In this document: one piece after another, positions 1-64,000 of the stretch | Position numbering within the stretch: the stretch's first letter is position 1 | How the letters are laid out: each line of letters opens with the position of its first letter | Program-made: the position numbers and the translations under genes | NCBI RefSeq assembly: GCF_900106515.1 | Contig: NZ_FNWF01000003.1 | Coordinates: 930,001 to 994,000, forward strand | DNA length: 64,000 nucleotides | Origin: Peptoniphilus lacydonensis | Lineage (GTDB): Bacteria; Bacillota; Clostridia; Tissierellales; Peptoniphilaceae | Direction of reading: 5' to 3' | Notes under the pieces: model-generated | The model's database searches: none | Seen by the model: only the letters and a program-made list of their open reading frames with translations | What the model was told of the DNA's origin: nothing

Positions 1-87
1 AATGACTACTCTTATTTTTCTAAAGCTTTCAAGGAGATTTATGAACTTAGTCCAAAGGATTATAGAGATAGAAAAATTAAATCATAA
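1..87 (+). CDS. AraC-type regulator, C-terminal fragment
   Basis: The window opens inside a reading frame of 28 residues that ends at a TAA. The residues include YFSKAFKEIYELSPKDYR, which fits the last recognition helix and the conserved proline region of an AraC/XylS helix-turn-helix domain. Everything upstream lies outside the window, so ligand and targets cannot be judged. It reads in the same direction as mgtE but a separate promoter follows it. Confidence 0.6.
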   Translation, partial: NDYSYFSKAFKEIYELSPKDYRDRKIKS

Positions 88-110
88 GGTTTTTTGTTAA
101 AAAGCTTTAA

Positions 111-139
111 TTGTTCTGCAAAAAATTTTATGTTAGAAT
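111..139 (+). promoter_or_regulatory. Predicted sigma-A promoter of the mgtE leader
   Basis: TTGTTC (111-116) and TAGAAT (134-139) are separated by 17 bases. Transcription would start near 146, only a few bases before the ribosome binding site of the leader ORF at 161. Confidence 0.5.
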
Positions 140-160
140 TAAAAATATGGAGGTGTTTAC

Positions 161-247
161 ATGGATACCAGTCGACCCTGGAAAATTATTTGTGTAAGAA
201 GTCTAAGTGATAAGGAATTATTTTTAGAAGATTTATTTATAAGATAA
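161..247 (+). CDS. Putative 28-residue leader peptide upstream of mgtE
   Basis: An ATG follows a strong AGGTG-containing ribosome binding site (149-155) and opens a 28-codon frame beginning MDTSRPWKIICVR and ending LFLEDLFIR. It lies between a good promoter and an intrinsic terminator that precedes mgtE. I do not recognise the peptide family. Its position, its very short 5' UTR, and the antiterminator-like segment inside its codons 15-19 suggest a regulatory leader peptide, comparable in concept to MgtL of mgtA in enterobacteria, rather than a functional protein. It is too short to be judged by sequence alone. Confidence 0.5.
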   Translation: MDTSRPWKIICVRSLSDKELFLEDLFIR

Positions 248-278
248 GTCTATTTAATTATGCCTCTTTACCGCTTAG
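203..278 (+). promoter_or_regulatory. Predicted antiterminator pairing (203-215 with 266-278)
   Basis: Segment CTAAGTGATAAGG at 203-215, inside the leader ORF, can pair with CTTTACCGCTTAG at 266-278: ten Watson-Crick pairs, two G-U pairs and one A-C mismatch. This would sequester the 5' arm of the terminator at 270-291. A ribosome completing the leader ORF (stop 245-247) would release or cover 203-215 and favour the terminator; early stalling or drop-off would favour the antiterminator. Hand-drawn pairing only. Confidence 0.45.
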
Positions 279-291
279 ATAAGCGGTTTTT
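270..291 (+). terminator. Intrinsic terminator / attenuator before mgtE
   Basis: ACCGCTTA (270-277) and TAAGCGGT (280-287) form a hairpin followed by a T run to 291. It sits between the leader ORF and the mgtE ribosome binding site, so mgtE transcription must pass it. Confidence 0.75.
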
Positions 292-312
292 GTGCCAATT
301 AGGAGGTATGAT

Positions 313-1641
313 GTGAAAAAATATGATGTAGAAAAATTAAAAGAGCTTCAAAATGAAATTAATAGAATGGATCCTGTTGATATTGCAGAAAATCTTGAAG
401 AGCTTCCAAAAGAAGAAGTTGCCATTTGGATAAAACTTTTGAACAAGGATCTTTTGGCAGATGCTTTTTCACTTTTGCCAAGAGATAAAAAAATTGAGAT
501 AATGGGTTCTCTTTCAGAAGAAAGGATTATGACTCTTATGAAAGACTTGGAAGAAGATGAACTTGTAGATACACTTCAAGAACTTCCGGCCAATATGGTA
601 AGAAAATTAATGGATCATTTTATTGAAGCTGAAAGAAGACCTATAATAAATGAACTATTAGGCTATCCAAAGGAATCTGTTGGTTCTATTATGTCAGTTG
701 GATTTATTTTTGTGAAGAGCAGTGCAAGTCCAGTGGAAGCACTAGAAAAGATAATTCACTCAGATTTAGACGCAGATAGACTTGAACAAGTTTGGGTTAC
801 AAATAGTTCACTTGTTTTGATAGGTTATGTAAACTTAGCAGACCTCATTCGTAATAAAAATAAAAGTGACAAAGTAGAAGACTTTATGAATTCAGTGAAT
901 TTTAGTGTCTATGCAACAGATGACCAAGAAGTAGTTGCAAAACTTGCGCACAGATATGATTTGTCAGAAATTCCCGTAACAGATTCAGAGGGAAGACTTG
1001 TGGGAATTGTTCCAGTTGAGTGGGCAATCGATGTAATGCATGATGAATATGACGAAGACCTTGGAAATATTCATGGTATTAGCGATTCTTCTTCAGAACA
1101 CTATTGGGATAAGTCAGTTTTTGAACTAGCAAAGAATAGGACTATGTGGCTTATAATTTGTCTTGTCACAGCAACTTTTACGAGTTTTATTATAAAGAGA
1201 TATGAATCACTTTTAGCGACAAGTGTTGCCCTTGCAGCATACATTCCAATGCTAATGGATTCAGGTGGAAACGCAGGGACACAATCATCAACAACAATTA
1301 TAAGAGGACTTTATACAGGAGAAATAGAATTCAAAGAATTTTTGAGCGTAATGTTTAAAGAATTTAGAATAGGAATACTTGTTGGACTTGCTCTTGTAAT
1401 AGTAAATATAGTTAGAATGTCTATACTTGATGATGTAAGTATTGGAGTTACCATGACAGTTTCTTTGACACTTTTAACGACGATAATACTTTCTAAAATG
1501 ATTGGAGGAATACTACCTTTAATTGCAGAAAAATTAAAAGTAGATCCAACAATTATGGCAGGGCCACTTATCACGACAATAGTAGACACATTGGTGTTAT
1601 TTGTATATTTTGAAATAGCAACAGTTCTAATTGGAGTTTAA
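313..1641 (+). CDS. mgtE: MgtE-family magnesium channel/transporter
   Basis: The 442-residue product has the usual MgtE layout: an N-terminal helical MgtE_N domain rich in acidic residues (about 15-110), two CBS domains (about 120-245) and a C-terminal membrane domain with about five helices. The signature DSGGNAGTQSS follows the first membrane helix region near residue 315. MgtE is a homodimeric Mg2+ channel gated by Mg2+ bound to the cytosolic domains. I chose the GTG at 313 because AGGAGGT lies at 301-307; an in-frame GTG at 292 would overlap both the terminator and that binding site. Expression is probably controlled by the upstream leader peptide and attenuator. Family assignment is firm. 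Confidence 0.93.
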   Translation: MKKYDVEKLKELQNEINRMDPVDIAENLEELPKEEVAIWIKLLNKDLLADAFSLLPRDKKIEIMGSLSEERIMTLMKDLEEDELVDTLQELPANMVRKLMDHFIEAERRPIINELLGYPKESVGSIMSVGFIFVKSSASPVEALEKIIHSDLDADRLEQVWVTNSSLVLIGYVNLADLIRNKNKSDKVEDFMNSVNFSVYATDDQEVVAKLAHRYDLSEIPVTDSEGRLVGIVPVEWAIDVMHDEYDEDLGNIHGISDSSSEHYWDKSVFELAKNRTMWLIICLVTATFTSFIIKRYESLLATSVALAAYIPMLMDSGGNAGTQSSTTIIRGLYTGEIEFKEFLSVMFKEFRIGILVGLALVIVNIVRMSILDDVSIGVTMTVSLTLLTTIILSKMIGGILPLIAEKLKVDPTIMAGPLITTIVDTLVLFVYFEIATVLIGV

Positions 1642-1678
1642 AATTTAATAAATTAAAGGCATTGGAAAGATAATTTAT

Positions 1679-1714
1679 AAAAAAGGGGAAGACTGAATTT
1701 TAGTTCTTCCCTTT
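1679..1714 (-). terminator. Intrinsic terminator of the lipoprotein gene
   Basis: Read on the minus strand, AAAGGGAAGA and TCTTCCCCTTT form a stem with one bulge, followed by six T residues at 1684-1679. It lies between convergent mgtE and the lipoprotein gene and may serve both. Confidence 0.6.
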
Positions 1715-2153
1715 AATTATTTATAAAATTTCTTAAGCTTTCTTCGTTTTCTGATATTTTGTCAAGACTCATATTTTCTTTTTGGAGTTTTTCTTCTACT
1801 TCAGATCGAGTAAATGTAAAAATTTCTTTTTCCTCTTCATCTACATAGTATAAGTTGGCTAAGTTTTTTATTAAGGAAAGTGTTGTGGCTGCATTTTTAA
1901 AAAGTTCTTCTTTTTTTATGTCATTATAATTTTTGCAGAAGACTTTTAACCCATAAGGCTCTTTTTCCGATAGTATTTTAATTTCTCCCGGTTCAAAATT
2001 TTTGGGATATTTTTGTTTATAAACTATTTGAGATACTTTTGAGTTGTCACCTACATAATCCGTCTTGAAATCGTAAAGTACTTCTTCTTTTTTGCTACAT
2101 CCAGAAAATATAACAATAGATATCAAAATAAAAGAAATTAATAGTTTCTTCAA
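1713..2153 (-). CDS. Predicted lipoprotein, possibly DUF4825-type
   Basis: The 146-residue protein starts with a lysine-containing n-region, a hydrophobic stretch (residues 4-17) and the lipobox FSGC at 16-19, so it should be lipid-anchored on the outer face of the membrane. The mature part is hydrophilic; segments such as FKTDYVGDNSKVSQIV and EPYGLKVF resemble, from memory, DUF4825 domains of Firmicutes lipoproteins. The C-terminus is acidic and probably helical. The ribosome binding site GGAGGT lies just upstream of the start. It appears monocistronic, flanked by terminators. Function is unknown. Confidence 0.75.
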   Translation of the reverse strand: MKKLLISFILISIVIFSGCSKKEEVLYDFKTDYVGDNSKVSQIVYKQKYPKNFEPGEIKILSEKEPYGLKVFCKNYNDIKKEELFKNAATTLSLIKNLANLYYVDEEEKEIFTFTRSEVEEKLQKENMSLDKISENEESLRNFINN

Positions 2154-2185
2154 AGTTATATTACCTCCTTAGTTTATTTTAACAA

Positions 2186-2212
2186 AAAATAAAAAGTCAA
2201 AAGGACTTTTTA
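2186..2212 (-). terminator. Intrinsic terminator downstream of surE
   Basis: On the minus strand AAAAAGTC and GACTTTTT enclose a short loop and are followed by a T-rich tail (ATTTTTTG). It is about 100 bases beyond the surE stop and would end the walR-surE operon. Confidence 0.55.
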
Positions 2213-2313
2213 AATTCATTTATTTTACATAAAAGTTTTGAGAAAAGTCTAAAAGATTAGAACACTTAAAAAGTTAGAGTAAATTTGTAATCCAAAAAAC
2301 TCACGCTAAATAA

Positions 2314-3060
2314 CTACTTAAGTATTTCTTTTAATTCATTTATAAGGGTTAAATTTGTTACATCATATAGAAGTGGGCTTACTGTTGCGTAATTTTGTCC
2401 CAAATAATAAACGTCGGAATCTTTGGCGTTGTTTTCTTTTGGGAATCCCTTTAACTTCATGTTGTATCCTTCCCCTTCTTCAGAAATGTCGTAGATACTC
2501 ATGACATCGGCACCAACTTTGCAAACTTTAATTCCCTTTAATTCTTCGTAGTCAAGGTAAGGAACATTTATATTTAAAACTTGAAGTCTTTTTAAATCAT
2601 CTAATTTGTTAAAAACATCTATTGCAACTTTTGCAGCTGTTTCAAATTTAGAATGACCCTTTACCCATTGTGATGATATTGCAATTGATGGTATATTAAA
2701 TAAATTTGCCTCTATGGCGGCAGAAACTGTTCCAGAATAAAGAACGTTTGTTGCAGTATTAAATCCAGAATTAATTCCTGAGAAACAAAAATCAAAGTCT
2801 TCTTCTAATAGGTGAACTGCAGCCCTCACGCAGTCTGCTGGCGTTCCATAAACACAAAGGCTTCTTACATTATGAAGTCCATCTAGTTTTGCATCTTGCA
2901 CAATTAGTGGACTTTTAAAAGTAATGGCGTGAGATTTGCCAGAGTTTTCTACATTTGGTGCTGCAATTGTAACCTTATGTCCCTCAGAAATTAGTGTTTT
3001 TGCAAGAATTTCTATTCCTTCAGCATTTATTCCGTCGTCATTTGTAACTAGTATATTCAA
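2314..3060 (-). CDS. surE: 5'/3'-nucleotidase SurE
   Basis: A 248-residue SurE-family phosphatase, which dephosphorylates nucleoside monophosphates (and in some species polyphosphate) using a divalent metal. The metal-binding DDG motif is in ILVTNDDGINAEG at the N-terminus, and SGINSGFNTATNVLYSGT carries the conserved active-site asparagine and serine region. I set the start at the TTG at 3060, behind AAAGGGGGAAA; the longer frame would overlap walJ and add 24 residues not found in the family. It is the last gene of the walRK operon, 13 bases after walJ. Confidence 0.92.
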   Translation of the reverse strand: MNILVTNDDGINAEGIEILAKTLISEGHKVTIAAPNVENSGKSHAITFKSPLIVQDAKLDGLHNVRSLCVYGTPADCVRAAVHLLEEDFDFCFSGINSGFNTATNVLYSGTVSAAIEANLFNIPSIAISSQWVKGHSKFETAAKVAIDVFNKLDDLKRLQVLNINVPYLDYEELKGIKVCKVGADVMSIYDISEEGEGYNMKLKGFPKENNAKDSDVYYLGQNYATVSPLLYDVTNLTLINELKEILK

Positions 3061-3073
3061 AAAATTTCCCCCT

Positions 3074-3859
3074 TTAAATTTCAAAAACTTCTGATGGCAA
3101 AAATCTTGGTGCGACATCAATTGTGTAATCAATATTTTCTTCTTTATGAGATGATAAAAGCATGTTATTAATTGTATTTAGTGCAACTTCTGGCAAGTTG
3201 TTGTCAGATGATAGATGTCCCAAGATAATTTTTTCTTTTTTCTTTTTCAAAATCATAGAGAGAACTTCTGCTGCATTTTCATTTGAGAGATGACCCTTAG
3301 TTGAAAGTATCCTTTGTTTTGTGGCGAAGGGATAGGTTCCATTTAAAAGCATATCAACATCGTGATTGGATTCAAGATAGAATAAATTTGAATTTTCCAT
3401 TTTTTCCATTGCGCTGCTATTTACCCAACCTGTATCTGTTAAAATTGAGATTTTTTTATTACCTTTTATTACAAAACCACAGCCGTCTTGACAGTCATGA
3501 AAAGTGTGAATTGGCAAGATTTCAAGGTCTTTAAATGTAAAATTTTTTCCGTTTTCGAAAATAAAAGTATTTTTTGGATCCAGTTTTTTTACTGTGGGAA
3601 GTATGGCATCTAGTGTCATCATATTTGAAAAAACTTTTAGGTTATGTCTTCTAGATAAAACTCCCACAGATTTTATGTGGTCAATGTGTTCGTGCGTGAC
3701 AAAAATTGCATCAAGTTCACTTGCATCTACACCAATTTTTTGCAAATTTTCTTCAATTTTTTTGCCTGAAAGTCCTGCATCTATAATAATTTTTGTATCT
3801 TTATATTCAATATATTGGCAGTTGCCACTAGAGCCACTTGCCAATGAGCAAAATTTCAT
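3074..3859 (-). CDS. walJ: WalJ/YycJ metallo-beta-lactamase-fold hydrolase
   Basis: The 261-residue protein has the MBL-fold signature THEHIDHIKSVG (HxHxDH, two-metal site), an early ASGSSGNC motif, and later HDC and LGHLSSDN metal-ligand segments typical of the YycJ group. YycJ is commonly the last member of wal operons and is thought to be a 5'-3' exonuclease linked to DNA metabolism and cell-wall homeostasis. The ATG at 3859 follows TTTGGAGG; an in-frame TTG four codons earlier lies inside that binding site. Neighbours yycI and surE lie on the same strand. Confidence 0.9.
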   Translation of the reverse strand: MKFCSLASGSSGNCQYIEYKDTKIIIDAGLSGKKIEENLQKIGVDASELDAIFVTHEHIDHIKSVGVLSRRHNLKVFSNMMTLDAILPTVKKLDPKNTFIFENGKNFTFKDLEILPIHTFHDCQDGCGFVIKGNKKISILTDTGWVNSSAMEKMENSNLFYLESNHDVDMLLNGTYPFATKQRILSTKGHLSNENAAEVLSMILKKKKEKIILGHLSSDNNLPEVALNTINNMLLSSHKEENIDYTIDVAPRFLPSEVFEI

Positions 3860-3906
3860 AAAAACCTCCAAAGATATTCTAACACAGGCTTTAAATTTTG
3901 TTAAGT

Positions 3907-4755
3907 TTAGTAATTGTATAGTACAGTGTACTCTCCATCAGAAAATTTTACTTTCCACGCAGGGATGGCTCTACCCCTTACGGCACGAGTTATATCCTCT
4001 ATATATCCTTGATCTTCTGGATTAAAGTAAAAACAGGTAGTTATTTTTTCAATTGTTTTGTTGTAATAATCGTTGTTGTCAATTAGTGAAAGTAAAAGTC
4101 TTGGGGCAGGAGGTAGATAAATTTTTTGTTCAGATTCATCTAACACGTTTAGCCAAAGCCTATCCATTGAGAGCACACCTCTATTGTCAATTACAAAATT
4201 TGTGTAGGAACTTTCAACAGGTATATTTTCATAAATTTTTGTGTAGTTTAGAATATATTTATCTCCATCTATTGCGTAGTAACTTAGATAAATATCTCTA
4301 TTGTCATATTTTTTATCTAATAAAAATTTTTTTGCAATTTCTTGTGCATCTTCAAGATTTGTAATTTTATATTTATTTTCTTTTATTCTATTTTCATAAA
4401 AGATTCTTCTGTTATTTACGAGATTAATATATTCATCTCCGCGAGAGATTTCTGCAAGGTCTGTACTAGGTCTTACAATTTTTCCATTGCCATTAAAATA
4501 TCTTTCGTTTATGTCTTCTTCTGTTGATGTTTCCAAGGAAACTAGAAGAGAAGGTAATTTTTCTACCTTCCTTGGAATATTTGTGTCAATTTTAATATCT
4601 TTTTCCTCTAAAAGTCCTTCTACTTCCTTTGAAAAGTCCATTCTACTTGATTCATTGCCAAGTCTTATATTATTGTAATTGATGTAGATAAATAAAACAG
4701 CATTGGCAATTAGGAGTGCAATTATTAAAATTTTTTTAATTTTTTTCCAATCCAT
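3907..4755 (-). CDS. yycI: YycI/WalI regulatory membrane protein
   Basis: A 282-residue protein with one N-terminal membrane helix (about residues 8-27) and an extracytoplasmic remainder. In YycI proteins the outside part is built of two YycI-type lobes that, with YycH, bind the sensor kinase WalK and tune its activity through the membrane helices. The tail ends with the conserved-looking RAVRGRAIPAWKVKFSDGEYTVLYNY type beta-strand pattern (not quoted in full). It follows yycH with 5 bases between. Assignment rests on size, topology and position between yycH and walJ. Confidence 0.85.
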   Translation of the reverse strand: MDWKKIKKILIIALLIANAVLFIYINYNNIRLGNESSRMDFSKEVEGLLEEKDIKIDTNIPRKVEKLPSLLVSLETSTEEDINERYFNGNGKIVRPSTDLAEISRGDEYINLVNNRRIFYENRIKENKYKITNLEDAQEIAKKFLLDKKYDNRDIYLSYYAIDGDKYILNYTKIYENIPVESSYTNFVIDNRGVLSMDRLWLNVLDESEQKIYLPPAPRLLLSLIDNNDYYNKTIEKITTCFYFNPEDQGYIEDITRAVRGRAIPAWKVKFSDGEYTVLYNY

Positions 4756-4760
4756 AATAT

Positions 4761-6104
4761 CTACCTTACCATCATTAATTTTCCGTCTTCGGTGTTGAAA
4801 TAATAAATGTTATCCATGTAGGACATTTCATATACTAACATTGGCTCTTCTGTTTCAAATTTATTGAAGCTTAAATAGACGAGATTTAAGCTATCTATAT
4901 TTTTTAAAATATCCATTGCAGATTTGTAAGAAAATAATTTTTTGTTTTTATTTAAAATTCTGTGAATATCTGTTAAATAAATTTTTTCCTTTTTGTAAAT
5001 TGGATTGTCATCTTTTCTAATATAATATTCTCTATAATTTTTTACAAATTCAGAATACACATCAATTTCAATAAAGCTATGTTCCTTTGAAGGCAAAACT
5101 AATGGGATTTGTCCGTCTTTTAAATTAAAGAAGAACCTGTATCCTAAATTTTTATTGTATTCAATTGGTTCAATTTTTTCTAAATATATCCCGCTACTTA
5201 TACCTGCTTTTTGTGCAATAAATTCAACCGCTTGGTCCAAGGATTTATTTAAATTCCTCATTTTAGAATCAAAAAGAGATTCCAAGGAATATTCTATTAT
5301 TCCATCGCGAGAAAGAGATAAGTACTCATTTTCATATATATAAGTGTTTTTTCCATCGGCAGAAAGTTCTCTCATAAAATCTGAATCTACATTTAAAAAT
5401 CTTTCGGCTAAGGCATTTTTTTTATCATCTTCCAAATTGTAAAGGCCAGAAATATAAGAAACTTTTTGCAAAGATATATAATTTTCAGAAGGAATATATA
5501 TATCTTTTTTTATCCCATAGGCTTCATAGAAATTTACTGCGTGAAGTCCCTTTTCTCTTACTTTATTCAAAATTTCGTCGATTTGAAAATCAACTTTTAT
5601 GTCAATTAATTTATAAAAATTTTTGCTCCCAGAGATGTAAATTTCACCTTTATCAGAAATGTAAATGGAGTCTACACTTAAATTAATTTCGTTGCTATTT
5701 CTATTATCGCCAATTAAATTTACAAAAACAGAACCAGAAAGAGGAGAATTAAATTTAAAAACAATGGATCTTTGACTTTGCAGATTTAAATATTCATCTA
5801 TGCTTATGACTTTTAAATTTTCTGAAGTAGCATTTTGGAGTTTTTTAGAAATACTTTCTGCAGTTATCTTCCAAAATTCTGATGTGTCAGATGTCATAAA
5901 GTGTTCTCTTTCTGAAAAGTTTGCAATAATTCTCTGTGGAGTTAATATTTCTTGTAAAAACTCATTTGCATTGAAATTACTTTTTGGGTTTTCATCTGTG
6001 GTACTAAAGGAGAGCCATAAATTTTTGGACTGAATAACTAGAAGAATTATCAAAAAAAATATTAGAAAAGTGGATAAAGATTTTTTATTTTTTTCCATCT
6101 TCAT
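4761..6104 (-). CDS. yycH: YycH/WalH regulatory membrane protein
   Basis: A 447-residue protein with a single N-terminal membrane helix (about residues 8-28) and a large extracytoplasmic domain, the YycH pattern. It should form a complex with YycI and WalK. I chose the ATG at 6104, preceded by AGGA six bases upstream; a second in-frame ATG is at 6098. The start overlaps the walK 3' end by 20 bases, implying coupled translation. The sequence is divergent, so position in the operon supports the call as much as the residues do. Confidence 0.82.
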   Translation of the reverse strand: MKMEKNKKSLSTFLIFFLIILLVIQSKNLWLSFSTTDENPKSNFNANEFLQEILTPQRIIANFSEREHFMTSDTSEFWKITAESISKKLQNATSENLKVISIDEYLNLQSQRSIVFKFNSPLSGSVFVNLIGDNRNSNEINLSVDSIYISDKGEIYISGSKNFYKLIDIKVDFQIDEILNKVREKGLHAVNFYEAYGIKKDIYIPSENYISLQKVSYISGLYNLEDDKKNALAERFLNVDSDFMRELSADGKNTYIYENEYLSLSRDGIIEYSLESLFDSKMRNLNKSLDQAVEFIAQKAGISSGIYLEKIEPIEYNKNLGYRFFFNLKDGQIPLVLPSKEHSFIEIDVYSEFVKNYREYYIRKDDNPIYKKEKIYLTDIHRILNKNKKLFSYKSAMDILKNIDSLNLVYLSFNKFETEEPMLVYEMSYMDNIYYFNTEDGKLMMVR

Positions 6105-7881
6105 CACCAGTCCTAAATAAAAGAGTGACAGTTGTTCCTTCGCCAAATTTTGAATCTAATTTTAAATTTCCACCCAAAAGTTTTATCATTTCATTTGCAA
6201 TAGAAAGCCCAAGTCCAGTGCCGCCCATGGCTCTACTTCTTCCTTTTTCAACTCTGTAAAATCTTTCTGTTATTCGAGGAAGATCTTCTTCTGGGATTCC
6301 TATACCATTATCAGATATTTTTATTTCAACAAAGTCATCTACATTTTTTGCAAGAATAGAGATTTTTCCATTTTCAGGAGTGTACTTACAAGAATTAGAA
6401 ATAATATTTGTAAGGATTTGATCGGCTCCATTTCTATCTGCATAAATGTCATTTATATCCATGGCAATATTAAATTCTATTTTGTGATTCTTGCTAGAAA
6501 TTAAAATTGATTGCGACTCAATTGCTTCGTCTATAAATTCATAAGTGTCAAATTTTGAAAAACTCAAATTATTCCTATTGTAATCAATGTTTGAAAGAGA
6601 TAAAAGATCTGTTACAATCCTAGACATTCTAGAATTTTCTCTGTCTATCACTCTTAAAAATTTCTTTTCAGATTCATCGTCAAGCTCACTTTCCAAGAGA
6701 GTTTCTGTGTATGATTTAATAGTTGTTATTGGAGTTTTAAGCTCGTGGCTTACATTTGCAACAAATTCTTTTCTCATAATATCAAGAAGGTGTTCTTTGT
6801 TGACATCTTGTAACACAATAATAAGCCCAGAATTTACAAAGGCATCTGATTTATAGGGAGCATATTTAATTTTATAAAAATTATCTCCAATTTTTGTCAA
6901 TTCTTCGCCCTTTAAACTTTCTTCATTTTTGTAATCTACATTGTATAAATTAATACTTTTTAAATTGATTTCTCTATTAAAATCTTTTTCAGAAATGTTT
7001 AAAATTTTCTTTGCAATGGAGTTTGCGTGAATAAGCCTGTTTTTTCTGTCAATTGCAATTACACCTTCTGCCATGTAATTAAAAATTGTGTCAAGCTTAG
7101 ATTTTTCAAGATCCATTTTTTCAATAGTTTCACGAAGTTCTTTAGTTAAAAAATTAAAAGTTTTTCCAAGTTCGCCAATTTCATCGTCACTTTTAATCTC
7201 AACACTTTGATTGAAATTTCCTTTTGCCATAGCCCTTGTTTTTTTAGTGAGGGCTCTAATTGGATCTGTGATAGAATTGGCAATAAAGTATCCAAGAATT
7301 GAAGTTACAATAAGAGAAATTAAAGTTGCGTAAGTGATTATGACCTTTGAGTCGTCAATGACAGAATAAATTGAATTTAAATTTCTAGTCACATAGATTA
7401 TAGCAAGGATCTTTCCGTCACCAGATAAAATTGGTCTTGTAATGTGTTTTTCTACATTTTTTTCATTTTTGTATTCCACAATTTTTTCACGACTTTTTCC
7501 ATTAATTGTGTCCATGACAAGTTTTGGCTCAATATATTTAAACCCATAGGCACTTTTTAAATCTTTATAAGAAATATTTTTTGTGCTTGCGATAATTTTG
7601 GGATTTTTTTCTGCAGATATAATATAGGCAGATTCTTCACTGGAAATACCCCAGTCTTTTAGAGTTTCATCAAGCTGGGGTAGTGTATCATAATTATTAT
7701 TTTTAAAAAAAGCAGATGTTGTAGTTGCAAGGGTGTCCATAGTTTTAATCATAGAAGTAGTTGCAGTTTCCACTTGTACCCTTTCAAGTCTATCTATTAT
7801 AAAGGAAGAAGCTATAAACATTGATATTAAAACGAGTACGACATAAATTAAAATAAATCTAGATTTAATACTGTGATTCAT
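6085..7881 (-). CDS. walK: WalK sensor histidine kinase
   Basis: The 598-residue kinase has a first membrane helix (about 9-28), an extracytoplasmic sensor domain (about 30-180), a second helix (about 182-204), HAMP (about 205-257), a PAS domain (about 265-365), a HisKA domain with phospho-acceptor His379 in NVSHELKTP, and a HATPase_c domain with the N box ISNSCKYT, DNGIGI and GTGLGLSIA. WalK senses cell-wall metabolism and phosphorylates WalR. The start overlaps the walR stop by four bases (ATGA), consistent with translational coupling. All catalytic motifs are intact. Confidence 0.95.
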   Translation of the reverse strand: MNHSIKSRFILIYVVLVLISMFIASSFIIDRLERVQVETATTSMIKTMDTLATTTSAFFKNNNYDTLPQLDETLKDWGISSEESAYIISAEKNPKIIASTKNISYKDLKSAYGFKYIEPKLVMDTINGKSREKIVEYKNEKNVEKHITRPILSGDGKILAIIYVTRNLNSIYSVIDDSKVIITYATLISLIVTSILGYFIANSITDPIRALTKKTRAMAKGNFNQSVEIKSDDEIGELGKTFNFLTKELRETIEKMDLEKSKLDTIFNYMAEGVIAIDRKNRLIHANSIAKKILNISEKDFNREINLKSINLYNVDYKNEESLKGEELTKIGDNFYKIKYAPYKSDAFVNSGLIIVLQDVNKEHLLDIMRKEFVANVSHELKTPITTIKSYTETLLESELDDESEKKFLRVIDRENSRMSRIVTDLLSLSNIDYNRNNLSFSKFDTYEFIDEAIESQSILISSKNHKIEFNIAMDINDIYADRNGADQILTNIISNSCKYTPENGKISILAKNVDDFVEIKISDNGIGIPEEDLPRITERFYRVEKGRSRAMGGTGLGLSIANEMIKLLGGNLKLDSKFGEGTTVTLLFRTGDEDGKK

Positions 7882-8585
7882 GAGGATTCACCATTATCTT
7901 GAGCGAATAAATATCCAACTCCTCTTTTTGTCTTAATATATTTGAAGCTTTTGTTTTCATCTTCAATTTTTTCACGAAGTCTTCTAACAGTTACATCCAC
8001 AGTTCTTATATCGCCATAATACTCATATTCCCAAACTTCTTGCAAAAGTTCTTCCCTTGAAAAAACTTTTCCTGGGTGAGATGCCAAAAATTTTAAAAGT
8101 TCAAACTCACGAAGAGTTAGTTCAATTATTTCGCCATTTCTCGAAACTTGATATTTGTTTAAATCAATTTCAAGATCCATTGCATTTAAAATTTTTACAT
8201 CTTCTTCTTTTTTTTCATGAACATCAAATCGACGCAAAACTGCCTTTACTCTTGCAATTAATTCTCTCATGGAGAAAGGTTTTACCACATAGTCATCGGC
8301 GCCAAGTTCAAGGCCCAAAACTTTATCGACCTCATCTTCTCTTGCAGTTAGCATAATTACAGGGACGTCAGAAGACTTTCTTATCTCGCGCAAAGTTTCA
8401 AAACCATTTAATTTTGGCATCATAATATCAAGTAAAATTAAATCGTAGTTATTTTTTTCTACAAGGGCAATTGCACTTTTGCCATTGTTTGCAGTGTCAA
8501 TGACATATCCTTCTTTTTCAAAATTAAATTTTATAATATCAGAAATTGCAGTTTCATCGTCTACTACGAGTATTTTCTCTTCCAT
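7878..8585 (-). CDS. walR: WalR response regulator (OmpR family)
   Basis: The 235-residue regulator has a receiver domain with the acidic pair D9/D10, phospho-acceptor Asp53 in LILLDIMMP, a conserved T81 region (VIMLTARE) and Lys103 (VVKPF), followed by a winged-helix DNA-binding domain ending RGVGYLF. In Firmicutes WalR controls peptidoglycan hydrolases and is usually essential. The ATG follows AAAGGATGG. It is preceded by an Lrp-type gene only 14 bases upstream, so the two may share a transcript. Confidence 0.95.
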   Translation of the reverse strand: MEEKILVVDDETAISDIIKFNFEKEGYVIDTANNGKSAIALVEKNNYDLILLDIMMPKLNGFETLREIRKSSDVPVIMLTAREDEVDKVLGLELGADDYVVKPFSMRELIARVKAVLRRFDVHEKKEEDVKILNAMDLEIDLNKYQVSRNGEIIELTLREFELLKFLASHPGKVFSREELLQEVWEYEYYGDIRTVDVTVRRLREKIEDENKSFKYIKTKRGVGYLFAQDNGESS

Positions 8586-8599
8586 AAAACCATCCTTTG

Positions 8600-9085
8600 T
8601 TAATTTTCATCAACTCTTGTAAAAATTTCGTCATTCCCCTTTTGTGAATACAAGATTAAAAGAGTTTTTGTATCAAGTATTCCGTCTATTTTTAAAATCA
8701 TATCATAAAATCTTGTCAAATCTGAAGTATTAATAGTTTTAATTCTAAGCATAATGCAATGTTCACCAGTTACTCTGTAACATTCAAAGATTTTAAATTT
8801 CCCATCTTTTATATTCATTATTTCTTCTATGAGGCTTTTAAAATCATTGGTATTGACCTTTGCCAAAACATAAGTGTCCACATTGTATCCAATTTTTTGC
8901 CAATCCACAAGAACTTTATAACCTTTGATAAAGCCAGCATCTTCCATTTTGTAAATTCTTCTGTGTATAGCAGGCCTAGTAAGATTTAATTTTTTAGAAA
9001 TATCTTCGTGACTCATTCTTCCATTTTTTCTCAAGAGTTCTAAAATTTCGATATCAATTTCATCTAAATTTTCATTTTTTCTCAT
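8600..9085 (-). CDS. Lrp/AsnC family transcriptional regulator
   Basis: A 161-residue protein with an N-terminal winged helix-turn-helix (about 8-60; RMSHEDISKKLNLTRPAIHR spans the recognition region) and a C-terminal RAM/AsnC effector domain (about 70-145). Such proteins form octamers or larger discs and respond to amino acids. Its stop lies 14 bases before walR, so it may be the first gene of the wal operon transcript; whether it regulates that operon or an amino-acid gene elsewhere is not visible here. Confidence 0.88.
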   Translation of the reverse strand: MRKNENLDEIDIEILELLRKNGRMSHEDISKKLNLTRPAIHRRIYKMEDAGFIKGYKVLVDWQKIGYNVDTYVLAKVNTNDFKSLIEEIMNIKDGKFKIFECYRVTGEHCIMLRIKTINTSDLTRFYDMILKIDGILDTKTLLILYSQKGNDEIFTRVDEN

Positions 9086-9320
9086 AAAATTCTCCCTGTT
9101 ACGATTTGTATAAAAATTTTTATTAACCTTACTTTATTTTAACATAAATTAGAAAGAATTGAATAATGTAAAAAATTTATTTATACAACTCTTTAAAAGT
9201 AAAATAATTATTTCGAAGTGAAAAAATTAAAAGTTTTTATCTTATAATAAAAATTCAAAAGATTATAAATCTTTATAGACGAGATAAAATAGTATATAAT
9301 AATCTTTACGGAGGCTTCTT

Positions 9321-9893
9321 ATGGATAATTTATCATATCTTAGTTTTAGAAAGATGGAGCTTGAAGACGTATTTACTTTTAAAAATTGGGCAAGACATGA
9401 TTCAATTTTATTTTTAGATTACAATTTTATTGAAGAGAGCGAAAAAGAAGTAGTAGATTGGTTTAATTGGAAAACTAAAAAACCTATGTCAGAATACTAT
9501 GTTGCTCTTTTTAAAGATAAAATAATTGGATATATGTCTTTTAAAAATATAAATAAAATTTTAAAGACGGCAGAACTGGGGATAGTATTAGATCCTAATT
9601 ACATAAATAAAGGACTTGGAAAAGATATTTTAAAAAAATTTTTGGACTATGCAAAAGATAGAGGATTTAAAAAGATAATTCTTTTTGTAGCGGATTACAA
9701 TAAAAGGGCGATAAGAGTTTACGAAAGCCTTGGATTTAAAGAAAAATATAAATTTTTAATGTTATTCCAAAATGGAGAGTACGATAAAGATAATGAAGAT
9801 TTTATAGAAAATAAATCTTCTTTTAAAATAATTTTAAACAAGACTTTTAATTATGCAACTAAAATGGAACTGAACCTTGAAAGAGATTGGTGA
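9321..9893 (+). CDS. GNAT family N-acetyltransferase
   Basis: The 190-residue product fits the RimJ/RimL-like acetyltransferase fold: an N-terminal half with FKNWARHD, then the acetyl-CoA pyrophosphate-binding segment (LDPNYINKGLGKDIL, about residues 90-105) and the C-terminal NKRAIRVYESLGFKEK motif. The substrate cannot be told. The ATG follows TACGGAGGC. It is the first gene of a run with dnaD- and dnaC-type genes, whose ATG begins four bases after this stop, so cotranscription is likely. The last 25 residues have no clear family match. Confidence 0.85.
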   Translation: MDNLSYLSFRKMELEDVFTFKNWARHDSILFLDYNFIEESEKEVVDWFNWKTKKPMSEYYVALFKDKIIGYMSFKNINKILKTAELGIVLDPNYINKGLGKDILKKFLDYAKDRGFKKIILFVADYNKRAIRVYESLGFKEKYKFLMLFQNGEYDKDNEDFIENKSSFKIILNKTFNYATKMELNLERDW

Positions 9894-9896
9894 AAA

Positions 9897-10907
9897 ATGT
9901 TTTTACTTGAGAAAAATAAATATGATTTGGGAGAAACTTCCTTTGAAAATATTTTTATAAATGACTTTATGCCAGGAGCCAATGGAGAATTTGTAAAAGT
10001 TTATATTTTAGGATATAAATTTGCAAAGGAGAATAGGGAAGATATTACAAATGAAAATATAGCCGATTACCTTGGGATTTTAGAGTCAGATGTAAAAAGA
10101 GCTTGGCAATATTGGAAAAAAATGGGCATAATTGAGATTGAAGATGAGAAAATAAAGTTTGTAAATTTAAGAGAACTTTATATAAATAATGTCTACAATT
10201 TAAAAGAAGAGAAAAAAGAGGATAGAGGATATTCGAAAATTGTAGAGAATCCGACTTATGCAAATCTCTTGACAAGAGTTGAATTTCTTATGAGAGAGCC
10301 AATTGCTCCAATGAAAAAGATTGATATTATAAATTGGATCACATCTTACAATATGCCTGCAAATTTAATTGAAGAGGCTTTTTTTTATACTACGGAGATA
10401 AAGGGAATCTACAACATTTCCTATGTTGAAAAAGTTGTTAGAAATTGGTCAAAAGAAAATATTAGGACTATGGAAGATGTGGAGAAATCCTATATTGAAC
10501 ATGATGTAAAATATTATAGATACAAAAAAGTTATGAGATATATTGGAGTGGACAAAAAATTTAGTCAAGCGGATTTTAATATTATTAATTCGTGGTTTGA
10601 CGAATTTAAATTCTCAAAGGATTTAATTTTTGCAGCCTGCAACAGAACTTCTAAAATTTCAAAACCAAATGTGGCGTATGTTGATGCGATTTTAATGAGG
10701 TGGAAGGATTTAAATATTAATTCTGTGGAAGAAATTGAAGAAAAAGATCAAAAGAAAAAAAAGAAAAAGCCCACAGCATTTCACAATTTTAAACAAATAA
10801 CTGACAAATATTCTGAAGAAGAGTTAAATGATGTCGCCATGAGAAAGCAAAAAGAAGGCTTTAAAAAGTTAGGTGTTGATTATGGAACTTACCACAAAGA
10901 TAAGTAA
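9897..10907 (+). CDS. DnaD-domain replication protein
   Basis: A 336-residue protein with an N-terminal winged-helix-like part (about 1-95) and a DnaD/DnaB C-terminal-type repeat in two copies (about 130-195 and 210-280; the second contains FSQADFNIINSWFDEFKFS). These domains remodel DNA and help load the replicative helicase in Firmicutes (DnaB/DnaD proteins of B. subtilis). A lysine-rich linker (KKKKKK near 286) precedes the tail. The gene overlaps the helicase-loader gene by 26 bases, which matches the usual dnaB-dnaI pairing and supports a primosome role. Confidence 0.85.
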   Translation: MFLLEKNKYDLGETSFENIFINDFMPGANGEFVKVYILGYKFAKENREDITNENIADYLGILESDVKRAWQYWKKMGIIEIEDEKIKFVNLRELYINNVYNLKEEKKEDRGYSKIVENPTYANLLTRVEFLMREPIAPMKKIDIINWITSYNMPANLIEEAFFYTTEIKGIYNISYVEKVVRNWSKENIRTMEDVEKSYIEHDVKYYRYKKVMRYIGVDKKFSQADFNIINSWFDEFKFSKDLIFAACNRTSKISKPNVAYVDAILMRWKDLNINSVEEIEEKDQKKKKKKPTAFHNFKQITDKYSEEELNDVAMRKQKEGFKKLGVDYGTYHKDK

Positions 10908-11856
10908 TTATTATGAAAATCTCAGGAGAAAGAATGCAGAAACTCATGAAAAAAGAGTAGGAGAAATTTACAAAAAGATTCCAGAGATAAGGGAAATGGA
11001 TGCACTAATAAGAGATATTGCACTAAAAGCATCAATTGAACAGATAAAAAATCCTGATTCAGATAAATCCATAGAAGAATCGGAAAAAATTTATAAATTA
11101 AAGTTAAAAAAGATGGATTTTTTAGAAAAAAGGGGGTATCCTAGAGATTACCTTGATGATATTTACACTTGCAAGGATTGTCATGACACTGGAATAATAG
11201 AAGATGAAGTTCATCTAGAAACTACAGAAAAGTGTCACTGTCTCAAAAAATTAATTGTATCAGAGCTTTATGATATGAGTTCCATTTCCTATATGTTGGA
11301 AAGAGAAAATTTTGACAACTTTGATTTAAATGTATTTTCTGAAAAAGTTTATGATAAATTTAATATGTCGCCAAAGGAAAATATGAAAAATATTCTTGCG
11401 ATTTCCAAAAATTATATAAAAACTTTTGATGAAAAAAATGATTTAAATTTACTTCTTTGGGGTCCAACAGGACAGGGAAAGACTTTCTTATTAAACTGTA
11501 TTGCTGCGGAACTTATAAAAGAAGATGTTATAGTTATCTATCAGACAGCTTACGAGATTTTAAAGACAATGGAAGACAGAAAATTTAAGAATAAAGATGA
11601 TGACAAATACAATTTATACTTTGAAGCAGATCTTTTAATAGTGGATGATCTTGGGATTGAATTTGTAAATTCTTTTACAACTTCAGAAATTTTTAATATT
11701 ATAAACACAAGACTCTTGCGTGGCAAAAAAACTTTGATCTCTACGAATTTGTCGCCCAAAGAACTTTCGAAAACTTATACAGATCGAGTTTTTTCAAGAG
11801 TTTTCCAAAAATTTGTTCCAATTAGATTTTTTGGACCAGATTTAAGATGGCAGTAA
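10882..11856 (+). CDS. DnaC/DnaI-type helicase loader ATPase
   Basis: The 324-residue protein has a helical N-terminal region (about 1-85), a four-cysteine zinc site (CKDCHDTG and KCHC, about 92-117) and an AAA+ domain with Walker A GPTGQGKT (about 192-199) and Walker B LLIVDDLG. This combination is that of DnaI/DnaC helicase loaders, which place the DnaB-type helicase on DNA at oriC. The ATG at 10882 follows TAGGTG; the longer frame starts three codons earlier without a better site. It is translationally coupled to the DnaD-type gene. Confidence 0.88.
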   Translation: MELTTKISNYYENLRRKNAETHEKRVGEIYKKIPEIREMDALIRDIALKASIEQIKNPDSDKSIEESEKIYKLKLKKMDFLEKRGYPRDYLDDIYTCKDCHDTGIIEDEVHLETTEKCHCLKKLIVSELYDMSSISYMLERENFDNFDLNVFSEKVYDKFNMSPKENMKNILAISKNYIKTFDEKNDLNLLLWGPTGQGKTFLLNCIAAELIKEDVIVIYQTAYEILKTMEDRKFKNKDDDKYNLYFEADLLIVDDLGIEFVNSFTTSEIFNIINTRLLRGKKTLISTNLSPKELSKTYTDRVFSRVFQKFVPIRFFGPDLRWQ

Positions 11857-11881
11857 GTATTTTATGGAAAAGGGGAGAAAA

Positions 11882-13078
11882 ATGAAATTATCAAACAGAA
11901 TTCAAAAAGTAGGATATTCAGCAATTAGAGAATTAATTCCTTATGAACGAAAGGCAAAGGAAAATGGTAAAAAAATTTATGAATTGAATATTGGAGCGCC
12001 AGATGTATCTGTACCTGATGTCTATTATGAAACTTTTAAGACAGTAAAGAAAGGTGCACTCCCATACGCCCAAGCACAAGGGCTTCCAGAACTAAGAAAG
12101 GCAACAGCAAAATATTATAAAAATAGAAATATAAATTTTGATGCTGATGATATATTTATAACAAATGGAGCAAGTGAAGCACTTTTATTTACCTTTGAAA
12201 CAATTGCAGATTATGGAGAAGAAATCTTGACAACAAATCCATTCTACACAAATTATATGACAGCCTTTGATCAACTTGGAATAAATATAGAAACTTTTGA
12301 CACAGATCCTAATGATGGATTTGCACTTCCAGAAGAAAAAGAAATAGAAAAGCATATAAGCGATAAAACAGTAGGTATTCTTTTGTCAAATCCTACGAAT
12401 CCAACAGGAGCATTGTATTCAGAAGAAGAAATAGAAAGAATTTGTAAAATTGCAAAAAAATATGATTTATATATTGTTGCAGATGAAGTATATAGAGAAT
12501 TTGTATATGATGGAAATAAATATAAATCCTTTGGAGAAGTTGAGGGAATTGAAGAAAATTTAATTTTAATAGATTCAATTTCAAAGAGGTTTGGAGCTTG
12601 TGGTGCAAGAATTGGTTCAGTAGCTTCAAAAAATGAAGAATTTAAAGATGGAATAAATAAACTTTGCAATTCAAGACTTGCAGCACCAACAATTGAACAA
12701 ATGGCAGCAGCAAGACTTTATGATATCGATGAAAGTTATTTTAAAGAAGTAAATGAAGAGTATCAAAAAAGGCGTGATTTAATTTACGAAGAACTAATTA
12801 ATATTCCAGGAGTCACAGTAAAAAAACCAAAGGGAGCCTTTTATGTAATGCCAAAACTTCCTGTTGATGATACAGAAAAATTTGCAATTTGGATGCTTGA
12901 AAACTTTGATATAGATGGAGAAACTATTATGTTTGCTCCAGCAAAAGGATTTTTCAAAAATCAAGAAGATGGAAAGCAAATGATTAGACTTGCCTTTATA
13001 CTAAACACAGAAGATTTAAAGAAGAGCATGAAAATTTTGCGCGAAGGTATAAAAGCTTATGTGAATGAAAATGAATAG
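11882..13078 (+). CDS. Pyridoxal-phosphate aminotransferase, class I
   Basis: The 398-residue enzyme has the fold-type I aspartate aminotransferase signatures: GAPDVSVPD near the N-terminus, NPTNPTGALYSEEE (about 170), DEVYREFVYDG (about 205) and the PLP-binding lysine in SISKRFGACGARIG (about 238). It probably moves an amino group between an amino acid and 2-oxoglutarate; the residues do not settle whether the substrate is aspartate, an aromatic or a branched-chain amino acid. The ATG at 11882 follows AAGGGGAG; an in-frame ATG at 11864 lies upstream of this site. It overlaps the next small gene by 14 bases. Confidence 0.88.
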   Translation: MKLSNRIQKVGYSAIRELIPYERKAKENGKKIYELNIGAPDVSVPDVYYETFKTVKKGALPYAQAQGLPELRKATAKYYKNRNINFDADDIFITNGASEALLFTFETIADYGEEILTTNPFYTNYMTAFDQLGINIETFDTDPNDGFALPEEKEIEKHISDKTVGILLSNPTNPTGALYSEEEIERICKIAKKYDLYIVADEVYREFVYDGNKYKSFGEVEGIEENLILIDSISKRFGACGARIGSVASKNEEFKDGINKLCNSRLAAPTIEQMAAARLYDIDESYFKEVNEEYQKRRDLIYEELINIPGVTVKKPKGAFYVMPKLPVDDTEKFAIWMLENFDIDGETIMFAPAKGFFKNQEDGKQMIRLAFILNTEDLKKSMKILREGIKAYVNENE

Positions 13079-13352
13079 AGATAAGGTTTTAAAAATTTTA
13101 GAAAAAATTACAATAATTCTTGTAACTGCCATTATGGTTTTAGTAATGGCAAATCAATATATAAAAACAAGTCAAGGAGCAATAAATGAATCCTTTAGAA
13201 TGGCACAGATTTTTATTGCAATAGCAGTTGTAGTTTTGACACTTATAATGGCAATTGTGAGCAAAAATAAAAAAATGTTTTTTGTAATGCTTGGATTTTA
13301 TGCACTGACGGCAGCATTATTTTATGTATTTAAATCAGCAAATAGAATTTAA
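13065..13352 (+). CDS. Small membrane protein, unknown function
   Basis: A 95-residue hydrophobic protein with three predicted membrane helices (about 13-29, 44-64 and 71-88) and short basic loops. I do not recognise a family. Its ATG overlaps the aminotransferase 3' end by 14 bases, suggesting coupled translation, although no strong ribosome binding site is visible; a second in-frame ATG is six bases later. It is followed by a promoter region for the antiporter gene. Confidence 0.6.
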   Translation: MKMNRDKVLKILEKITIILVTAIMVLVMANQYIKTSQGAINESFRMAQIFIAIAVVVLTLIMAIVSKNKKMFFVMLGFYALTAALFYVFKSANRI

Positions 13353-13392
13353 AATTAAATAAAAATATTATAATAAACTCATATGTTAAATA

Positions 13393-13442
13393 TGGTATAA
13401 TTATAATATAGTTATGGGGACTGTTTTTACAGCCCCTTTTTT
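13393..13442 (+). promoter_or_regulatory. Extended -10 promoter followed by attenuator hairpin
   Basis: TGGTATAAT (13393-13401) is an extended -10 element; initiation would be near 13408. Directly downstream, GGGG-A-CTGT (13416-13424) pairs with ACAGCCCC (13429-13436) around a TTTT loop, followed by six T residues. The hairpin is thus at the 5' end of the antiporter transcript and could terminate it early, or it ends transcription from the upstream operon. Confidence 0.6.
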
Positions 13443-13459
13443 AGAAAGAAGAGGAATTT

Positions 13460-15048
13460 ATGAATTTATTACTAATAACTCTAGTTCTTTTTTGGCAATT
13501 ATAGCTACAAGAATTTCAAATAGAGCAGGACTTCCATCGCTCCTTTTATTTTTAACTCTTGGAGTTATCTTTTCTTGTTTTGGATTTGATTTTAATAATT
13601 TTAAAATTGCAGAAGACATTGCCACAATATCTCTTATGATAATTATGTTTTACGGCGGATTTGGAACGAACTGGAACATGGGAAAGTCTACTGCAAGAGA
13701 GTCAATAATTTTGGCAACAGTTGGAGTATTTTTAACTGCAATTATAACTGGATTTTTTTGCCACTATATATTGAAATTCAACTTTTTGGAATCCATGCTA
13801 CTGGGTTCTGTTGTAGCATCAACAGATTATGCTTCAGTTTCAAATATTTTAGTTTCTAAAAAATTAAATTTAAAATATTCAACAGCACCGCTGTTAGAAA
13901 TAGAAAGTGGTTCAAATGACCCAACTGCTTATACAATGACAATGGTTTTTTTGTCAATACTTTCAGGAAATAATGTATCAATTCCACTTTTAATTTTAAA
14001 TCAAGTAATTGTTGGATTAATATTTGGATTTCTTCTTGGATTTATATTTTTAAAAATAATAGAGAAATTGTCTATAGATGAAGATGGACTTTTTTCTGTA
14101 TTTATTGCAACTATTATGATTGGAACTTATGCAGTGACAGTTCTTTTTGGCGGCAACGGATTCTTGGCACTTTATATTTTAGGAATTTACATTGGAAATC
14201 ATGAGTTTAAAAGAAAAAGAGATGTAGTATTTTTTTATGATGGGCTTTCAACAATTTTTCAAATAGCAATGTTTTTCCTTCTTGGACTTTTATCAGACAT
14301 ACATTTGATAATAAGAGTATTGCCAATTGGGTTTATTATTGCAATTTTTATGCTTTTTATCGCAAGACCAATTTCTGTTTTTGGACTTATGGCACCCTTT
14401 AAAATGAAAAGAAACCAGCTAAAACTTATTTCAATTGCAGGACTTAGAGGAGCAGCAGCAATTGCCTTTGCCATAATGGTTGTAAATAGCGGGCTAAAAT
14501 TATCAATAGACATTTTCCACATAGTTTTCGTAATTTGTATAATATCACTTTTAATTCAAGGCACAGCACTTCCCTTTGCAACAAAGAAATTAGATATGTA
14601 CGATCCAGATGATACAGTTTTGAGAACATTTAATTATTACTCTGACAAGACAGATTTAGAATTTATAAAAACTAAAGTAACAAAAAATTCTCCTTGGGTA
14701 AATAAAAAAATATCAGATGTAAAGATAGAATTCAATGTAATAATTGCAAAAATTGAAAGAGAGAGAAAGAGTATCGTGCCAAGAGGAGATACTTATCTTA
14801 AAGAAGGTGACATCCTTGTATTAGGTGGAGAAGCATATTTTGATAAAACTGGGGAAGATCTTTTAGAGATAAAAATTTCTAAAAGTCACAAGTGGGCAGG
14901 GAAAAAAGTTAAAGACATCGATGTGGGTAAAAATGAATTAATAATAATGGTAGAAAGTCCAAGTGGAGAAATAATAGTTCCACGTGGAGATACCATATTG
15001 ATACCAGGTATGAGAGCAGTTATATCCAAAGAAATAAATAAAATCTGA
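13460..15048 (+). CDS. K+/H+ (NhaP2-type) antiporter, apparent -1 frameshift near start
   Basis: The long frame encodes a CPA1 cation/proton antiporter with about 12 membrane helices (to about residue 380) and a C-terminal cytosolic TrkA_C/RCK-like part (PRGDTYLKEGDILVLGG). The ion-binding region ESGSNDPTAYTM near residue 155 is intact. The natural start is the ATG at 13460 behind AGAGGAATTT, giving MNLLLITLVLF, but that frame reaches a TAG at 13502. It joins the long frame only by a -1 shift at the six-T run 13488-13493, after which LAIIATRISNRAGLP follows as expected for the family. The other in-frame ATG (13414) lies in the terminator hairpin and has no binding site. A lost T, a sequencing error, or slippage are all possible. 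Confidence 0.75.
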
Positions 15049-16020
15049 TAAGATTATCTAAAAAATTATTGAAGACAAAAGAAATAAATGAAAGAAGGGT
15101 TACACTTTTAGTGTGAAAGAAAAGATAAAAAAATTGTGCTATAAGTTAAAAAAATTTAATAAAAAGTATTTGTAATTATGGATTCATAATATATGCTGAA
15201 GATTCATTCATCAAGAAGCATTCACAGAAGTCATTTTTTATTATAGTCTTTTAGCATTTCAAAGGCTTTATATTGAAAGTTGAGTTTTAGAAAGGAAGAG
15301 TACAAGCATTAAAGTTCAAAAACAATTAATAGATTTTACTATTAATTAGTAAAGATTTTAATTGATTTGGGACTTAATAGTTTTAGTATTTTTATAAGCA
15401 AAAGTTACTAAATTAAATAAGAGATAAAAATAGAGCATATATAAAATAAAAATTTGATTTTTTATAATCTCAGATTATGTATTGCATTTTTCATAAGAAA
15501 TATGTACAGCATTAATAGTTTATTCTCTAGTGCTAAATTCAACTATGTTTAGTTGTTTCAACTTATCGATACTTTCCCAATATGCGTAGTTAAATTTATG
15601 GATGTTAGAAATTTCAATATATTCTTCACGATTTGAGTTATACTAACTATAATTCCTATAAACGAAAATAATATTAAAATAATTACAATGTCATCCATTT
15701 TTATTGTCCTTCCAATAATTCTGTAGCTTTTATTATTTTGTAAATTTATTGTCCAATTTTTTGAAAATAATTGATCTTAGTAAAGCTTATTAATTTTAGT
15801 ATTTATTAGTTATGTTCGGATTATTATATGCAATATTTTTTTCTACAAGATATTTATCCTTTGATTTTAAGTAGAAAATATCTCTTATATATTAATGCGG
15901 TTTAAGTTAGTTAGGAGTTTATTTTGTTTTGTACTTGTTATGATAATTTATCTTTACAAGAAATTTGTCATTATCAGTAAAATAAAAAAGAAATAGCAAG
16001 TAGATATTTCTAGATTTTTA
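15049..16020. other. AT-rich intergenic stretch with little coding potential
   Basis: This 972-base region has stops in all frames and no convincing long gene. The only candidate is the 46-codon minus-strand ORF at 15558-15698. Past the stop of that ORF another minus-strand frame still reads like protein (NIHKFNYAYWESIDKLKQ), which suggests a decayed gene. No tRNA, repeat or insertion sequence was seen. Confidence 0.5.
15558..15698 (-). CDS. Possible 46-residue membrane peptide or gene remnant
   Basis: An ATG follows a good site (GGAAGGA, eight bases upstream). The product begins MDDIVIILILFSFIGIIVSI, a single membrane helix, and stops after 46 codons. A frame one base away continues with balanced composition for another 30 codons, so this could be a frameshifted small gene rather than an intact one. 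No family recognised. Confidence 0.3.
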   Translation of the reverse strand: MDDIVIILILFSFIGIIVSITQIVKNILKFLTSINLTTHIGKVSIS

Positions 16021-16437
16021 TCAACTTGACTTTAAAAGTTCTTCATATTTTTCAATAAGTTCTGTTGGTATTACAAAGTTAAAGTATGTTCCTGATTTTG
16101 ATAGAAATAAATACATTATGCCTAGTGCTGTAAATTTTTTCATGTTTACATATACATTTTCGTCTGAATAATCTACTGCACCGTTATAAAAATCGTAGAA
16201 ACTCTTATGCTCTTTTTCATCAAAGTTCATAAGAGTTTTTTCAAATTCTGATAAAATTTTTTCGTACAAAACTTTATTTTGTTCTTCTTCGTTTAACTTA
16301 GAAATATCAATTTTATAAGAACTTGATATTAGTGTCCTTTGATAATCGTCTAAGTTTTCAATAATAGGGTATAATTTGTCAATAGGTAGTTTGTTTATTG
16401 TTTCTACTTTGAACAGTTTTAATAAAAAATCGCTCAT
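16021..16437 (-). CDS. Hypothetical protein, 138 residues
   Basis: A soluble, mostly helical, acidic protein without signal peptide, cysteines or recognisable motif. The ATG is preceded by a GAGGTG site. It is transcribed divergently from the MBL hydrolase gene (only about 47 bases between starts) and stands alone. Function unknown; codon use resembles its neighbours, so it is probably a real gene. Confidence 0.65.
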   Translation of the reverse strand: MSDFLLKLFKVETINKLPIDKLYPIIENLDDYQRTLISSSYKIDISKLNEEEQNKVLYEKILSEFEKTLMNFDEKEHKSFYDFYNGAVDYSDENVYVNMKKFTALGIMYLFLSKSGTYFNFVIPTELIEKYEELLKSS

Positions 16438-16484
16438 AATTCACCTCTTATTTATTATACATGAATTGAGCTTTGGGAGGAAAT

Positions 16485-17480
16485 ATGTCTGAGATAAAAA
16501 AATTGCAGGATGGAATTTTTTGTAAAATAATTCCTTTAAAGGGAAATCCGCTTAAAAGTATTAATATTTATATGGTAAAGTCGAAAGACGAAGCAATGAT
16601 TATCGATACAGGTTTTAATACTGAAGAGATAAAAAGTGAAATGTTGTCCTTTATAAAGGATATGGAAGTTAATTTAAATAAAACAATTTTATTTTTAACT
16701 CATCTTCATTCTGATCACACTGGTCTTGCAAATTGGTTTTCTGATGAACTTGGCGTGGAAATTTATATGGGAGATATTGATTACAAAATGATGTCTTCAA
16801 TGGCTGATGCGAATTCTAAGAGATGGAGAGAAGTTATGGGTACAACTCATATGCAAGGTCTTGATGAAGATAATTTAAAAATTTGGGAGCATGCAGGCTT
16901 TAGGTATAGACCTAAAAATGAGTTTCCATATATTTCTTTTAATCCGGGGTATACTTTAAAAGTTGGAGATTTCAGTTTTACAGGAATGGATTTTTCTGGA
17001 CACACGCCTGGCATGGTTGGTCTTTATGAAAAAGATAAGAAGATTTTATTTTGTGGAGATCACCTTCTTAAAAAAATTACTCCAAATATTACTTTTTGGA
17101 ATTTTCTAGTGGGAGATAGTTTGGGAAGATATTTAAAAAATATTGAAAAATTAAGAAATCTTCCCATTGATCATATTTATTCATCTCACAGAGATTTAAT
17201 AGAAGATGTGCCAAAGAGAATTGATGAGCTAGAAAATCATCACAAAAAGAGAATAGGTGAAGCTTTTGAAACTTTAAATAGAAATAAAGAGTGCACAGTG
17301 AGAGATATTGCCATGAATATGAGTTGGGATATGAGAGCAAAAGATTTTTCAGAATTCCCAAATACACAAAAGTTTTTTGCAGCAGGAGAGGCTCATGCTC
17401 ATCTTGAATACTTAAGAGCAATAGGAAAAGCTGGTGTTAAAAAAGATGAGAATGGAGTTCTCAAGTATTTTGCAATTTAA
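16485..17480 (+). CDS. MBL-fold metallo-hydrolase
   Basis: The 331-residue protein has a metallo-beta-lactamase domain with THLHSDHTG (HxHxDH), GHTPGMVGLY and CGDHLL, all ligands for the two-metal centre, followed by a C-terminal helical/winged-helix extension (about 235-320) seen in several uncharacterised hydrolases. Substrates of such proteins range from thioesters to nucleic acids and cannot be told here. The ATG at 16485 follows TGGGAGGAA; the frame extends four codons further to a TTG inside that region. It is followed 59 bases later by folP. Confidence 0.82.
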   Translation: MSEIKKLQDGIFCKIIPLKGNPLKSINIYMVKSKDEAMIIDTGFNTEEIKSEMLSFIKDMEVNLNKTILFLTHLHSDHTGLANWFSDELGVEIYMGDIDYKMMSSMADANSKRWREVMGTTHMQGLDEDNLKIWEHAGFRYRPKNEFPYISFNPGYTLKVGDFSFTGMDFSGHTPGMVGLYEKDKKILFCGDHLLKKITPNITFWNFLVGDSLGRYLKNIEKLRNLPIDHIYSSHRDLIEDVPKRIDELENHHKKRIGEAFETLNRNKECTVRDIAMNMSWDMRAKDFSEFPNTQKFFAAGEAHAHLEYLRAIGKAGVKKDENGVLKYFAI

Positions 17481-17539
17481 TCTTTTTTGATTTAATATAA
17501 GTTTAGAAATAATAAAAAAATGGAGAGAATGGGACAATA

Positions 17540-18514
17540 ATGGAAGAATTAATTTGTAAGTACAAAAATAAAGTTTTAGAAAGTGGTAAGGAAACAATTT
17601 TATGTGGAATTATAAATGTTACCCCAGATTCTTTTTCTGATGGTGGAAAATTTTTTGGAGTGGACAAAGCTGTAAAAAGAGCAATGGAATTAATTGAATC
17701 TGGAGCTAGGATGATTGATGTTGGTGGAGAATCAACAAGACCGGGTTCGACTTATGTTGAAGTTGAAGAAGAGATAAGTAGAGTTATTCCAGTTATAAAA
17801 AAATTAAAAGAGATGACAGATGTGCCAATTTCTATAGATACTTGGAAAGCTGATGTTGCAGAAGCTGCAATAGAAGCAGGGGTCGACTTTGTAAATGATA
17901 TAACTGGATTTATGGGTGATCCCAAAATGGCAGAAGTTGTTGGTAAAAGTGATGTAGGTGCAATTGTAATGTTTAATCCAAAAATTGCAAGGCCAAAACA
18001 CAAAAGTAGTGCAAATTTTCCATCTTTTGGTGGAGAAGGTGCTTTTACAGAAGAAGAATTGAAATCCTTTGAAGATATGGATATTGTTGAAGTTATGAAA
18101 AAGTATTTTGAAAAGGCTCTTCTTCGTGCTCATGAAAATGGAATTGAAAGAGAAAGAATAATGCTTGATCCAGGAATTGGATTTGCTCTTACAAAAAAGG
18201 AAAATTTAAAATTAATTGATAAAATTGATACAATAAGAGATTTTGGATGTTTTATATTTTTGGGAGTTTCTAGAAAGAGATTTATCACAAATATTTTAAG
18301 TGAAAATAATATTGACGCAGACGGGAATAATGAAGAAGGTTTTGAAAATAGAGATGAAGCATCAGCTGCACTTACTACAATAGCTTCATATAAAGGTGTT
18401 GAAGTGCTAAGAGTTCACACAATGAAACATCATCTTCTTGCAAAACTCGTTGCTGATTCTGTTAGATTGAATGAAGTTATTGAAGATGTAAATTTCAAAC
18501 CTTATTCACTTTAA
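17540..18514 (+). CDS. folP: Dihydropteroate synthase with insertions
   Basis: The 324-residue protein carries the DHPS motifs INVTPDSFSDGG (loop 1), GGESTRPGS (loop 2), ISIDTWKADVAE, DITGF, DPGIGF, GVSRKRF and RVHTMKHH. DHPS joins 6-hydroxymethyl-dihydropterin pyrophosphate and p-aminobenzoate to dihydropteroate and is the sulfonamide target. It is about 45 residues longer than typical DHPS, because of an insertion around residues 153-185 and another near 258-275, and the usual MHM after strand 5 is MFN. No other folate genes adjoin it, so its exact activity deserves caution. The ATG lies behind GAATGGGA. Confidence 0.82.
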   Translation: MEELICKYKNKVLESGKETILCGIINVTPDSFSDGGKFFGVDKAVKRAMELIESGARMIDVGGESTRPGSTYVEVEEEISRVIPVIKKLKEMTDVPISIDTWKADVAEAAIEAGVDFVNDITGFMGDPKMAEVVGKSDVGAIVMFNPKIARPKHKSSANFPSFGGEGAFTEEELKSFEDMDIVEVMKKYFEKALLRAHENGIERERIMLDPGIGFALTKKENLKLIDKIDTIRDFGCFIFLGVSRKRFITNILSENNIDADGNNEEGFENRDEASAALTTIASYKGVEVLRVHTMKHHLLAKLVADSVRLNEVIEDVNFKPYSL

Positions 18515-18566
18515 ATTATTTTTTATAAGAGATATAATATATTTAGAATAAAAAAAGGGGGACATT

Positions 18567-19538
18567 ATGTCATTAATTGAAAATTTGAAAGCTAGTGTAA
18601 GATCATCAAAACCAGAAATAGTTTTTCCAGAAGGCAATGATCCAAGAATTTTGAGAGCAGCAATTAGACTTAATGAAGATGGAGATATTAAACCAATAGT
18701 TCTTGGAGATAAAAAAGAACTTGAAACTCTTGCAGAAAAAGAAGGAGTAAAATTAGGAAATCTTGAAATTTTAAACCCAGCTAATTATGATGAAAAAGAT
18801 GCAATGGTAAAATCTTTTGTAGAAAGAAGAAAGGGAAAAGTATCAGAAGAAGATGCTGAGGAAATTTTAAAAGACCATAATTATTTTGGAACTATGTTAA
18901 TTTATATGGGAAAAGCTAAGGGACTTGTATCAGGTGCGGCACATACAACAGCAGATACAGTTAGACCAGCTCTTCAAATCATAAAAACAAAAGAAGGATA
19001 CAAGAGATGCTCAGGAGCATTTATTATGTTAAGAGATGAAGAAATGTATTTAATGGCAGACTGTGCAATAAATATTGACCTTGACAAAGATGGACTTGCA
19101 GAAGTTGCACTTGTTTCAAATGAAACAGCAAGACAATTTGGAATGGATCCAAAAATTGCAATGCTTTCTTTCTCAACAAAGGGATCAGCATCTCATGAAA
19201 GAGTTACAATGGTTGCAGAAGCAACAGAAATTGCTAAAGAAAAAAATCCTGAAATGGCAATAGACGGAGAGCTTCAATTTGACGCAGCTTTTGTAGAATC
19301 AGTTGCAAATAAAAAAGCACCAGGTTCAGAAGTTGCAGGTCACGCAAATGTGTTTGTATTCCCTAACATAGAAGCAGGAAATATTGGATACAAAATTGCA
19401 CAAAGATTTGGCGGATTTGAAGCAATAGGACCAATCCTTCAAGGACTTAATGCCCCAGTAAATGACTTATCTCGTGGTTGCTCAGAAGATGAAGTATATT
19501 CACTTGCAATTATAACAGCAGCACAAGCAGTTTTATAA
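18567..19538 (+). CDS. pta: Phosphate acetyltransferase
   Basis: The 323-residue enzyme matches the short single-domain Pta form: FPEGNDPRILRAA at the start, GAAHTTADTVRPALQII (about 130) and the C-terminal GLNAPVNDLSRGCSEDEVYS region. It interconverts acetyl-CoA and acetyl phosphate in the acetate/ATP-yielding pathway of fermentation. The ATG follows AAAGGGGGAC. It is monocistronic, closed by a terminator. The acetate kinase gene is not in the window. Confidence 0.95.
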   Translation: MSLIENLKASVRSSKPEIVFPEGNDPRILRAAIRLNEDGDIKPIVLGDKKELETLAEKEGVKLGNLEILNPANYDEKDAMVKSFVERRKGKVSEEDAEEILKDHNYFGTMLIYMGKAKGLVSGAAHTTADTVRPALQIIKTKEGYKRCSGAFIMLRDEEMYLMADCAINIDLDKDGLAEVALVSNETARQFGMDPKIAMLSFSTKGSASHERVTMVAEATEIAKEKNPEMAIDGELQFDAAFVESVANKKAPGSEVAGHANVFVFPNIEAGNIGYKIAQRFGGFEAIGPILQGLNAPVNDLSRGCSEDEVYSLAIITAAQAVL

Positions 19539-19552
19539 TTAAAATTTGACTT

Positions 19553-19582
19553 AAAGACTTCCAATGGGAGTCTTTATTTTTT
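19553..19582 (+). terminator. Intrinsic terminator after pta
   Basis: AAAGACT (19553-19559) pairs with AGTCTTT (19569-19575), followed by a T-rich tail. It separates pta from the CRISPR-Cas locus. Confidence 0.8.
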
Positions 19583-19624
19583 TATTTTAAAAGATATAGA
19601 AAATTAAAAAATCTTTAATATAGA

Positions 19625-19652
19625 TTGAATATTTTTTTGGTTACAATATAAT
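19625..19652 (+). promoter_or_regulatory. Predicted cas3 promoter
   Basis: TTGAAT (19625-19630) and TATAAT (19647-19652), 16 bases apart, precede cas3 by 34 bases. cas3 therefore has its own promoter, separate from the cas5-cas2 operon. Confidence 0.55.
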
Positions 19653-19686
19653 TAAATTAGATTAATAATTTATAAGGGTGAAGTAA

Positions 19687-22254
19687 ATGTTAGATAAGTT
19701 ATATGCACACATTGATGGTAATAAAAAACAAGATTTATTTTCGCATCTAGTCAATACTGCTTGTGAATGCAAAGCTATTGGAGAGAAAGTTCACATGGCA
19801 AATCTTTCTTTTTTAATTGGTCTTCTGCATGATATTGGAAAGGCAAGTAACGATTTTCAAGAAAAGATCACTAAAAATAGCAATGCTTTAGTGGATCATT
19901 CTACTTTGGGTGGACTTTTTATTTTAAAAATTTATGAAGACTTTAATAGAGATGTTGAAAATAAAAAATTTGATAATTGGCAAGATTTATTTTCTATTTT
20001 AAATGAGGATTCTTCTTTAGTTTTTGAATTGGGAGATTATGCAAATATTTTAATTTACACGATTATGTCCCATCATGGTCAGTATGATATGGTAAGAAAA
20101 AATGATAAAAATGAGTTTGTTTTTACAAGTTTTGATAGAATTAAAAAAATTGAAAATAGTCTTTATAAAGATAAAAAAATTAATAATGAAAGAATTTTAA
20201 ATATTGATGAATTTTATGAAGATTCACAAAAGTTTTTTGAATCAAAAAATATTTACATAAAAGATTTATTTTGCAAAGGTTTTTGTGAATATGCAGAAAT
20301 TTTAAAGAGTTTAAAAAATGTTTCTTCAAAATTTAGCGAAGGTAATGAAGCTCTATTTTTTTATAAAGGCATGATGATAAGGCTTTTGGTTTCAATTTTA
20401 AAATCAGCAGATATAAAGGACACTATAAATTCTTATGATGAAATAATTATAAAAAAAGATGAAGAAGAACTCAAAAAAGTTATTAAGAGTTTTGAAAAAA
20501 ATGTAGAAAATAAATATGCTTCCTTTGGAAATCCAGACGGCAAGTTAAATATTGTGAGAAATGAAATAGCAGAAGATATTTTAAATAGATCAAAGGAAGA
20601 CGGAACTGGAATTTATAAACTTGATCTTCCGACAGGCGCTGGAAAAACTTTATTATCTCTTAGATATGGCATTAATCAAATGAATTATCAAAATAAAGAG
20701 AGATTTTTTTATGTAACTTCTTTTCTTTCTGTTCTTGAGCAAAATGCAAAGGAAATGAAAGATGTGCTTGACAACGATGATTATATACTTGAACATCACT
20801 CAAATATTATTGACGAAGACTATGATAGCAAGACAAATGATGATATCGATGATTCAATAAAGAAGGTTCGAAAGAAATATCTTTTAGATGATTGGACATC
20901 TCCAGTAGTATTGACTACAACAGTGCAATTTTACAATACTATTTTCAAAGGTAAATCTTCTAATTTAACTAGATTTAAGTCAATGATAAACTCTGTAATT
21001 ATTTTGGACGAATGGCAATCTATTCCAACAGAATTTTTATATTTAACAAATTTAGCTTTAAATTTTATGAAAGTTGTAATGAATGTAACTATTGTGTTAT
21101 CCACTGCAACTCAACCAACAAATGCATCAAATTATTTAAAACATAAACTTTTTTATGGAGATTTAGATGGAAAAAATGAAGATATAATTGACTTAAAAAA
21201 TTATGAATGCAGTGTTTTTGAAAGGGCTAAATTAAAAATATTTGGAAATATTAGAGATATGTATGGTATAGAAGATATAAGAGATTTAGTTCTGGAAAAT
21301 CCTTACAAGTCAAATTTAATTATTTTAAACACAAAAAGTGTAGTTAGAAAACTATATGATTTGTTAAAAGAAAATTATGATGAAAAAGATTTATATTATC
21401 TTACGACAAATTTAACTGCCAATGATAGACTCAAAAAAATTTCAGAGATAAAGAAAAGATTAAAAAATAATGAAAAAATTTGCGTAATATCAACTCAATT
21501 AATAGAAGCTGGAGTTGATGTGGACTTTGATCTTGTGATAAGGTCTTTAACTGGGATGGACTCTGTAATTCAAGCGATGGGAAGGTGTAATCGAGAGGGC
21601 AAGAAAGAAATTGCATATACTTATTTAATAAATTTGGACAAAAATGAAGAAAAGTCATCTCTATTAAAAGGTGTCGATGAGAGAAAAAGTGCCAGCCAAT
21701 TTGTTTTGGGAGAAGTAGAAGAAAATTTTGATCTTAAGTGCTTGACTGAGGACTATTTTGAGAAACTATACGCAAATTTAAATGAAGATAATTTTTCTCC
21801 TATTTTGGAATGGCTGTCTGAAAATCCAGAAAAAATTGACAATTTATTAAAAACTAAAGATGAAAATATTAAAAATTTGGAAGATAGATTTCTTTATGCA
21901 CAAGAAGAAAAAATGATTTTAAATTTATTTCAATCTTTTAAGAAGGCATATAATAAATTTCAGCTTATTGAAGAAAACCAGAAGACAGCCATAGTAAACT
22001 ATGACGAAACAAGGGAAGAAATTAAGAAAATTTGGGATTTGGAAGAGAAATTTTTGGAATCTTATGATGTAAATATTTTAAAGGAATTAAAGGTAATTTT
22101 AAAAAAATTAAATAGACACACAGTTGCAATTAGAGAAAAAGATGTGAGTAGTTGCGACAAAATATTAGATGGAGAAGTGTATATTTTGCCAGAGATTTAT
22201 TATGATAAAAAATTTGGATTAGATTTTAAAAGTCTTGGAGGGATGATTTTATAA
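19687..22254 (+). CDS. cas3: Cas3 nuclease-helicase (type I-C)
   Basis: The 855-residue protein fuses an N-terminal HD nuclease domain (H20; LLHDIGK at about 46-52) to a superfamily 2 helicase: Walker A LPTGAGKT at 314-321, motif II LDEWQ, motif III LSTATQP, and motif VI QAMGRCNREGK. Cas3 is recruited to R-loops made by Cascade and degrades the non-target strand. All key residues are present. It is the first gene of the locus and has its own promoter and a downstream terminator, leaving a 197-base gap before cas5c that holds a crRNA-like RNA gene. Confidence 0.96.
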   Translation: MLDKLYAHIDGNKKQDLFSHLVNTACECKAIGEKVHMANLSFLIGLLHDIGKASNDFQEKITKNSNALVDHSTLGGLFILKIYEDFNRDVENKKFDNWQDLFSILNEDSSLVFELGDYANILIYTIMSHHGQYDMVRKNDKNEFVFTSFDRIKKIENSLYKDKKINNERILNIDEFYEDSQKFFESKNIYIKDLFCKGFCEYAEILKSLKNVSSKFSEGNEALFFYKGMMIRLLVSILKSADIKDTINSYDEIIIKKDEEELKKVIKSFEKNVENKYASFGNPDGKLNIVRNEIAEDILNRSKEDGTGIYKLDLPTGAGKTLLSLRYGINQMNYQNKERFFYVTSFLSVLEQNAKEMKDVLDNDDYILEHHSNIIDEDYDSKTNDDIDDSIKKVRKKYLLDDWTSPVVLTTTVQFYNTIFKGKSSNLTRFKSMINSVIILDEWQSIPTEFLYLTNLALNFMKVVMNVTIVLSTATQPTNASNYLKHKLFYGDLDGKNEDIIDLKNYECSVFERAKLKIFGNIRDMYGIEDIRDLVLENPYKSNLIILNTKSVVRKLYDLLKENYDEKDLYYLTTNLTANDRLKKISEIKKRLKNNEKICVISTQLIEAGVDVDFDLVIRSLTGMDSVIQAMGRCNREGKKEIAYTYLINLDKNEEKSSLLKGVDERKSASQFVLGEVEENFDLKCLTEDYFEKLYANLNEDNFSPILEWLSENPEKIDNLLKTKDENIKNLEDRFLYAQEEKMILNLFQSFKKAYNKFQLIEENQKTAIVNYDETREEIKKIWDLEEKFLESYDVNILKELKVILKKLNRHTVAIREKDVSSCDKILDGEVYILPEIYYDKKFGLDFKSLGGMIL

Positions 22255-22262
22255 TACCAAAG

Positions 22263-22333
22263 AAAAAAGACCTATTAAATTAATTAGGTCTATTTTCCAT
22301 ATAAATATTTTTCAATCCACAGCTCTTGCTGAT
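22263..22333 (-). ncRNA. Putative crRNA-like RNA (CreR-like) in the cas3-cas5c gap
   Basis: On the minus strand, from about 22333, the RNA begins with hairpin CAGC-AAGA-GCTG (22331-22320), then TGGATTGAAA (22319-22310), identical to ten of the 11 bases of the array repeat's 3' handle; the eleventh is A instead of T. In both, the stem's last G directly precedes TGGATTGAAA. A guide-like stretch starts at 22308 and the RNA ends in terminator AGACCTA/TAGGTCT with a T tail at 22268-22263. The hairpin is far shorter than the 7-bp stem of the array repeat, so Cas5c processing may be weak or unnecessary because the 5' end already starts at the stem. Guide bases 1-14 match the cas5c promoter. It resembles the reported CreR cas-regulating RNAs. 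No expression data. Confidence 0.75.
22268..22296. terminator. Bidirectional terminator: cas3 (+) and crRNA-like RNA (-)
   Basis: AGACCTA (22268-22274) and TAGGTCT (22285-22291) form a 7-bp stem. On the plus strand it is followed by ATTTT, on the minus strand by TTTTTC. It ends cas3 transcription and, in the other direction, the small RNA. Confidence 0.75.
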
Positions 22334-22338
22334 AATCT

Positions 22339-22347
22339 ATTATATCA
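22339..22347 (-). promoter_or_regulatory. Extended -10 promoter of the crRNA-like RNA
   Basis: On the minus strand TGATATAAT is a perfect extended -10 element (TGnTATAAT). Initiation about seven bases downstream falls at 22332-22333, immediately before the hairpin. A -35 element is weak (TTTTAA at 22367-22362), as is usual with extended -10 promoters. It diverges from the cas5c promoter. Confidence 0.65.
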
Positions 22348-22378
22348 AAAAAATAAAAAATTTAAAATTCAAAAACAG

Positions 22379-22407
22379 TTGACAAAAATAAATTTTCATA
22401 TTAATAT
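22379..22407 (+). promoter_or_regulatory. Promoter of the cas5c-cas2 operon
   Basis: Consensus TTGACA (22379-22384), 17-base spacer, TAATAT (22402-22407). The -10 element lies inside the region matched by the guide of the crRNA-like RNA. Confidence 0.75.
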
Positions 22408-22416
22408 GTAATTAAG
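22395..22416 (+). promoter_or_regulatory. Predicted Cascade target site in the cas5c promoter
   Basis: A TTC PAM (22395-22397) is followed from 22398 by ATATTAATATGTAA. The RNA guide reads ATATTTATATGGAA; positions 1-5, 7-11 and 13-14 agree and only 6 and 12 differ. After position 14 the match fades (18 and 19 agree). TTC is the canonical type I-C PAM. The site covers the -10 element, so bound Cascade would block initiation; limited pairing would favour binding without Cas3 cleavage. Confidence 0.7.
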
Positions 22417-22451
22417 GAAGTTATTTTAATTTAAGCTTGAGGAGGTGAATT

Positions 22452-23156
22452 ATGAATAAATCAAGATATTTTTACGCAAAAATTTACGGGGCAAAGGCAT
22501 TAATTACTGCTCCTGAAAGCAAGAGTGGGGGAGAAAAAATTTCATATGACATTCCTACGGGAGAAGTTTTGAAAGGTATAATTGATGCAAATTATTTTAA
22601 ACCCACAATTTTAAATGTGATTGACGAAGTTAGAATAATGAATAAAATTGAATCCTATACTCAAGGAATAAGACTTCTTTTAAAAGATTATAAATCTGAC
22701 CTTAGTGCATATACATTTTTGACGGATGTATGCTATTATGTGAAATTTCATTTTGAATGGAATGAGTATAGAGAAGATTTGAAAAATGACAGAAATTTTA
22801 ATAAACACGAATCTATAACAGAAAGATCCCTTAGAAGAGGTGGAAGAAGACCAATATTTTTAGGGGTGTCTGAATGTATGGGTTATATTGATATTCTAAC
22901 TGAAGAAGAATATGAAAATGATATTGGATATTATGATGACACATCAAAGGGATTTGGGCTTATGTTTGTTGGATTTATTTATCCAAGGGAATCTGGAGAA
23001 ATTTTAAAATCAGCTTATGCACCAATTAACATGAAAAATGGGAGGATAGTTTATCCAAAGCCAGAGGAATGTCCGATAATAAATGAAGTTTCAAACTATT
23101 CTTTTAAAGAGCCAAGTCTTACTAAGACAGTTGATGAGGAATTAAAGGATTATTGA
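22452..23156 (+). CDS. cas5c: Cas5c (Cas5d) crRNA-processing endonuclease
   Basis: The 234-residue protein is the type I-C Cas5, an RRM-fold protein that cuts pre-crRNA at the 3' base of the repeat hairpin and stays on the 5' handle as a Cascade subunit. Type I-C lacks Cas6, and none is present here, which fits. Features include the early YGAKALITAPESKSGGEKIS region and the glycine-rich, arginine-rich SLRRGGRRPIFLGVSEC. The ATG follows GAGGAGGTG. It starts the operon cas5c-cas8c-cas7c-cas4-cas1-cas2, 14 bases before cas8c's start. Confidence 0.93.
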   Translation: MNKSRYFYAKIYGAKALITAPESKSGGEKISYDIPTGEVLKGIIDANYFKPTILNVIDEVRIMNKIESYTQGIRLLLKDYKSDLSAYTFLTDVCYYVKFHFEWNEYREDLKNDRNFNKHESITERSLRRGGRRPIFLGVSECMGYIDILTEEEYENDIGYYDDTSKGFGLMFVGFIYPRESGEILKSAYAPINMKNGRIVYPKPEECPIINEVSNYSFKEPSLTKTVDEELKDY

Positions 23157-23169
23157 TGGAGGTGATATA

Positions 23170-25113
23170 TTGAGTTTTTTGACAGCTTTATACGATAGTT
23201 ATAACTATGGACTTGAAAATAATTTAGTGGGAGATTTAGATAATAAATCAAGTTTAATTTTACCTATTTATCACAATTCTATGAAGTCTAATGGGAAAAA
23301 TATTGTAGAGATTCTTGTAAATAAAAAAAGTGAATTAGTTGATGCTCATTTTTTAAATGAAAATGAAATTGTAATTTTTCCAGTTACAGAAGATTCTGTT
23401 GCTCGTTCTAGTGGGGTTGCGCCACATCCTTTATTTGATAATTTTGATTATGTAATTCAAGAGGACACCAAAAAATCTAATGCGTATATAGAGCAACAGG
23501 AGTTTTGGTTAAATTCTTGTGAAGATGATTTTGTAAAGATAATTCATGACTTTATCATTAAAGAAAAGGTTTTTGAAGAAATATTAGGTAAACTTTTTAA
23601 AGAATATAAAATTTTAAAGGATAAAAATGTTGGATTTATTGATAATTCTGATAAAAAATCAAAGAAGATGAACATAGATTTTTCTAAAGTTTTTTTAACT
23701 TTTAAAATCCAAAATTATGATGAGAAAAAAGACTTGAGCCTTTCTGAAAATAAAAATTTACAACAAAAATTTATAGAATATACTAGAAAGACCTTTGAAA
23801 GGGACAAAGACTCTGAAAAAATAATTTGTAATATTAGCGGAAAAGAAGATTTTTTGTGTTTAAAGCATAAACCTTTAATAGGTTCTGCAAGATTAATTTC
23901 TCAAATAACTGCTAACAATGAAAACTATTTAGGTAGATTTGAAAAGCCAGACAATACTATAAAAATTGGAAAAGAATCTAGTCAAAAAATTATTCAAATG
24001 GCAAAATCTCTTTTAGATGGAGAAAAAACATCTAGATGGCTTGGAGAATTCACTTATGCCCTTTCTTGGTTTTCTGATGATATACAAAACAAATCTGGAC
24101 TAGATCCAGGTAAGAGTGTTGAAATTGAAAATGTTGGAGGAGTATTATCCCTACTAGGGAAAAAAGATGGCATAAAAAGCTCTGGAATTCTTAAAAAAGA
24201 GAAAATATCTGATGAAAATTCAGAAAACATAGTTAAGTCATTTACAAGTGGAAAGATTTTATTTTCAAATGAATCAAAATATTATATGGCGATAGTTGAC
24301 AAAGTTAGCAATGGAAGGGTTGCTGTAAAATATTTTAGAGAGATGGATAGTTCAAGGTTAAAAGAAAATTTAGTGAGTTGGCAAAATAAATATAATTGGA
24401 TTAAGCACACTAAAGATAGTGAAATAAAAAATTACACACCAAGTCCACTTATGCTAATACTAGCAGCTTATGGAGTTGAGAGAGAAAAGGGGTTAGAGGT
24501 ATCTAAAAAGAAGTTTGTCACAGATCAATATAAAAATATTTTGGCATCAATAATAGAAGGTAGAGATATGCCAAAAAATATTTCATATGCATTGGAAATG
24601 AACATAAGAAATAGACTTAATTATGATAAATCTTGGGCACAAGTAAAGCTATGTGCTTTAGCAGTTTTAAAAGAAAAGGAGGGAATAACAAGCGATATGT
24701 TAGATAGAAAAGATACAGATAGATCTTACTTATTTGGAAGACTTTTAGCACTCTATGAAAGATTAGAAAAAATTACTTATGATACTGATAACGAAAGAGT
24801 AACTAATGCAGAAAAACTATGGACGAGTTATGTCAATAAACCTGTAACAATGAATTTAAGACTTAGAAATTTACTAAGACCTTATGAAGATAAATTGATT
24901 GTCAATGAATCTAAAAGAGGAATATATTTTAAAATAAAAAGAGATATACGAGAAGTTTCAAATCTATTGAGTGAGAATTATGATTATAAGTTAAAAGAAA
25001 ACAATAGACCACTAGGGCCAGGTTTTATATTCGGATACGAAGCTCAAATGAAAGATTTATTTACAAAAAGAGAAGATAAAAAAGATTTAGAAAGTGAGGA
25101 AAAACATGATTAA
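23170..25113 (+). CDS. cas8c: Cas8c large subunit of type I-C Cascade
   Basis: A 647-residue Cas8c (Csd1 family), the large subunit that reads the PAM and stabilises the R-loop; in I-C an internal start often also yields the small subunit Cas11c from its 3' end. The protein begins SFLTALYDSYNYGLEN and contains GSARLISQITANNENYLGRF and a helical C-terminal part with NYDKSWAQVKLCALAVLKEK. The start is a TTG at 23170 behind GGAGGTGAT. Its last 8 bases overlap cas7c. An internal Cas11c start was not located with confidence. Confidence 0.92.
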   Translation: MSFLTALYDSYNYGLENNLVGDLDNKSSLILPIYHNSMKSNGKNIVEILVNKKSELVDAHFLNENEIVIFPVTEDSVARSSGVAPHPLFDNFDYVIQEDTKKSNAYIEQQEFWLNSCEDDFVKIIHDFIIKEKVFEEILGKLFKEYKILKDKNVGFIDNSDKKSKKMNIDFSKVFLTFKIQNYDEKKDLSLSENKNLQQKFIEYTRKTFERDKDSEKIICNISGKEDFLCLKHKPLIGSARLISQITANNENYLGRFEKPDNTIKIGKESSQKIIQMAKSLLDGEKTSRWLGEFTYALSWFSDDIQNKSGLDPGKSVEIENVGGVLSLLGKKDGIKSSGILKKEKISDENSENIVKSFTSGKILFSNESKYYMAIVDKVSNGRVAVKYFREMDSSRLKENLVSWQNKYNWIKHTKDSEIKNYTPSPLMLILAAYGVEREKGLEVSKKKFVTDQYKNILASIIEGRDMPKNISYALEMNIRNRLNYDKSWAQVKLCALAVLKEKEGITSDMLDRKDTDRSYLFGRLLALYERLEKITYDTDNERVTNAEKLWTSYVNKPVTMNLRLRNLLRPYEDKLIVNESKRGIYFKIKRDIREVSNLLSENYDYKLKENNRPLGPGFIFGYEAQMKDLFTKREDKKDLESEEKHD

Positions 25114-25960
25114 CAATAAAATAGATTTTATATTCACGATTGAAGTTTCTGGAGCTAATCCAAATGGGGACCCACTTACTGGTAATATGCCTAGAATTGA
25201 CAATCGTGGATTTGGAGAAATTAGTGACGTTTGCTTAAAAAGAAAAATTAGAAATAGAATGCAAGATATGGGCAATGAAATATTTGTAAAATCTTTGGAC
25301 AGAAGTGATGATGGATTTAGATCTCTTGAAAAAAGATTTGAAAATATTTTTAAAAAGGATGTAAGTGATGAAGAAGTCGAAAAAAGAGCCAACGAAATGT
25401 GGATTGACATAAGATCTTTTGGGCAAGTATTTACTTATCAAAAGAGGGCTCTTGGAATAAGAGGACCAGTAAGCATTTCTATTGCAAAATCAATTGAGCC
25501 CATAGAAGTAACTACAATGCAAATAACAAAAAGCATAAGTGGAATGGAGCCTAGTGCTGGCAAGACAAGAAGTGCAGATACCATGGGTACAAAACACTTT
25601 GTAGATTATGGAATTTATGTAGTAAATGGAAGTGTTAATTCATACTTTGCAGAAAAAACTGGTTTTAATGAAAATGATATAGAAACTTTAAAAGAGTGTA
25701 TTAAAACTTTATTTATAAATGATATATCTTCAGCTAGACCAGATGGCTCAATGGAAGTTAAAGACATATTCTGGTTCAATCATTCTTCTAAAGTTGGCGA
25801 TGTATCAAGTGGAAAAATAAAAGAACTTTTAAGATATGATTTGCCTGACGCAGAAACTTTAAAACCAAAATACGAAAATTACAATATAAGATTAGATGAA
25901 GAAAAATTAAAAGAATACGAAGAAAATGGAATAAGATTAGAATATATTAAAGGGATTTAA
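25106..25960 (+). CDS. cas7c: Cas7c backbone subunit of Cascade
   Basis: A 284-residue Cas7 (Csd2 family), the RRM-fold protein that lines the crRNA guide in several copies. It has the family start FTIEVSGANPNGDPLTGNMP and the segment GIRGPVSISIAKSIEPI. The ATG at 25106 follows GAGGA; an in-frame GTG four codons upstream precedes this site. Each Cas7 thumb flips out every sixth guide:target base pair, which matters for reading the match described at 22395-22416. Confidence 0.94.
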   Translation: MINNKIDFIFTIEVSGANPNGDPLTGNMPRIDNRGFGEISDVCLKRKIRNRMQDMGNEIFVKSLDRSDDGFRSLEKRFENIFKKDVSDEEVEKRANEMWIDIRSFGQVFTYQKRALGIRGPVSISIAKSIEPIEVTTMQITKSISGMEPSAGKTRSADTMGTKHFVDYGIYVVNGSVNSYFAEKTGFNENDIETLKECIKTLFINDISSARPDGSMEVKDIFWFNHSSKVGDVSSGKIKELLRYDLPDAETLKPKYENYNIRLDEEKLKEYEENGIRLEYIKGI

Positions 25961-25961
25961 A

Positions 25962-26615
25962 ATGTATGCTGAAGACGACTATTTAATGCTAAGTGGTTTA
26001 CAACACTTTTTGTTTTGCAAAAGACAGTGGGCACTTATTCATATAGAAAATATATGGACAGAAAATTTTTTCACAGCACAAGGTCAAATAGTTCACGAAA
26101 AAGCAGACGAACCTTTTATAAAAGAGAAGAGAAAAAATATAATAATATCAAGAGCAATGTCAGTGAGTTCCAAAACTTTGGGGCTCTCGGGCAGGCTTGA
26201 TGTAATAGAATTTCATAGGTCAGAAGAAGGAATCAAACTAAAAAATAGAAGCGGAAAATGGAAACCAATAATTGTCGAATACAAACGAGGAAAAAAGAAA
26301 AAATATGATTATGACAACGCTCAACTAATGGCACAAGCAATTTGTATAGAAGAGGACTTTAACATAAAACTTGAATATGGATATGTTTACTACAACGAAA
26401 CTGATACAAGAGAAAAAGTAGAATTCACAGAAGAACTTAGAAGTTTAACAATAAATTCTTCAGAAAAAATGCATGAATATTACAAAAACAAATACATACC
26501 AAGAGCAGAATATTTTAAAAATTGCAAACTTTGTTCACTTTGTGAAGAATGTAGACCTAGACTCACAAAAAAGATAAAAAGTGTTAGTAATTATATTTAT
26601 GGAGCAGAGTTATGA
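25962..26615 (+). CDS. cas4: Cas4 Fe-S exonuclease
   Basis: The 217-residue Cas4 has Cys19 (FLFCKRQW) and a C-terminal cysteine cluster at 188, 191, 194 and 197 that together hold a 4Fe-4S cluster, plus RecB-like nuclease residues in GLSGRLDVIEF and IIVEYKRGK. Cas4 trims prespacers and enforces PAM choice with Cas1-Cas2. It starts two bases after cas7c and overlaps cas1 by four bases (ATGA). Confidence 0.95.
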   Translation: MYAEDDYLMLSGLQHFLFCKRQWALIHIENIWTENFFTAQGQIVHEKADEPFIKEKRKNIIISRAMSVSSKTLGLSGRLDVIEFHRSEEGIKLKNRSGKWKPIIVEYKRGKKKKYDYDNAQLMAQAICIEEDFNIKLEYGYVYYNETDTREKVEFTEELRSLTINSSEKMHEYYKNKYIPRAEYFKNCKLCSLCEECRPRLTKKIKSVSNYIYGAEL

Positions 26616-27643
26616 AAAAATTATTAAACACACTTTATGTGACAAATCCAGATTACTATCTTAAAAAAGAAGGAAGGAATATATCAGTAACATTGGATTC
26701 AAAAAGAGTAGCAAGATATCCTATCCACATTTTAAAACAAATAGTTTGCTTTAACTATATGGGAGTAAGCCCAGCTCTTATGAAGATGTGCATGGAAGAA
26801 AATGTTGCAATAACATTTTTTACACCCTATGGGAAATATTGTGGCAGAGTAATAGGTGCATCTTATGGAAATATTTACACAAGGAAAAAACAATATAAAA
26901 TGCAGGAATCAGAAGAGTCCTTAGATTTTGTAAAAAATATAATTTATGCCAAAGCCTACAATTCTAGAAAAATTTTAATAAGAGGAAAATTAGACCACAA
27001 AGATAAAGTGGATGTATTAAGATTAGAAGAAGCAATAGACGCAATAAAGATATTAATGTTAGAAATTAGAAACTGTAGTAATAAAGACAGTGTGAGAGGA
27101 ATTGAAGGGACTATAGCGAGATTTTATTTTTCTGTATTAGATGAACTAATTATAAAACAAAGAGAAGACTTTTACTTTATAGAGAGATCAAAAAGACCAC
27201 CAATGGATAGATTCAATGCATTGATTTCTTTTTTATACTCATTACTTACAAATAATATAGCAGCAGCACTTGAAGGTGTTGGAATAGATTCTTATGCAGG
27301 TTTTTTTCACACAGATAGACCGGGAAGAGTTAGCATGGCACTAGACATAATAGAAGAAATGAGAGCCCTTTTAGTTGATAAGTTTTCTCTTTCAATGATA
27401 AACTTAGGCAGAATAAATAAAAATCATTTTGAAGTAAAAGAAAATGGGGCAACATTATTAAACGAGAAAGGAAGACAAATAGTATTAGAAAATTGGAACA
27501 AAAAAGAACAAGATGAGATATATCACACATTTATAGAAGAAAATATAAAAATAGGATTACTTCCTCATATACAGGCGCAACTTTTAAATTCATACATAAG
27601 AGGAGATATAGAATCTTATCCACCATTTATGATAGGAGGATAA
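26612..27643 (+). CDS. cas1: Cas1 integrase
   Basis: A 343-residue type I-C Cas1. Catalytic residues sit in GIEGTIARFYFS (Glu), SYAGFFHTDRPGRVSMALDI (His and Asp/Glu). It forms the Cas1-Cas2 integrase that inserts spacers at the leader end of the array. Its stop overlaps a GGAGG site that serves cas2. Confidence 0.96.
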   Translation: MKKLLNTLYVTNPDYYLKKEGRNISVTLDSKRVARYPIHILKQIVCFNYMGVSPALMKMCMEENVAITFFTPYGKYCGRVIGASYGNIYTRKKQYKMQESEESLDFVKNIIYAKAYNSRKILIRGKLDHKDKVDVLRLEEAIDAIKILMLEIRNCSNKDSVRGIEGTIARFYFSVLDELIIKQREDFYFIERSKRPPMDRFNALISFLYSLLTNNIAAALEGVGIDSYAGFFHTDRPGRVSMALDIIEEMRALLVDKFSLSMINLGRINKNHFEVKENGATLLNEKGRQIVLENWNKKEQDEIYHTFIEENIKIGLLPHIQAQLLNSYIRGDIESYPPFMIGG

Positions 27644-27644
27644 A

Positions 27645-27938
27645 ATGCAAGTATTAATAACATATGACGTAGAAACAATAACATCTGAAGGCAAAAAAAG
27701 ACTTAGGCAAGTATCAAAAGTATGTGTTGATTATGGGCAAAGAGTACAAAATTCAGTATTTGAATTAAATATTTATCAAGCAGATTTATTAGAAATAAAA
27801 AACAAACTTATAAAAATAATTGATCCGCAAAAAGATTCAATAAGAATTTATAATTTAGGGAAAAATTGGGAGAGAAGAGTAGAAACATTAGGAAAAGATG
27901 ATTCCTATAATCCAGAAAAAGATTTACTTATGTTATAA
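27645..27938 (+). CDS. cas2: Cas2
   Basis: A 97-residue Cas2 with the ferredoxin-like start VLITYDVET and RLRQVSKVCVDYGQRVQNSVFE. It bridges Cas1 dimers in the integration complex. The gene ends in TTATAATG, which also forms the extended -10 promoter of the array. Confidence 0.96.
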   Translation: MQVLITYDVETITSEGKKRLRQVSKVCVDYGQRVQNSVFELNIYQADLLEIKNKLIKIIDPQKDSIRIYNLGKNWERRVETLGKDDSYNPEKDLLML

Positions 27939-28069
27939 TGGATATGAGAATTAGAGTTAAACATAAAAACATATAAACTAACTCACAAAAAATAGTAAAA
28001 AAGAAACAAAACTCTAAAAAAATGATTAGCTGTATTTTTTTTAATTGATGAAAATGTCTAAAAAATGCA
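27931..28069 (+). promoter_or_regulatory. CRISPR leader with extended -10 promoter
   Basis: TGTTATAAT (27931-27939) overlaps the cas2 stop and matches the extended -10 consensus. The following roughly 130 bases to the first repeat are AT-rich and noncoding, as expected of a leader; integration-guiding elements cannot be assigned by eye. Confidence 0.6.
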
Positions 28070-31051
28070 GTCGCACCCTTTATGGGTGCGTGGATTGAAA
28101 TAACAGAATTATCTGTACAAGTGACAAAAAAGAAGTGTCGCACCCTTTATGGGTGCGTGGATTGAAATTTATAAGGTATCACTAGGCAAACTTGCACATC
28201 AAGTCGCACCCTTTATGGGTGCGTGGATTGAAATCAAAAAGGCGAGAATATTATTTTTACTGCTGATAATGTCGCACCCTTTATGGGTGCGTGGATTGAA
28301 ATACGTTATTCATTTTCTAACTCCTTTAAATCTCATAGTCGCACCCTTTATGGGTGCGTGGATTGAAATACAGGCACTTAAAAAAAATAATGAGAGCAAT
28401 GATACGTCGCACCCTTTATGGGTGCGTGGATTGAAATAACTCTCTAAAGTTTAAAAGTTCCCACGTCTTTTCAGTCGCACCCTTTATGGGTGCGTGGATT
28501 GAAATTTCTTATATCTTTATCAAGTGTATACATTTGACTTGTCGCACCCTTTATGGGTGCGTGGATTGAAATTCATGTAAGTAACCTCAGACTCAATGCT
28601 TGTATGTCGCACCCTTTATGGGTGCGTGGATTGAAATGGTAGAAAGACAGGACTTGCTAATGTTATCCACATGTCGCACCCTTTATGGGTGCGTGGATTG
28701 AAATATTTTTCCACCCCTTTATCGAGTAAATCTTTGATGTCGCACCCTTTATGGGTGCGTGGATTGAAATTTGATAAATTTCTAAATCTAAATCAGATTC
28801 AAATTCGTCGCACCCTTTATGGGTGCGTGGATTGAAATAAAATCTGCCTTACCTTGTATCAAGTTGCCAACAAGTCGCACCCTTTATGGGTGCGTGGATT
28901 GAAATTACTATTGCAATCACTCCTTTGTTGTGTTATAATTTGTCGCACCCTTTATGGGTGCGTGGATTGAAATACTAATTTTAAGGTATAACGTAGGTGA
29001 TATGCCAGGTCGCACCCTTTATGGGTGCGTGGATTGAAATACTAATTTTAAGGTATAACGTAGGTGATATGCCAGGTCGCACCCTTTATGGGTGCGTGGA
29101 TTGAAATTCGTCTTTTAAAACTTCTACTCTAGCACCTAAAAGTCGCACCCTTTATGGGTGCGTGGATTGAAATAATTCAGCAGCTTCAAGTTCACTTTCG
29201 CTTACCACGTCGCACCCTTTATGGGTGCGTGGATTGAAATCTATAAATAGAAGAAACTTGTTATAAATCTATTATGTCGCACCCTTTATGGGTGCGTGGA
29301 TTGAAATTTTTGGGAACACGCTCTAAGCTAGTGATTGCAACGAGTCGCACCCTTTATGGGTGCGTGGATTGAAATCCAGCACGCACATCTTAAAAGCAAA
29401 AAAGATGCAGGTCGCACCCTTTATGGGTGCGTGGATTGAAATAATTTCATGTGCATCTATGCTAAATTCAAATGTTCTGTCGCACCCTTTATGGGTGCGT
29501 GGATTGAAATTCCAAGCTCTATATCTGTATCATAAAATCCTGTACGTCGCACCCTTTATGGGTGCGTGGATTGAAATGAATCATAGACAAGATTATTTTC
29601 TTTATCTAGTATGTCGCACCCTTTATGGGTGCGTGGATTGAAATATCCTTTGTCATATAAATTGCCTTTTCATAACCAGTCGCACCCTTTATGGGTGCGT
29701 GGATTGAAATCGTCTGGATTGTTGATGACTCTTACCTTTGTTTCAGTCGCACCCTTTATGGGTGCGTGGATTGAAATTGTCATTATTTGATACTTGTACT
29801 TAATACCATTTGGTCGCACCCTTTATGGGTGCGTGGATTGAAATCACATTAACTGGGATTTTAGAAGGGAAACACACTAGTCGCACCCTTTATGGGTGCG
29901 TGGATTGAAATTAAAATATCCTAAGTATGCAGTAAAGGGTAAAAAGGTCGCACCCTTTATGGGTGCGTGGATTGAAATGTTAAATTTTCACTTTTATTTG
30001 TTCCTACATACAGTCGCACCCTTTATGGGTGCGTGGATTGAAATAACGCTTTACTATCACGTTACTCCCTCACCGTTTGTCGCACCCTTTATGGGTGCGT
30101 GGATTGAAATTATAGATACTAACAATAATAAGATTTAAATTGTTAGGTCGCACCCTTTATGGGTGCGTGGATTGAAATCTTATGAAATGGTATATGTAGG
30201 TCTGACAACACCAGTCGCACCCTTTATGGGTGCGTGGATTGAAATTATATAATAAAGAAATTGTATGTTTTTGGTTTTTATGTCGCACCCTTTATGGGTG
30301 CGTGGATTGAAATCCGTTGTGGTTGCAGTAGAGAAAACAAAAAACAAGTCGCACCCTTTATGGGTGCGTGGATTGAAATCATTATTTACTTTATACGATA
30401 ATTCAAATTCCGTTGTCGCACCCTTTATGGGTGCGTGGATTGAAATGAGGTTGATGATATATCTTGCAAAGGCAAGGGAAAGTCGCACCCTTTATGGGTG
30501 CGTGGATTGAAATATGAGGCTCCAGAGAAATTTTCTACTGCAGGACCTGTCGCACCCTTTATGGGTGCGTGGATTGAAATCTCCAAAGTCTCTGATGACC
30601 TGACGGGAGTTTCTAGTCGCACCCTTTATGGGTGCGTGGATTGAAATTTTGCATCTACTACCATCGTTAATAACGCAAACCCGTCGCACCCTTTATGGGT
30701 GCGTGGATTGAAATTATAAATTTACAATATAACATTTTAGAAGATTTAAGTCGCACCCTTTATGGGTGCGTGGATTGAAATGTCAATTGTAAACGACATT
30801 ATGATGGATTATTATCCGTCGCACCCTTTATGGGTGCGTGGATTGAAATTTCTATGGTGTCAAAAGTTCCCAAATATTTGTTTTGTCGCACCCTTTATGG
30901 GTGCGTGGATTGAAATGATGGCGACTTGATATTTTTACGAAAAACCAGTGAGTCGCACCCTTTATGGGTGCGTGGATTGAAATATACACAATGTAGAGAA
31001 GCTAAGGGAAAAGCCACTTGTCGCATCCTTTATGGGTGCGTGAATTGAAAT
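28070..31051 (+). CRISPR. Type I-C CRISPR array, 45 repeats / 44 spacers
   Basis: Forty-five direct repeats of 32 bases begin at 28070. Each has arms CGCACCC and GGGTGCG around TTTAT, then the 11-base handle TGGATTGAAAT. Spacers are mostly 33-36 bases. The first 44 repeats look identical; the last (31020-31051) has two changes (CGCACCC to CGCATCC and TGGATTG to TGAATTG), marking the leader-distal end. Spacers 14 (28974-29008) and 15 (29041-29075) are identical. Open frames seen across the array come from the repeat itself and are not genes. Confidence 0.99.
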
Positions 31052-31071
31052 AAAAGTTTAAAATACAAATG

Positions 31072-31128
31072 ATGCTTTTAGGTAGAGTTAATTTTTGATT
31101 TGCTCAACTGTAAAAGCATTTTTTATTT
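31072..31128 (+). terminator. Terminator after the CRISPR array
   Basis: ATGCTTTTA (31072-31080) pairs with TAAAAGCAT (31111-31119), with a possible nested AGTT/AACT pairing, followed by a run of T residues. It probably ends the pre-crRNA. Confidence 0.6.
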
Positions 31129-31275
31129 GAATTTATTAAAAAGTTAATTATACTTTAACAAATGTGTAGTCTTAATAGCTTTGTAGTATAATAAAAATAG
31201 CGTGCTATGAGATTTTTTGTAAAAACTTGTAGAAATTTATTTTATTTATTATAATACTTTTATTATGGAGGTAAT

Positions 31276-32979
31276 ATGAGATTATCAAAACTTTATATGC
31301 CAACTTTAAGGGAAGATCCTCAAGATGCAGAGATTGCATCTCACAAGTTTCTTTTAAGAGCTGGTATGATTAGAAAATCTGCTAGTGGTATTTATACATA
31401 TTTGCCACTTGGTTATAGATCTATTAGAAAAATTGAAAATATTGTGCGTGAAGAGATGGATAATGCAGGGGCTATGGAAATTTTAATGTCTGCTATCCAA
31501 CCTTCTGAAATTTGGAAAGAGTCTGGAAGATGGGAAAAGTTTGGACCAGAGATGTTTAAATTAAAGGATAGAAATGATAGAGAGTTTTGTCTTGGACCTA
31601 CTGCGGAAGAATATTTTACTACTCTTGTTAGGGATGAAGTCAAGTCTTATAAGGATCTTCCTTTAAATTTATATCAAATTCAAACTAAATATAGAGATGA
31701 AAAAAGGCCTAGATTTGGCATCAATAGAGCCAGAGAATTTTCTATGAAGGATGCCTATACTTTTGATGTTTCTCCTGAAACTTTAGAAATTTCTTACAAT
31801 AATATGTACAATGCTTATGAAAAAATCTTTGATAGGTTAGAGCTTGATTATAAAATTGTTGAGGGCGACAATGGTGCAATGGGAGGAACTGGCTCTCATG
31901 AATTCATTGCTCTTTCTGAAACTGGTGAAGGTGTTATTGTTTATTCTAATTCTGGTAAGTTTGGTGCGACAGAAGAAAAAGCTCCTGTTGAGTATATTCT
32001 TCCTCAAAGTAAAGATGTAAAAGATTTGGAAAAAGTTCACACTCCTAATGCTAGTACAATTGAAGAGGTTTCTAAGTTTTTAGATGTTGATTCTAAAAGA
32101 TGTGCTAAGGCAATTGACCTTATGATTGAAGATGAGCCTGTTATTGTTTTTATTCCAGGGGACAGGGAACTTAATCTTGCTAAACTTGTTTCTTACACTG
32201 GCGTAGCTGAACACGATATTAGAATGATGGAAGATAGTGAAATTGAATCTATAAAAACTAAAAAAGGTTACACTGGTCCAATTGATTTAGATGTTAGAAA
32301 GATTTTTGATAAAAGAATAACAGAAATAAATAATCTTGTAATTGGAGCTAATGAAGATGAGTACCACTATGTTAATGCAAATTATGGCAGAGATTTTGAT
32401 GGAGAAGTTGTTGATGACCTTTTACTTGTGACAGAAGGCGATAAGGTGCCTGGTACTGATGAAGACTATAAATTTGCAAGGGGTATTGAAGTTGGGAATA
32501 TTTTTAAATTGGGTACAAAATATTCAGAGGCTTTAAATGCTACTTATCTAGATGAAAATGGTAAAAGCAATTATTTCTATATGGGTTCTTATGGTGTTGG
32601 AATTACAAGATCTGTGACTGCTGTAATTGAACAGAATCACGATGACAATGGAATTATTTGGCCTATGGCTGTTGCACCTTATGAAGCAATTGTTACTATT
32701 GTAAATACAAAGGATGATGATCAAGTTGCTCTTGGCGAAAGAATTTATGAAGATTTAAAATCTCAAGGTGTAGAAGTTTTGCTTGATGATAGAAAAGAAA
32801 GAGCAGGAGTTAAATTTAAGGACAGAGATTTAATTGGAATTCCACTTAGAATTACTTGTGGTAAAAAATCTTCTTATAATATTGTTGAATATTCAACTAG
32901 AAGAGAATTGAAAAATTTTGAGATTTCTTTTGAAGATGCAATTAGAACTGTTTTAAATGAAGTAGAAAAGGTTAGGTAA
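31276..32979 (+). CDS. proS: Prolyl-tRNA synthetase, bacterial type
   Basis: A 567-residue class II synthetase. The catalytic core has motif 2 (TKYRDEKRPRFGINRAREF, about 137-155) and motif 3 (SYGVGITRSVTAVIEQ), interrupted by an INS editing domain (about 225-400) that removes mis-charged alanine, and a C-terminal anticodon-binding domain. It charges tRNA-Pro. The ATG follows TATGGAGGTAAT. A small PC4-type gene starts two bases after the stop. No T-box was seen upstream. Confidence 0.96.
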   Translation: MRLSKLYMPTLREDPQDAEIASHKFLLRAGMIRKSASGIYTYLPLGYRSIRKIENIVREEMDNAGAMEILMSAIQPSEIWKESGRWEKFGPEMFKLKDRNDREFCLGPTAEEYFTTLVRDEVKSYKDLPLNLYQIQTKYRDEKRPRFGINRAREFSMKDAYTFDVSPETLEISYNNMYNAYEKIFDRLELDYKIVEGDNGAMGGTGSHEFIALSETGEGVIVYSNSGKFGATEEKAPVEYILPQSKDVKDLEKVHTPNASTIEEVSKFLDVDSKRCAKAIDLMIEDEPVIVFIPGDRELNLAKLVSYTGVAEHDIRMMEDSEIESIKTKKGYTGPIDLDVRKIFDKRITEINNLVIGANEDEYHYVNANYGRDFDGEVVDDLLLVTEGDKVPGTDEDYKFARGIEVGNIFKLGTKYSEALNATYLDENGKSNYFYMGSYGVGITRSVTAVIEQNHDDNGIIWPMAVAPYEAIVTIVNTKDDDQVALGERIYEDLKSQGVEVLLDDRKERAGVKFKDRDLIGIPLRITCGKKSSYNIVEYSTRRELKNFEISFEDAIRTVLNEVEKVR

Positions 32980-32980
32980 T

Positions 32981-33202
32981 ATGAGCGATTTTAAATTTGA
33001 AATAACAGAACATTTAGGAGTTCTTTCTGAAAGTACTAAGGGATGGACTAAGGAACTAAATAAAGTTAGTTTTAATGATAGACCACCTAAATATGACCTT
33101 AGAGAATGGGATCCAAATCATGAAAAAATGTCAAAAGGTGTAACACTTAATGATGAAGAAATAGAAATACTCTCTAAGATACTAAGGGACAGAGGGATTT
33201 AA
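32981..33202 (+). CDS. YdbC/PC4-like single-stranded nucleic-acid-binding protein
   Basis: A 73-residue protein with the compact PC4/YdbC pattern: EITEHLGVLSES, GWTKELNKVSFND, PPKYDLREWDPNHEKM and GVTLNDEEIEIL. Family members form dimers that bind single-stranded DNA through the beta-ridge. It is coupled to proS (start two bases after its stop). The role in this organism is unknown, but a function in replication, repair or transcription is usual for the family. Confidence 0.85.
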   Translation: MSDFKFEITEHLGVLSESTKGWTKELNKVSFNDRPPKYDLREWDPNHEKMSKGVTLNDEEIEILSKILRDRGI

Positions 33203-33271
33203 TATATTTTTAAAATAACTTATGTTATAATATATGAATGAAAAAAAGTCATGTGCGAGGAGGCAATTAAA

Positions 33272-34630
33272 ATGGAAATAAAAAAGAAAGAAAACAATAC
33301 TGTTTTTTTTGATATTGTTTTAAAAAGAGAAGATATAAATAAAGCTGAAACTGAAGTATACAAGAAAAATAAAAAGCATTTTCAACTTCCTGGTTTCAGA
33401 AAGGGTCATGTTCCTAGACAAATGATTGAAAATATGTATGGAAAAGATGTATTCTTTGAAGATGCAATCAATGAACTTTTGCCAGCAGAATATGAAAAAG
33501 CTATAAGTGAACTTGATCTTAAAGTTGTTGATCAACCAAATATTGATATTGACGAAGAATCAATTGATAAAGATGATTTAATTGTAAATGTTTCTGTTGA
33601 TGTTAAGCCTGAAGTAGAAATTAAGGATTATGAAGGAATAGAAATTGAAGATCCAACTATGGAAGTAACTGATGAACTTATTGATTCTGAAGTTGAAAAT
33701 GAAAGAGCAATGAATGCAAGAATTATAAATGTTGATGACAGGGCTGTAGAAGAAGGCGACACTGTAAATATTGATTTTAAAGGTTCTTTAGATGGGGAAT
33801 ATTTTGATGGTGGCACTGCTGAAAGTCAAGATCTTAAAGTTGGTTCAAATACATTTATTCCGGGCTTTGAAGAACAATTAATAGGTCATGAAATTGGAGA
33901 AGAATTTGATATAAATGTAAAGTTCCCAGAAGATTATCATCAAAAAGATCTTGCCGAGAAGGATGCTAAATTTGAAATTAAAATAAATAGTATTTCCTAT
34001 GAAGAACTTCCTGAACTTGACGATGAGTTTGTGAAAGACATTTCTGAATTTGATACTCTTGATGAATTTAAAGAAGATCTTAGAAAGAAAAAAGAAGAAG
34101 AATTCAAAGTTAATTCTAAAATGGAAAAAGAAAGAAGAGCAATAGATAAAATCGGTGAAATGGTAGATACAGATATTCCTGAAGGAATGATTAACGCTCA
34201 AATTGATGATATGATTAGAAATTATGATCAAACTCTTAGAGCACAAGGAATAAGTTTTGAAGACTATATTAAAATGGTAGGTCAAAGTCTTGATGAGTTT
34301 AAGGAAACTATGAAACCAGAAGCTGAAAAGACTGTTAAAAATGACCTTGCACTAGAAGCTCTTGTTAAGTCCGAAAATGTTGAAGTAAGTGATGAAGAAG
34401 TCGAAGAAGAAGTAAATAAAGTTGTAGAAGAGTACTTCAAAGACGACAAGGATCACATGGAAAAAATGAGAGAATATATGCTAAATCAAAATAAGGAAGT
34501 TGTAAGAGAGGACCTTAAGAAGAGAAAAGCAATTGATAAATTAGTAGAAAAAGTAAAATTTGTAGAACCAGAAGAAACTACTGAAGAAGAAATTAAAGAA
34601 GAAGTAAAAAAAGATAAAGAAGATAAATAA
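33272..34630 (+). CDS. tig: Trigger factor
   Basis: The 452-residue chaperone has the N-terminal ribosome-binding domain with the signature GFRKGHVPRQMI (about 43-54), a central FKBP-type prolyl isomerase domain (about 155-240; EEGDTVNIDFKGSLDG), and a long helical C-terminal chaperone domain ending in an acidic/lysine-rich tail. It binds nascent chains at the ribosome exit. The ATG at 33272 follows CGAGGAGGC; an in-frame upstream start would overlap that site. It is followed by clpP and clpX, a common bacterial order. Confidence 0.96.
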   Translation: MEIKKKENNTVFFDIVLKREDINKAETEVYKKNKKHFQLPGFRKGHVPRQMIENMYGKDVFFEDAINELLPAEYEKAISELDLKVVDQPNIDIDEESIDKDDLIVNVSVDVKPEVEIKDYEGIEIEDPTMEVTDELIDSEVENERAMNARIINVDDRAVEEGDTVNIDFKGSLDGEYFDGGTAESQDLKVGSNTFIPGFEEQLIGHEIGEEFDINVKFPEDYHQKDLAEKDAKFEIKINSISYEELPELDDEFVKDISEFDTLDEFKEDLRKKKEEEFKVNSKMEKERRAIDKIGEMVDTDIPEGMINAQIDDMIRNYDQTLRAQGISFEDYIKMVGQSLDEFKETMKPEAEKTVKNDLALEALVKSENVEVSDEEVEEEVNKVVEEYFKDDKDHMEKMREYMLNQNKEVVREDLKKRKAIDKLVEKVKFVEPEETTEEEIKEEVKKDKEDK

Positions 34631-34647
34631 TCAGAGGATGTGATTAA

Positions 34648-35232
34648 ATGGCATTAGTGCCAATGGTAGTAGAACAAACGAATAGGGGAGAAAGATCCTA
34701 TGACATTTATTCAAGGCTTTTAAAGGACAGAATTATTTTTGCCAGTGGCGAAGTAAATGATGCTATGGCAGATTTAATAGTTGCACAACTTTTGTTTTTA
34801 GAATCTGAAGATCCGAATAAAGATATACAACTTTATATTAATTCACCTGGCGGATCTGTCAGTGCAGGTTTTGCAATTTATGATACTATGAATTATATAA
34901 AGCCAGATGTATCTACAATTTGTATAGGAATGGCTGCATCAATGGGTGCTTTTTTACTTGCGTCAGGTGCAAAAGGAAAGAGATTTGCACTTCCTAATTC
35001 TGACATTATGATTCATCAACCTTCTGGTGGAGCACAAGGTCAAGCAAGTGATATACAAATTAATGCAGAAAAGATTTTAAAAATTAGACACAAATTAAAT
35101 GAAATTTTATCTGATAGAACTGGTCAACCTCTTGAAAAAATTGAAAGAGATACGGATAGAGATTACTGGCTTAGTTCAGAAGAAGCCAAAAAGTATGGTT
35201 TAATAGATAAAGTTATTGAAAAAAGGTCTTGA
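34648..35232 (+). CDS. clpP: ClpP protease subunit
   Basis: A 194-residue ClpP with the catalytic triad Ser98 (GMAASMGA), His123 (MIHQPSGG) and Asp172. It forms the tetradecameric chamber that works with ClpX and other Clp ATPases in regulated proteolysis. The ATG follows AGAGGATGTG. clpX starts 8 bases after the stop, so the pair is cotranscribed. Confidence 0.97.
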
Positions 35233-35240
35233 GGTGAAAT

Positions 35241-36458
35241 ATGGCAAATACAGATGAAATTTTGAGATGTTCATTCTGTGGGAAAACACAAAATCAAGTG
35301 AATAGATTAATCGCCGGGCCTAATGTAAATATATGTGATGAGTGCATAGAGAGATGCCACTCAATTTTAGAAGAGGAAGTTCCTGTAAATATTAATAGAG
35401 ACTTCAACTTGAAGAAACCTAATGAGATAAAAGAAATTTTAGATCAGTATGTTGTAAAACAAGAAGATGCGAAAAGAGCTCTTGCAGTAGCTGTATACAA
35501 TCATTATAAGAGAATTAGTTCTTCAAAAAAAGCAGATAAAGATATTGAACTTCAAAAGTCAAATATTTTAATGATTGGACCAACAGGATCAGGAAAAACT
35601 CTTCTTGCACAGACTTTAGCAAGACTTTTAAATGTTCCCTTTGCCATTGCTGATGCAACTACCCTAACTGAAGCTGGATATGTTGGTGAAGATGTTGAGA
35701 ATATTATCTTGAAGTTAATTCAAAATGCAGATTATGACATTGAAAGAGCAGAAAAGGGAATCATCTATATTGATGAAATAGATAAGATTGCTAGGAAGTC
35801 TGAAAATGTATCTATTACAAGAGATGTAAGCGGTGAAGGAGTTCAACAGGCTTTGCTGAAAATAATTGAGGGGACTGTTGCAAATGTTCCTCCACAAGGC
35901 GGAAGAAAACATCCTTCTCAAGAGTTTATCCAAGTCGACACTACAAATATTTTATTTATTGTTGGTGGAGCTTTTGATGGAATTGAAAAGATTATCGAAA
36001 ATAGAACTGCAAAATCTTCTATGGGTTTTGGGTCAGAGATTGTCGATAAAAGAGCAAATAGAGAAAATATTCTTAAAAAAGTTGAAACTGAAGACTTATT
36101 AAAGTTTGGACTTATACCAGAACTCATAGGCAGACTTCCTGTAACTATAACTCTTGAGGAATTAGACGAAGATGCCCTAGTAGAAATTTTGACTAAGCCA
36201 AAGAATGCCCTTGTAAAACAATACAAGGAGCTATTAAAGTTTGACGATGTTGAATTAATTTTTGACGACCAAGCCCTAAATTATATTGCAAAGAAGGCAA
36301 TAGAAAAGAAGGCAGGAGCTAGAGGCTTAAGAGGAGTTATCGAAAACACCATTATGAATGTCATGTACGAAATTCCTTCAAGAGATGACATCAAGGCAGT
36401 AAAAATAACTAAGGAATCAGTAGAAGGCACAGCATCTGCTGAGTTAATAAAAAAATAA
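35241..36458 (+). CDS. clpX: ClpX ATPase subunit
   Basis: The 405-residue unfoldase has an N-terminal C4 zinc-binding domain (CSFCGKTQ ... CDECIERC, about 10-36) and an AAA+ domain with Walker A GPTGSGKT (about 114-121), Walker [11 protein letters not shown], the [22 protein letters not shown] sensor region (in parts) and an IGF/IGR-type ClpP-docking loop. It recognises tagged substrates and feeds ClpP. The terminator that follows separates it from lon. Confidence 0.97.
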
Positions 36459-36468
36459 AAATAAATTT

Positions 36469-36492
36469 AGCCGTGGTTGACACGGCTTTTTT
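36469..36492 (+). terminator. Intrinsic terminator after clpX
   Basis: AGCCGTG (36469-36475) pairs with CACGGCT (36481-36487) across a five-base loop, followed by T residues. lon starts only 13 bases further, so the hairpin may also modulate read-through into lon. Confidence 0.8.
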
Positions 36493-36504
36493 AGAAGGTG
36501 AAAA

Positions 36505-38838
36505 ATGGAAAAAGTAAAATTACCACTAATCCCTCTTCGCGACTTAGTAAGCTTTCCCCACATGGTCATGCACTTTGATTGCGGTAGAAAAATTTCTGTA
36601 AACGCAATTGAAAGGTCAGAAATGCAGGATTCAAAAATATTTTTGGTGGCGCAAAGAGAACTGGAAGTTGAAGACCCAAAGAGAGAAGACCTCTTTGATG
36701 TTGGGACTGTGGCAACTATAAAACAAATTTTAAAACTCCCAGGTGGAGTTGTTAGGGTCCTAGTTGAAGGTGAAGAGAGGGCAAGAATCTCAAGCCTTGA
36801 TATTAGCGAGGAGATAATTGAAGCGGATATAGAAATCCTAGAAGAAGAGGAAATTGACTACAGAGAAGACGACCAAATCGAGGCAGCACTTCGCCTTGCT
36901 TTAAATGACTTGGAATCTTACGCTTCCTTAGATGAAAAATTCTTCCCAGGACTTTTATCTAACATTGCAGACACAGACAACCCATCAAGGTTTATCGACA
37001 CTGTTGTTGGCTATCTTGACTTTAAACTTGAAGAGTACCAAAAACTACTTGAGACAACTGATATTTACGAAAGACTTGTTGCCTTTCACGAGATAATGAA
37101 AAAGGAAATTGAAATTCTTTCTATTGAGAAAAAGATAAATGACAAAGTTAAAAGCAATATGGACGAAATTCAGAGGGAATATTATTTAAAAGAACAACTT
37201 AAAATAATTCATCAAGAACTTGGCGATGGAGAGGAAGAAGGCGAGCTTACAGAAACTTATAAGAAAAAAATTGAAGATAAAAAACTTCCGGAAGAAGTAA
37301 AAGAAAAAGCTCTTAGTGAAATTAAAAGATTAAACAATTTGAATTCACAATCTCCAGATTATTCTATGCTTATAAACTATTTAGATTGGATAATTGACCT
37401 TCCTTGGCTTGAAGGCAGCAGCGAAAAAGTTGAGTTAAAAGATGCTAGAAAAGTTTTAAATGATGAACACTATGGTCTAAAAAGTGTAAAAGAGAGAATT
37501 TTAGAATTTATAGCTGTAAGAACTTTATCAGAGGGCAAACAAAAAGGGCCTATTTTGTGTCTAGTAGGTCCTCCTGGAGTTGGGAAAACTTCTATTGCTA
37601 AGTCCATTGCAAAAGCTCTAGATAAAGAATTTGTCCGCATGAGCCTTGGTGGTGTAACTGATGAAGCAGAGATTAGAGGACACAGAAGGACTTATATTGG
37701 TGCTCTACCAGGAAGAATTATAAGTGAAATGAAAAAAGCAGGCACAAATGATCCAGTATTTTTATTTGATGAAATAGATAAAGTGGGAAATGACTTTAAA
37801 GGAGATCCTGCTTCTGCACTTTTAGAAGTTTTGGATCCTGAGCAAAATAATACTTTTACAGATAGATATTTGGAGCTTCCTTTTGATTTATCTAAAGTGT
37901 TTTTTATTGCTACGGCTAACACAACACAAACTATTCCAAGACCTCTTTTAGATAGAATGGAAGTAATTGAAATTGGAGGGTATACTCCAAATGAGAAATT
38001 AAATATAGCAAAAAAATATTTAGTTTCAAAACAAATTTCTGAAAATGGATTAAAAAGTGAAAATATAAATATTTCAGATAGAGCTTTAAAAGATATAATT
38101 GATTATTACACTCGTGAATCAGGAGTTAGAGGTCTTGAAAAACAAATTTCAAAAATTGTGAGAAAGTCTGCGCTAAAGATTGTAGAAGAGAATGAAGGAA
38201 AAGTTTCGGTGTCTACTAGAAATATTTCAGATTTTTTAGGGGAGAAAATTTATTTAATTAGTGAAAGAGAAAAAATTTCTGAAATTGGTTCTGTAAATGG
38301 ACTTGCTTGGACGCAAGTGGGTGGAACTACACTTGTAATAGAAACAACAGTTATGCCAGGAAATGGGAAACTTACGCTTACAGGCTCTCTTGGCGATGTC
38401 ATGAAAGAATCTGCCATAGCAGCAACTTCTTATATTGCGTCAAATGCAGAAGAATTTGATGTTGATCCAAATTTTAGAACTAATAAAGACATTCACATTC
38501 ATGTGCCAGAAGGTGCAGTGCCAAAAGATGGGCCATCTGCAGGTATAACAATTGCAACCTCAGTTTTGTCTGCACTTACAAAAAAACCAGTGAGAAATGA
38601 TGTTGCCATGACAGGAGAGATAACTCTTCGTGGGAAAGTTCTTCCAATTGGAGGACTTAAAGAAAAACTTTTGGCTGCAGAAAGATTTGGAGTTAGTACA
38701 GTTATTATTCCGGAAGAAAATAAGAGAGATTTAAAAGAAATTGAAGAATCAGCTGTTAAAAAGTTGGAAATAAAAACAGTTTCAAATTTTAAAGAAGTTG
38801 CAAAAATTGCGATAGGTGATTTTAATGAAGATAAATAA
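36505..38838 (+). CDS. lon: Lon protease (LonA)
   Basis: The 777-residue ATP-dependent protease has the N-terminal substrate-binding domain (about 1-200), a coiled linker, an AAA+ domain with Walker A GPPGVGKT (about 354-361) and Walker B FLFDEIDKV, and a C-terminal protease domain with the Ser-Lys dyad (Ser in KDGPSAGI, Lys in LRGKVLPIGGLKEK region). It degrades misfolded and regulatory proteins in the cytosol. Its end overlaps engB by 14 bases. Confidence 0.97.
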   Translation: MEKVKLPLIPLRDLVSFPHMVMHFDCGRKISVNAIERSEMQDSKIFLVAQRELEVEDPKREDLFDVGTVATIKQILKLPGGVVRVLVEGEERARISSLDISEEIIEADIEILEEEEIDYREDDQIEAALRLALNDLESYASLDEKFFPGLLSNIADTDNPSRFIDTVVGYLDFKLEEYQKLLETTDIYERLVAFHEIMKKEIEILSIEKKINDKVKSNMDEIQREYYLKEQLKIIHQELGDGEEEGELTETYKKKIEDKKLPEEVKEKALSEIKRLNNLNSQSPDYSMLINYLDWIIDLPWLEGSSEKVELKDARKVLNDEHYGLKSVKERILEFIAVRTLSEGKQKGPILCLVGPPGVGKTSIAKSIAKALDKEFVRMSLGGVTDEAEIRGHRRTYIGALPGRIISEMKKAGTNDPVFLFDEIDKVGNDFKGDPASALLEVLDPEQNNTFTDRYLELPFDLSKVFFIATANTTQTIPRPLLDRMEVIEIGGYTPNEKLNIAKKYLVSKQISENGLKSENINISDRALKDIIDYYTRESGVRGLEKQISKIVRKSALKIVEENEGKVSVSTRNISDFLGEKIYLISEREKISEIGSVNGLAWTQVGGTTLVIETTVMPGNGKLTLTGSLGDVMKESAIAATSYIASNAEEFDVDPNFRTNKDIHIHVPEGAVPKDGPSAGITIATSVLSALTKKPVRNDVAMTGEITLRGKVLPIGGLKEKLLAAERFGVSTVIIPEENKRDLKEIEESAVKKLEIKTVSNFKEVAKIAIGDFNEDK

Positions 38839-39421
38839 CGCAGAACTTGAAAAAGTTGCTGTGCTTGAAAAGCAATATCCACATGAAAATTTGCCAGAAT
38901 TTGCCTTTGCAGGAAGGTCTAATGTTGGTAAATCTTCTTTTATAAATGCAATGCTAAACAGAAAAAATCTAGCAAGGACTTCATCAACGCCAGGAAAGAC
39001 TCGCACAATTAATTTTTATAAAATAAATAATTCTCTTCGCTTTGTAGATTTGCCTGGTTATGGTTATGCAAAAGTGGCAAAAAGTGAAAAAGAAAAATGG
39101 GCTGGAATAATAAATAGGTATCTTGAAACTAGAGAGAATATTCTGGAAACAATTTTACTTGTAGATATAAGACATGAACCCACAAATTTAGATAAGCAAA
39201 TGTATGACTATATAATAGATTCAGGATTTTCAGGAATAGTTGTAGCTACCAAAAAAGATAAAATAAAAAGATCGCAAATAAATAAACACGTAGATACAAT
39301 TGCAAAAAAATTGGGTGTAGAACACAAAGAAAATATAATTCCATTTTCATCACAAGATAGAGATGAAGTAAAAGATATGTGGTTTATCTTTGAAGATATG
39401 ATGCGTTTTTATGATGAATAA
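38825..39421 (+). CDS. engB: Ribosome biogenesis GTPase EngB (YsxC)
   Basis: A 198-residue Era-like GTPase with G1 GRSNVGKSS (about 32-40), G3 DLPGYGYAK, and G4 TKKDKIKR. EngB/YsxC acts in assembly of the large ribosomal subunit and is usually essential. The ATG at 38825, inside the lon 3' end, follows TAGGTGAT; the reading frame extends three codons upstream without support. Coupling lon-engB is common in Firmicutes. Confidence 0.95.
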   Translation: MKINNAELEKVAVLEKQYPHENLPEFAFAGRSNVGKSSFINAMLNRKNLARTSSTPGKTRTINFYKINNSLRFVDLPGYGYAKVAKSEKEKWAGIINRYLETRENILETILLVDIRHEPTNLDKQMYDYIIDSGFSGIVVATKKDKIKRSQINKHVDTIAKKLGVEHKENIIPFSSQDRDEVKDMWFIFEDMMRFYDE

Positions 39422-39436
39422 GAACAAAATATAGAT

Positions 39437-39462
39437 AGAGCTAGTTGAAACTGGCTCTTTTT
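39437..39462 (+). terminator. Intrinsic terminator after engB
   Basis: AGAGCTAGTT and AACTGGCTCT form a hairpin with one G-U pair and a very short loop, followed by TTTTTG. Confidence 0.75.
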
Positions 39463-39567
39463 GTTGTAAAATAATTGTTTCAAAAAAATATATAGAAATA
39501 AATTTCACACAAATTTTAAATATAATTCATAATAAAATGATATTGTATAAATAATCGGAGGGATATT

Positions 39568-40434
39568 ATGAAGAATAAAAATAAAATTGCAATTTTATTC
39601 TTGGCAATTTTATTAATTTTACCATCCTTTGCCTTTGCAAAAGATGTGGATGAAATTGTGATTCTTGGAAGCGACTTAAAGGAAACACAAAAAGATGAAA
39701 TGCTTCAAGAGATGAAAGCAGATGAGAATGCAAAAATAATTGAAGTAACAAATGCTGAAGAATATAAGTACTTAGGTGATGTACTTTCTCCAAAGGAGAT
39801 AGGCAATAAGGCAATTTCATCAGCAATAGTTAAGTACACAGAAAGAGGTAGTGGAATAAATATAAAATTATCAGACAATATACGAGTCGTAAAAGAAGAT
39901 GCCTTTAGAAATGCACTTACAACTGTGGGAATAGAAGATGCAGATATTTACGTAACTGCACCAGGAAAAGTTAGCGGAACAGCAGCATTGACAGGAATTT
40001 TGAAATCTTATGAAGTAAATACTGGAAAAAAGCTTCCTGAAGATTTAAAAAAAGTTGCCAATGAAGAATTAGTAGTTCAAACAGAACTCTCAGAAGAAAT
40101 TGGCGATGAGAACTCTAATGACATAATTTATCAAATAAAAGATGCAATGGCAAAAAATATGCCTAAGGATGAAAAAGAAGTTAGATCATTAATAGAAGAA
40201 GTAGCAGATAATTACGATATAAAATTAACCAAAGGGCAAGAAGATAAACTTGTTTCACTATTTAACAATATGAAAGATGCAGATGTAGATTGGAATAAAA
40301 TAGCAGATGCAGCAGTAAAATATAAAAATAAAGCCTCAAAATTTCTAAACTCCGAAGAGGGAGAAAAGGCAGTAAAAGATACAAAAAATTTTATAGAAAA
40401 ATTTATAGATTTTATAGTATCACTTTTTAAATAA
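39568..40434 (+). CDS. Secreted DUF1002-type protein
   Basis: The 288-residue protein starts with a classical signal peptide (basic start, hydrophobic core about 8-20, cleavage after AFA near 24). The mature domain (about 25-175), with GSDLKETQKDEML, SAIVKYTERGSGINIKL and APGKVSGTAALTGILKSYE, matches my recollection of DUF1002 (YjbE-like predicted secreted proteins). The C-terminal third is helical and ends in a short hydrophobic stretch IDFIVSLFK. Function unknown; likely at the cell surface. The ATG follows TCGGAGGG. Monocistronic, flanked by terminators. Confidence 0.82.
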   Translation: MKNKNKIAILFLAILLILPSFAFAKDVDEIVILGSDLKETQKDEMLQEMKADENAKIIEVTNAEEYKYLGDVLSPKEIGNKAISSAIVKYTERGSGINIKLSDNIRVVKEDAFRNALTTVGIEDADIYVTAPGKVSGTAALTGILKSYEVNTGKKLPEDLKKVANEELVVQTELSEEIGDENSNDIIYQIKDAMAKNMPKDEKEVRSLIEEVADNYDIKLTKGQEDKLVSLFNNMKDADVDWNKIADAAVKYKNKASKFLNSEEGEKAVKDTKNFIEKFIDFIVSLFK

Positions 40435-40466
40435 TAAATTCTAGAAAAAGTGTAGAAAATGTTAGA

Positions 40467-40498
40467 AAAGATTCACCATTTTGTGGCGAATCTTTTTT
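40467..40498 (+). terminator. Intrinsic terminator after the DUF1002-type gene
   Basis: AAAGATTC (40467-40474) pairs with GAATCTTT (40488-40495), with CCA/TGG pairing inside, followed by T residues. It lies before the convergent GntR-type gene. Confidence 0.8.
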
Positions 40499-40519
40499 AG
40501 CGTTCTTAAATATGAAATT

Positions 40520-41191
40520 CTATGATTTTTTATTTTTTTCTTTTACTAAATTAATAGAATTGTACCAATTTGATTTTAAATAATATTTTGCTTTTTCTAA
40601 ATCATTATTTTTTAATTCTTTAATTATAGATTGGTGTTCTTTAAAAGTATTTGATTTACCATCATTATCTTTAAAAAACAGCAGTTCAACTCTTTGAATC
40701 TTCTTTTTCAGTGGATGAATAATTAATGGTATTTCAGGATTTTCAGATAGATAAATTATTTTATCATGAAATTCATTATCATAATCTAAGAGTTCCAAGG
40801 TATTTGAATTCTTAAAAGCAGTATCTAATTTTTTATTTATATTTTCCAAATCCTTGATAAAGTTTTTATCGATTTTGTCAAAAGCTTGTTCAAGAGCTAG
40901 CATTTCCAAACTAGCAACAACAGAGTAAGTGTAAAGAGAAACGTCTAAGTTTATTGGAGCTACAATAGTCCATCTATTTGCTTTTGATAGGACAAGGCCT
41001 TCATTTTCGAGCTTTAGAATAGCTTCCCTTACAGGAGTTCTACTTGTGCCTAAACTTTCTGATAAATCGTTTATATTTATTTTTGTTTCTGGCTTTAAAA
41101 TACCTGTGATAATCCAGTTGGAAAGAGTATCATATACTTCATCTTTTATAAAAGTTCTATTTATTTTTTTGTTATCTAAATTTAAATTCAA
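40520..41191 (-). CDS. GntR family regulator (FadR/FCD type)
   Basis: The 223-residue regulator has an N-terminal winged helix (about 10-75; LSESLGTSRTPVREAILKLE spans the recognition helix) and a C-terminal helical FCD ligand-binding domain (about 85-215) with the metal-ligand type residues D..H (LDYDNEFHDKI) and a later H. FCD regulators usually sense small carboxylates or amino-acid derivatives. It is divergent from the diaminopropionate ammonia-lyase operon and is its likely regulator, as a near-palindrome lies at the operon promoter. Confidence 0.88.
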   Translation of the reverse strand: MNLNLDNKKINRTFIKDEVYDTLSNWIITGILKPETKININDLSESLGTSRTPVREAILKLENEGLVLSKANRWTIVAPINLDVSLYTYSVVASLEMLALEQAFDKIDKNFIKDLENINKKLDTAFKNSNTLELLDYDNEFHDKIIYLSENPEIPLIIHPLKKKIQRVELLFFKDNDGKSNTFKEHQSIIKELKNNDLEKAKYYLKSNWYNSINLVKEKNKKS

Positions 41192-41246
41192 TTTAAAAAC
41201 CTCATTATTATATTAAATAAAGTATAGCATAAAATATAAATTAGTG

Positions 41247-41288
41247 TTGACAAAAGTTGGTGTTAAATGTAGTATGTAATATATCACA
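41247..41288 (+). promoter_or_regulatory. Promoter and candidate GntR operator of the dpaL operon
   Basis: TTGACA (41247-41252), 17-base spacer, TAGTAT (41270-41275). TGTAATATATCACA at 41275-41288 is palindromic except for one pair and overlaps the -10/start region, a fitting place for repression by the divergent GntR protein. The leader to the ATG is then about 130 bases, AT-rich, with no clear structure. Confidence 0.5.
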
Positions 41289-41411
41289 CAACACAAAAAA
41301 GTTTAGCTAAAAATTTTTTAACAATTTTAGAAAAAATAATATTTTTTTATATTTATATCGAAGTAAAGTTATAAATTAGAAAAAGAAAAAATATAGTTAT
41401 TAGGAGGGTTT

Positions 41412-42626
41412 ATGAATTTAGAAGTTTTTACGAAAAAGAAAAATGAGAGAAAAGAAAAATATGATATTAGTTTTTTGAATGAGGAAGAGGCAAAAAAAAT
41501 TTATGATTATCATAATAGTTTTCCTATGTACGAAAAAACTCCCTTTATAGAATTAAAGAATCTTGCAGAAAAAGTTAATGTAAAAAATATTTTAGTTAAG
41601 GATGAATCTTATAGGTTCGGATTAAATGCATTTAAGGTTCTCGGGGGAAGTTTTGCAATAGGAAAAGTAATTGCAAAAAAATTAGATATGGATATTAAAG
41701 ATTTAACTTTTGAAAAACTAACATCAAAAGAAGTGAAAAATAAATTAGGAGAAATTACCTTTATAACGGCTACTGATGGGAATCATGGGCGTGGAGTTGC
41801 ATGGGCAGCTAATAAATTAAATCAGAAAGCAATAGTATACATGCCAAGAGGTTCAGCTAAAGAAAGAGTTGAGAATATAGAAAAGGAAGGAGCAACTGTA
41901 AAAGTTTTAGATGCTAATTATGATGAATGCGTTAGGAAAGCAAATAAACTTGCAGAAAAAAAAGGATATATTATGGTTCAAGATACTGCTTGGGATGGAT
42001 ATGAAGATATTCCTAAGTGGATTATGCAAGGATATATGACTCTTGCATGGGAAATGTATGAAAGTTTGCAAGAGAAAAATATAAAACCAACTCATTTATT
42101 TTTACAAGCAGGGGTAGGATCCTTTGCGGCTGCGACAACTGGATTTTTCACCAATATGTACAAAGATGAGGGTAAGCCAATAATAACTGTAGTAGAACCT
42201 GATACAGTTGCGTGCATTTACGAATCAGCGATTGCTAACGAAAGAGTTCTAGTAGGAGGAGAACATGAAACTATAATGGCAGGACTTGCTTGTGGAGAAC
42301 CAAATACTTTTGGATTAAAAGTACTTTTAGATAATTGTGAAAATTTTATAAAAGTATCAGATGAATTTGCGGCTTATGGAATGAGAGTTCTTGGTAATCC
42401 TTATAAAGATGACAAAAAAGTTATTTCTGGAGAAAGTGGAGCAGCTCCCTTTGGTTCAATTATAAAAATTTTAACTGATGATAAATATAAGGATGAGAGA
42501 AAAAAATTAGATATAAATTCAGATTCTAATTTAATATTTGTTTCAACAGAAGGTGATACAGATGCACAAAATTATTTAGATATTGTTTGGGATGGAAAAT
42601 ATGAAAGTACAGGAGGTATAGAATGA
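41412..42626 (+). CDS. dpaL: Diaminopropionate ammonia-lyase
   Basis: The 404-residue enzyme belongs to fold-type II PLP proteins. The PLP lysine is Lys75 in FGLNAFKVLGG, and the glycine-rich phosphate loop is LQAGVGSFAAA. The sequence matches the YgeX/DpaL family, which splits 2,3-diaminopropionate into pyruvate and two ammonia. The ATG follows TTAGGAGGG. It overlaps the M20 hydrolase gene by four bases. The same gene partners (ygeX-ygeY-type) occur together in other bacteria, supporting the name. Confidence 0.9.
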   Translation: MNLEVFTKKKNERKEKYDISFLNEEEAKKIYDYHNSFPMYEKTPFIELKNLAEKVNVKNILVKDESYRFGLNAFKVLGGSFAIGKVIAKKLDMDIKDLTFEKLTSKEVKNKLGEITFITATDGNHGRGVAWAANKLNQKAIVYMPRGSAKERVENIEKEGATVKVLDANYDECVRKANKLAEKKGYIMVQDTAWDGYEDIPKWIMQGYMTLAWEMYESLQEKNIKPTHLFLQAGVGSFAAATTGFFTNMYKDEGKPIITVVEPDTVACIYESAIANERVLVGGEHETIMAGLACGEPNTFGLKVLLDNCENFIKVSDEFAAYGMRVLGNPYKDDKKVISGESGAAPFGSIIKILTDDKYKDERKKLDINSDSNLIFVSTEGDTDAQNYLDIVWDGKYESTGGIE

Positions 42627-43795
42627 GTAAAATAACTGCAGTGGAATTAACACAAAAACTAATTAGAAGACAAAGTTATTCAGGTAATGAAAATGGTGTA
42701 TCTGAAGAACTTAAAAAATTTTTTAAAGAAAATAGTTTTGACGATGTTCACGTGGACAAATATGGAAATACTATTGGTCATATTAAGGGAAATAAGCCAG
42801 GTCCAAAGATTGTATTTGATGGTCATATGGATACAGTTCCTGTAACTGACGAAACTGAATGGCTATATCCACCTTTTAAAGCTGAAATTCATGATGGCAA
42901 ACTTTACGGAAGAGGTTCAAGCGATATGAAAGGGGCATTAGCATCAATGGCAGTTGCAGCTACTAATTTTAAAGAAAAAACTGCTGGAGACTTTGCTGGT
43001 GAAATTTTTGTTGCAGGAATTGTTCATGAAGAATGCTTCGAAGGTGTTGCTGCAAGAGAAGTGAGTTCTTTTACAAAACCAGACTATGTAGTAATTGGGG
43101 AAGCTTCAAATTGTAATGTTAAAATTGGACAAAGAGGAAGAGCTGAAATTAAAATTGAAGTTTTAGGAAAGCCATCTCACTCAGCAAATCCTGAAAAAGG
43201 GATAAATGCAGTTTATAAAATGTGCAAGGTGATTGAAGCGATGCAAACTTTAAAACCAATTCATCACGACAGACTTGGCGATGGAATATTAGAACTTGTT
43301 GATATTAAATCAAGTCCGTATCCAGGTGCATCAGTTGTACCAGAAAAATGTGTTGCAACTTATGACAGAAGATTATTAGTTAACGAAACTAAAGAATCTG
43401 TTTTGGATCCAATAAATGACCTTTTAGAAAGTTTAATGAAAGAAGACAGTGAATTAAAAGTTAGAGCTTACTATACAAAGGCAGATGAAAAGTGTTTTAC
43501 TGGAGAAATCATTGAGGGAGAAAGATTTTTTCCAGGTTGGATTTTTGACGAAGATGAAGAATGGGTTAAAAGAGTTGTTGCAAAATTAAAAGATAAGGGG
43601 CAAAATCCAAAAGTAACTCAATATAATTTCTGCACAAATGGGAGCCATTATGCTGGAGAAAGAAATATTAAGACACTTGGAATAGGACCTTCTAAGGAAA
43701 ACTTAGCACATACCGTAAATGAATATGTAGAGATTTCTGAGCTAGATAAAGTTGTGGATTCTTATGAAGCTGTAATGGAAGCGTTATTAGTGTAA
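42623..43795 (+). CDS. M20-family hydrolase, YgeY-like
   Basis: A 390-residue M20 metallopeptidase/deacylase. Metal ligands lie in DGHMDTVP (about 71-78), GRGSSDMKGALASM (Asp), HEECFEG (Glu-Glu), GEASN and the C-terminal FCTNGSHYAGE / LAHTVNEYVE. It resembles ArgE/DapE and more closely the YgeY group found with ygeX. A likely role is hydrolysis of an acylated or peptide-bound amino-acid derivative feeding the lyase. It overlaps dpaL by four bases. Confidence 0.85.
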   Translation: MSKITAVELTQKLIRRQSYSGNENGVSEELKKFFKENSFDDVHVDKYGNTIGHIKGNKPGPKIVFDGHMDTVPVTDETEWLYPPFKAEIHDGKLYGRGSSDMKGALASMAVAATNFKEKTAGDFAGEIFVAGIVHEECFEGVAAREVSSFTKPDYVVIGEASNCNVKIGQRGRAEIKIEVLGKPSHSANPEKGINAVYKMCKVIEAMQTLKPIHHDRLGDGILELVDIKSSPYPGASVVPEKCVATYDRRLLVNETKESVLDPINDLLESLMKEDSELKVRAYYTKADEKCFTGEIIEGERFFPGWIFDEDEEWVKRVVAKLKDKGQNPKVTQYNFCTNGSHYAGERNIKTLGIGPSKENLAHTVNEYVEISELDKVVDSYEAVMEALLV

Positions 43796-43805
43796 AGGAG
43801 ATAAT

Positions 43806-45392
43806 ATGTACGATATCTTAATTAAAAATGGAACTGTAGTTGACGGAACAGGTTTAGAAACATTTAATGGAAATATAGCTATTAAAGATGAAAAGATGTA
43901 TTTTGTCGATGATGATGTAGATGCTAATAAAGTTATTGATGCACAAGGAAAAATCGTTACTCCAGGGTTTATTGACACACATTCCCACTCTTCAATGCTA
44001 GTAATCGAAGACCCATATCTTGCGCCAAAATTATTTCAAGGGATTACAACAGAGCTTGTTGCACAAGATGGAATGGGACCTGCACCAGTAAATGATAAAA
44101 CTGTAAAACCTTGGAAGAAAGCAATGGCTGGACTAGAAGGAGAATATGAGTACGAGTGGGATTGGAGAAATATAGAAGAATATTTAAACAAAGTTGATAA
44201 GCTAGACCTTGGCCCAAATATTGCCTATCTTGCACCACATGGAAATCTTAGAATGGTTAGTATGGGGCTTGAAAATAGAAAGCCAACAGCAGAAGAGCAA
44301 GAGAGGATGAACAATGAACTTCAAAAGGCTTTTGATGCAGGAGCTTTTGGAATGAGCACTGGAATGATTTATCCTCCATGTGTATATGCAGATATTGATG
44401 AGTTTATAGAACTTGGAAAAGTTATAAAGAAAAATGGAGGCGTGTTTGTAACTCACCAAAGATCAGAAGCAGATGCAATGTTAGAATCAATGGATGAAAT
44501 TTTAAAAATTGCAAGAGAAGGGGGATGCAGAAGTCATTTCTCACACTTTAAAATTTGTGGAAAGAACAACTGGGATTTAATTCCTGACATTATAAAAAAG
44601 CTTGATAGTGCTAAAGAAGAAGGACTTACAATTTCTTTTGATCAATATCCATATGTTGCAGGGTCAACAATGATGTCGGTGATACTACCACCTTGGGTTC
44701 ATGATGGAGGAACAGATAAACTAATAGAAAGACTTAATGATCTAGATCTTCGTGAAAAAATGAAGAAAGACATTAAAGACGGAATACCTGGATGGGATAA
44801 TTTTATAGACTTTGCAGGATTTGAGGGAATTTATATAACATTCGTTAAGAATAAAGAGTCAGAAAAGTATGTTGGAATGAATCTTATTGAACTTGGTGAA
44901 GCGACAGGTAAAGATCCTTACGATGCAATATTTGACTTAATTAGAGATGAAGAAAATATTATCGGATTAGTTGATTTCTATGGTATGGAAGAGCACATAA
45001 AGACATTTATGAAGAGAGATGAACAAAATGTTTGTACAGATGGAATCATAGGAGCAAAACCACATCCAAGACTTTATGGAGCATTCGCAAGAGTTCTTGG
45101 AAAGTATTGTAGGGACGAAAAAGTATTTCCAGTTGAAGTTGCTATTAGAAAGATGACAGGCAAAGCAGCGGATACAATAGGACTTACTGACAGAGGTTAT
45201 TTGAAAGACGGTTATGCGGCAGACATACTAGTTATTGATTTTAATAATATAAAAGATAATGGAGATTACACAAATCCTAAACAATTAGCAACAGGTATCG
45301 ACTACGCGATAGTAAATGGAAATATTTTAATTGAAGATGGGAAAGCTACTCCTAAAAAAGCGGGAAAAGTTTTAAGATTTAAAGGAAGGTAA
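43806..45392 (+). CDS. N-acyl-D-amino-acid deacylase (amidohydrolase superfamily)
   Basis: The 528-residue protein has the amidohydrolase metal motif GFIDTHSHSS (about 55-64), a later Cys/His region (GAFGMSTGMIYPPC, VTHQRSEADA, FSHFKICG), and a C-terminal composite beta domain with the GYAADILVID motif. It fits the D-aminoacylase family, which removes the acyl group from N-acyl-D-amino acids (or acts on related substrates). The ATG follows AAAGGAGAT. It lies between the M20 hydrolase and the symporter, so import followed by deacylation and deamination is a plausible route. Confidence 0.85.
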   Translation: MYDILIKNGTVVDGTGLETFNGNIAIKDEKMYFVDDDVDANKVIDAQGKIVTPGFIDTHSHSSMLVIEDPYLAPKLFQGITTELVAQDGMGPAPVNDKTVKPWKKAMAGLEGEYEYEWDWRNIEEYLNKVDKLDLGPNIAYLAPHGNLRMVSMGLENRKPTAEEQERMNNELQKAFDAGAFGMSTGMIYPPCVYADIDEFIELGKVIKKNGGVFVTHQRSEADAMLESMDEILKIAREGGCRSHFSHFKICGKNNWDLIPDIIKKLDSAKEEGLTISFDQYPYVAGSTMMSVILPPWVHDGGTDKLIERLNDLDLREKMKKDIKDGIPGWDNFIDFAGFEGIYITFVKNKESEKYVGMNLIELGEATGKDPYDAIFDLIRDEENIIGLVDFYGMEEHIKTFMKRDEQNVCTDGIIGAKPHPRLYGAFARVLGKYCRDEKVFPVEVAIRKMTGKAADTIGLTDRGYLKDGYAADILVIDFNNIKDNGDYTNPKQLATGIDYAIVNGNILIEDGKATPKKAGKVLRFKGR

Positions 45393-45394
45393 CT

Positions 45395-46876
45395 ATGAAT
45401 GCTACTCAAAAAACGACATTTATAATAATTATTATTTATATGGTAGCAACAGTTGCAATTGGTCTTTTCGCATCAGCTAGACAAAAAAAGAAATCAAAGT
45501 CTGATAATGCTAATGAAGATTTTTTAATGGCGGGAAAGTCATTAGGACCTTTAGTACTTGCAGGAACATTGTTTGCAGCTAATACAGGAGGAGCATCAAC
45601 CACAGGAATAGCAGCCAATGTTTATAGCTATGGGATTTCAGCTGCATGGTATGTGATTGCCGCAGGCATTGGATTTGTTCTTGTTTCCTTGGTTGCTTCT
45701 TATTTTAGAAGATCATCAGCTAATACAGTTCCACAAATTATTGGAATGAGATATGGGAAACCATCACATATAATTACTGCTATAACTTCAATTTTAGCAT
45801 TATTTATGGCTACAGGAGCTCAAATAATAGCAACAGCTTCTATAATAAATGTATTAACAGGAGTAAACTTTAAAATAGTAGCAATTATAACTACAATAGT
45901 TGTAATTGCTTATACGATGATTGGTGGATTTGCGTCAGTTGCATCAGCCAATATGATGCATGTATTTTTTATAACGGTTGGTATGACAATAGCTTTATTT
46001 ATAATGGTTAAGAGTGAAACAATTGGTGGATTTACTAGTTTGTTTGATAAAGCAAGAGAAGTATCTCTTGGTTCAAATGGACAAGTAGATTTAATTAGTA
46101 TGACTAAAATAGGATTTCCAACTGTACTTGGGTATGTTGCTATGTATTGTATGACATTTCCAACGGGACAAGAAATTGTACAAACATTTTCATCTGCAAA
46201 AAATGGAGCTGCGGCAAAGACAGGTTCCATAATAGCAGGGATTTTGTCTGCAGTATATGCCATAGTTCCTGCGCTTATTGGTTTAATAGCATACTCTTAC
46301 ATTGATGGATATTTAGAAAATGGAGTTTCAAAATCGGCGCTTGCAGATGCAACAATTAGGTTTGCACCACCAGTGGTAGCAGGTATAGTTCTTGCGGCTG
46401 TAGTTGCAGCGACAATATCAAGTGCATCTGGAAATATGATTGGGACAGCAACAATGTTTTCCAATGATATCTATAAACCTTATATAGCTAAAAATGGCAC
46501 AGATCCTGAAGAAGAGGTTTTAGTTTCAAAAATAGTAATGATTTTAGCAGGGCTCTTTGGATTAGGTGTGGCTCTACTGAATTCTAACATTATAAGCGTT
46601 ATGATGTCTGCATTTGCATTACGCTCAGCAGGACCATTTGCAGCATTTGTTTGTGGACTATTTTGGAAAGATGTTACACAAAAAGCTGGTTTTATAGCAA
46701 TTCTTTCTGGCACTATTGTATCGGCTTTGTGGATATTTATTTTAAATAATCCATGGGGACTTAGTGCAATAGTGCCTGGTGCAATAGTTGCGTTTATAGT
46801 AATATTTATTGTAACTAAGATAGATTTAGCATCTGGAGGAAAGCCGGCACCATTAATTGAATTTAATGAGGACTAG
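45395..46876 (+). CDS. Sodium:solute symporter (SSS family)
   Basis: A 493-residue membrane protein with about 13 hydrophobic helices and the SSS features GPLVLAGTLFAANTGGAS (first helix bundle), GGFASVASANMMHVFFI and ATISSASGNMIGTATMFSNDIY (Na2 site region). It should import a small organic solute with Na+. As the last gene of the dpaL operon it probably brings in the amino-acid derivative that the preceding enzymes break down. The ATG is only two bases after the deacylase stop. Confidence 0.9.
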   Translation: MNATQKTTFIIIIIYMVATVAIGLFASARQKKKSKSDNANEDFLMAGKSLGPLVLAGTLFAANTGGASTTGIAANVYSYGISAAWYVIAAGIGFVLVSLVASYFRRSSANTVPQIIGMRYGKPSHIITAITSILALFMATGAQIIATASIINVLTGVNFKIVAIITTIVVIAYTMIGGFASVASANMMHVFFITVGMTIALFIMVKSETIGGFTSLFDKAREVSLGSNGQVDLISMTKIGFPTVLGYVAMYCMTFPTGQEIVQTFSSAKNGAAAKTGSIIAGILSAVYAIVPALIGLIAYSYIDGYLENGVSKSALADATIRFAPPVVAGIVLAAVVAATISSASGNMIGTATMFSNDIYKPYIAKNGTDPEEEVLVSKIVMILAGLFGLGVALLNSNIISVMMSAFALRSAGPFAAFVCGLFWKDVTQKAGFIAILSGTIVSALWIFILNNPWGLSAIVPGAIVAFIVIFIVTKIDLASGGKPAPLIEFNED

Positions 46877-46913
46877 TTGTTAATAAAGAAATTTTTGAAA
46901 AGTTTATAATTAC

Positions 46914-46948
46914 AAAAAGACGAGAAAAGTTAGTATCCTCGTCTTTTT
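46914..46948 (+). terminator. Intrinsic terminator after the symporter
   Basis: AAAAAGACGAG (46914-46924) pairs perfectly with CTCGTCTTTTT (46938-46948). It closes the dpaL operon and can act in both directions. Confidence 0.85.
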
Positions 46949-46969
46949 GATATAAATTGATCTTGAATC

Positions 46970-46996
46970 TTCTAAAATCTTTTAAAGATTTTAGAA
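46970..46996. repeat. Near-perfect 27-bp palindrome at the nitroreductase stop
   Basis: TTCTAAAATCTTT (46970-46982) and AAAGATTTTAGAA (46984-46996) are exact reverse complements around one T. The stop codon of the nitroreductase gene (46991-46993) lies inside it. It may be a terminator-like or mRNA-stabilising hairpin. Confidence 0.7.
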
Positions 46997-47509
46997 TTTG
47001 TTGTAGTGAACTTTTGTTGATATATCAAATTCTTCGTGATCCTTTGTGCCTGATTTTTTGTAGCCAATTGGAATTAAACATTGTGCTCTGTAAGGTTTTT
47101 TTATTCCAAAGTTTTCTGCGAAATATTCTTCATAAGATATTTTTCCGGCAGTTTTTCCTTCTTTTACATTAATCCATGATGATGAAAGCCCTTCTTCTTC
47201 TAATAATAGTTGAAGATAAGCTGCAGTAAGTGAAGTTTCTTCAACCCAAGTTTTACAAATTTCTGTGTTTGCAATCACTATTACAACTACTGGAGCTTCT
47301 TTTAGGTAAAGAGTTGCAAAGGAGTCCATGTTTGAAAGCTCTTCGATTTTTTCCTTATCATCAACTACTATGAACTCTACTGGATGGGAGTTACCATTGC
47401 TTGGCCCCATTGAAGCATACATTAAAAGTTCTTCTAATTTTTCTTTGTCAACTTCTTTATCCTTATATTTTCTAACAGATCTTCTTTTTAAAATAGTATC
47501 TTTTAACAA
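46991..47509 (-). CDS. Nitroreductase family protein
   Basis: The 172-residue flavoprotein begins with the FMN-binding signature ILKRRSVRKYKDKEV and has ASMGPSNGNSHPVEFIVV, matching the FMN-dependent nitroreductase fold. Such enzymes reduce nitro groups, quinones or flavins with NAD(P)H; the substrate is not deducible. The start is a TTG at 47509 behind GAGGTGAT. It is monocistronic and convergent with the symporter operon. Confidence 0.87.
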   Translation of the reverse strand: MLKDTILKRRSVRKYKDKEVDKEKLEELLMYASMGPSNGNSHPVEFIVVDDKEKIEELSNMDSFATLYLKEAPVVVIVIANTEICKTWVEETSLTAAYLQLLLEEEGLSSSWINVKEGKTAGKISYEEYFAENFGIKKPYRAQCLIPIGYKKSGTKDHEEFDISTKVHYNKF

Positions 47510-47678
47510 AATATCACCTCAACTACATTTTACCACAAAGATTTAATTAAAGTAATCTGTGCAAATATATTCATAATATTTTTAATATTTGCAATCAAAG
47601 ATTTAAAATTAGTTAAAATCAAGGAAATAAAGGAATTTATTTTTTTTATATTTTTTTGAAAATATTTTCATAAAGTTG

Positions 47679-47707
47679 TTGACAAATTTAACTTTCTAAA
47701 GTACAAT
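47679..47707 (+). promoter_or_regulatory. Strong predicted sigma-A promoter
   Basis: TTGACA (47679-47684), 17-base spacer, TACAAT (47702-47707). No ORF follows before a terminator at 47748-47790, so it seems to drive a short noncoding transcript. Confidence 0.7.
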
Positions 47708-47713
47708 ATATGT

Positions 47714-47790
47714 GAAGTGAAAACTTCATCATCTTTTTTCTTCCCTTAGAGAACAGTTATTTATTTACATAATCTGTTCTCTTTTTATTT
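47714..47790 (+). ncRNA. Candidate short structured RNA upstream of the SLH gene
   Basis: From the predicted start near 47714 the transcript contains hairpin TGAAGT-GAAA-ACTTCA (about 47713-47728) with a GNRA-type loop, a pyrimidine-rich stretch, and a terminator hairpin AGAGAACAG (47748-47756) / CTGTTCTCT (47774-47782) with a T tail. I do not recognise a known RNA family. It could be an independent small RNA of about 75 bases or an attenuated leader of the SLH protein gene. Confidence 0.45.
47748..47790 (+). terminator. Intrinsic terminator of the short transcript
   Basis: A 9-bp stem AGAGAACAG/CTGTTCTCT with a 17-base loop, followed by TTTTATTT. Confidence 0.75.
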
Positions 47791-47850
47791 ACATAAAAAT
47801 TTTGTAATAAATAGGAAAAAAGTAATTTTGATACATTTGTTGCACAAGTG

Positions 47851-47872
47851 TTACAAAGAATATTCTTTGTAA
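47851..47872. repeat. Perfect 22-bp palindrome upstream of the SLH gene
   Basis: TTACAAAGAAT followed by its exact reverse complement ATTCTTTGTAA. It has no loop and no T tail, so an operator is more likely than a terminator. It lies 70 bases before the SLH gene start. Confidence 0.6.
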
Positions 47873-47941
47873 TCAAAACTTAAAATAGAAGCTATTTCAA
47901 AAGAAAAAAATTAAGTTATAATTATATTGAGGGTGATAAAA

Positions 47942-48604
47942 ATGAAGATTTTTAATAAGACTTCATTGATCCTTATCTGTGCAACGATGATTTTACCAAG
48001 TTCTGTAATTGCAAGATCCTTTAAAGATACAAGAGGGCATTGGTCAGAGCCGGCAGTTGATTTTGTAACTAAAAAAGATATTATGTCAGGTTATGAAGAT
48101 GGCAATTTTAAACCAGATGAAAATATGACAAGAGCAGAGTTTTATGCAACTGTAAATAGTTTAGCTGGTTATGAAAAAACTTATACTGTTACTTTTTCTG
48201 ATGTGAGTACTTCTGATTGGTTTTATAATGATGTTGCAAAGGGTGTCAAGGCAGGATATATTACTCCGACAACTGGAAAACTAAACCCAACTCGAGAAAT
48301 TACAAGAGAAGAAGTTGCAGAAATTCTTGGCCATGTTTACTCTTTGACTCCAAAGGAAAGTGCAACTAATGAATTTAAAGACAAGAACAAGATAAGTGAA
48401 TCGGCTAGAGGTTATGTAGGAACTTTAGTCGAAAGTGGAATATTGCGTGGCTATGTAGATGGAAACTTTTATCCAAGAAGATCTATTAAAAGGTCAGAGG
48501 CAGCTACAATATTTAGATCGATGATTTCTAATTACAATTATCCACAAAAGAGAGCTCTAAATAATAGCAAAATTAAATTTGGAAGTAGGAATCTCTACGA
48601 ATAG
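47942..48604 (+). CDS. SLH-domain surface protein
   Basis: A 220-residue protein with a signal peptide (hydrophobic core about 8-20, cleavage near VIA-RS at about 23-24) followed by three S-layer homology repeats (about 25-80, 85-145, 148-200), each with the pattern FKDTRGHWSEPAV / GYEDGNFKPDENMTRAEF. SLH repeats bind pyruvylated secondary wall polymers, so the protein is anchored to the wall. It carries no further domain, only a basic tail. The ATG at 47942 follows GAGGGTGAT; the frame reaches five codons further upstream. Confidence 0.87.
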   Translation: MKIFNKTSLILICATMILPSSVIARSFKDTRGHWSEPAVDFVTKKDIMSGYEDGNFKPDENMTRAEFYATVNSLAGYEKTYTVTFSDVSTSDWFYNDVAKGVKAGYITPTTGKLNPTREITREEVAEILGHVYSLTPKESATNEFKDKNKISESARGYVGTLVESGILRGYVDGNFYPRRSIKRSEAATIFRSMISNYNYPQKRALNNSKIKFGSRNLYE

Positions 48605-48627
48605 GACAGGAAACTGTCTTATTTTTT
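48605..48627 (+). terminator. Intrinsic terminator after the SLH gene
   Basis: GACAG (48605-48609) and CTGTC (48614-48618) enclose GAAA, followed by TTATTTTTTT. Confidence 0.65.
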
Positions 48628-48763
48628 TGCCTTTTAAAAGTTATAAATGTATTATCATAATAATTATATTTTAGATAATAATATATAAGGAATTAAGCAA
48701 TGAAATTAATACAATTGAGGGGGTTTATATAATTTGATATAATTTTTCCTAAGGAGTGACAAT

Positions 48764-50092
48764 ATGAGTATAGAAGTTAAAGTAAAGGAAGCGAGATTTC
48801 CAAATATATCGAGGACTAATTTTGAGAATAGAAATTACGAATTTAAAGGTGGCATAGTTGGGCAAACTGTCGAGATAAAGCCGAGAGGGAAAAGATCAAG
48901 AAAAGCAAAATTATTAAAAGTAGTTGAAAGGTCAAGCATAGAGAAGAAAAGTCCCTGCCCTCATTTTGAGAAGTGCGGAGGTTGTACATATCAAACGCTA
49001 AGATATGAAGATGAATTGGGATATAAAAAAAGTTTAATAAAAAAATTATTTGAAGAAAATGATTTTGATTTTGCACCAGAAATTGTGCCTTCACCAAGTC
49101 ACAAATTTTATAGAAATAAAATGGAATATACTTTTGGAGATGAGTACAAAGGTGGACCACTTGCATTGGGATTGCATGTAAAAAATAGGTTTCACGAAAT
49201 AGTAAATACTAGTGAGTGTAATATTGTGGATTCTGACTTCAATAAAATCAGAAGTGAAGTGAGAAATTATTTTGAGAATTTGAGGAAAAGTCATTACAAT
49301 AGGAAGACACACCTTGGATTTTTGCGTCATCTTTTAATAAGAAAGGGAACAAAAACTGGAGAAATAATGGTTCTTTTAGCCACATCAACTCAAAGTGAAC
49401 TTGATAGAGATGCTTTTGTAAAATTTTTATTAAGTTTAGAATTAGATGGAAAAATAGTAAGCATTTTTCATGTAAAAAACGATGCTCTATCAGATGCAAT
49501 AGTGCCAGAAGAAATAAATTTAATATATGGGAAAAATCATATCCAAGAAGAAGTTTTAGGGCTAAAATTTAAAATAAGTCCTTTTTCATTTTTTCAAACA
49601 AATACAAAATCAGCAGAAATTCTCTACAATATAGCCAGAGAAAAAATTGATGCAAAGGATAAATTAGTTTTTGATTTATATTCAGGAACGGGAACAATTA
49701 CACAAATGTTGGCAGGAAGTGCGAAAAAAGTAATTGGGGTTGAGATTGTGGAAGAAGCAGTAGAAGCGGCAAGAGAAAATGCAAAATTAAATGGAATTAA
49801 AAATGTAGAATTTATTGCAGAAGATGTACTAAAAGTTTTAGATAGTTTAGAAAAAAATCCAGATATAATTGTACTAGATCCCCCTAGAGAAGGAATAAAT
49901 CCAAAAGCGATAGAAAGAATAATAGATTTTTCTCCAGAAAAATTTCTATATATATCATGCAATCCTGTTACACAAGTAAGAGATCTCAAAGTTTTTGAAG
50001 AAGGAGGGTACAAAATAGAGGAAATAGAGATTATTGATCAATTTCCAAAAACTTCTCATGTGGAGACTATAGCGTTGATACAAAAGATGTAA
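48764..50092 (+). CDS. 23S rRNA (uracil-5-)-methyltransferase, RlmD/RlmCD type
   Basis: The 442-residue enzyme has a short N-terminal TRAM-like domain (about 1-60), the 4Fe-4S cysteine motif CPHFEKCGGC (about 66-75), a SAM-binding domain with FDLYSGTGTITQML and DPPREGINPKAI, and the catalytic cysteine in YISCNPVTQVRDL. It transfers methyl from SAM to C5 of uridine in 23S rRNA; whether position 747, 1939 or both is modified cannot be told. The ATG follows TAAGGAGTG. It stands directly before the acquired region. Confidence 0.92.
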   Translation: MSIEVKVKEARFPNISRTNFENRNYEFKGGIVGQTVEIKPRGKRSRKAKLLKVVERSSIEKKSPCPHFEKCGGCTYQTLRYEDELGYKKSLIKKLFEENDFDFAPEIVPSPSHKFYRNKMEYTFGDEYKGGPLALGLHVKNRFHEIVNTSECNIVDSDFNKIRSEVRNYFENLRKSHYNRKTHLGFLRHLLIRKGTKTGEIMVLLATSTQSELDRDAFVKFLLSLELDGKIVSIFHVKNDALSDAIVPEEINLIYGKNHIQEEVLGLKFKISPFSFFQTNTKSAEILYNIAREKIDAKDKLVFDLYSGTGTITQMLAGSAKKVIGVEIVEEAVEAARENAKLNGIKNVEFIAEDVLKVLDSLEKNPDIIVLDPPREGINPKAIERIIDFSPEKFLYISCNPVTQVRDLKVFEEGGYKIEEIEIIDQFPKTSHVETIALIQKM

Positions 50093-50100
50093 ATCTAGAA

Positions 50101-50234
50101 ATCCTGCATTTCAAGCAGTTTTATAAGCATTTTGTATTTGAAAAAGATGAAGAAGGATATGTAAAAAAGATTCAAAAAAACTACATGGACGTAAGAGTAG
50201 TTTTGCAACTGGTATGAGGAAACACAAAAAATAA
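50101..50234 (+). pseudogene. Coding remnant downstream of rlmD-type gene
   Basis: No start codon or binding site is present, but one frame reads HFKQFYKHFVFEKDEEGY and then KKIQKNYMDVR before a stop at 50215; a shift of frame near 50200 continues as FATGMRKHKK to a TAA at 50232-50234. The composition is protein-like, so this looks like the 3' end of a gene lost when neighbouring DNA was inserted. I do not recognise the parent family. Confidence 0.35.
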
Positions 50235-50260
50235 GATAAACTCATTTTGTACTTTCTACA

Positions 50261-50289
50261 AGAGTAGCTTAAAAGGCTGCTCTTTTTTT
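50261..50289 (+). terminator. Intrinsic terminator before the ATPase-protease pair
   Basis: AGAGTAGC (50261-50268) pairs with GCTGCTCT (50276-50283, one G-U pair), followed by six T residues. Confidence 0.75.
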
Positions 50290-50403
50290 ATGAAGAAAGG
50301 ATAATATAACTTTAGACATAAAAATCTAAATATTTGTCCCATAAACGTAGAAATACGTCCCGATTTGCGATATAATGATAAAGAAATTAGGAGGTATGGC
50401 AAT

Positions 50404-51471
50404 ATGAAAAAACAAAATGTTTTGAATTTAATAAAATACCATGTGGAAAGGAATGAAAATTCCTTTAGAAATGAGGCTATAGCAATAGCAAGATATTTTG
50501 ATAGCATAGGAGATTATCAGTTATCTGAGTATATTATGGGGTTAATATCTGAATCAAATTTATATTCACCACAAAGTAGTGATTTTGAAAGTGAGTTTTT
50601 AAAGCAAGTTGAAATAAAAAATTTGGAGGCTTTAAATTTACCGCTTGAAATAACAGAGGATATAAAAGGTATTATTAATGCTGTAAATCATAATGTTGGT
50701 ATTAATAAATTTTTATTTGAAGGATTACCGGGAAGCGGAAAAACAGAAGCAGCAAAAAATGTTGCAAGATTGTTGGATCGCTCTCTTTTTAGAGTGGATT
50801 TTGAAAATTTGATAGATAGCAAGTTGGGACAGACTAATAAAAATATAGTAAAAGTATTTAGAGAAATAAATATGCTTCCAAATGCAAATAAGGTTGTGGT
50901 TTTATTTGATGAAATTGATGTTATTGCTTTAGATAGGATTAATTCTAATGATATTAGGGAGATGGGAAGAGTAACATCTACAATTTTAAGAGAATTAGAT
51001 AGATTAACAGATCTTAATAAAGAAATAGTGCTTATTGCAACAACTAATATATATTCAAATTTTGATAAAGCATTAATTAGGAGATTTGATGCTGTTATTA
51101 ATTTCAATAGGTATAGCGATGAGGATTTAATAGAAGTTGCTGAATATTACTTTTCTTCTTTTATCAAGAATTTTAAAGGAATATCAAAAGACACAAGATT
51201 ATTTAAAAAGATATTGAAAATAGCAAAAAAAATACCTTATCCTGGAGAATTGAAAAACATTATAAAAACATCACTTGCATTTAGTGATGTTGATTCTGAG
51301 TATGATTATTTTAAGAGATTATATAATAGCTTGATAGGAAATCTGGATCACAAGGATATAAACCAGCTTCATGAGGAAGGCTTCACTGTAAGAGAAATAG
51401 AAAAATTAAAAGGAGAGTCTAAAAGTTCTGTCTCAAGAAAGTTAAATAAGGAGGAAGTAGATAGTGAATAA
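50404..51471 (+). CDS. AAA+ ATPase with C-terminal HTH, partner of subtilisin
   Basis: The 355-residue protein has a helical N-terminal region (about 1-80), an AAA+ core with Walker A GLPGSGKT at 107-114, Walker B VVLFDEIDVI, a sensor asparagine in LIATTNIYS and an arginine-finger candidate in RRFDAVINF, then a short HTH-like tail (HEEGFTVREIEKLKGESKSS). The ATG at 50404 follows AGGAGGT; the frame extends 13 codons upstream. It overlaps the serine protease gene by 8 bases. ATPase-subtilisin pairs of this sort occur in mobile and defence regions; here I infer an ATPase that controls or feeds the protease. Substrate unknown. Confidence 0.82.
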   Translation: MKKQNVLNLIKYHVERNENSFRNEAIAIARYFDSIGDYQLSEYIMGLISESNLYSPQSSDFESEFLKQVEIKNLEALNLPLEITEDIKGIINAVNHNVGINKFLFEGLPGSGKTEAAKNVARLLDRSLFRVDFENLIDSKLGQTNKNIVKVFREINMLPNANKVVVLFDEIDVIALDRINSNDIREMGRVTSTILRELDRLTDLNKEIVLIATTNIYSNFDKALIRRFDAVINFNRYSDEDLIEVAEYYFSSFIKNFKGISKDTRLFKKILKIAKKIPYPGELKNIIKTSLAFSDVDSEYDYFKRLYNSLIGNLDHKDINQLHEEGFTVREIEKLKGESKSSVSRKLNKEEVDSE

Positions 51472-53698
51472 TGTCTTGGAATTAAAAGGGAAACGCTTTG
51501 TACAAGCCAGTAAAAATGGTAATCGTGGTGGTGTATCCATGAATGGGAGGATGGAAGTCAGTACAGAGCATTTATTAAGATTAAAAGCTCAGCTAATCCA
51601 GATTAAAGAATTTTGGGATAAAGAAACAAAACCGTTTGAGGGTATTTTGGTTAGTGTTTATTATAATAAGATTGTTGCGAAAAGTAATCGAATTGCTGGA
51701 CTTTTTAAAGGGACATATTCTAATGAAGCAATTGTTGGAGTAAAATTTAATTCAAATCAGAGTAAGCATATAATAACATATTTTCTTGATGAAGATGATT
51801 TAACTAAAAGTATAGAGTTAATTGTAAATACTTCAAATATATTATCTCAAAAATTTAGAGGAAATATCAGCAAGAGCGAATTTAAAGACAAAAGTATTGT
51901 TAATTCGGAGGTTTTTAAAAAACTTTCTGTAAGTATGTCTACATTTAAACAGGTGATTGCAGATGTATCGTATATTGATTCTTTTGAGGTAGAGTTACCT
52001 ACGATAGATATAAAACAGAGTATTATAACTTTGTATGATGTAAGAAAAGATACAAAATTATTATTTGAAAGATTAGGGATAGATATTTTAAGTAGCAGAA
52101 TTTTAGATAATCAAACTGTTTACTTAGACGAAAAGCAGGTAGAACTACTTTTAGTAAAAGCACCTTATCTTGTTTCAATGGCAACCGTTGATTTGTCAAG
52201 TTTATCACCTGATGATTTTACCAATGAGCATCAAACAAAAATGATAACTATACCATCCCCAACTATTGAACCAACAATTGGTGTGATAGATACCTTATTT
52301 GATGAAAGTGTTTATTTTAGTGATTGGGTTGAATATCATGATATGGTCTCAGAAGATATACCAAAAAATCCAAAAGATTATAATCATGGGACAGCAGTAT
52401 CTTCCATTATTGTTGATGGAGCAAGATTAAATCCTTGGCTGGATGATGGCTGTGGAAGGTTTAAAGTTAGGCATTTTGGAGTAGCGGTAGGTGCTGAATT
52501 TTCTTCATTTTCAATAATAAAGAAAATAAAGAGTATTGTGGTAAATAATTCAGATATAAAAGTCTGGAATATTTCACTTGGTAGTAATCAGGAAATTAAT
52601 GACAACTTTATTTCTGCTGAAGCTGCAACATTAGATAAAATTCAGTTTGAAAACAATGTAATATTTGTTGTGGCAGGGACAAATAAACCAAGTGCAGATA
52701 TAGTAAAAATAGGATCTCCAGCAGATTCTGTTAATAGTATAGTTGTAAATTCAGTTAGTAAGAATGGTCTGTCTACTAAATATGCTCGTAAAGGATTGGT
52801 ATTATCTTTTTATGCAAAGCCTGATGTGAGCTATTATGGTGGCAGTGAAGAAGAGTACATTAGGGTTTGTGAACCTTTAGGGGCTGCGAGTGTTGCTGGT
52901 ACTTCTTATGCTGCACCGTGGATTGCGAGAAAATTATCTTATTTAATTGATGTGATAGGATTTAATAGAGAAGTTGCAAAAGCCATTATTATTGACGCTG
53001 CAAGAGGTTGGGATGAAAAACCGACTCCTGAGGAAGTTGCTTTATATGGGCATGGAGTTGTACCAATTCATATAAACGATATTATTCAAACAAAAGATGA
53101 TGAAATAAAATTTGTGGTATCAGACGTTAGTGAAAAATGGAATACTTATAGCTACGATTTTCCAGTGCCTCTAAAGGATAATAAGTATCCATATATTGCA
53201 AAGGCTACTATGTGTTATTTTCCATTGTGTGATAGATTGCAAGGTGTTGATTATACAAATACGGAATTAAATTTACATTTTGGGCGAATAGGGGATGATA
53301 AAAAAATCAAGGATATTAAGGGGGATAAACAGAATACGGAAGACACTTTAGAGGGAGAAAGAAATTATCTTTTGGAAGGTGAAGCCAGAAAGCAGTTTAG
53401 AAAATGGGATAATGTAAAGTATATCGCAGAGAGTGCTACAAAAAGAATGATACCAAAAGACTCTTATAGAAATAAAAACTGGGGTATGGAAGTGAAGACA
53501 AATAACCGATTAGCTCCTCAAGATGGTATAGGAGTTAGGTTTGGTGTTGTTGTAACACTCAAAGAAATGAATGGAGTTAATAGAATTGATGAATTTATCA
53601 GAAGTTGTACATTAAATGGTTGGTTAGTAAATGAAATCGATGTTGTTAATAGAGTAGATATTCACCAAAAAGTTAATGAAGAAATTAAGTGGGAATAG
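51464..53698 (+). CDS. Intracellular subtilisin-like serine protease (S8)
   Basis: The 744-residue protein has no signal peptide. An N-terminal domain of unknown fold (about 1-260) precedes an S8 domain with the catalytic triad Asp276 (IGVIDTLFD), His308 (NHGTAVSSII) and Ser481 (AGTSYAAPWIA), and a C-terminal beta-rich domain (about 530-744). All triad residues are intact. The start is a GTG inside the ATPase stop region, behind AAGGAGG, indicating coupled synthesis in a fixed ratio. A regulated intracellular protease, perhaps an abortive-infection or stress effector, is the inference; no target can be named. Confidence 0.85.
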   Translation: MNNVLELKGKRFVQASKNGNRGGVSMNGRMEVSTEHLLRLKAQLIQIKEFWDKETKPFEGILVSVYYNKIVAKSNRIAGLFKGTYSNEAIVGVKFNSNQSKHIITYFLDEDDLTKSIELIVNTSNILSQKFRGNISKSEFKDKSIVNSEVFKKLSVSMSTFKQVIADVSYIDSFEVELPTIDIKQSIITLYDVRKDTKLLFERLGIDILSSRILDNQTVYLDEKQVELLLVKAPYLVSMATVDLSSLSPDDFTNEHQTKMITIPSPTIEPTIGVIDTLFDESVYFSDWVEYHDMVSEDIPKNPKDYNHGTAVSSIIVDGARLNPWLDDGCGRFKVRHFGVAVGAEFSSFSIIKKIKSIVVNNSDIKVWNISLGSNQEINDNFISAEAATLDKIQFENNVIFVVAGTNKPSADIVKIGSPADSVNSIVVNSVSKNGLSTKYARKGLVLSFYAKPDVSYYGGSEEEYIRVCEPLGAASVAGTSYAAPWIARKLSYLIDVIGFNREVAKAIIIDAARGWDEKPTPEEVALYGHGVVPIHINDIIQTKDDEIKFVVSDVSEKWNTYSYDFPVPLKDNKYPYIAKATMCYFPLCDRLQGVDYTNTELNLHFGRIGDDKKIKDIKGDKQNTEDTLEGERNYLLEGEARKQFRKWDNVKYIAESATKRMIPKDSYRNKNWGMEVKTNNRLAPQDGIGVRFGVVVTLKEMNGVNRIDEFIRSCTLNGWLVNEIDVVNRVDIHQKVNEEIKWE

Positions 53699-53783
53699 TA
53701 TTTGTTTTTTTGCACTATCGACAGTAAATGGGATGGTATGGAATATTTATAAAAATTATAGCAAGTATAAGAGGTGAAGAGAT

Positions 53784-54088
53784 ATGGAGAATCAAGATAA
53801 GATATATGAAATAGAAATTAACAGTTGTGGTATAGGAGGGAAGCTTAGGATACAGAATAGAAATAATCTTAGGTATAAAAAAATTCGTACGTAGATGGCA
53901 ATGTTGTACGAGAACATCTTTGTTTGTCTAAAGAAGAATATGAGTTGGCAATGCTTAATTTATTTACATTATATTATTGTGAGGGATTTTATCAAGAAAC
54001 ATCAGCAATGTATTTTGGAAACATACCGATTCAAGCTAATGGAGGCATTGAAAAATTTAGGATTACTGCATTAGGATGTAATTATTAG
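53784..54088 (+). pseudogene. Small gene broken by a frameshift in an A7 run
   Basis: An ATG behind GAGGTGAAG opens a frame beginning MENQDKIYEIEINSCGIGGK that stops at 53893. Adding one A to the seven-A run 53877-53883 would carry the frame on through SYVDGNVVREHLCLSKEEYE to a TAG at 54086-54088, giving about 101 residues. The downstream part is protein-like only in that frame. It lies between the protease and membrane-protein genes and probably belongs to the same operon. Family unknown. A sequencing error in the run is possible. Confidence 0.55.
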
Positions 54089-54125
54089 ATATGATATTAG
54101 AAAAGGATTAGAGGGAGTGATGACT

Positions 54126-54950
54126 ATGCCTGATACAATTATATATTGGTTATGGGGATTGGTAAAAGCAATACCTGAAGATATTATCAAAGGACTAATA
54201 GCATCATTTTTAATTTTACTTATAATAAAACTTGTTAACAAAGTTAAATTTTTAACTTCTAAAATTAAAAATATCATATTAAATTTGTTTAATACGAAGA
54301 TAGAAATATCTACTAAAACCACTTTTATTGAATCTCCAGATTATCATTACACGACAATAAGACGAGCTGAAAATGTTAGAAGTGAAAATTCTAATGACAA
54401 TGATGTTTTTTTGCTAATTATTGCAGGAGTGTTTGTAGCTTCTATAGTAGTTAGTTTTTTCAAAGAATATGTAGATTATATTTCTTTGTTTTTAAAGTGG
54501 TTTGGACTTATCCCACTGATGATATGTATATTATTTTTATTTGTTATATCTATTAGTCAAGAAGTTCAAAAAGTTACAGTTAAATTCATCGCAGTTTCAA
54601 TAGTTGTTTCTGCATTGACATTATATTATGGACTTAATCTTAAAGAAATGGCGACAACAATGAGTGCAACAATAACAGATGGAAGAAATCTTTTTGCATC
54701 GGTATATAAAATTTTTGGCGTATTTATAGGAGTAATTCAACAGTTAATATCTTATATATTATTGCTTAGAGTAATAAGTGTTTATATTGATAGAAAAAAG
54801 AAAAAACCGATACAATCAGTTCGTCGTTTCATCGCTAAAACAAAACAATTTGAATCGGTTATGTTCCTTAGCATTATAGTAATATTTTTGTCAATTTTAT
54901 CATACGCATTTACATTAGAAGCTGTTCATAAATTTCTATTAAAGCAATAG
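54126..54950 (+). CDS. Multi-pass membrane protein, unknown function
   Basis: A 274-residue protein with about six hydrophobic helices (near 14-34, 95-113, 122-145, 150-170, 195-222 and 242-268) and a soluble loop after the first. No family recognised. I chose the ATG at 54126, eight bases after AGGGAG; another in-frame ATG is at 54120. Downstream of the ATPase-protease pair and the broken small gene in the same direction, it could be the membrane part of that system. Confidence 0.65.
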   Translation: MPDTIIYWLWGLVKAIPEDIIKGLIASFLILLIIKLVNKVKFLTSKIKNIILNLFNTKIEISTKTTFIESPDYHYTTIRRAENVRSENSNDNDVFLLIIAGVFVASIVVSFFKEYVDYISLFLKWFGLIPLMICILFLFVISISQEVQKVTVKFIAVSIVVSALTLYYGLNLKEMATTMSATITDGRNLFASVYKIFGVFIGVIQQLISYILLLRVISVYIDRKKKKPIQSVRRFIAKTKQFESVMFLSIIVIFLSILSYAFTLEAVHKFLLKQ

Positions 54951-54964
54951 GAAGATTTAAAAGG

Positions 54965-56283
54965 CTATCTCTCCATCTCCCTGCCCATGTAAATTCCGTA
55001 GTTCTTTCGTATTTGACAAAGCTCGTTCATAGCAGATTTTGTAGAAGAGTACTCTTGCATAAGGGTATTCTTTTTTTCTTGCAATTTATAAAGTTTAGTC
55101 AAAATATCTTTTGAATTTGGCGGCTTAGAATGGTTTTTTTAAGCTCTGAAAGGGCAGTTTCGTATAGAATGATTTGAGATTTATATTTCTCAAAAAAATG
55201 CCTTGTCAGATGGATTTGCTTTATGTTCCTTGTAGTATTCTCGATGCTTTTTGATAGTATAAACTTGCTCCATAGTTGCAGAAAGCTCATGCATTTCCTT
55301 GTCAATTTCTTTGGTTTTATCTTGTAAGTTCTGTCTTTCTTCAGTACTTTTCTTGTTGTATTCATCAAGCTGCTTAACGGAGTTAATGCCATGTTCTCTG
55401 ATGAAAACAACTGAATCAGCCATTGTATTTAAGTTGTGTTTTGTTGCCCAGTATTCATAGTCCTCGATATATTTAACCTTTGTATCAGTATTCATATTGA
55501 TGACATTTCCGATTCGTTTTTTGATAGATGGGGTTTTAATAGTTTGATTTTCTGTAAGACGCTATTTTAGTCTTTCCTCTGTATAGTCATCCCCAATCAT
55601 CTTAATTCTTGTAAATCTCTGCTTATCTTTTTGCTTAAAGGCTATATGTTTTCCATACTTTATTTCATAACCAAGCTCAGTCATTTTCTTTAGAAATTCT
55701 TCCCAAGCCTTAGACTATTTTATCAAATGATAAATGTCAAATTGAAGTCTGTTTTCCAAGAAGTACATGTATTAAATTGGTCATTTTCGTACCAAGATTT
55801 ACCAGCAGTTTTATATTTTCTCTTGTAAGCTTCATAGTATTTATCAATGACTGAAAGCTTATTTTCTTTACATAATTCATCACTTTGATACCTGATTTTA
55901 TGGTAAGTTTTTTTGTTAGACTGGTAGCATTTACCAGTTTTGTAATTAACATTATTAAAAATAATATGGTTGTGGATATGCCCTCTATCTATATGGGTTA
56001 CAAGAACAAATTCATAATCTTCCTTTAAAATTTTCTTGCATAATTTCATTCCTATCTCGTGAGCTTTTGTAGGATCAACCTCTCCTGGTAGAAAAGATTG
56101 AATCAGATGTCTAGCTAAAACTGTACCTTTAGTATTATCCTATTCTCTTGTTTTCATAAATTGAATATGGGCAGTAGATGGGTGACATTTGAATGAAGAT
56201 GCCAAGATTTTTTCACTCTTAGTAATGTAGTCTATTGCCAAATTTAGAGTTTATTTTATATGATGTATTTTTGTAATTGCCAT
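54965..56283 (-). pseudogene. Decayed mobilization relaxase (MobP/VirD2-like)
   Basis: Reading the minus strand from the ATG at 56283, MAITKIHHIK is followed at once by an in-frame stop, and a second stop comes after FMKTRE. Past these stops the frame gives the relaxase metal motif HIDRGHIHNHIIFNNV (HxH plus upstream His). Further frameshifts split the rest into pieces (NTDTKVKYIEDYEYWATKHN; SAMNELCQIRKNYGIYMGRE) that reach a stop at 54965. The relaxase would have nicked oriT for transfer; it cannot be functional as written. It follows mobC by one base. Confidence 0.82.
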
Positions 56284-56284
56284 A

Positions 56285-56641
56285 TTAATCACCAGAATTT
56301 TCTTTTGATTTATTAAGAAGTAGGGAATGGACCTGCCTTATTTCTTTTGATAATTTTTCTATCTGTTTATTCATTGATTCAATTTCATTTTTGTAAATAA
56401 CACCAGTTGTATTAGTAGCTTTTGCAATCTGGTTTATATTATTTGTTGCATTTGAAAGTAACCATTGTAGATTTCTAAATGGTTCTAAATCTACTACATA
56501 TATCTCTTTTTCTAATACACATTTTCTAAGAAAGTGGGACATAGTTTTGCAGTTTGCAAGTCTCATTTTCTTTTCAAAAACTTCTTTTTCTTCTTTAGTT
56601 AGTTTTATTTCTATTATTTCATTTCTAAATCTATTTGCCAT
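56285..56641 (-). CDS. mobC: MobC-like mobilization accessory protein
   Basis: The 118-residue protein has the MobC pattern: a ribbon-helix-helix-like start (EIIEIKLTKEEKEVFEKK), SHFLRKCVLE, and a helical second half with SNATNNINQIAKATN. MobC proteins bind oriT and help the relaxase. It reads into the decayed relaxase on the minus strand, and a candidate oriT lies upstream. The gene itself is intact. Confidence 0.85.
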   Translation of the reverse strand: MANRFRNEIIEIKLTKEEKEVFEKKMRLANCKTMSHFLRKCVLEKEIYVVDLEPFRNLQWLLSNATNNINQIAKATNTTGVIYKNEIESMNKQIEKLSKEIRQVHSLLLNKSKENSGD

Positions 56642-56989
56642 TTTATTCTCCTTTATAAAATATATTTCGGGGTCTTAGGGTTCTCCCTAACAAGGTAAAA
56701 ATTAAAAAAATGGAGCAATCCGTAAAGGTCTGCTCCATTAATTTTTTCGTAAGTGTCCGTACACTTACTGTGCTTGCTATTAAAGTTATAAGCGTTAAGC
56801 GTTTATTAGGTTTTATTAATTATACCGCATTTAAAGAAATTAATAAAGAAATATAAAGGGCGTTCAAACAAATATCTTAAATAAGATTACTAAATTTTAA
56901 AATAATTCATGTATTGAAATTAATTATCAAATGAGTTACAATAAAACTGACGATAGCGTCGGAATTATTTATTGACAGGAGATAAAGTT
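56642..56989. other. Noncoding region with oriT-like elements between mobC and tetR
   Basis: No gene. TTAGGG/CCCTAA forms a hairpin at 56675-56690, TGGAGCA/TGCTCCA a hairpin at 56711-56737 with T-rich ends on both sides, and TAAGTGT/ACACTTA an inverted repeat at 56750-56767. The last is the best oriT candidate because it lies just upstream of mobC. The promoter of the TetR gene is at the right end. Confidence 0.5.
56914..56960 (+). promoter_or_regulatory. Promoter and operator-like repeat of the TetR gene
   Basis: TTGAAA (56914-56919), 17-base spacer, TACAAT (56937-56942). GACG-ATAG-CGTC (56949-56960) sits at the predicted start of transcription, a typical place for TetR autoregulation. Confidence 0.55.
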
Positions 56990-57574
56990 TTGAATGATAA
57001 AAAATTGAAAGTTGGAGAAAAAAGGAAGTTAGAAATTCTGGAAGCGGCAAAAAAATGTTTCTTAGAAAAGGGTTTCCAAAATACAACTATGGAAGATGTT
57101 ATAGAAAAAGTAAGTTTAAGTAAAGGTGGTGTTTACTATCATTATGGCTCAACCTATGAAATGATTTATGATTTTATGAAATTAGGCATCAAATATAGAG
57201 GAGAAAAAAACAAAACTATCGACACATCTAAGTTAACGAGTTTAGACGCAATTACTGAGATGATGATGGAGAGAATTTATGATGAAAATGAATTTAAAAG
57301 CATATATGCAATTTTTTTGAAACTTCAAAATGAAGATAAAAGATTGTGTGAAATGTTTAAAAATTTAAAAGAAATAAACACAGAAATTTTATCGTCTACA
57401 TTTCCTCCAAACGATAAGCTATCATCTGTTTTTGAAGATGAGTTTTTAGTGACCTTTGTAAATACTTTGATTTTAGGATATGAAAGTTTAAATCAAAAAG
57501 AAATTTTTATTGAAAATAAAGAAACAATCAAAAAGATGTTAGAAGGTTATTTGAGAGAAAAACTCATTAATTAG
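56990..57574 (+). CDS. TetR family transcriptional regulator
   Basis: A 194-residue regulator with an N-terminal HTH (about 10-57; FQNTTMEDVIEKVSLSKGGV and YYHYGSTYEM fit the family signature) and a helical ligand domain. The start is a TTG at 56990, nine bases after AGGAG; the frame goes back six codons to another TTG. It is the first gene of a run that continues with an AraC regulator and a transporter set, so it is likely their repressor and its own. Confidence 0.87.
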   Translation: MNDKKLKVGEKRKLEILEAAKKCFLEKGFQNTTMEDVIEKVSLSKGGVYYHYGSTYEMIYDFMKLGIKYRGEKNKTIDTSKLTSLDAITEMMMERIYDENEFKSIYAIFLKLQNEDKRLCEMFKNLKEINTEILSSTFPPNDKLSSVFEDEFLVTFVNTLILGYESLNQKEIFIENKETIKKMLEGYLREKLIN

Positions 57575-57583
57575 GAGATTTTT

Positions 57584-58561
57584 ATGGGTAAGGAGTTAAT
57601 GTGCCACCTTTATGGAAGAAATTTAGAAAAAATAATAGAAAATTCTAAAGGGAGAATTTGCGAATTTCATAATTTGGAAAATGGGAAGTATATAGTTTCG
57701 AAGTACGAAATTTTCAAAGGGGTAACAGTTTTTTATAATGATATACACACTTCTGTCATAAAGAAAAAATTATCAAAAAATTTAAATCAAAGCTACGAGA
57801 TTAATCATTGTAGAGAAGGAAGATTTGAATGCGTATTAAGCGATGGAACTATTACTTATATGGAATCGGGAGATTTTGCAATCAATGCAAGTAGTAACAG
57901 CTCCGAGGAATCTTTTTTTCCTATATCTCATTATCATGGTGTGACTTTTTATATTAATCCAAATGAATTTGATAGCGAAATATATTTTTTAGAAGAAATG
58001 TTAGGGATTAAATTTAAAGTTGTTTTAAGAAAATTATGCAATAAGGACAAAGTTTTTGTACAAAGAGCTACTCGGCATATTGAACATATTTTTTATGAAG
58101 TTTATAAAGTTCCAGATGAAATTCTAATTGAATATCTAAGGGTAAAATTTCAAGAACTTTTCCTATATATTTCAAGCCTTGATACCAGTAACAAGATAAG
58201 CGATAGGAAATATTTTATTAAGACAAATGTTGATATTGTAAAGAAAATAGATGAATTTATAAAGAATAATTACGAAAAAAATATAACTTATGATAAACTA
58301 TCGGAAATCTTTAAGATAAATTCTACCACAATGAAATCTTGCTATAAGAGTGTTTTTGGGCAAACAATTAAGGAAGTTATAACAAGTAAAAGATTGGAGG
58401 TAGCAGCTGATTTTTTGAATAATACATCAATTTCAATTACGGAAATTGCTATTAGGGTAGGTTTCACAGATCATGCTAAATTTTCAAATACTTTTAAAAA
58501 TAAGTTTAATCTCACTCCTTCAGAATATAGAAAAATATCTAAAACAGCACATTTAGTCTAA
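57584..58561 (+). CDS. AraC family transcriptional regulator
   Basis: The 325-residue protein has an N-terminal sensing part (about 1-210) and a C-terminal double HTH (about 220-320), with DKLSEIFKINSTTMKSCYK and ITEIAIRVGFTDHAKFSNTF followed by NLTPSEYRK. AraC proteins of this build often activate iron- or siderophore-related transport operons when bound to the ligand; this is a family-level hint. The ATG follows TTAGGAGAT, 10 bases after the tetR stop. Confidence 0.88.
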   Translation: MGKELMCHLYGRNLEKIIENSKGRICEFHNLENGKYIVSKYEIFKGVTVFYNDIHTSVIKKKLSKNLNQSYEINHCREGRFECVLSDGTITYMESGDFAINASSNSSEESFFPISHYHGVTFYINPNEFDSEIYFLEEMLGIKFKVVLRKLCNKDKVFVQRATRHIEHIFYEVYKVPDEILIEYLRVKFQELFLYISSLDTSNKISDRKYFIKTNVDIVKKIDEFIKNNYEKNITYDKLSEIFKINSTTMKSCYKSVFGQTIKEVITSKRLEVAADFLNNTSISITEIAIRVGFTDHAKFSNTFKNKFNLTPSEYRKISKTAHLV

Positions 58562-58627
58562 ATAGTCAAGAAAATAAGCTTAGTCTATTATAGAATGATA
58601 ACAGCTATCAACTAAGGAGGTTGAATT

Positions 58628-59218
58628 ATGGAAAGTAAAAAATTAACTATAAAAGATTTAGCAACCATAGGAATTTTTTCTGCAATCATGATTGTTGTAT
58701 TCATTGCTTTTTCAATGATTACAGGGGCATCATTATTTTTCAATATGATTTTTAATGCTGTGTTTACTGCACTAATTTTAGGACCATTTTTTGTTTATAT
58801 GGCTATGAAAGTAGGCAAACCGGGAGTTGCACTAATTTATAATATTATACAAGCTATATTAGCAACTGTCTTTATGGGTCCTTTTATGATTCCATGGTTT
58901 GTAGGTGGCGGGATAATTGCAGAGTTATCTATGCTTGGTACAGATAGCTATAGGAATATAAAAAGAATTACTATTGCTTGGATAATTACATCATTAACTA
59001 GAGCGGCTCATGGCATGAGCGAAATATGGTTTTTTAAAGATGCTTTCATTAAGTCTGGCGTATCTCCAGAACAAGTTCAAATACAAACTCAGTATTATAC
59101 AAATCCTAAGTGGATTCTTATTTCTTTAGCATGTACTATTGTGGCGGCAATTATTGGTTGCTATTTAGGAAATAAGATGACAGAAAAACATTTTAAAAAG
59201 ACAGGCATAATAAAATGA
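58628..59218 (+). CDS. ECF transporter S component (MptB/Trep_Strep type)
   Basis: A 196-residue membrane protein with about five or six helices and the pattern TIKDLATIGIFSAIMIVV at the start, FFNMIFNAVFTALILGPFF and GGGIIAELSMLG. It matches my recollection of the Trep_Strep family of ECF substrate-binding components. It would bind the substrate in the membrane and dock to the EcfT-ATPase module encoded directly downstream (four-base overlap with ecfT). The substrate is unknown. The ATG follows AAGGAGGTT. Confidence 0.82.
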   Translation: MESKKLTIKDLATIGIFSAIMIVVFIAFSMITGASLFFNMIFNAVFTALILGPFFVYMAMKVGKPGVALIYNIIQAILATVFMGPFMIPWFVGGGIIAELSMLGTDSYRNIKRITIAWIITSLTRAAHGMSEIWFFKDAFIKSGVSPEQVQIQTQYYTNPKWILISLACTIVAAIIGCYLGNKMTEKHFKKTGIIK

Positions 59219-59886
59219 TGCATTTGGACTTACGTTCCAAATTAGTAGTATTTTTAAGTACAGTATTTTTGGTTTCAGCATTGTCCAAAGATACTGTACT
59301 TTTTTTATTAGCCGCCATTCTAGTTATTTATGTATCACTGCAAGGATATAGCAAATCTACTATAAAACTAATTATTGCAATTGGCGTTTTAAGTTTTTTG
59401 AGATTTGTCTCAAATGGTGAAGGTTTTGGCATTTTGATTCCAGATATGTTTCTGTTTATGGTTATAAGAACATTAGTTATAGTTCTATCAGTAATACCAA
59501 TTTTAAAAACACCTCCAGGAGAGATAATGGCAATAATGAAAAAAATGAAAATTCATAGAAATGTTGCTTTGCCACTTATTTTCATGATGAGATTTTTCCC
59601 AGTAGTTAAAAGTGAGTTTAAAGAAATTATCGACTCGTTGAGATTAAGAGGATTAATTTCTATTAAAAAACCATTTTTAACGATGGAATATTTATTTGTT
59701 CCTATGATGTTTTCATCTTCAAAAATAGCTGAAGAACTTGCCGCCGCATCGGAAGTAAGAGGAATTTCTGCATCTGGAAAACATAGCTCAAGAAGAGAAA
59801 TAAAATTTAGAAATCTTGATGTTATTGTTTGTTTAATCACCATCTTTATAACAATGAGCATGATTTTCCTGGAGAGGAGTTATTAA
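59215..59886 (+). CDS. ECF transporter T component
   Basis: A 223-residue membrane protein with the EcfT coupling motifs near the C-terminal third (DSLRLRGLISI and AAASEVRGIS), whose Ala-Arg-Gly-type segments contact the ATPases. About five helices. Its ATG overlaps the S-component stop and the ATPase gene begins one base after its own stop. Confidence 0.87.
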   Translation: MMHLDLRSKLVVFLSTVFLVSALSKDTVLFLLAAILVIYVSLQGYSKSTIKLIIAIGVLSFLRFVSNGEGFGILIPDMFLFMVIRTLVIVLSVIPILKTPPGEIMAIMKKMKIHRNVALPLIFMMRFFPVVKSEFKEIIDSLRLRGLISIKKPFLTMEYLFVPMMFSSSKIAEELAAASEVRGISASGKHSSRREIKFRNLDVIVCLITIFITMSMIFLERSY

Positions 59887-59887
59887 G

Positions 59888-61339
59888 ATGATCAAGTTAA
59901 AAAATGTAAGCTTTGCCTACAGTAAAGATTCAGCAAACATCTTAAAAAATATTAATTTGGAAATTAATGATGGGGAATGTGTTGCCTTTATAGGGGCGAG
60001 TGGTTGTGGGAAAACTACCCTTACAAGACTTATAAATGGTCTTGCTTATAAATTCTATGGAGGAAAATTAAAGGGAGAAATTTCCATAGATGGAATAAAT
60101 CCCCTAGAAAAAGAATTATATGAAATAGGAAGGAAAGTAGGATCTATTTTTCAAAATCCCAAGAGTCAATTTTTTGCAGAAAATGTAGAAGATGAAATTG
60201 CCTTCGGGCTTGAAAATTATGGGATAGAAAGAGAAAAAATAGATGAAATAATCAATAATTCCTTACAATCTATTAATGGAGAAAATTTAAAAGATAAAAA
60301 CTTATTTCATCTTTCAAGTGGAGAAAGACAAAAAATAGCAATTGCTTCTATAAATGCACTTAATCCACCTATTTATGTTTTTGATGAACCGTCTGCTAAC
60401 CTAGATATGAAAAGTGTTGAAGCTTTAAGAAAACTTATGCTTTCATTAAAGAAAAAGAAAAAGACAATAATCATTTCAGAGCATAGGCTGTACTACCTTA
60501 GAGGACTAGTGGATAAATATTATTATCTTGAAAATGGGAAAATAAACAATGTTTTTACAGAGGAAGAACTCGCATCAAAAAGTGAAGATTTTTTCAATAA
60601 GTTAGGATTAAGATTCTTTTCTTTAAATAAAATATCTCCTAAAATAAATAAGTTAAAAGAGATAAATTCTATGAACTTAGAAAAAATTTATTTTTCCTAT
60701 AATAAGAATGTCCTAATAAAAGATTTGACCTACTCATTTAAAAGTGGAAATATTTATGGAATTATTGGGGATAATGGCATAGGCAAATCTACTCTGTTTA
60801 AAATTTTAAGTGGACTTATGAAAAAAGATAGTGGTTTTATATCTATAAATGGAGAAAAATTAAACAAAAGAAATAGGCAAAAAAGAATATACTACCTGTC
60901 AAATAATCCTGAGAGTAATCTTTTTGAAGTTTCAGCAGAAGACGAGTTAAAACTAAATAATAAAGATGCAGATACAGATAAAATATTAGCTGATTTTAAC
61001 TTAGAAAATATAAAAGACATCCATCCACAAATCATGTCAGGCGGACAAAAACAAAGATTAACTATCGCTTCAGCAGAACTTTTAGAAAGAGATGTTTATT
61101 TATTTGATGAGCCAACAAGTGGTTTAGATGGACATAATATGCAAATTATTTCAGAAAGAATGAAGAAATTACAAGAAAAAGAAAAAATTATACTTATAAT
61201 TTCCCATGATTATGAATTTTTGTGTAATTCCTGCAATAAAATTCTTTATTTAGACGGATACTCTTTTGAGGAATTTTCTACAAAGGAGGATAAAGAAAAA
61301 ATATTAGCTATATTAATGGGAAAAAAATTTAATATTTAG
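59888..61339 (+). CDS. ECF transporter ATPase, two fused ABC domains
   Basis: The 483-residue protein contains two ATPase domains in one chain: Walker A GASGCGKT (about 36-43), signature LSSGERQ, Walker B VFDEPSANLD; then Walker A GDNGIGKS (about 294-301), signature MSGGQKQ, Walker B LFDEPTSGLD. It combines the EcfA and EcfA' roles. Both sites look complete. It powers the S-T module encoded just upstream. Confidence 0.92.
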   Translation: MIKLKNVSFAYSKDSANILKNINLEINDGECVAFIGASGCGKTTLTRLINGLAYKFYGGKLKGEISIDGINPLEKELYEIGRKVGSIFQNPKSQFFAENVEDEIAFGLENYGIEREKIDEIINNSLQSINGENLKDKNLFHLSSGERQKIAIASINALNPPIYVFDEPSANLDMKSVEALRKLMLSLKKKKKTIIISEHRLYYLRGLVDKYYYLENGKINNVFTEEELASKSEDFFNKLGLRFFSLNKISPKINKLKEINSMNLEKIYFSYNKNVLIKDLTYSFKSGNIYGIIGDNGIGKSTLFKILSGLMKKDSGFISINGEKLNKRNRQKRIYYLSNNPESNLFEVSAEDELKLNNKDADTDKILADFNLENIKDIHPQIMSGGQKQRLTIASAELLERDVYLFDEPTSGLDGHNMQIISERMKKLQEKEKIILIISHDYEFLCNSCNKILYLDGYSFEEFSTKEDKEKILAILMGKKFNI

Positions 61340-61350
61340 GAGGGGATTTG

Positions 61351-63072
61351 ATGAATTTAATAAAACAATATGTAAGAAAAAGAAAAGGATCATATTTTGC
61401 ATCCGTACTACTTGCCATAGTGGGAGTAGTTGCTGGGCTTTTTTCTTATATATACATGGCAAAAATCATTGTAAATTTGATTAATGGTGCAAATGATATG
61501 AGTTTATATACTCCACTATGTATAAGTATTTTAATAACATTTGTTATTAAAGAAGTGGCAGCTGGAATATCAACAAGTATTTCTCATACAGCAACCTTTA
61601 ATTCACTTGGAGAAATCAGAAATGATATTTCTAAGAAATTTTTTAAGATGCCTCTGGGAGATGTATTATCAAGATCATCTGGAGAATTAAAAAATATTAT
61701 AGTTGAGCAAGTTGATTCTATGGAAACTTCACTTGCCCACTTAGTGCCAGAATTTACGGCAAACTTAGTAGGACCGATTCTATTATTTATTTATATGTTT
61801 ACATTAGATTGGCGATTGACCTTGCTATCACTAATTCCATTTGTGATAGGAATGGCTACCATGATGTCTGTAATGAATGCTCATTATAAGGAGATGTTTG
61901 GGAAGTCAGTTGCCATTGGTCAACATATGAATAATTCCATTGTTGAGTATATAAATGGGATAGAAGTAATAAAGACCTTTAATCAAAGCGAATCATCTTA
62001 TAAAAAATATGCGGATAGCGTTTACGACAATGCAAGCTTTTATTATAACTGGATGGGTGAATCTATGAATAAGGTTGCTATAGGTAGATTACTTTCTCCT
62101 ATGGGAATTATTACAATCATACCTTTTGGGATTTTATTTTATATAAATGGAAGTATTGATTTAGGAAATTTAATTACCTTAATCGTCTTATCCTTTGCTA
62201 CAGTTTCTAGTATTTTAAAAATCATGAACTATATGGATGATATGTCAAGAATATCGACTATAACTTCTGAAATAGGAAAGATTTTAGATTCAAGAGAGTT
62301 AGAAAATATTGACAAGGGAGAGAAAATAGAATCCTATAATATAGAACTTCAAGATGTAGACTTTTCTTACAATGGAGAAAAGAAAATCATTGATAATCTT
62401 TCAATGGAAATAAAAGAAAAGTCTGTTTCAGCATTCGTTGGTCCTTCTGGGTCAGGCAAGTCCACAATAGCAAAACTTATTGCTGGATTTTGGAATGTAG
62501 ATAAGGGATCTGTTAAAATTGGCGGAGTAGAAACAAAAGATGTGTCGCTCGAAAACTTGTCTTCACTTATTTCTTTTGTATCCCAAGACAATTTCCTCTT
62601 TGATATGACTATAAAGGAAAATATTAGGCTTGGAAATAAGAATGCCTCTGACGAAGAAATTATAGATGTATGTAAAAAATCTGCCTGCCATGATTTTATT
62701 ATGAATCTATCTAATGGTTATGATACAAGAGTTGGTGAAGGTGGAGGTTATCTGTCTGGAGGAGAAAGACAAAGAATATCTATTGCTCGTGCCATGCTAA
62801 AGAATGCACCAATCGTAATTTTAGATGAAGCAACTTCTTATATAGATCCTGAAAATGAAGCTCTCATACAAAACGCCTTGGCAAATCTAGTTAAGGGTAA
62901 AACTTTAATCATAATCGCTCATAGGTTAAAGACAATTGTTGATGCAGATAGGATATTTGTTATTAAAGATGGCAAATTAAATTCTTATGGTACTCATGAA
63001 GAACTATTAAAGTCATCAGAACTTTATAAGGAAATGTATGCTGCAAATTTAAGGGGTGATGAAAATGCTTAA
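61351..63072 (+). CDS. ABC half-transporter (membrane + ATPase), first of a pair
   Basis: The 573-residue protein has a six-helix ABC type-1 membrane domain (about 1-300) and an ATPase domain with Walker A GPSGSGKS (about 363-370), signature LSGGERQR and Walker B IVILDEATS. It resembles the IrtA/YbtP-like half-transporters found next to ECF components in gut and oral bacteria. The ATG at 61351 follows TTAGGAGGGG. It overlaps the next half-transporter by 8 bases, implying a heterodimer. Confidence 0.88.
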   Translation: MNLIKQYVRKRKGSYFASVLLAIVGVVAGLFSYIYMAKIIVNLINGANDMSLYTPLCISILITFVIKEVAAGISTSISHTATFNSLGEIRNDISKKFFKMPLGDVLSRSSGELKNIIVEQVDSMETSLAHLVPEFTANLVGPILLFIYMFTLDWRLTLLSLIPFVIGMATMMSVMNAHYKEMFGKSVAIGQHMNNSIVEYINGIEVIKTFNQSESSYKKYADSVYDNASFYYNWMGESMNKVAIGRLLSPMGIITIIPFGILFYINGSIDLGNLITLIVLSFATVSSILKIMNYMDDMSRISTITSEIGKILDSRELENIDKGEKIESYNIELQDVDFSYNGEKKIIDNLSMEIKEKSVSAFVGPSGSGKSTIAKLIAGFWNVDKGSVKIGGVETKDVSLENLSSLISFVSQDNFLFDMTIKENIRLGNKNASDEEIIDVCKKSACHDFIMNLSNGYDTRVGEGGGYLSGGERQRISIARAMLKNAPIVILDEATSYIDPENEALIQNALANLVKGKTLIIIAHRLKTIVDADRIFVIKDGKLNSYGTHEELLKSSELYKEMYAANLRGDENA

Positions 63073-64000
63073 TGTGTTTAAAAAGATATGGAATTTTTCA
63101 AAAGAAGAACAGGTATATATTAAGAAATCTATTCTCGCTGGATTTTTGCACGCAGTATTTAATGCCCTTGAGTTTGGTGCGATTTACTATATGCTAGTAA
63201 ATATATTTTCTAAAACTTTAGACTATAAGGCTATCTTTGTTTGTCTTGGAATATTAGTTATATCCCTTGTTGGAAAGATAATGACACAAAAATCATCACA
63301 AATGGCACAAACACACGCTGGATATTTTATGGCAGCTCACAAGAGAATAGAAATAGGAGAAAAGATAAAAAGAGTTCCTATGGGTTTCTTTTCAAGCTTT
63401 TCACTAGGAAGATTAACTACTATTGCTACATCTTCACTTTCCCAAGCAGAAATGTGGGTGCCTATGCTTTTGGTTCTTGTACTTGGTGGAGTTTTAAATA
63501 CTTTAGTCTTTGTCCTTGGAACTTTAATTTTTAATGTAAAGGTAGGACTTGTTGCAGTAGTGGGTGTAATAGTATTCTTTATAGTTACATCAATGATGGA
63601 GAAAAAATCATCAGCTAATGCAGACAAAATGACAGAAACACAAACAAGACTTACAAAAGAAGTATTAGCAACTTTACAAGGAATGCAGGTTATAAAATCC
63701 TATAATCTTGGTGGAGAAAATAACAGAGCTTTAAGAAAGTCTATAAAAGATACATCAAATATACTTTTAGATTTAGAAATATCTGTAGCACCTTACACAG
63801 TTATCCAAAGAATTGTAATGGGAATAACAACTGTAGCTATGGTCTATGTATCATTAAAATTAAATTTATCTGGTGAACTTCCACTTGCTGAAACAATTCT
63901 TATGATTATGGCATCCTTTATTATCTTTGAAGGCTTAATCGGGGCAGGATCAAACATGGCAATCCTAAGAGCTTGCGAAAATGCCATAGATTCTGTAGGT
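63065..64000 (+). CDS. ABC half-transporter, second of the pair, truncated by window end
   Basis: From the ATG at 63065 the frame is open to the window end (312 codons). It encodes most of an ABC type-1 membrane domain: MLNVFKKIWNFSKEEQ, then helices near 22-45, 55-75, 135-180 and 245-290. The ATPase domain lies beyond the window. It overlaps the previous gene by 8 bases and should be its heterodimer partner. Confidence 0.85.
   Translation, partial: MLNVFKKIWNFSKEEQVYIKKSILAGFLHAVFNALEFGAIYYMLVNIFSKTLDYKAIFVCLGILVISLVGKIMTQKSSQMAQTHAGYFMAAHKRIEIGEKIKRVPMGFFSSFSLGRLTTIATSSLSQAEMWVPMLLVLVLGGVLNTLVFVLGTLIFNVKVGLVAVVGVIVFFIVTSMMEKKSSANADKMTETQTRLTKEVLATLQGMQVIKSYNLGGENNRALRKSIKDTSNILLDLEISVAPYTVIQRIVMGITTVAMVYVSLKLNLSGELPLAETILMIMASFIIFEGLIGAGSNMAILRACENAIDSVG

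Follow-up and report, generated by a model that had tools for sequence, protein, structure and literature searches.

The 64-kb stretch of DNA analyzed here, hereafter the window, has Peptoniphilus species as its nearest named relatives, and contains a complete type I-C CRISPR system plus array. The cas genes and the array are laid out as follows:

19687-22254, plus strand: cas3 (type I-C)
22452-23156, plus strand: cas5c (Cas5d), the first gene behind the targeted promoter
23170-27938, plus strand: cas8c, cas7c, cas4, cas1 and cas2
28070-30983, plus strand: CRISPR array with the 32-nt repeat GTCGCACCCTTTATGGGTGCGTGGATTGAAAT (repeat and spacer analysis)

The array counts 44 repeats by exact pattern, and 45 copies in a looser repeat family. 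Its 43 spacers are 33 to 36 nt long and 42 of them are distinct, two neighboring ones (28974-29008 and 29041-29075) being identical. A phage record from human feces (MT836291.1, Bacteriophage sp.) aligns over positions 5280-7291 with the array in many pieces, at 63.8% identity when these are joined, and seems from its sequence to carry an array of similar repeat.

The interval separating cas3 from cas5c in this Peptoniphilus type I-C locus holds one solitary crRNA-like gene on the minus strand, composed of the following parts:

About 22262-22333, minus strand: crRNA-like RNA gene, with a small hairpin, an 11-nt type I-C handle, a guide of about 17 nt and a terminator hairpin
22339-22344, minus strand: -10 box TATAAT of this gene, preceded by TG (promoter scan)
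22320-22331, minus strand: 5' hairpin CAGC-AAGA-GCTG, a degenerate CRISPR-repeat stem (RNA fold)
22309-22319, minus strand: 11-nt type I-C 5' handle TGGATTGAAAA (sequence, and comparison with the array repeat)
22292-22308, minus strand: guide ATATTTATATGGAAAAT, 17 nt ahead of the terminator stem (sequence)
22262-22291, minus strand: terminator hairpin AGACCTA-10-TAGGTCT, followed by a T tract (fold, alignment)

Type I-C crRNAs are made by Cas5d, not Cas6. The 5' part of the RNA, a hairpin and then an 11-nt handle, is built as a type I-C crRNA; the array repeat ends in TGGATTGAAAT, to which the handle TGGATTGAAAA is identical except for its own last base. The 3' part is not built in this way: where the array has spacers of 33 to 36 nt and a 3' repeat hairpin, the RNA has its short guide and a terminator stem beginning at guide position 18. 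The whole RNA folds at -15 kcal/mol (z -2.36), with 3 of 200 shuffles as good, and its promoter (TTTAAA at 22366, TATAAT at 22339) scores 10/12 in the promoter scan. The terminator is absent from the list of the terminator scan because that scan allows loops of at most 8 nt and the loop here has 10. No Rfam family matched at E values up to 1 within 22150-22500. A role as antisense to cas3 was ruled out, the RNA ending at about 22262 and cas3 at its stop at 22254.

The guide matches the promoter that lies ahead of cas5c, and it does so on both strands:

22379-22407, plus strand: cas5c promoter, with TTGACA at 22379-22384, a 17-nt spacer and TAATAT at 22402-22407 (promoter scan)
22395-22411, plus strand: plus-strand target, with a TTC PAM at 22395-22397 and a 14-nt protospacer at 22398-22411
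22391-22410, minus strand: conserved-strand target, with the PAM position at 22410-22408 (TAC) and the protospacer at 22407-22391

The initial annotation had described a guide-promoter alignment beside TTC with mismatches only at positions 6 and 12, and the sequence is exactly as claimed: after TTC the plus strand reads ATATTAATATGTAA from 22398, the guide reads ATATTTATATGGAA from 22308 on the minus strand, and positions 1-5, 7-11, 13, 14, 18 and 19 agree while 6 and 12 do not. The promoter scan agrees as well with its placing of the site over the -10 TAATAT of the TTGACA promoter. Guide positions 6 and 12 do not pair. The window offers 127,953 sites when both strands are counted, and with these two positions left out a full match over positions 1-14 (12/12) is found at 2 of them, both being the cas5c promoter, one per strand; no other site in the window attains it, and a second target at the cas3 promoter was rejected on this ground. 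With 20,000 shuffled guides at the promoter, 12/12 beside TTC was never reached; it was reached 8 times with any PAM, and 10 of these guides attained 14/15 with any PAM. When 18,258 17-mers of the window, the promoter's own included, were taken as guides, one gave 12/12 beside TTC, 30 gave it with any PAM and 35 gave 14/15. The pattern combining seed and PAM, TTCATATTNATATG, occurs once in the genome (1,845,182 bases), at the cas5c promoter.

The seed fits both strands because the -10 of the window is a palindrome, CATATTAATATG. On the plus strand the site has TTC but agrees at 12/15 core positions, versus 14/15 core positions (up to position 17) on the minus strand, where the PAM position reads TAC; this division is the evidence within the window that counts against the repression proposed below. 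The minus strand, opposite to the sense of the cas genes, is the matched one in the other 14 of 15 loci compared, and among 16 loci the PAM of this conserved site is TTC in 13, TTT in 2 and TAC in one, the window. The plus-strand target of the initial annotation stands in the window as regards its TTC and 12/12 fit, but the relatives have their protospacer on the opposite strand, and we read the minus-strand protospacer as the ancestral one. Either strand would put Cascade on the -10 of the cas5c promoter.

As to the PAM used by the system, 12 protospacer-like matches of the array's spacers were found in related genomes (L118-L126, L128-L130), in regions that presumably are prophages. Their PAMs are TTC in 5, TTT in 2, and CTC, CTT, TGC, ATG and ATA in one each, the ATG resting on an ungapped match of just 22/35 and the ATA on one of 28/34; TTC is thus the commonest, and TAC is not among the 12. 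These PAMs were drawn from relatives because a search of the array against phages gave one record, itself repeat-bearing, and the related prophages may differ from those that supplied the spacers.

An RNA of the same kind lies between cas3 and cas5c in 16 of the 27 Cas5c-bearing genomes found among 130 genomes of the family. In two more (G120 and G015) cas3 runs directly into cas5c and the RNA is located upstream of cas3; both RNAs have a 10/10 seed match beside TTC, and the downstream frames are Cas3. The matched site is immediately ahead of cas3 in G015 and about 750 nt upstream of it in G120, which is therefore the weaker of the two cases. This brings the RNA to 18 of the 27 genomes; in the stretches examined it was not found in the other 9, the extra stretch available for G118 being 729 bases long, up to a contig end, and this absence also counts against the repression proposed below. 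The species that carry it include P. harei, P. vaginalis, P. genitalis and P. grossensis and, beyond Peptoniphilus, Urinicoccus massiliensis, Anaerococcus porci and A. senegalensis. In P. phoceensis (L005), one of the 9 genomes without it, the RNA is gone and a terminator-like hairpin is all that remains, a natural loss of the RNA. In most of the 16 loci a TATAAT-like box can be made out by eye in a similar position. A terminator-like stem is present in 14/16, although a T-rich tail is missing after some (L029, for example). The stem begins between guide positions 10 and 23, and between 16 and 20 in 12 of the 14 loci; the guide is therefore far shorter than the array spacers.

Whether guide and promoter drift independently among relatives was examined in 15 of these 16 loci; the one left out (L033) has a broken cas5c and a retained RNA gene that almost touches the cas promoter. 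They co-vary, across several genera: guides agree with their own promoters at 211 of 225 core positions, and the best of 20,000 re-pairings of guides and promoters reached 184. Per locus, the fit is 13 to 15 of 15 (mean 14.1) with the own promoter and averages 10.1 with the promoters of other loci, and between 0 and 5 of 3,000 shuffled guides fitted equally well. Within positions 1-14, mismatches occur at position 6 in 12/15 loci and at position 12 in 12/15, and in only 2 of the 180 remaining cells (one at position 8, one at 13); they number 2, 4 and 6 at positions 15, 16 and 17. The excess at 6 and 12 is partly built in, because the score by which sites were chosen disregards these two positions and so favors mismatches there, but the scarcity of mismatches at the remaining twelve is not. 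The 15 loci are not 15 independent events, since the guides are the same or nearly so within two pairs (L007/L026 and L027/L028). In P. genitalis (L004), the guide diverges from other Peptoniphilus guides from the third base, and the promoter is altered to match. Such comparative evidence, spread over several genera, resembles a natural compensatory-mutation experiment.

Because guide and promoter changed together in related bacteria, we consider it very probable that this solitary crRNA-like RNA, a cas-regulating RNA (CreR), guides the type I-C Cascade to repress its own cas operon. By analogy with CreA and CreR, the minus-strand gene at about 22262-22333 would be transcribed into the RNA, whose degenerate repeat hairpin and handle Cas5c (Cas5d) would cut or bind. 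Loaded with this RNA, the type I-C Cascade would be directed to the promoter of cas5c-cas8c-cas7c-cas4-cas1-cas2, where the guide would pair over the -10 through positions 1-5 and 7-11 and a few bases further. Cascade on the promoter would block transcription, so that the effector level would set its own production. Published work on CreA and CreR suggests that array crRNAs or inhibitors such as anti-CRISPR proteins, by drawing Cascade off, would lift the repression, and that the short guide would spare the target from Cas3. Autorepression by Cascade through a short seed match, as the initial annotation had proposed, is supported by the covariation, by the recurrent mismatches at 6 and 12 and by TTC as the commonest PAM.

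RNAs of this kind are already published. CreR (Liu et al. 2023, Cell Host Microbe 31:1481, as relayed in passages of PMC13131331, PMC12737573 and PMC12948488) are described as cas-regulating RNAs acting in autorepression; in these passages, one review names subtypes I-B, I-E and V-A, and another says type I and V-A generally. Like the RNA of the window, they are described as solitary, crRNA-like, located beside the cas operon and partly complementary to the cas promoter, and their autorepression by the system's own effector is what we propose here by analogy. In the window, accordingly, a solitary crRNA-like gene whose repeat is degenerate adjoins the cas operon, and its guide is in part complementary to the cas promoter beside a PAM (TTC on the plus strand, TAC on the conserved strand); covariation of guide and promoter, a mark of CreR that is ours and is drawn from no paper, is found too. 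The difference from the subtypes named in those passages is that the window's RNA belongs to I-C, in which Cas5d and not Cas6 makes the crRNAs; Cas5d products carry 11-nt handles, according to PMC3890593. Membership of subtype I-C is new to us, and would extend RNA-guided cas autorepression to that subtype; among the literature matches listed we recognized no cas-regulating RNA in I-C, which does not imply absence from print.

The pairing rule is that of CreA, for which PMC8501985 reports a need for TTC and for positions 1-5 and 7-11, and no harm from changes at 6 or 12. The RNA of the window shares this pairing, the TTC, the freedom at 6 and 12 and the degenerate repeat, as well as the build of CreA in H. 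hispanica, one repeat plus a terminator, but CreA (I-B) is described there as repressing a toxin gene, whereas the RNA of the window (I-C) has the cas promoter as its match, with no toxin in sight. CreA and CreR being alike in build and following the same seed rule, the RNA might nevertheless be a CreA-type antitoxin, repressing a small toxin (CreT) encoded between it and cas5c and so punishing the loss of Cascade. Five Peptoniphilus relatives (L002-L006) do have, in their cas5c leader, a stretch like ATGAT(A/T)TCGTTTTC with its ATG. This stretch is absent from the window, where the likely start site is about 40 nt from cas5c with no ATG between them, and P. phoceensis (L005) keeps it without the RNA, which is unexpected of a toxin. 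The targeted promoter runs directly into cas5c, with no toxin gene with an ATG start behind it, and we rejected a CreT in the leader and hold the antitoxin explanation to be very unlikely.

The RNA might also be a leftover repeat-spacer unit that matches the promoter by chance, helped by an AT-rich -10. Guide and promoter are both AT-rich, and the average of guides at foreign promoters is 10.1/15; a permissive scan with any PAM gave 13/15 in L005 and L036 too, lacking hairpin or promoter position and judged to be chance; and single hairpins are weak, a stem as long occurring in 4 to 50 of 1,000 shuffles. Yet a stem of 4 or more Watson-Crick pairs abuts the handle in all 16 family loci and stays paired despite differing sequences (CAGC/GCTG, CAGAG/CTCTG, CTAGTA/TACTAG, CATCG/CGATG and CGTAGT/ACTACG), mismatches up to position 14 are almost confined to the two non-pairing positions, and no re-pairing comes near the fit of the own pairs. 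Covariation contradicts a chance match, which we regard as extremely improbable. A last explanation grants both Cascade loading and promoter binding to the RNA, but has it chiefly occupy Cascade, as a decoy or solitary-repeat inhibitor like the phage Racr RNAs; solitary repeats are indeed able to inhibit CRISPR systems, as stated in PMC10651486. A pure decoy, however, needs no guide that tracks a promoter, and the RNA gene adjoins the very promoter it matches; we give this explanation little credence.

Repression by a guided Cascade has an engineered counterpart in type I-C. In PMC10865793, Cascade without Cas3, with a spacer over a -10 beside TTC and the coding strand bound, gave about 10-fold repression. 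The site is like that of the window; the spacer there has 35 nt and Cas3 was removed, whereas the window combines cas3 with a natural guide some 17 nt long. It is possible, though we lean against it, that I-C CreR form a branch in which a guide shortened by the terminator (mostly 15-19 versus 33-36 nt) yields a stunted Cascade that binds and represses without triggering Cas3, and that in the window's species the palindromic -10 lets the guide bind either strand, so that PAM loss on one side is survived via the other. A short, terminator-ended guide would predict how binding without cleavage arises.

Beyond the family, a phylum sample had 103 genomes above the Cas5d cut-off, of which 60 were examined. 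Absences in relatives are soft, because the scans covered only listed handle variants near the guide, some of them also only a short PAM list, and because stretches are cut by contigs (about 12 of the 60 phylum stretches end early at contig ends). Six lone hairpin-bearing handles, spread over 5 of the 60 loci (L148, L150, L153, L156 and L164), have nearby matches of at most 7/10 seed bases; these handles may belong to stray repeats, or their guides may have distant targets. Matches of 12/15 without hairpin in L139, L197 and L204 were judged to be chance, and a genome of the same order (G176, L042), with handle and terminator in place and a 12/15 match in which positions 1, 5 and 10 are off, was not counted. 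Two of the 60 loci are positive (G490 and G382), with 9/10 seed bases and 14/15 and 13/15 core positions, respectively, and this small share, like the six poorly matched lone handles, counts against the proposed repression; a 9/10 seed occurred in 6 of 860 trials with shuffled guides and in 4 of 43 lone handles, G120 and G015 included. In G382 (L144) the RNA precedes cas3 and its site is located upstream of the -35, on the coding-sense strand, a geometry unlike that of the family.
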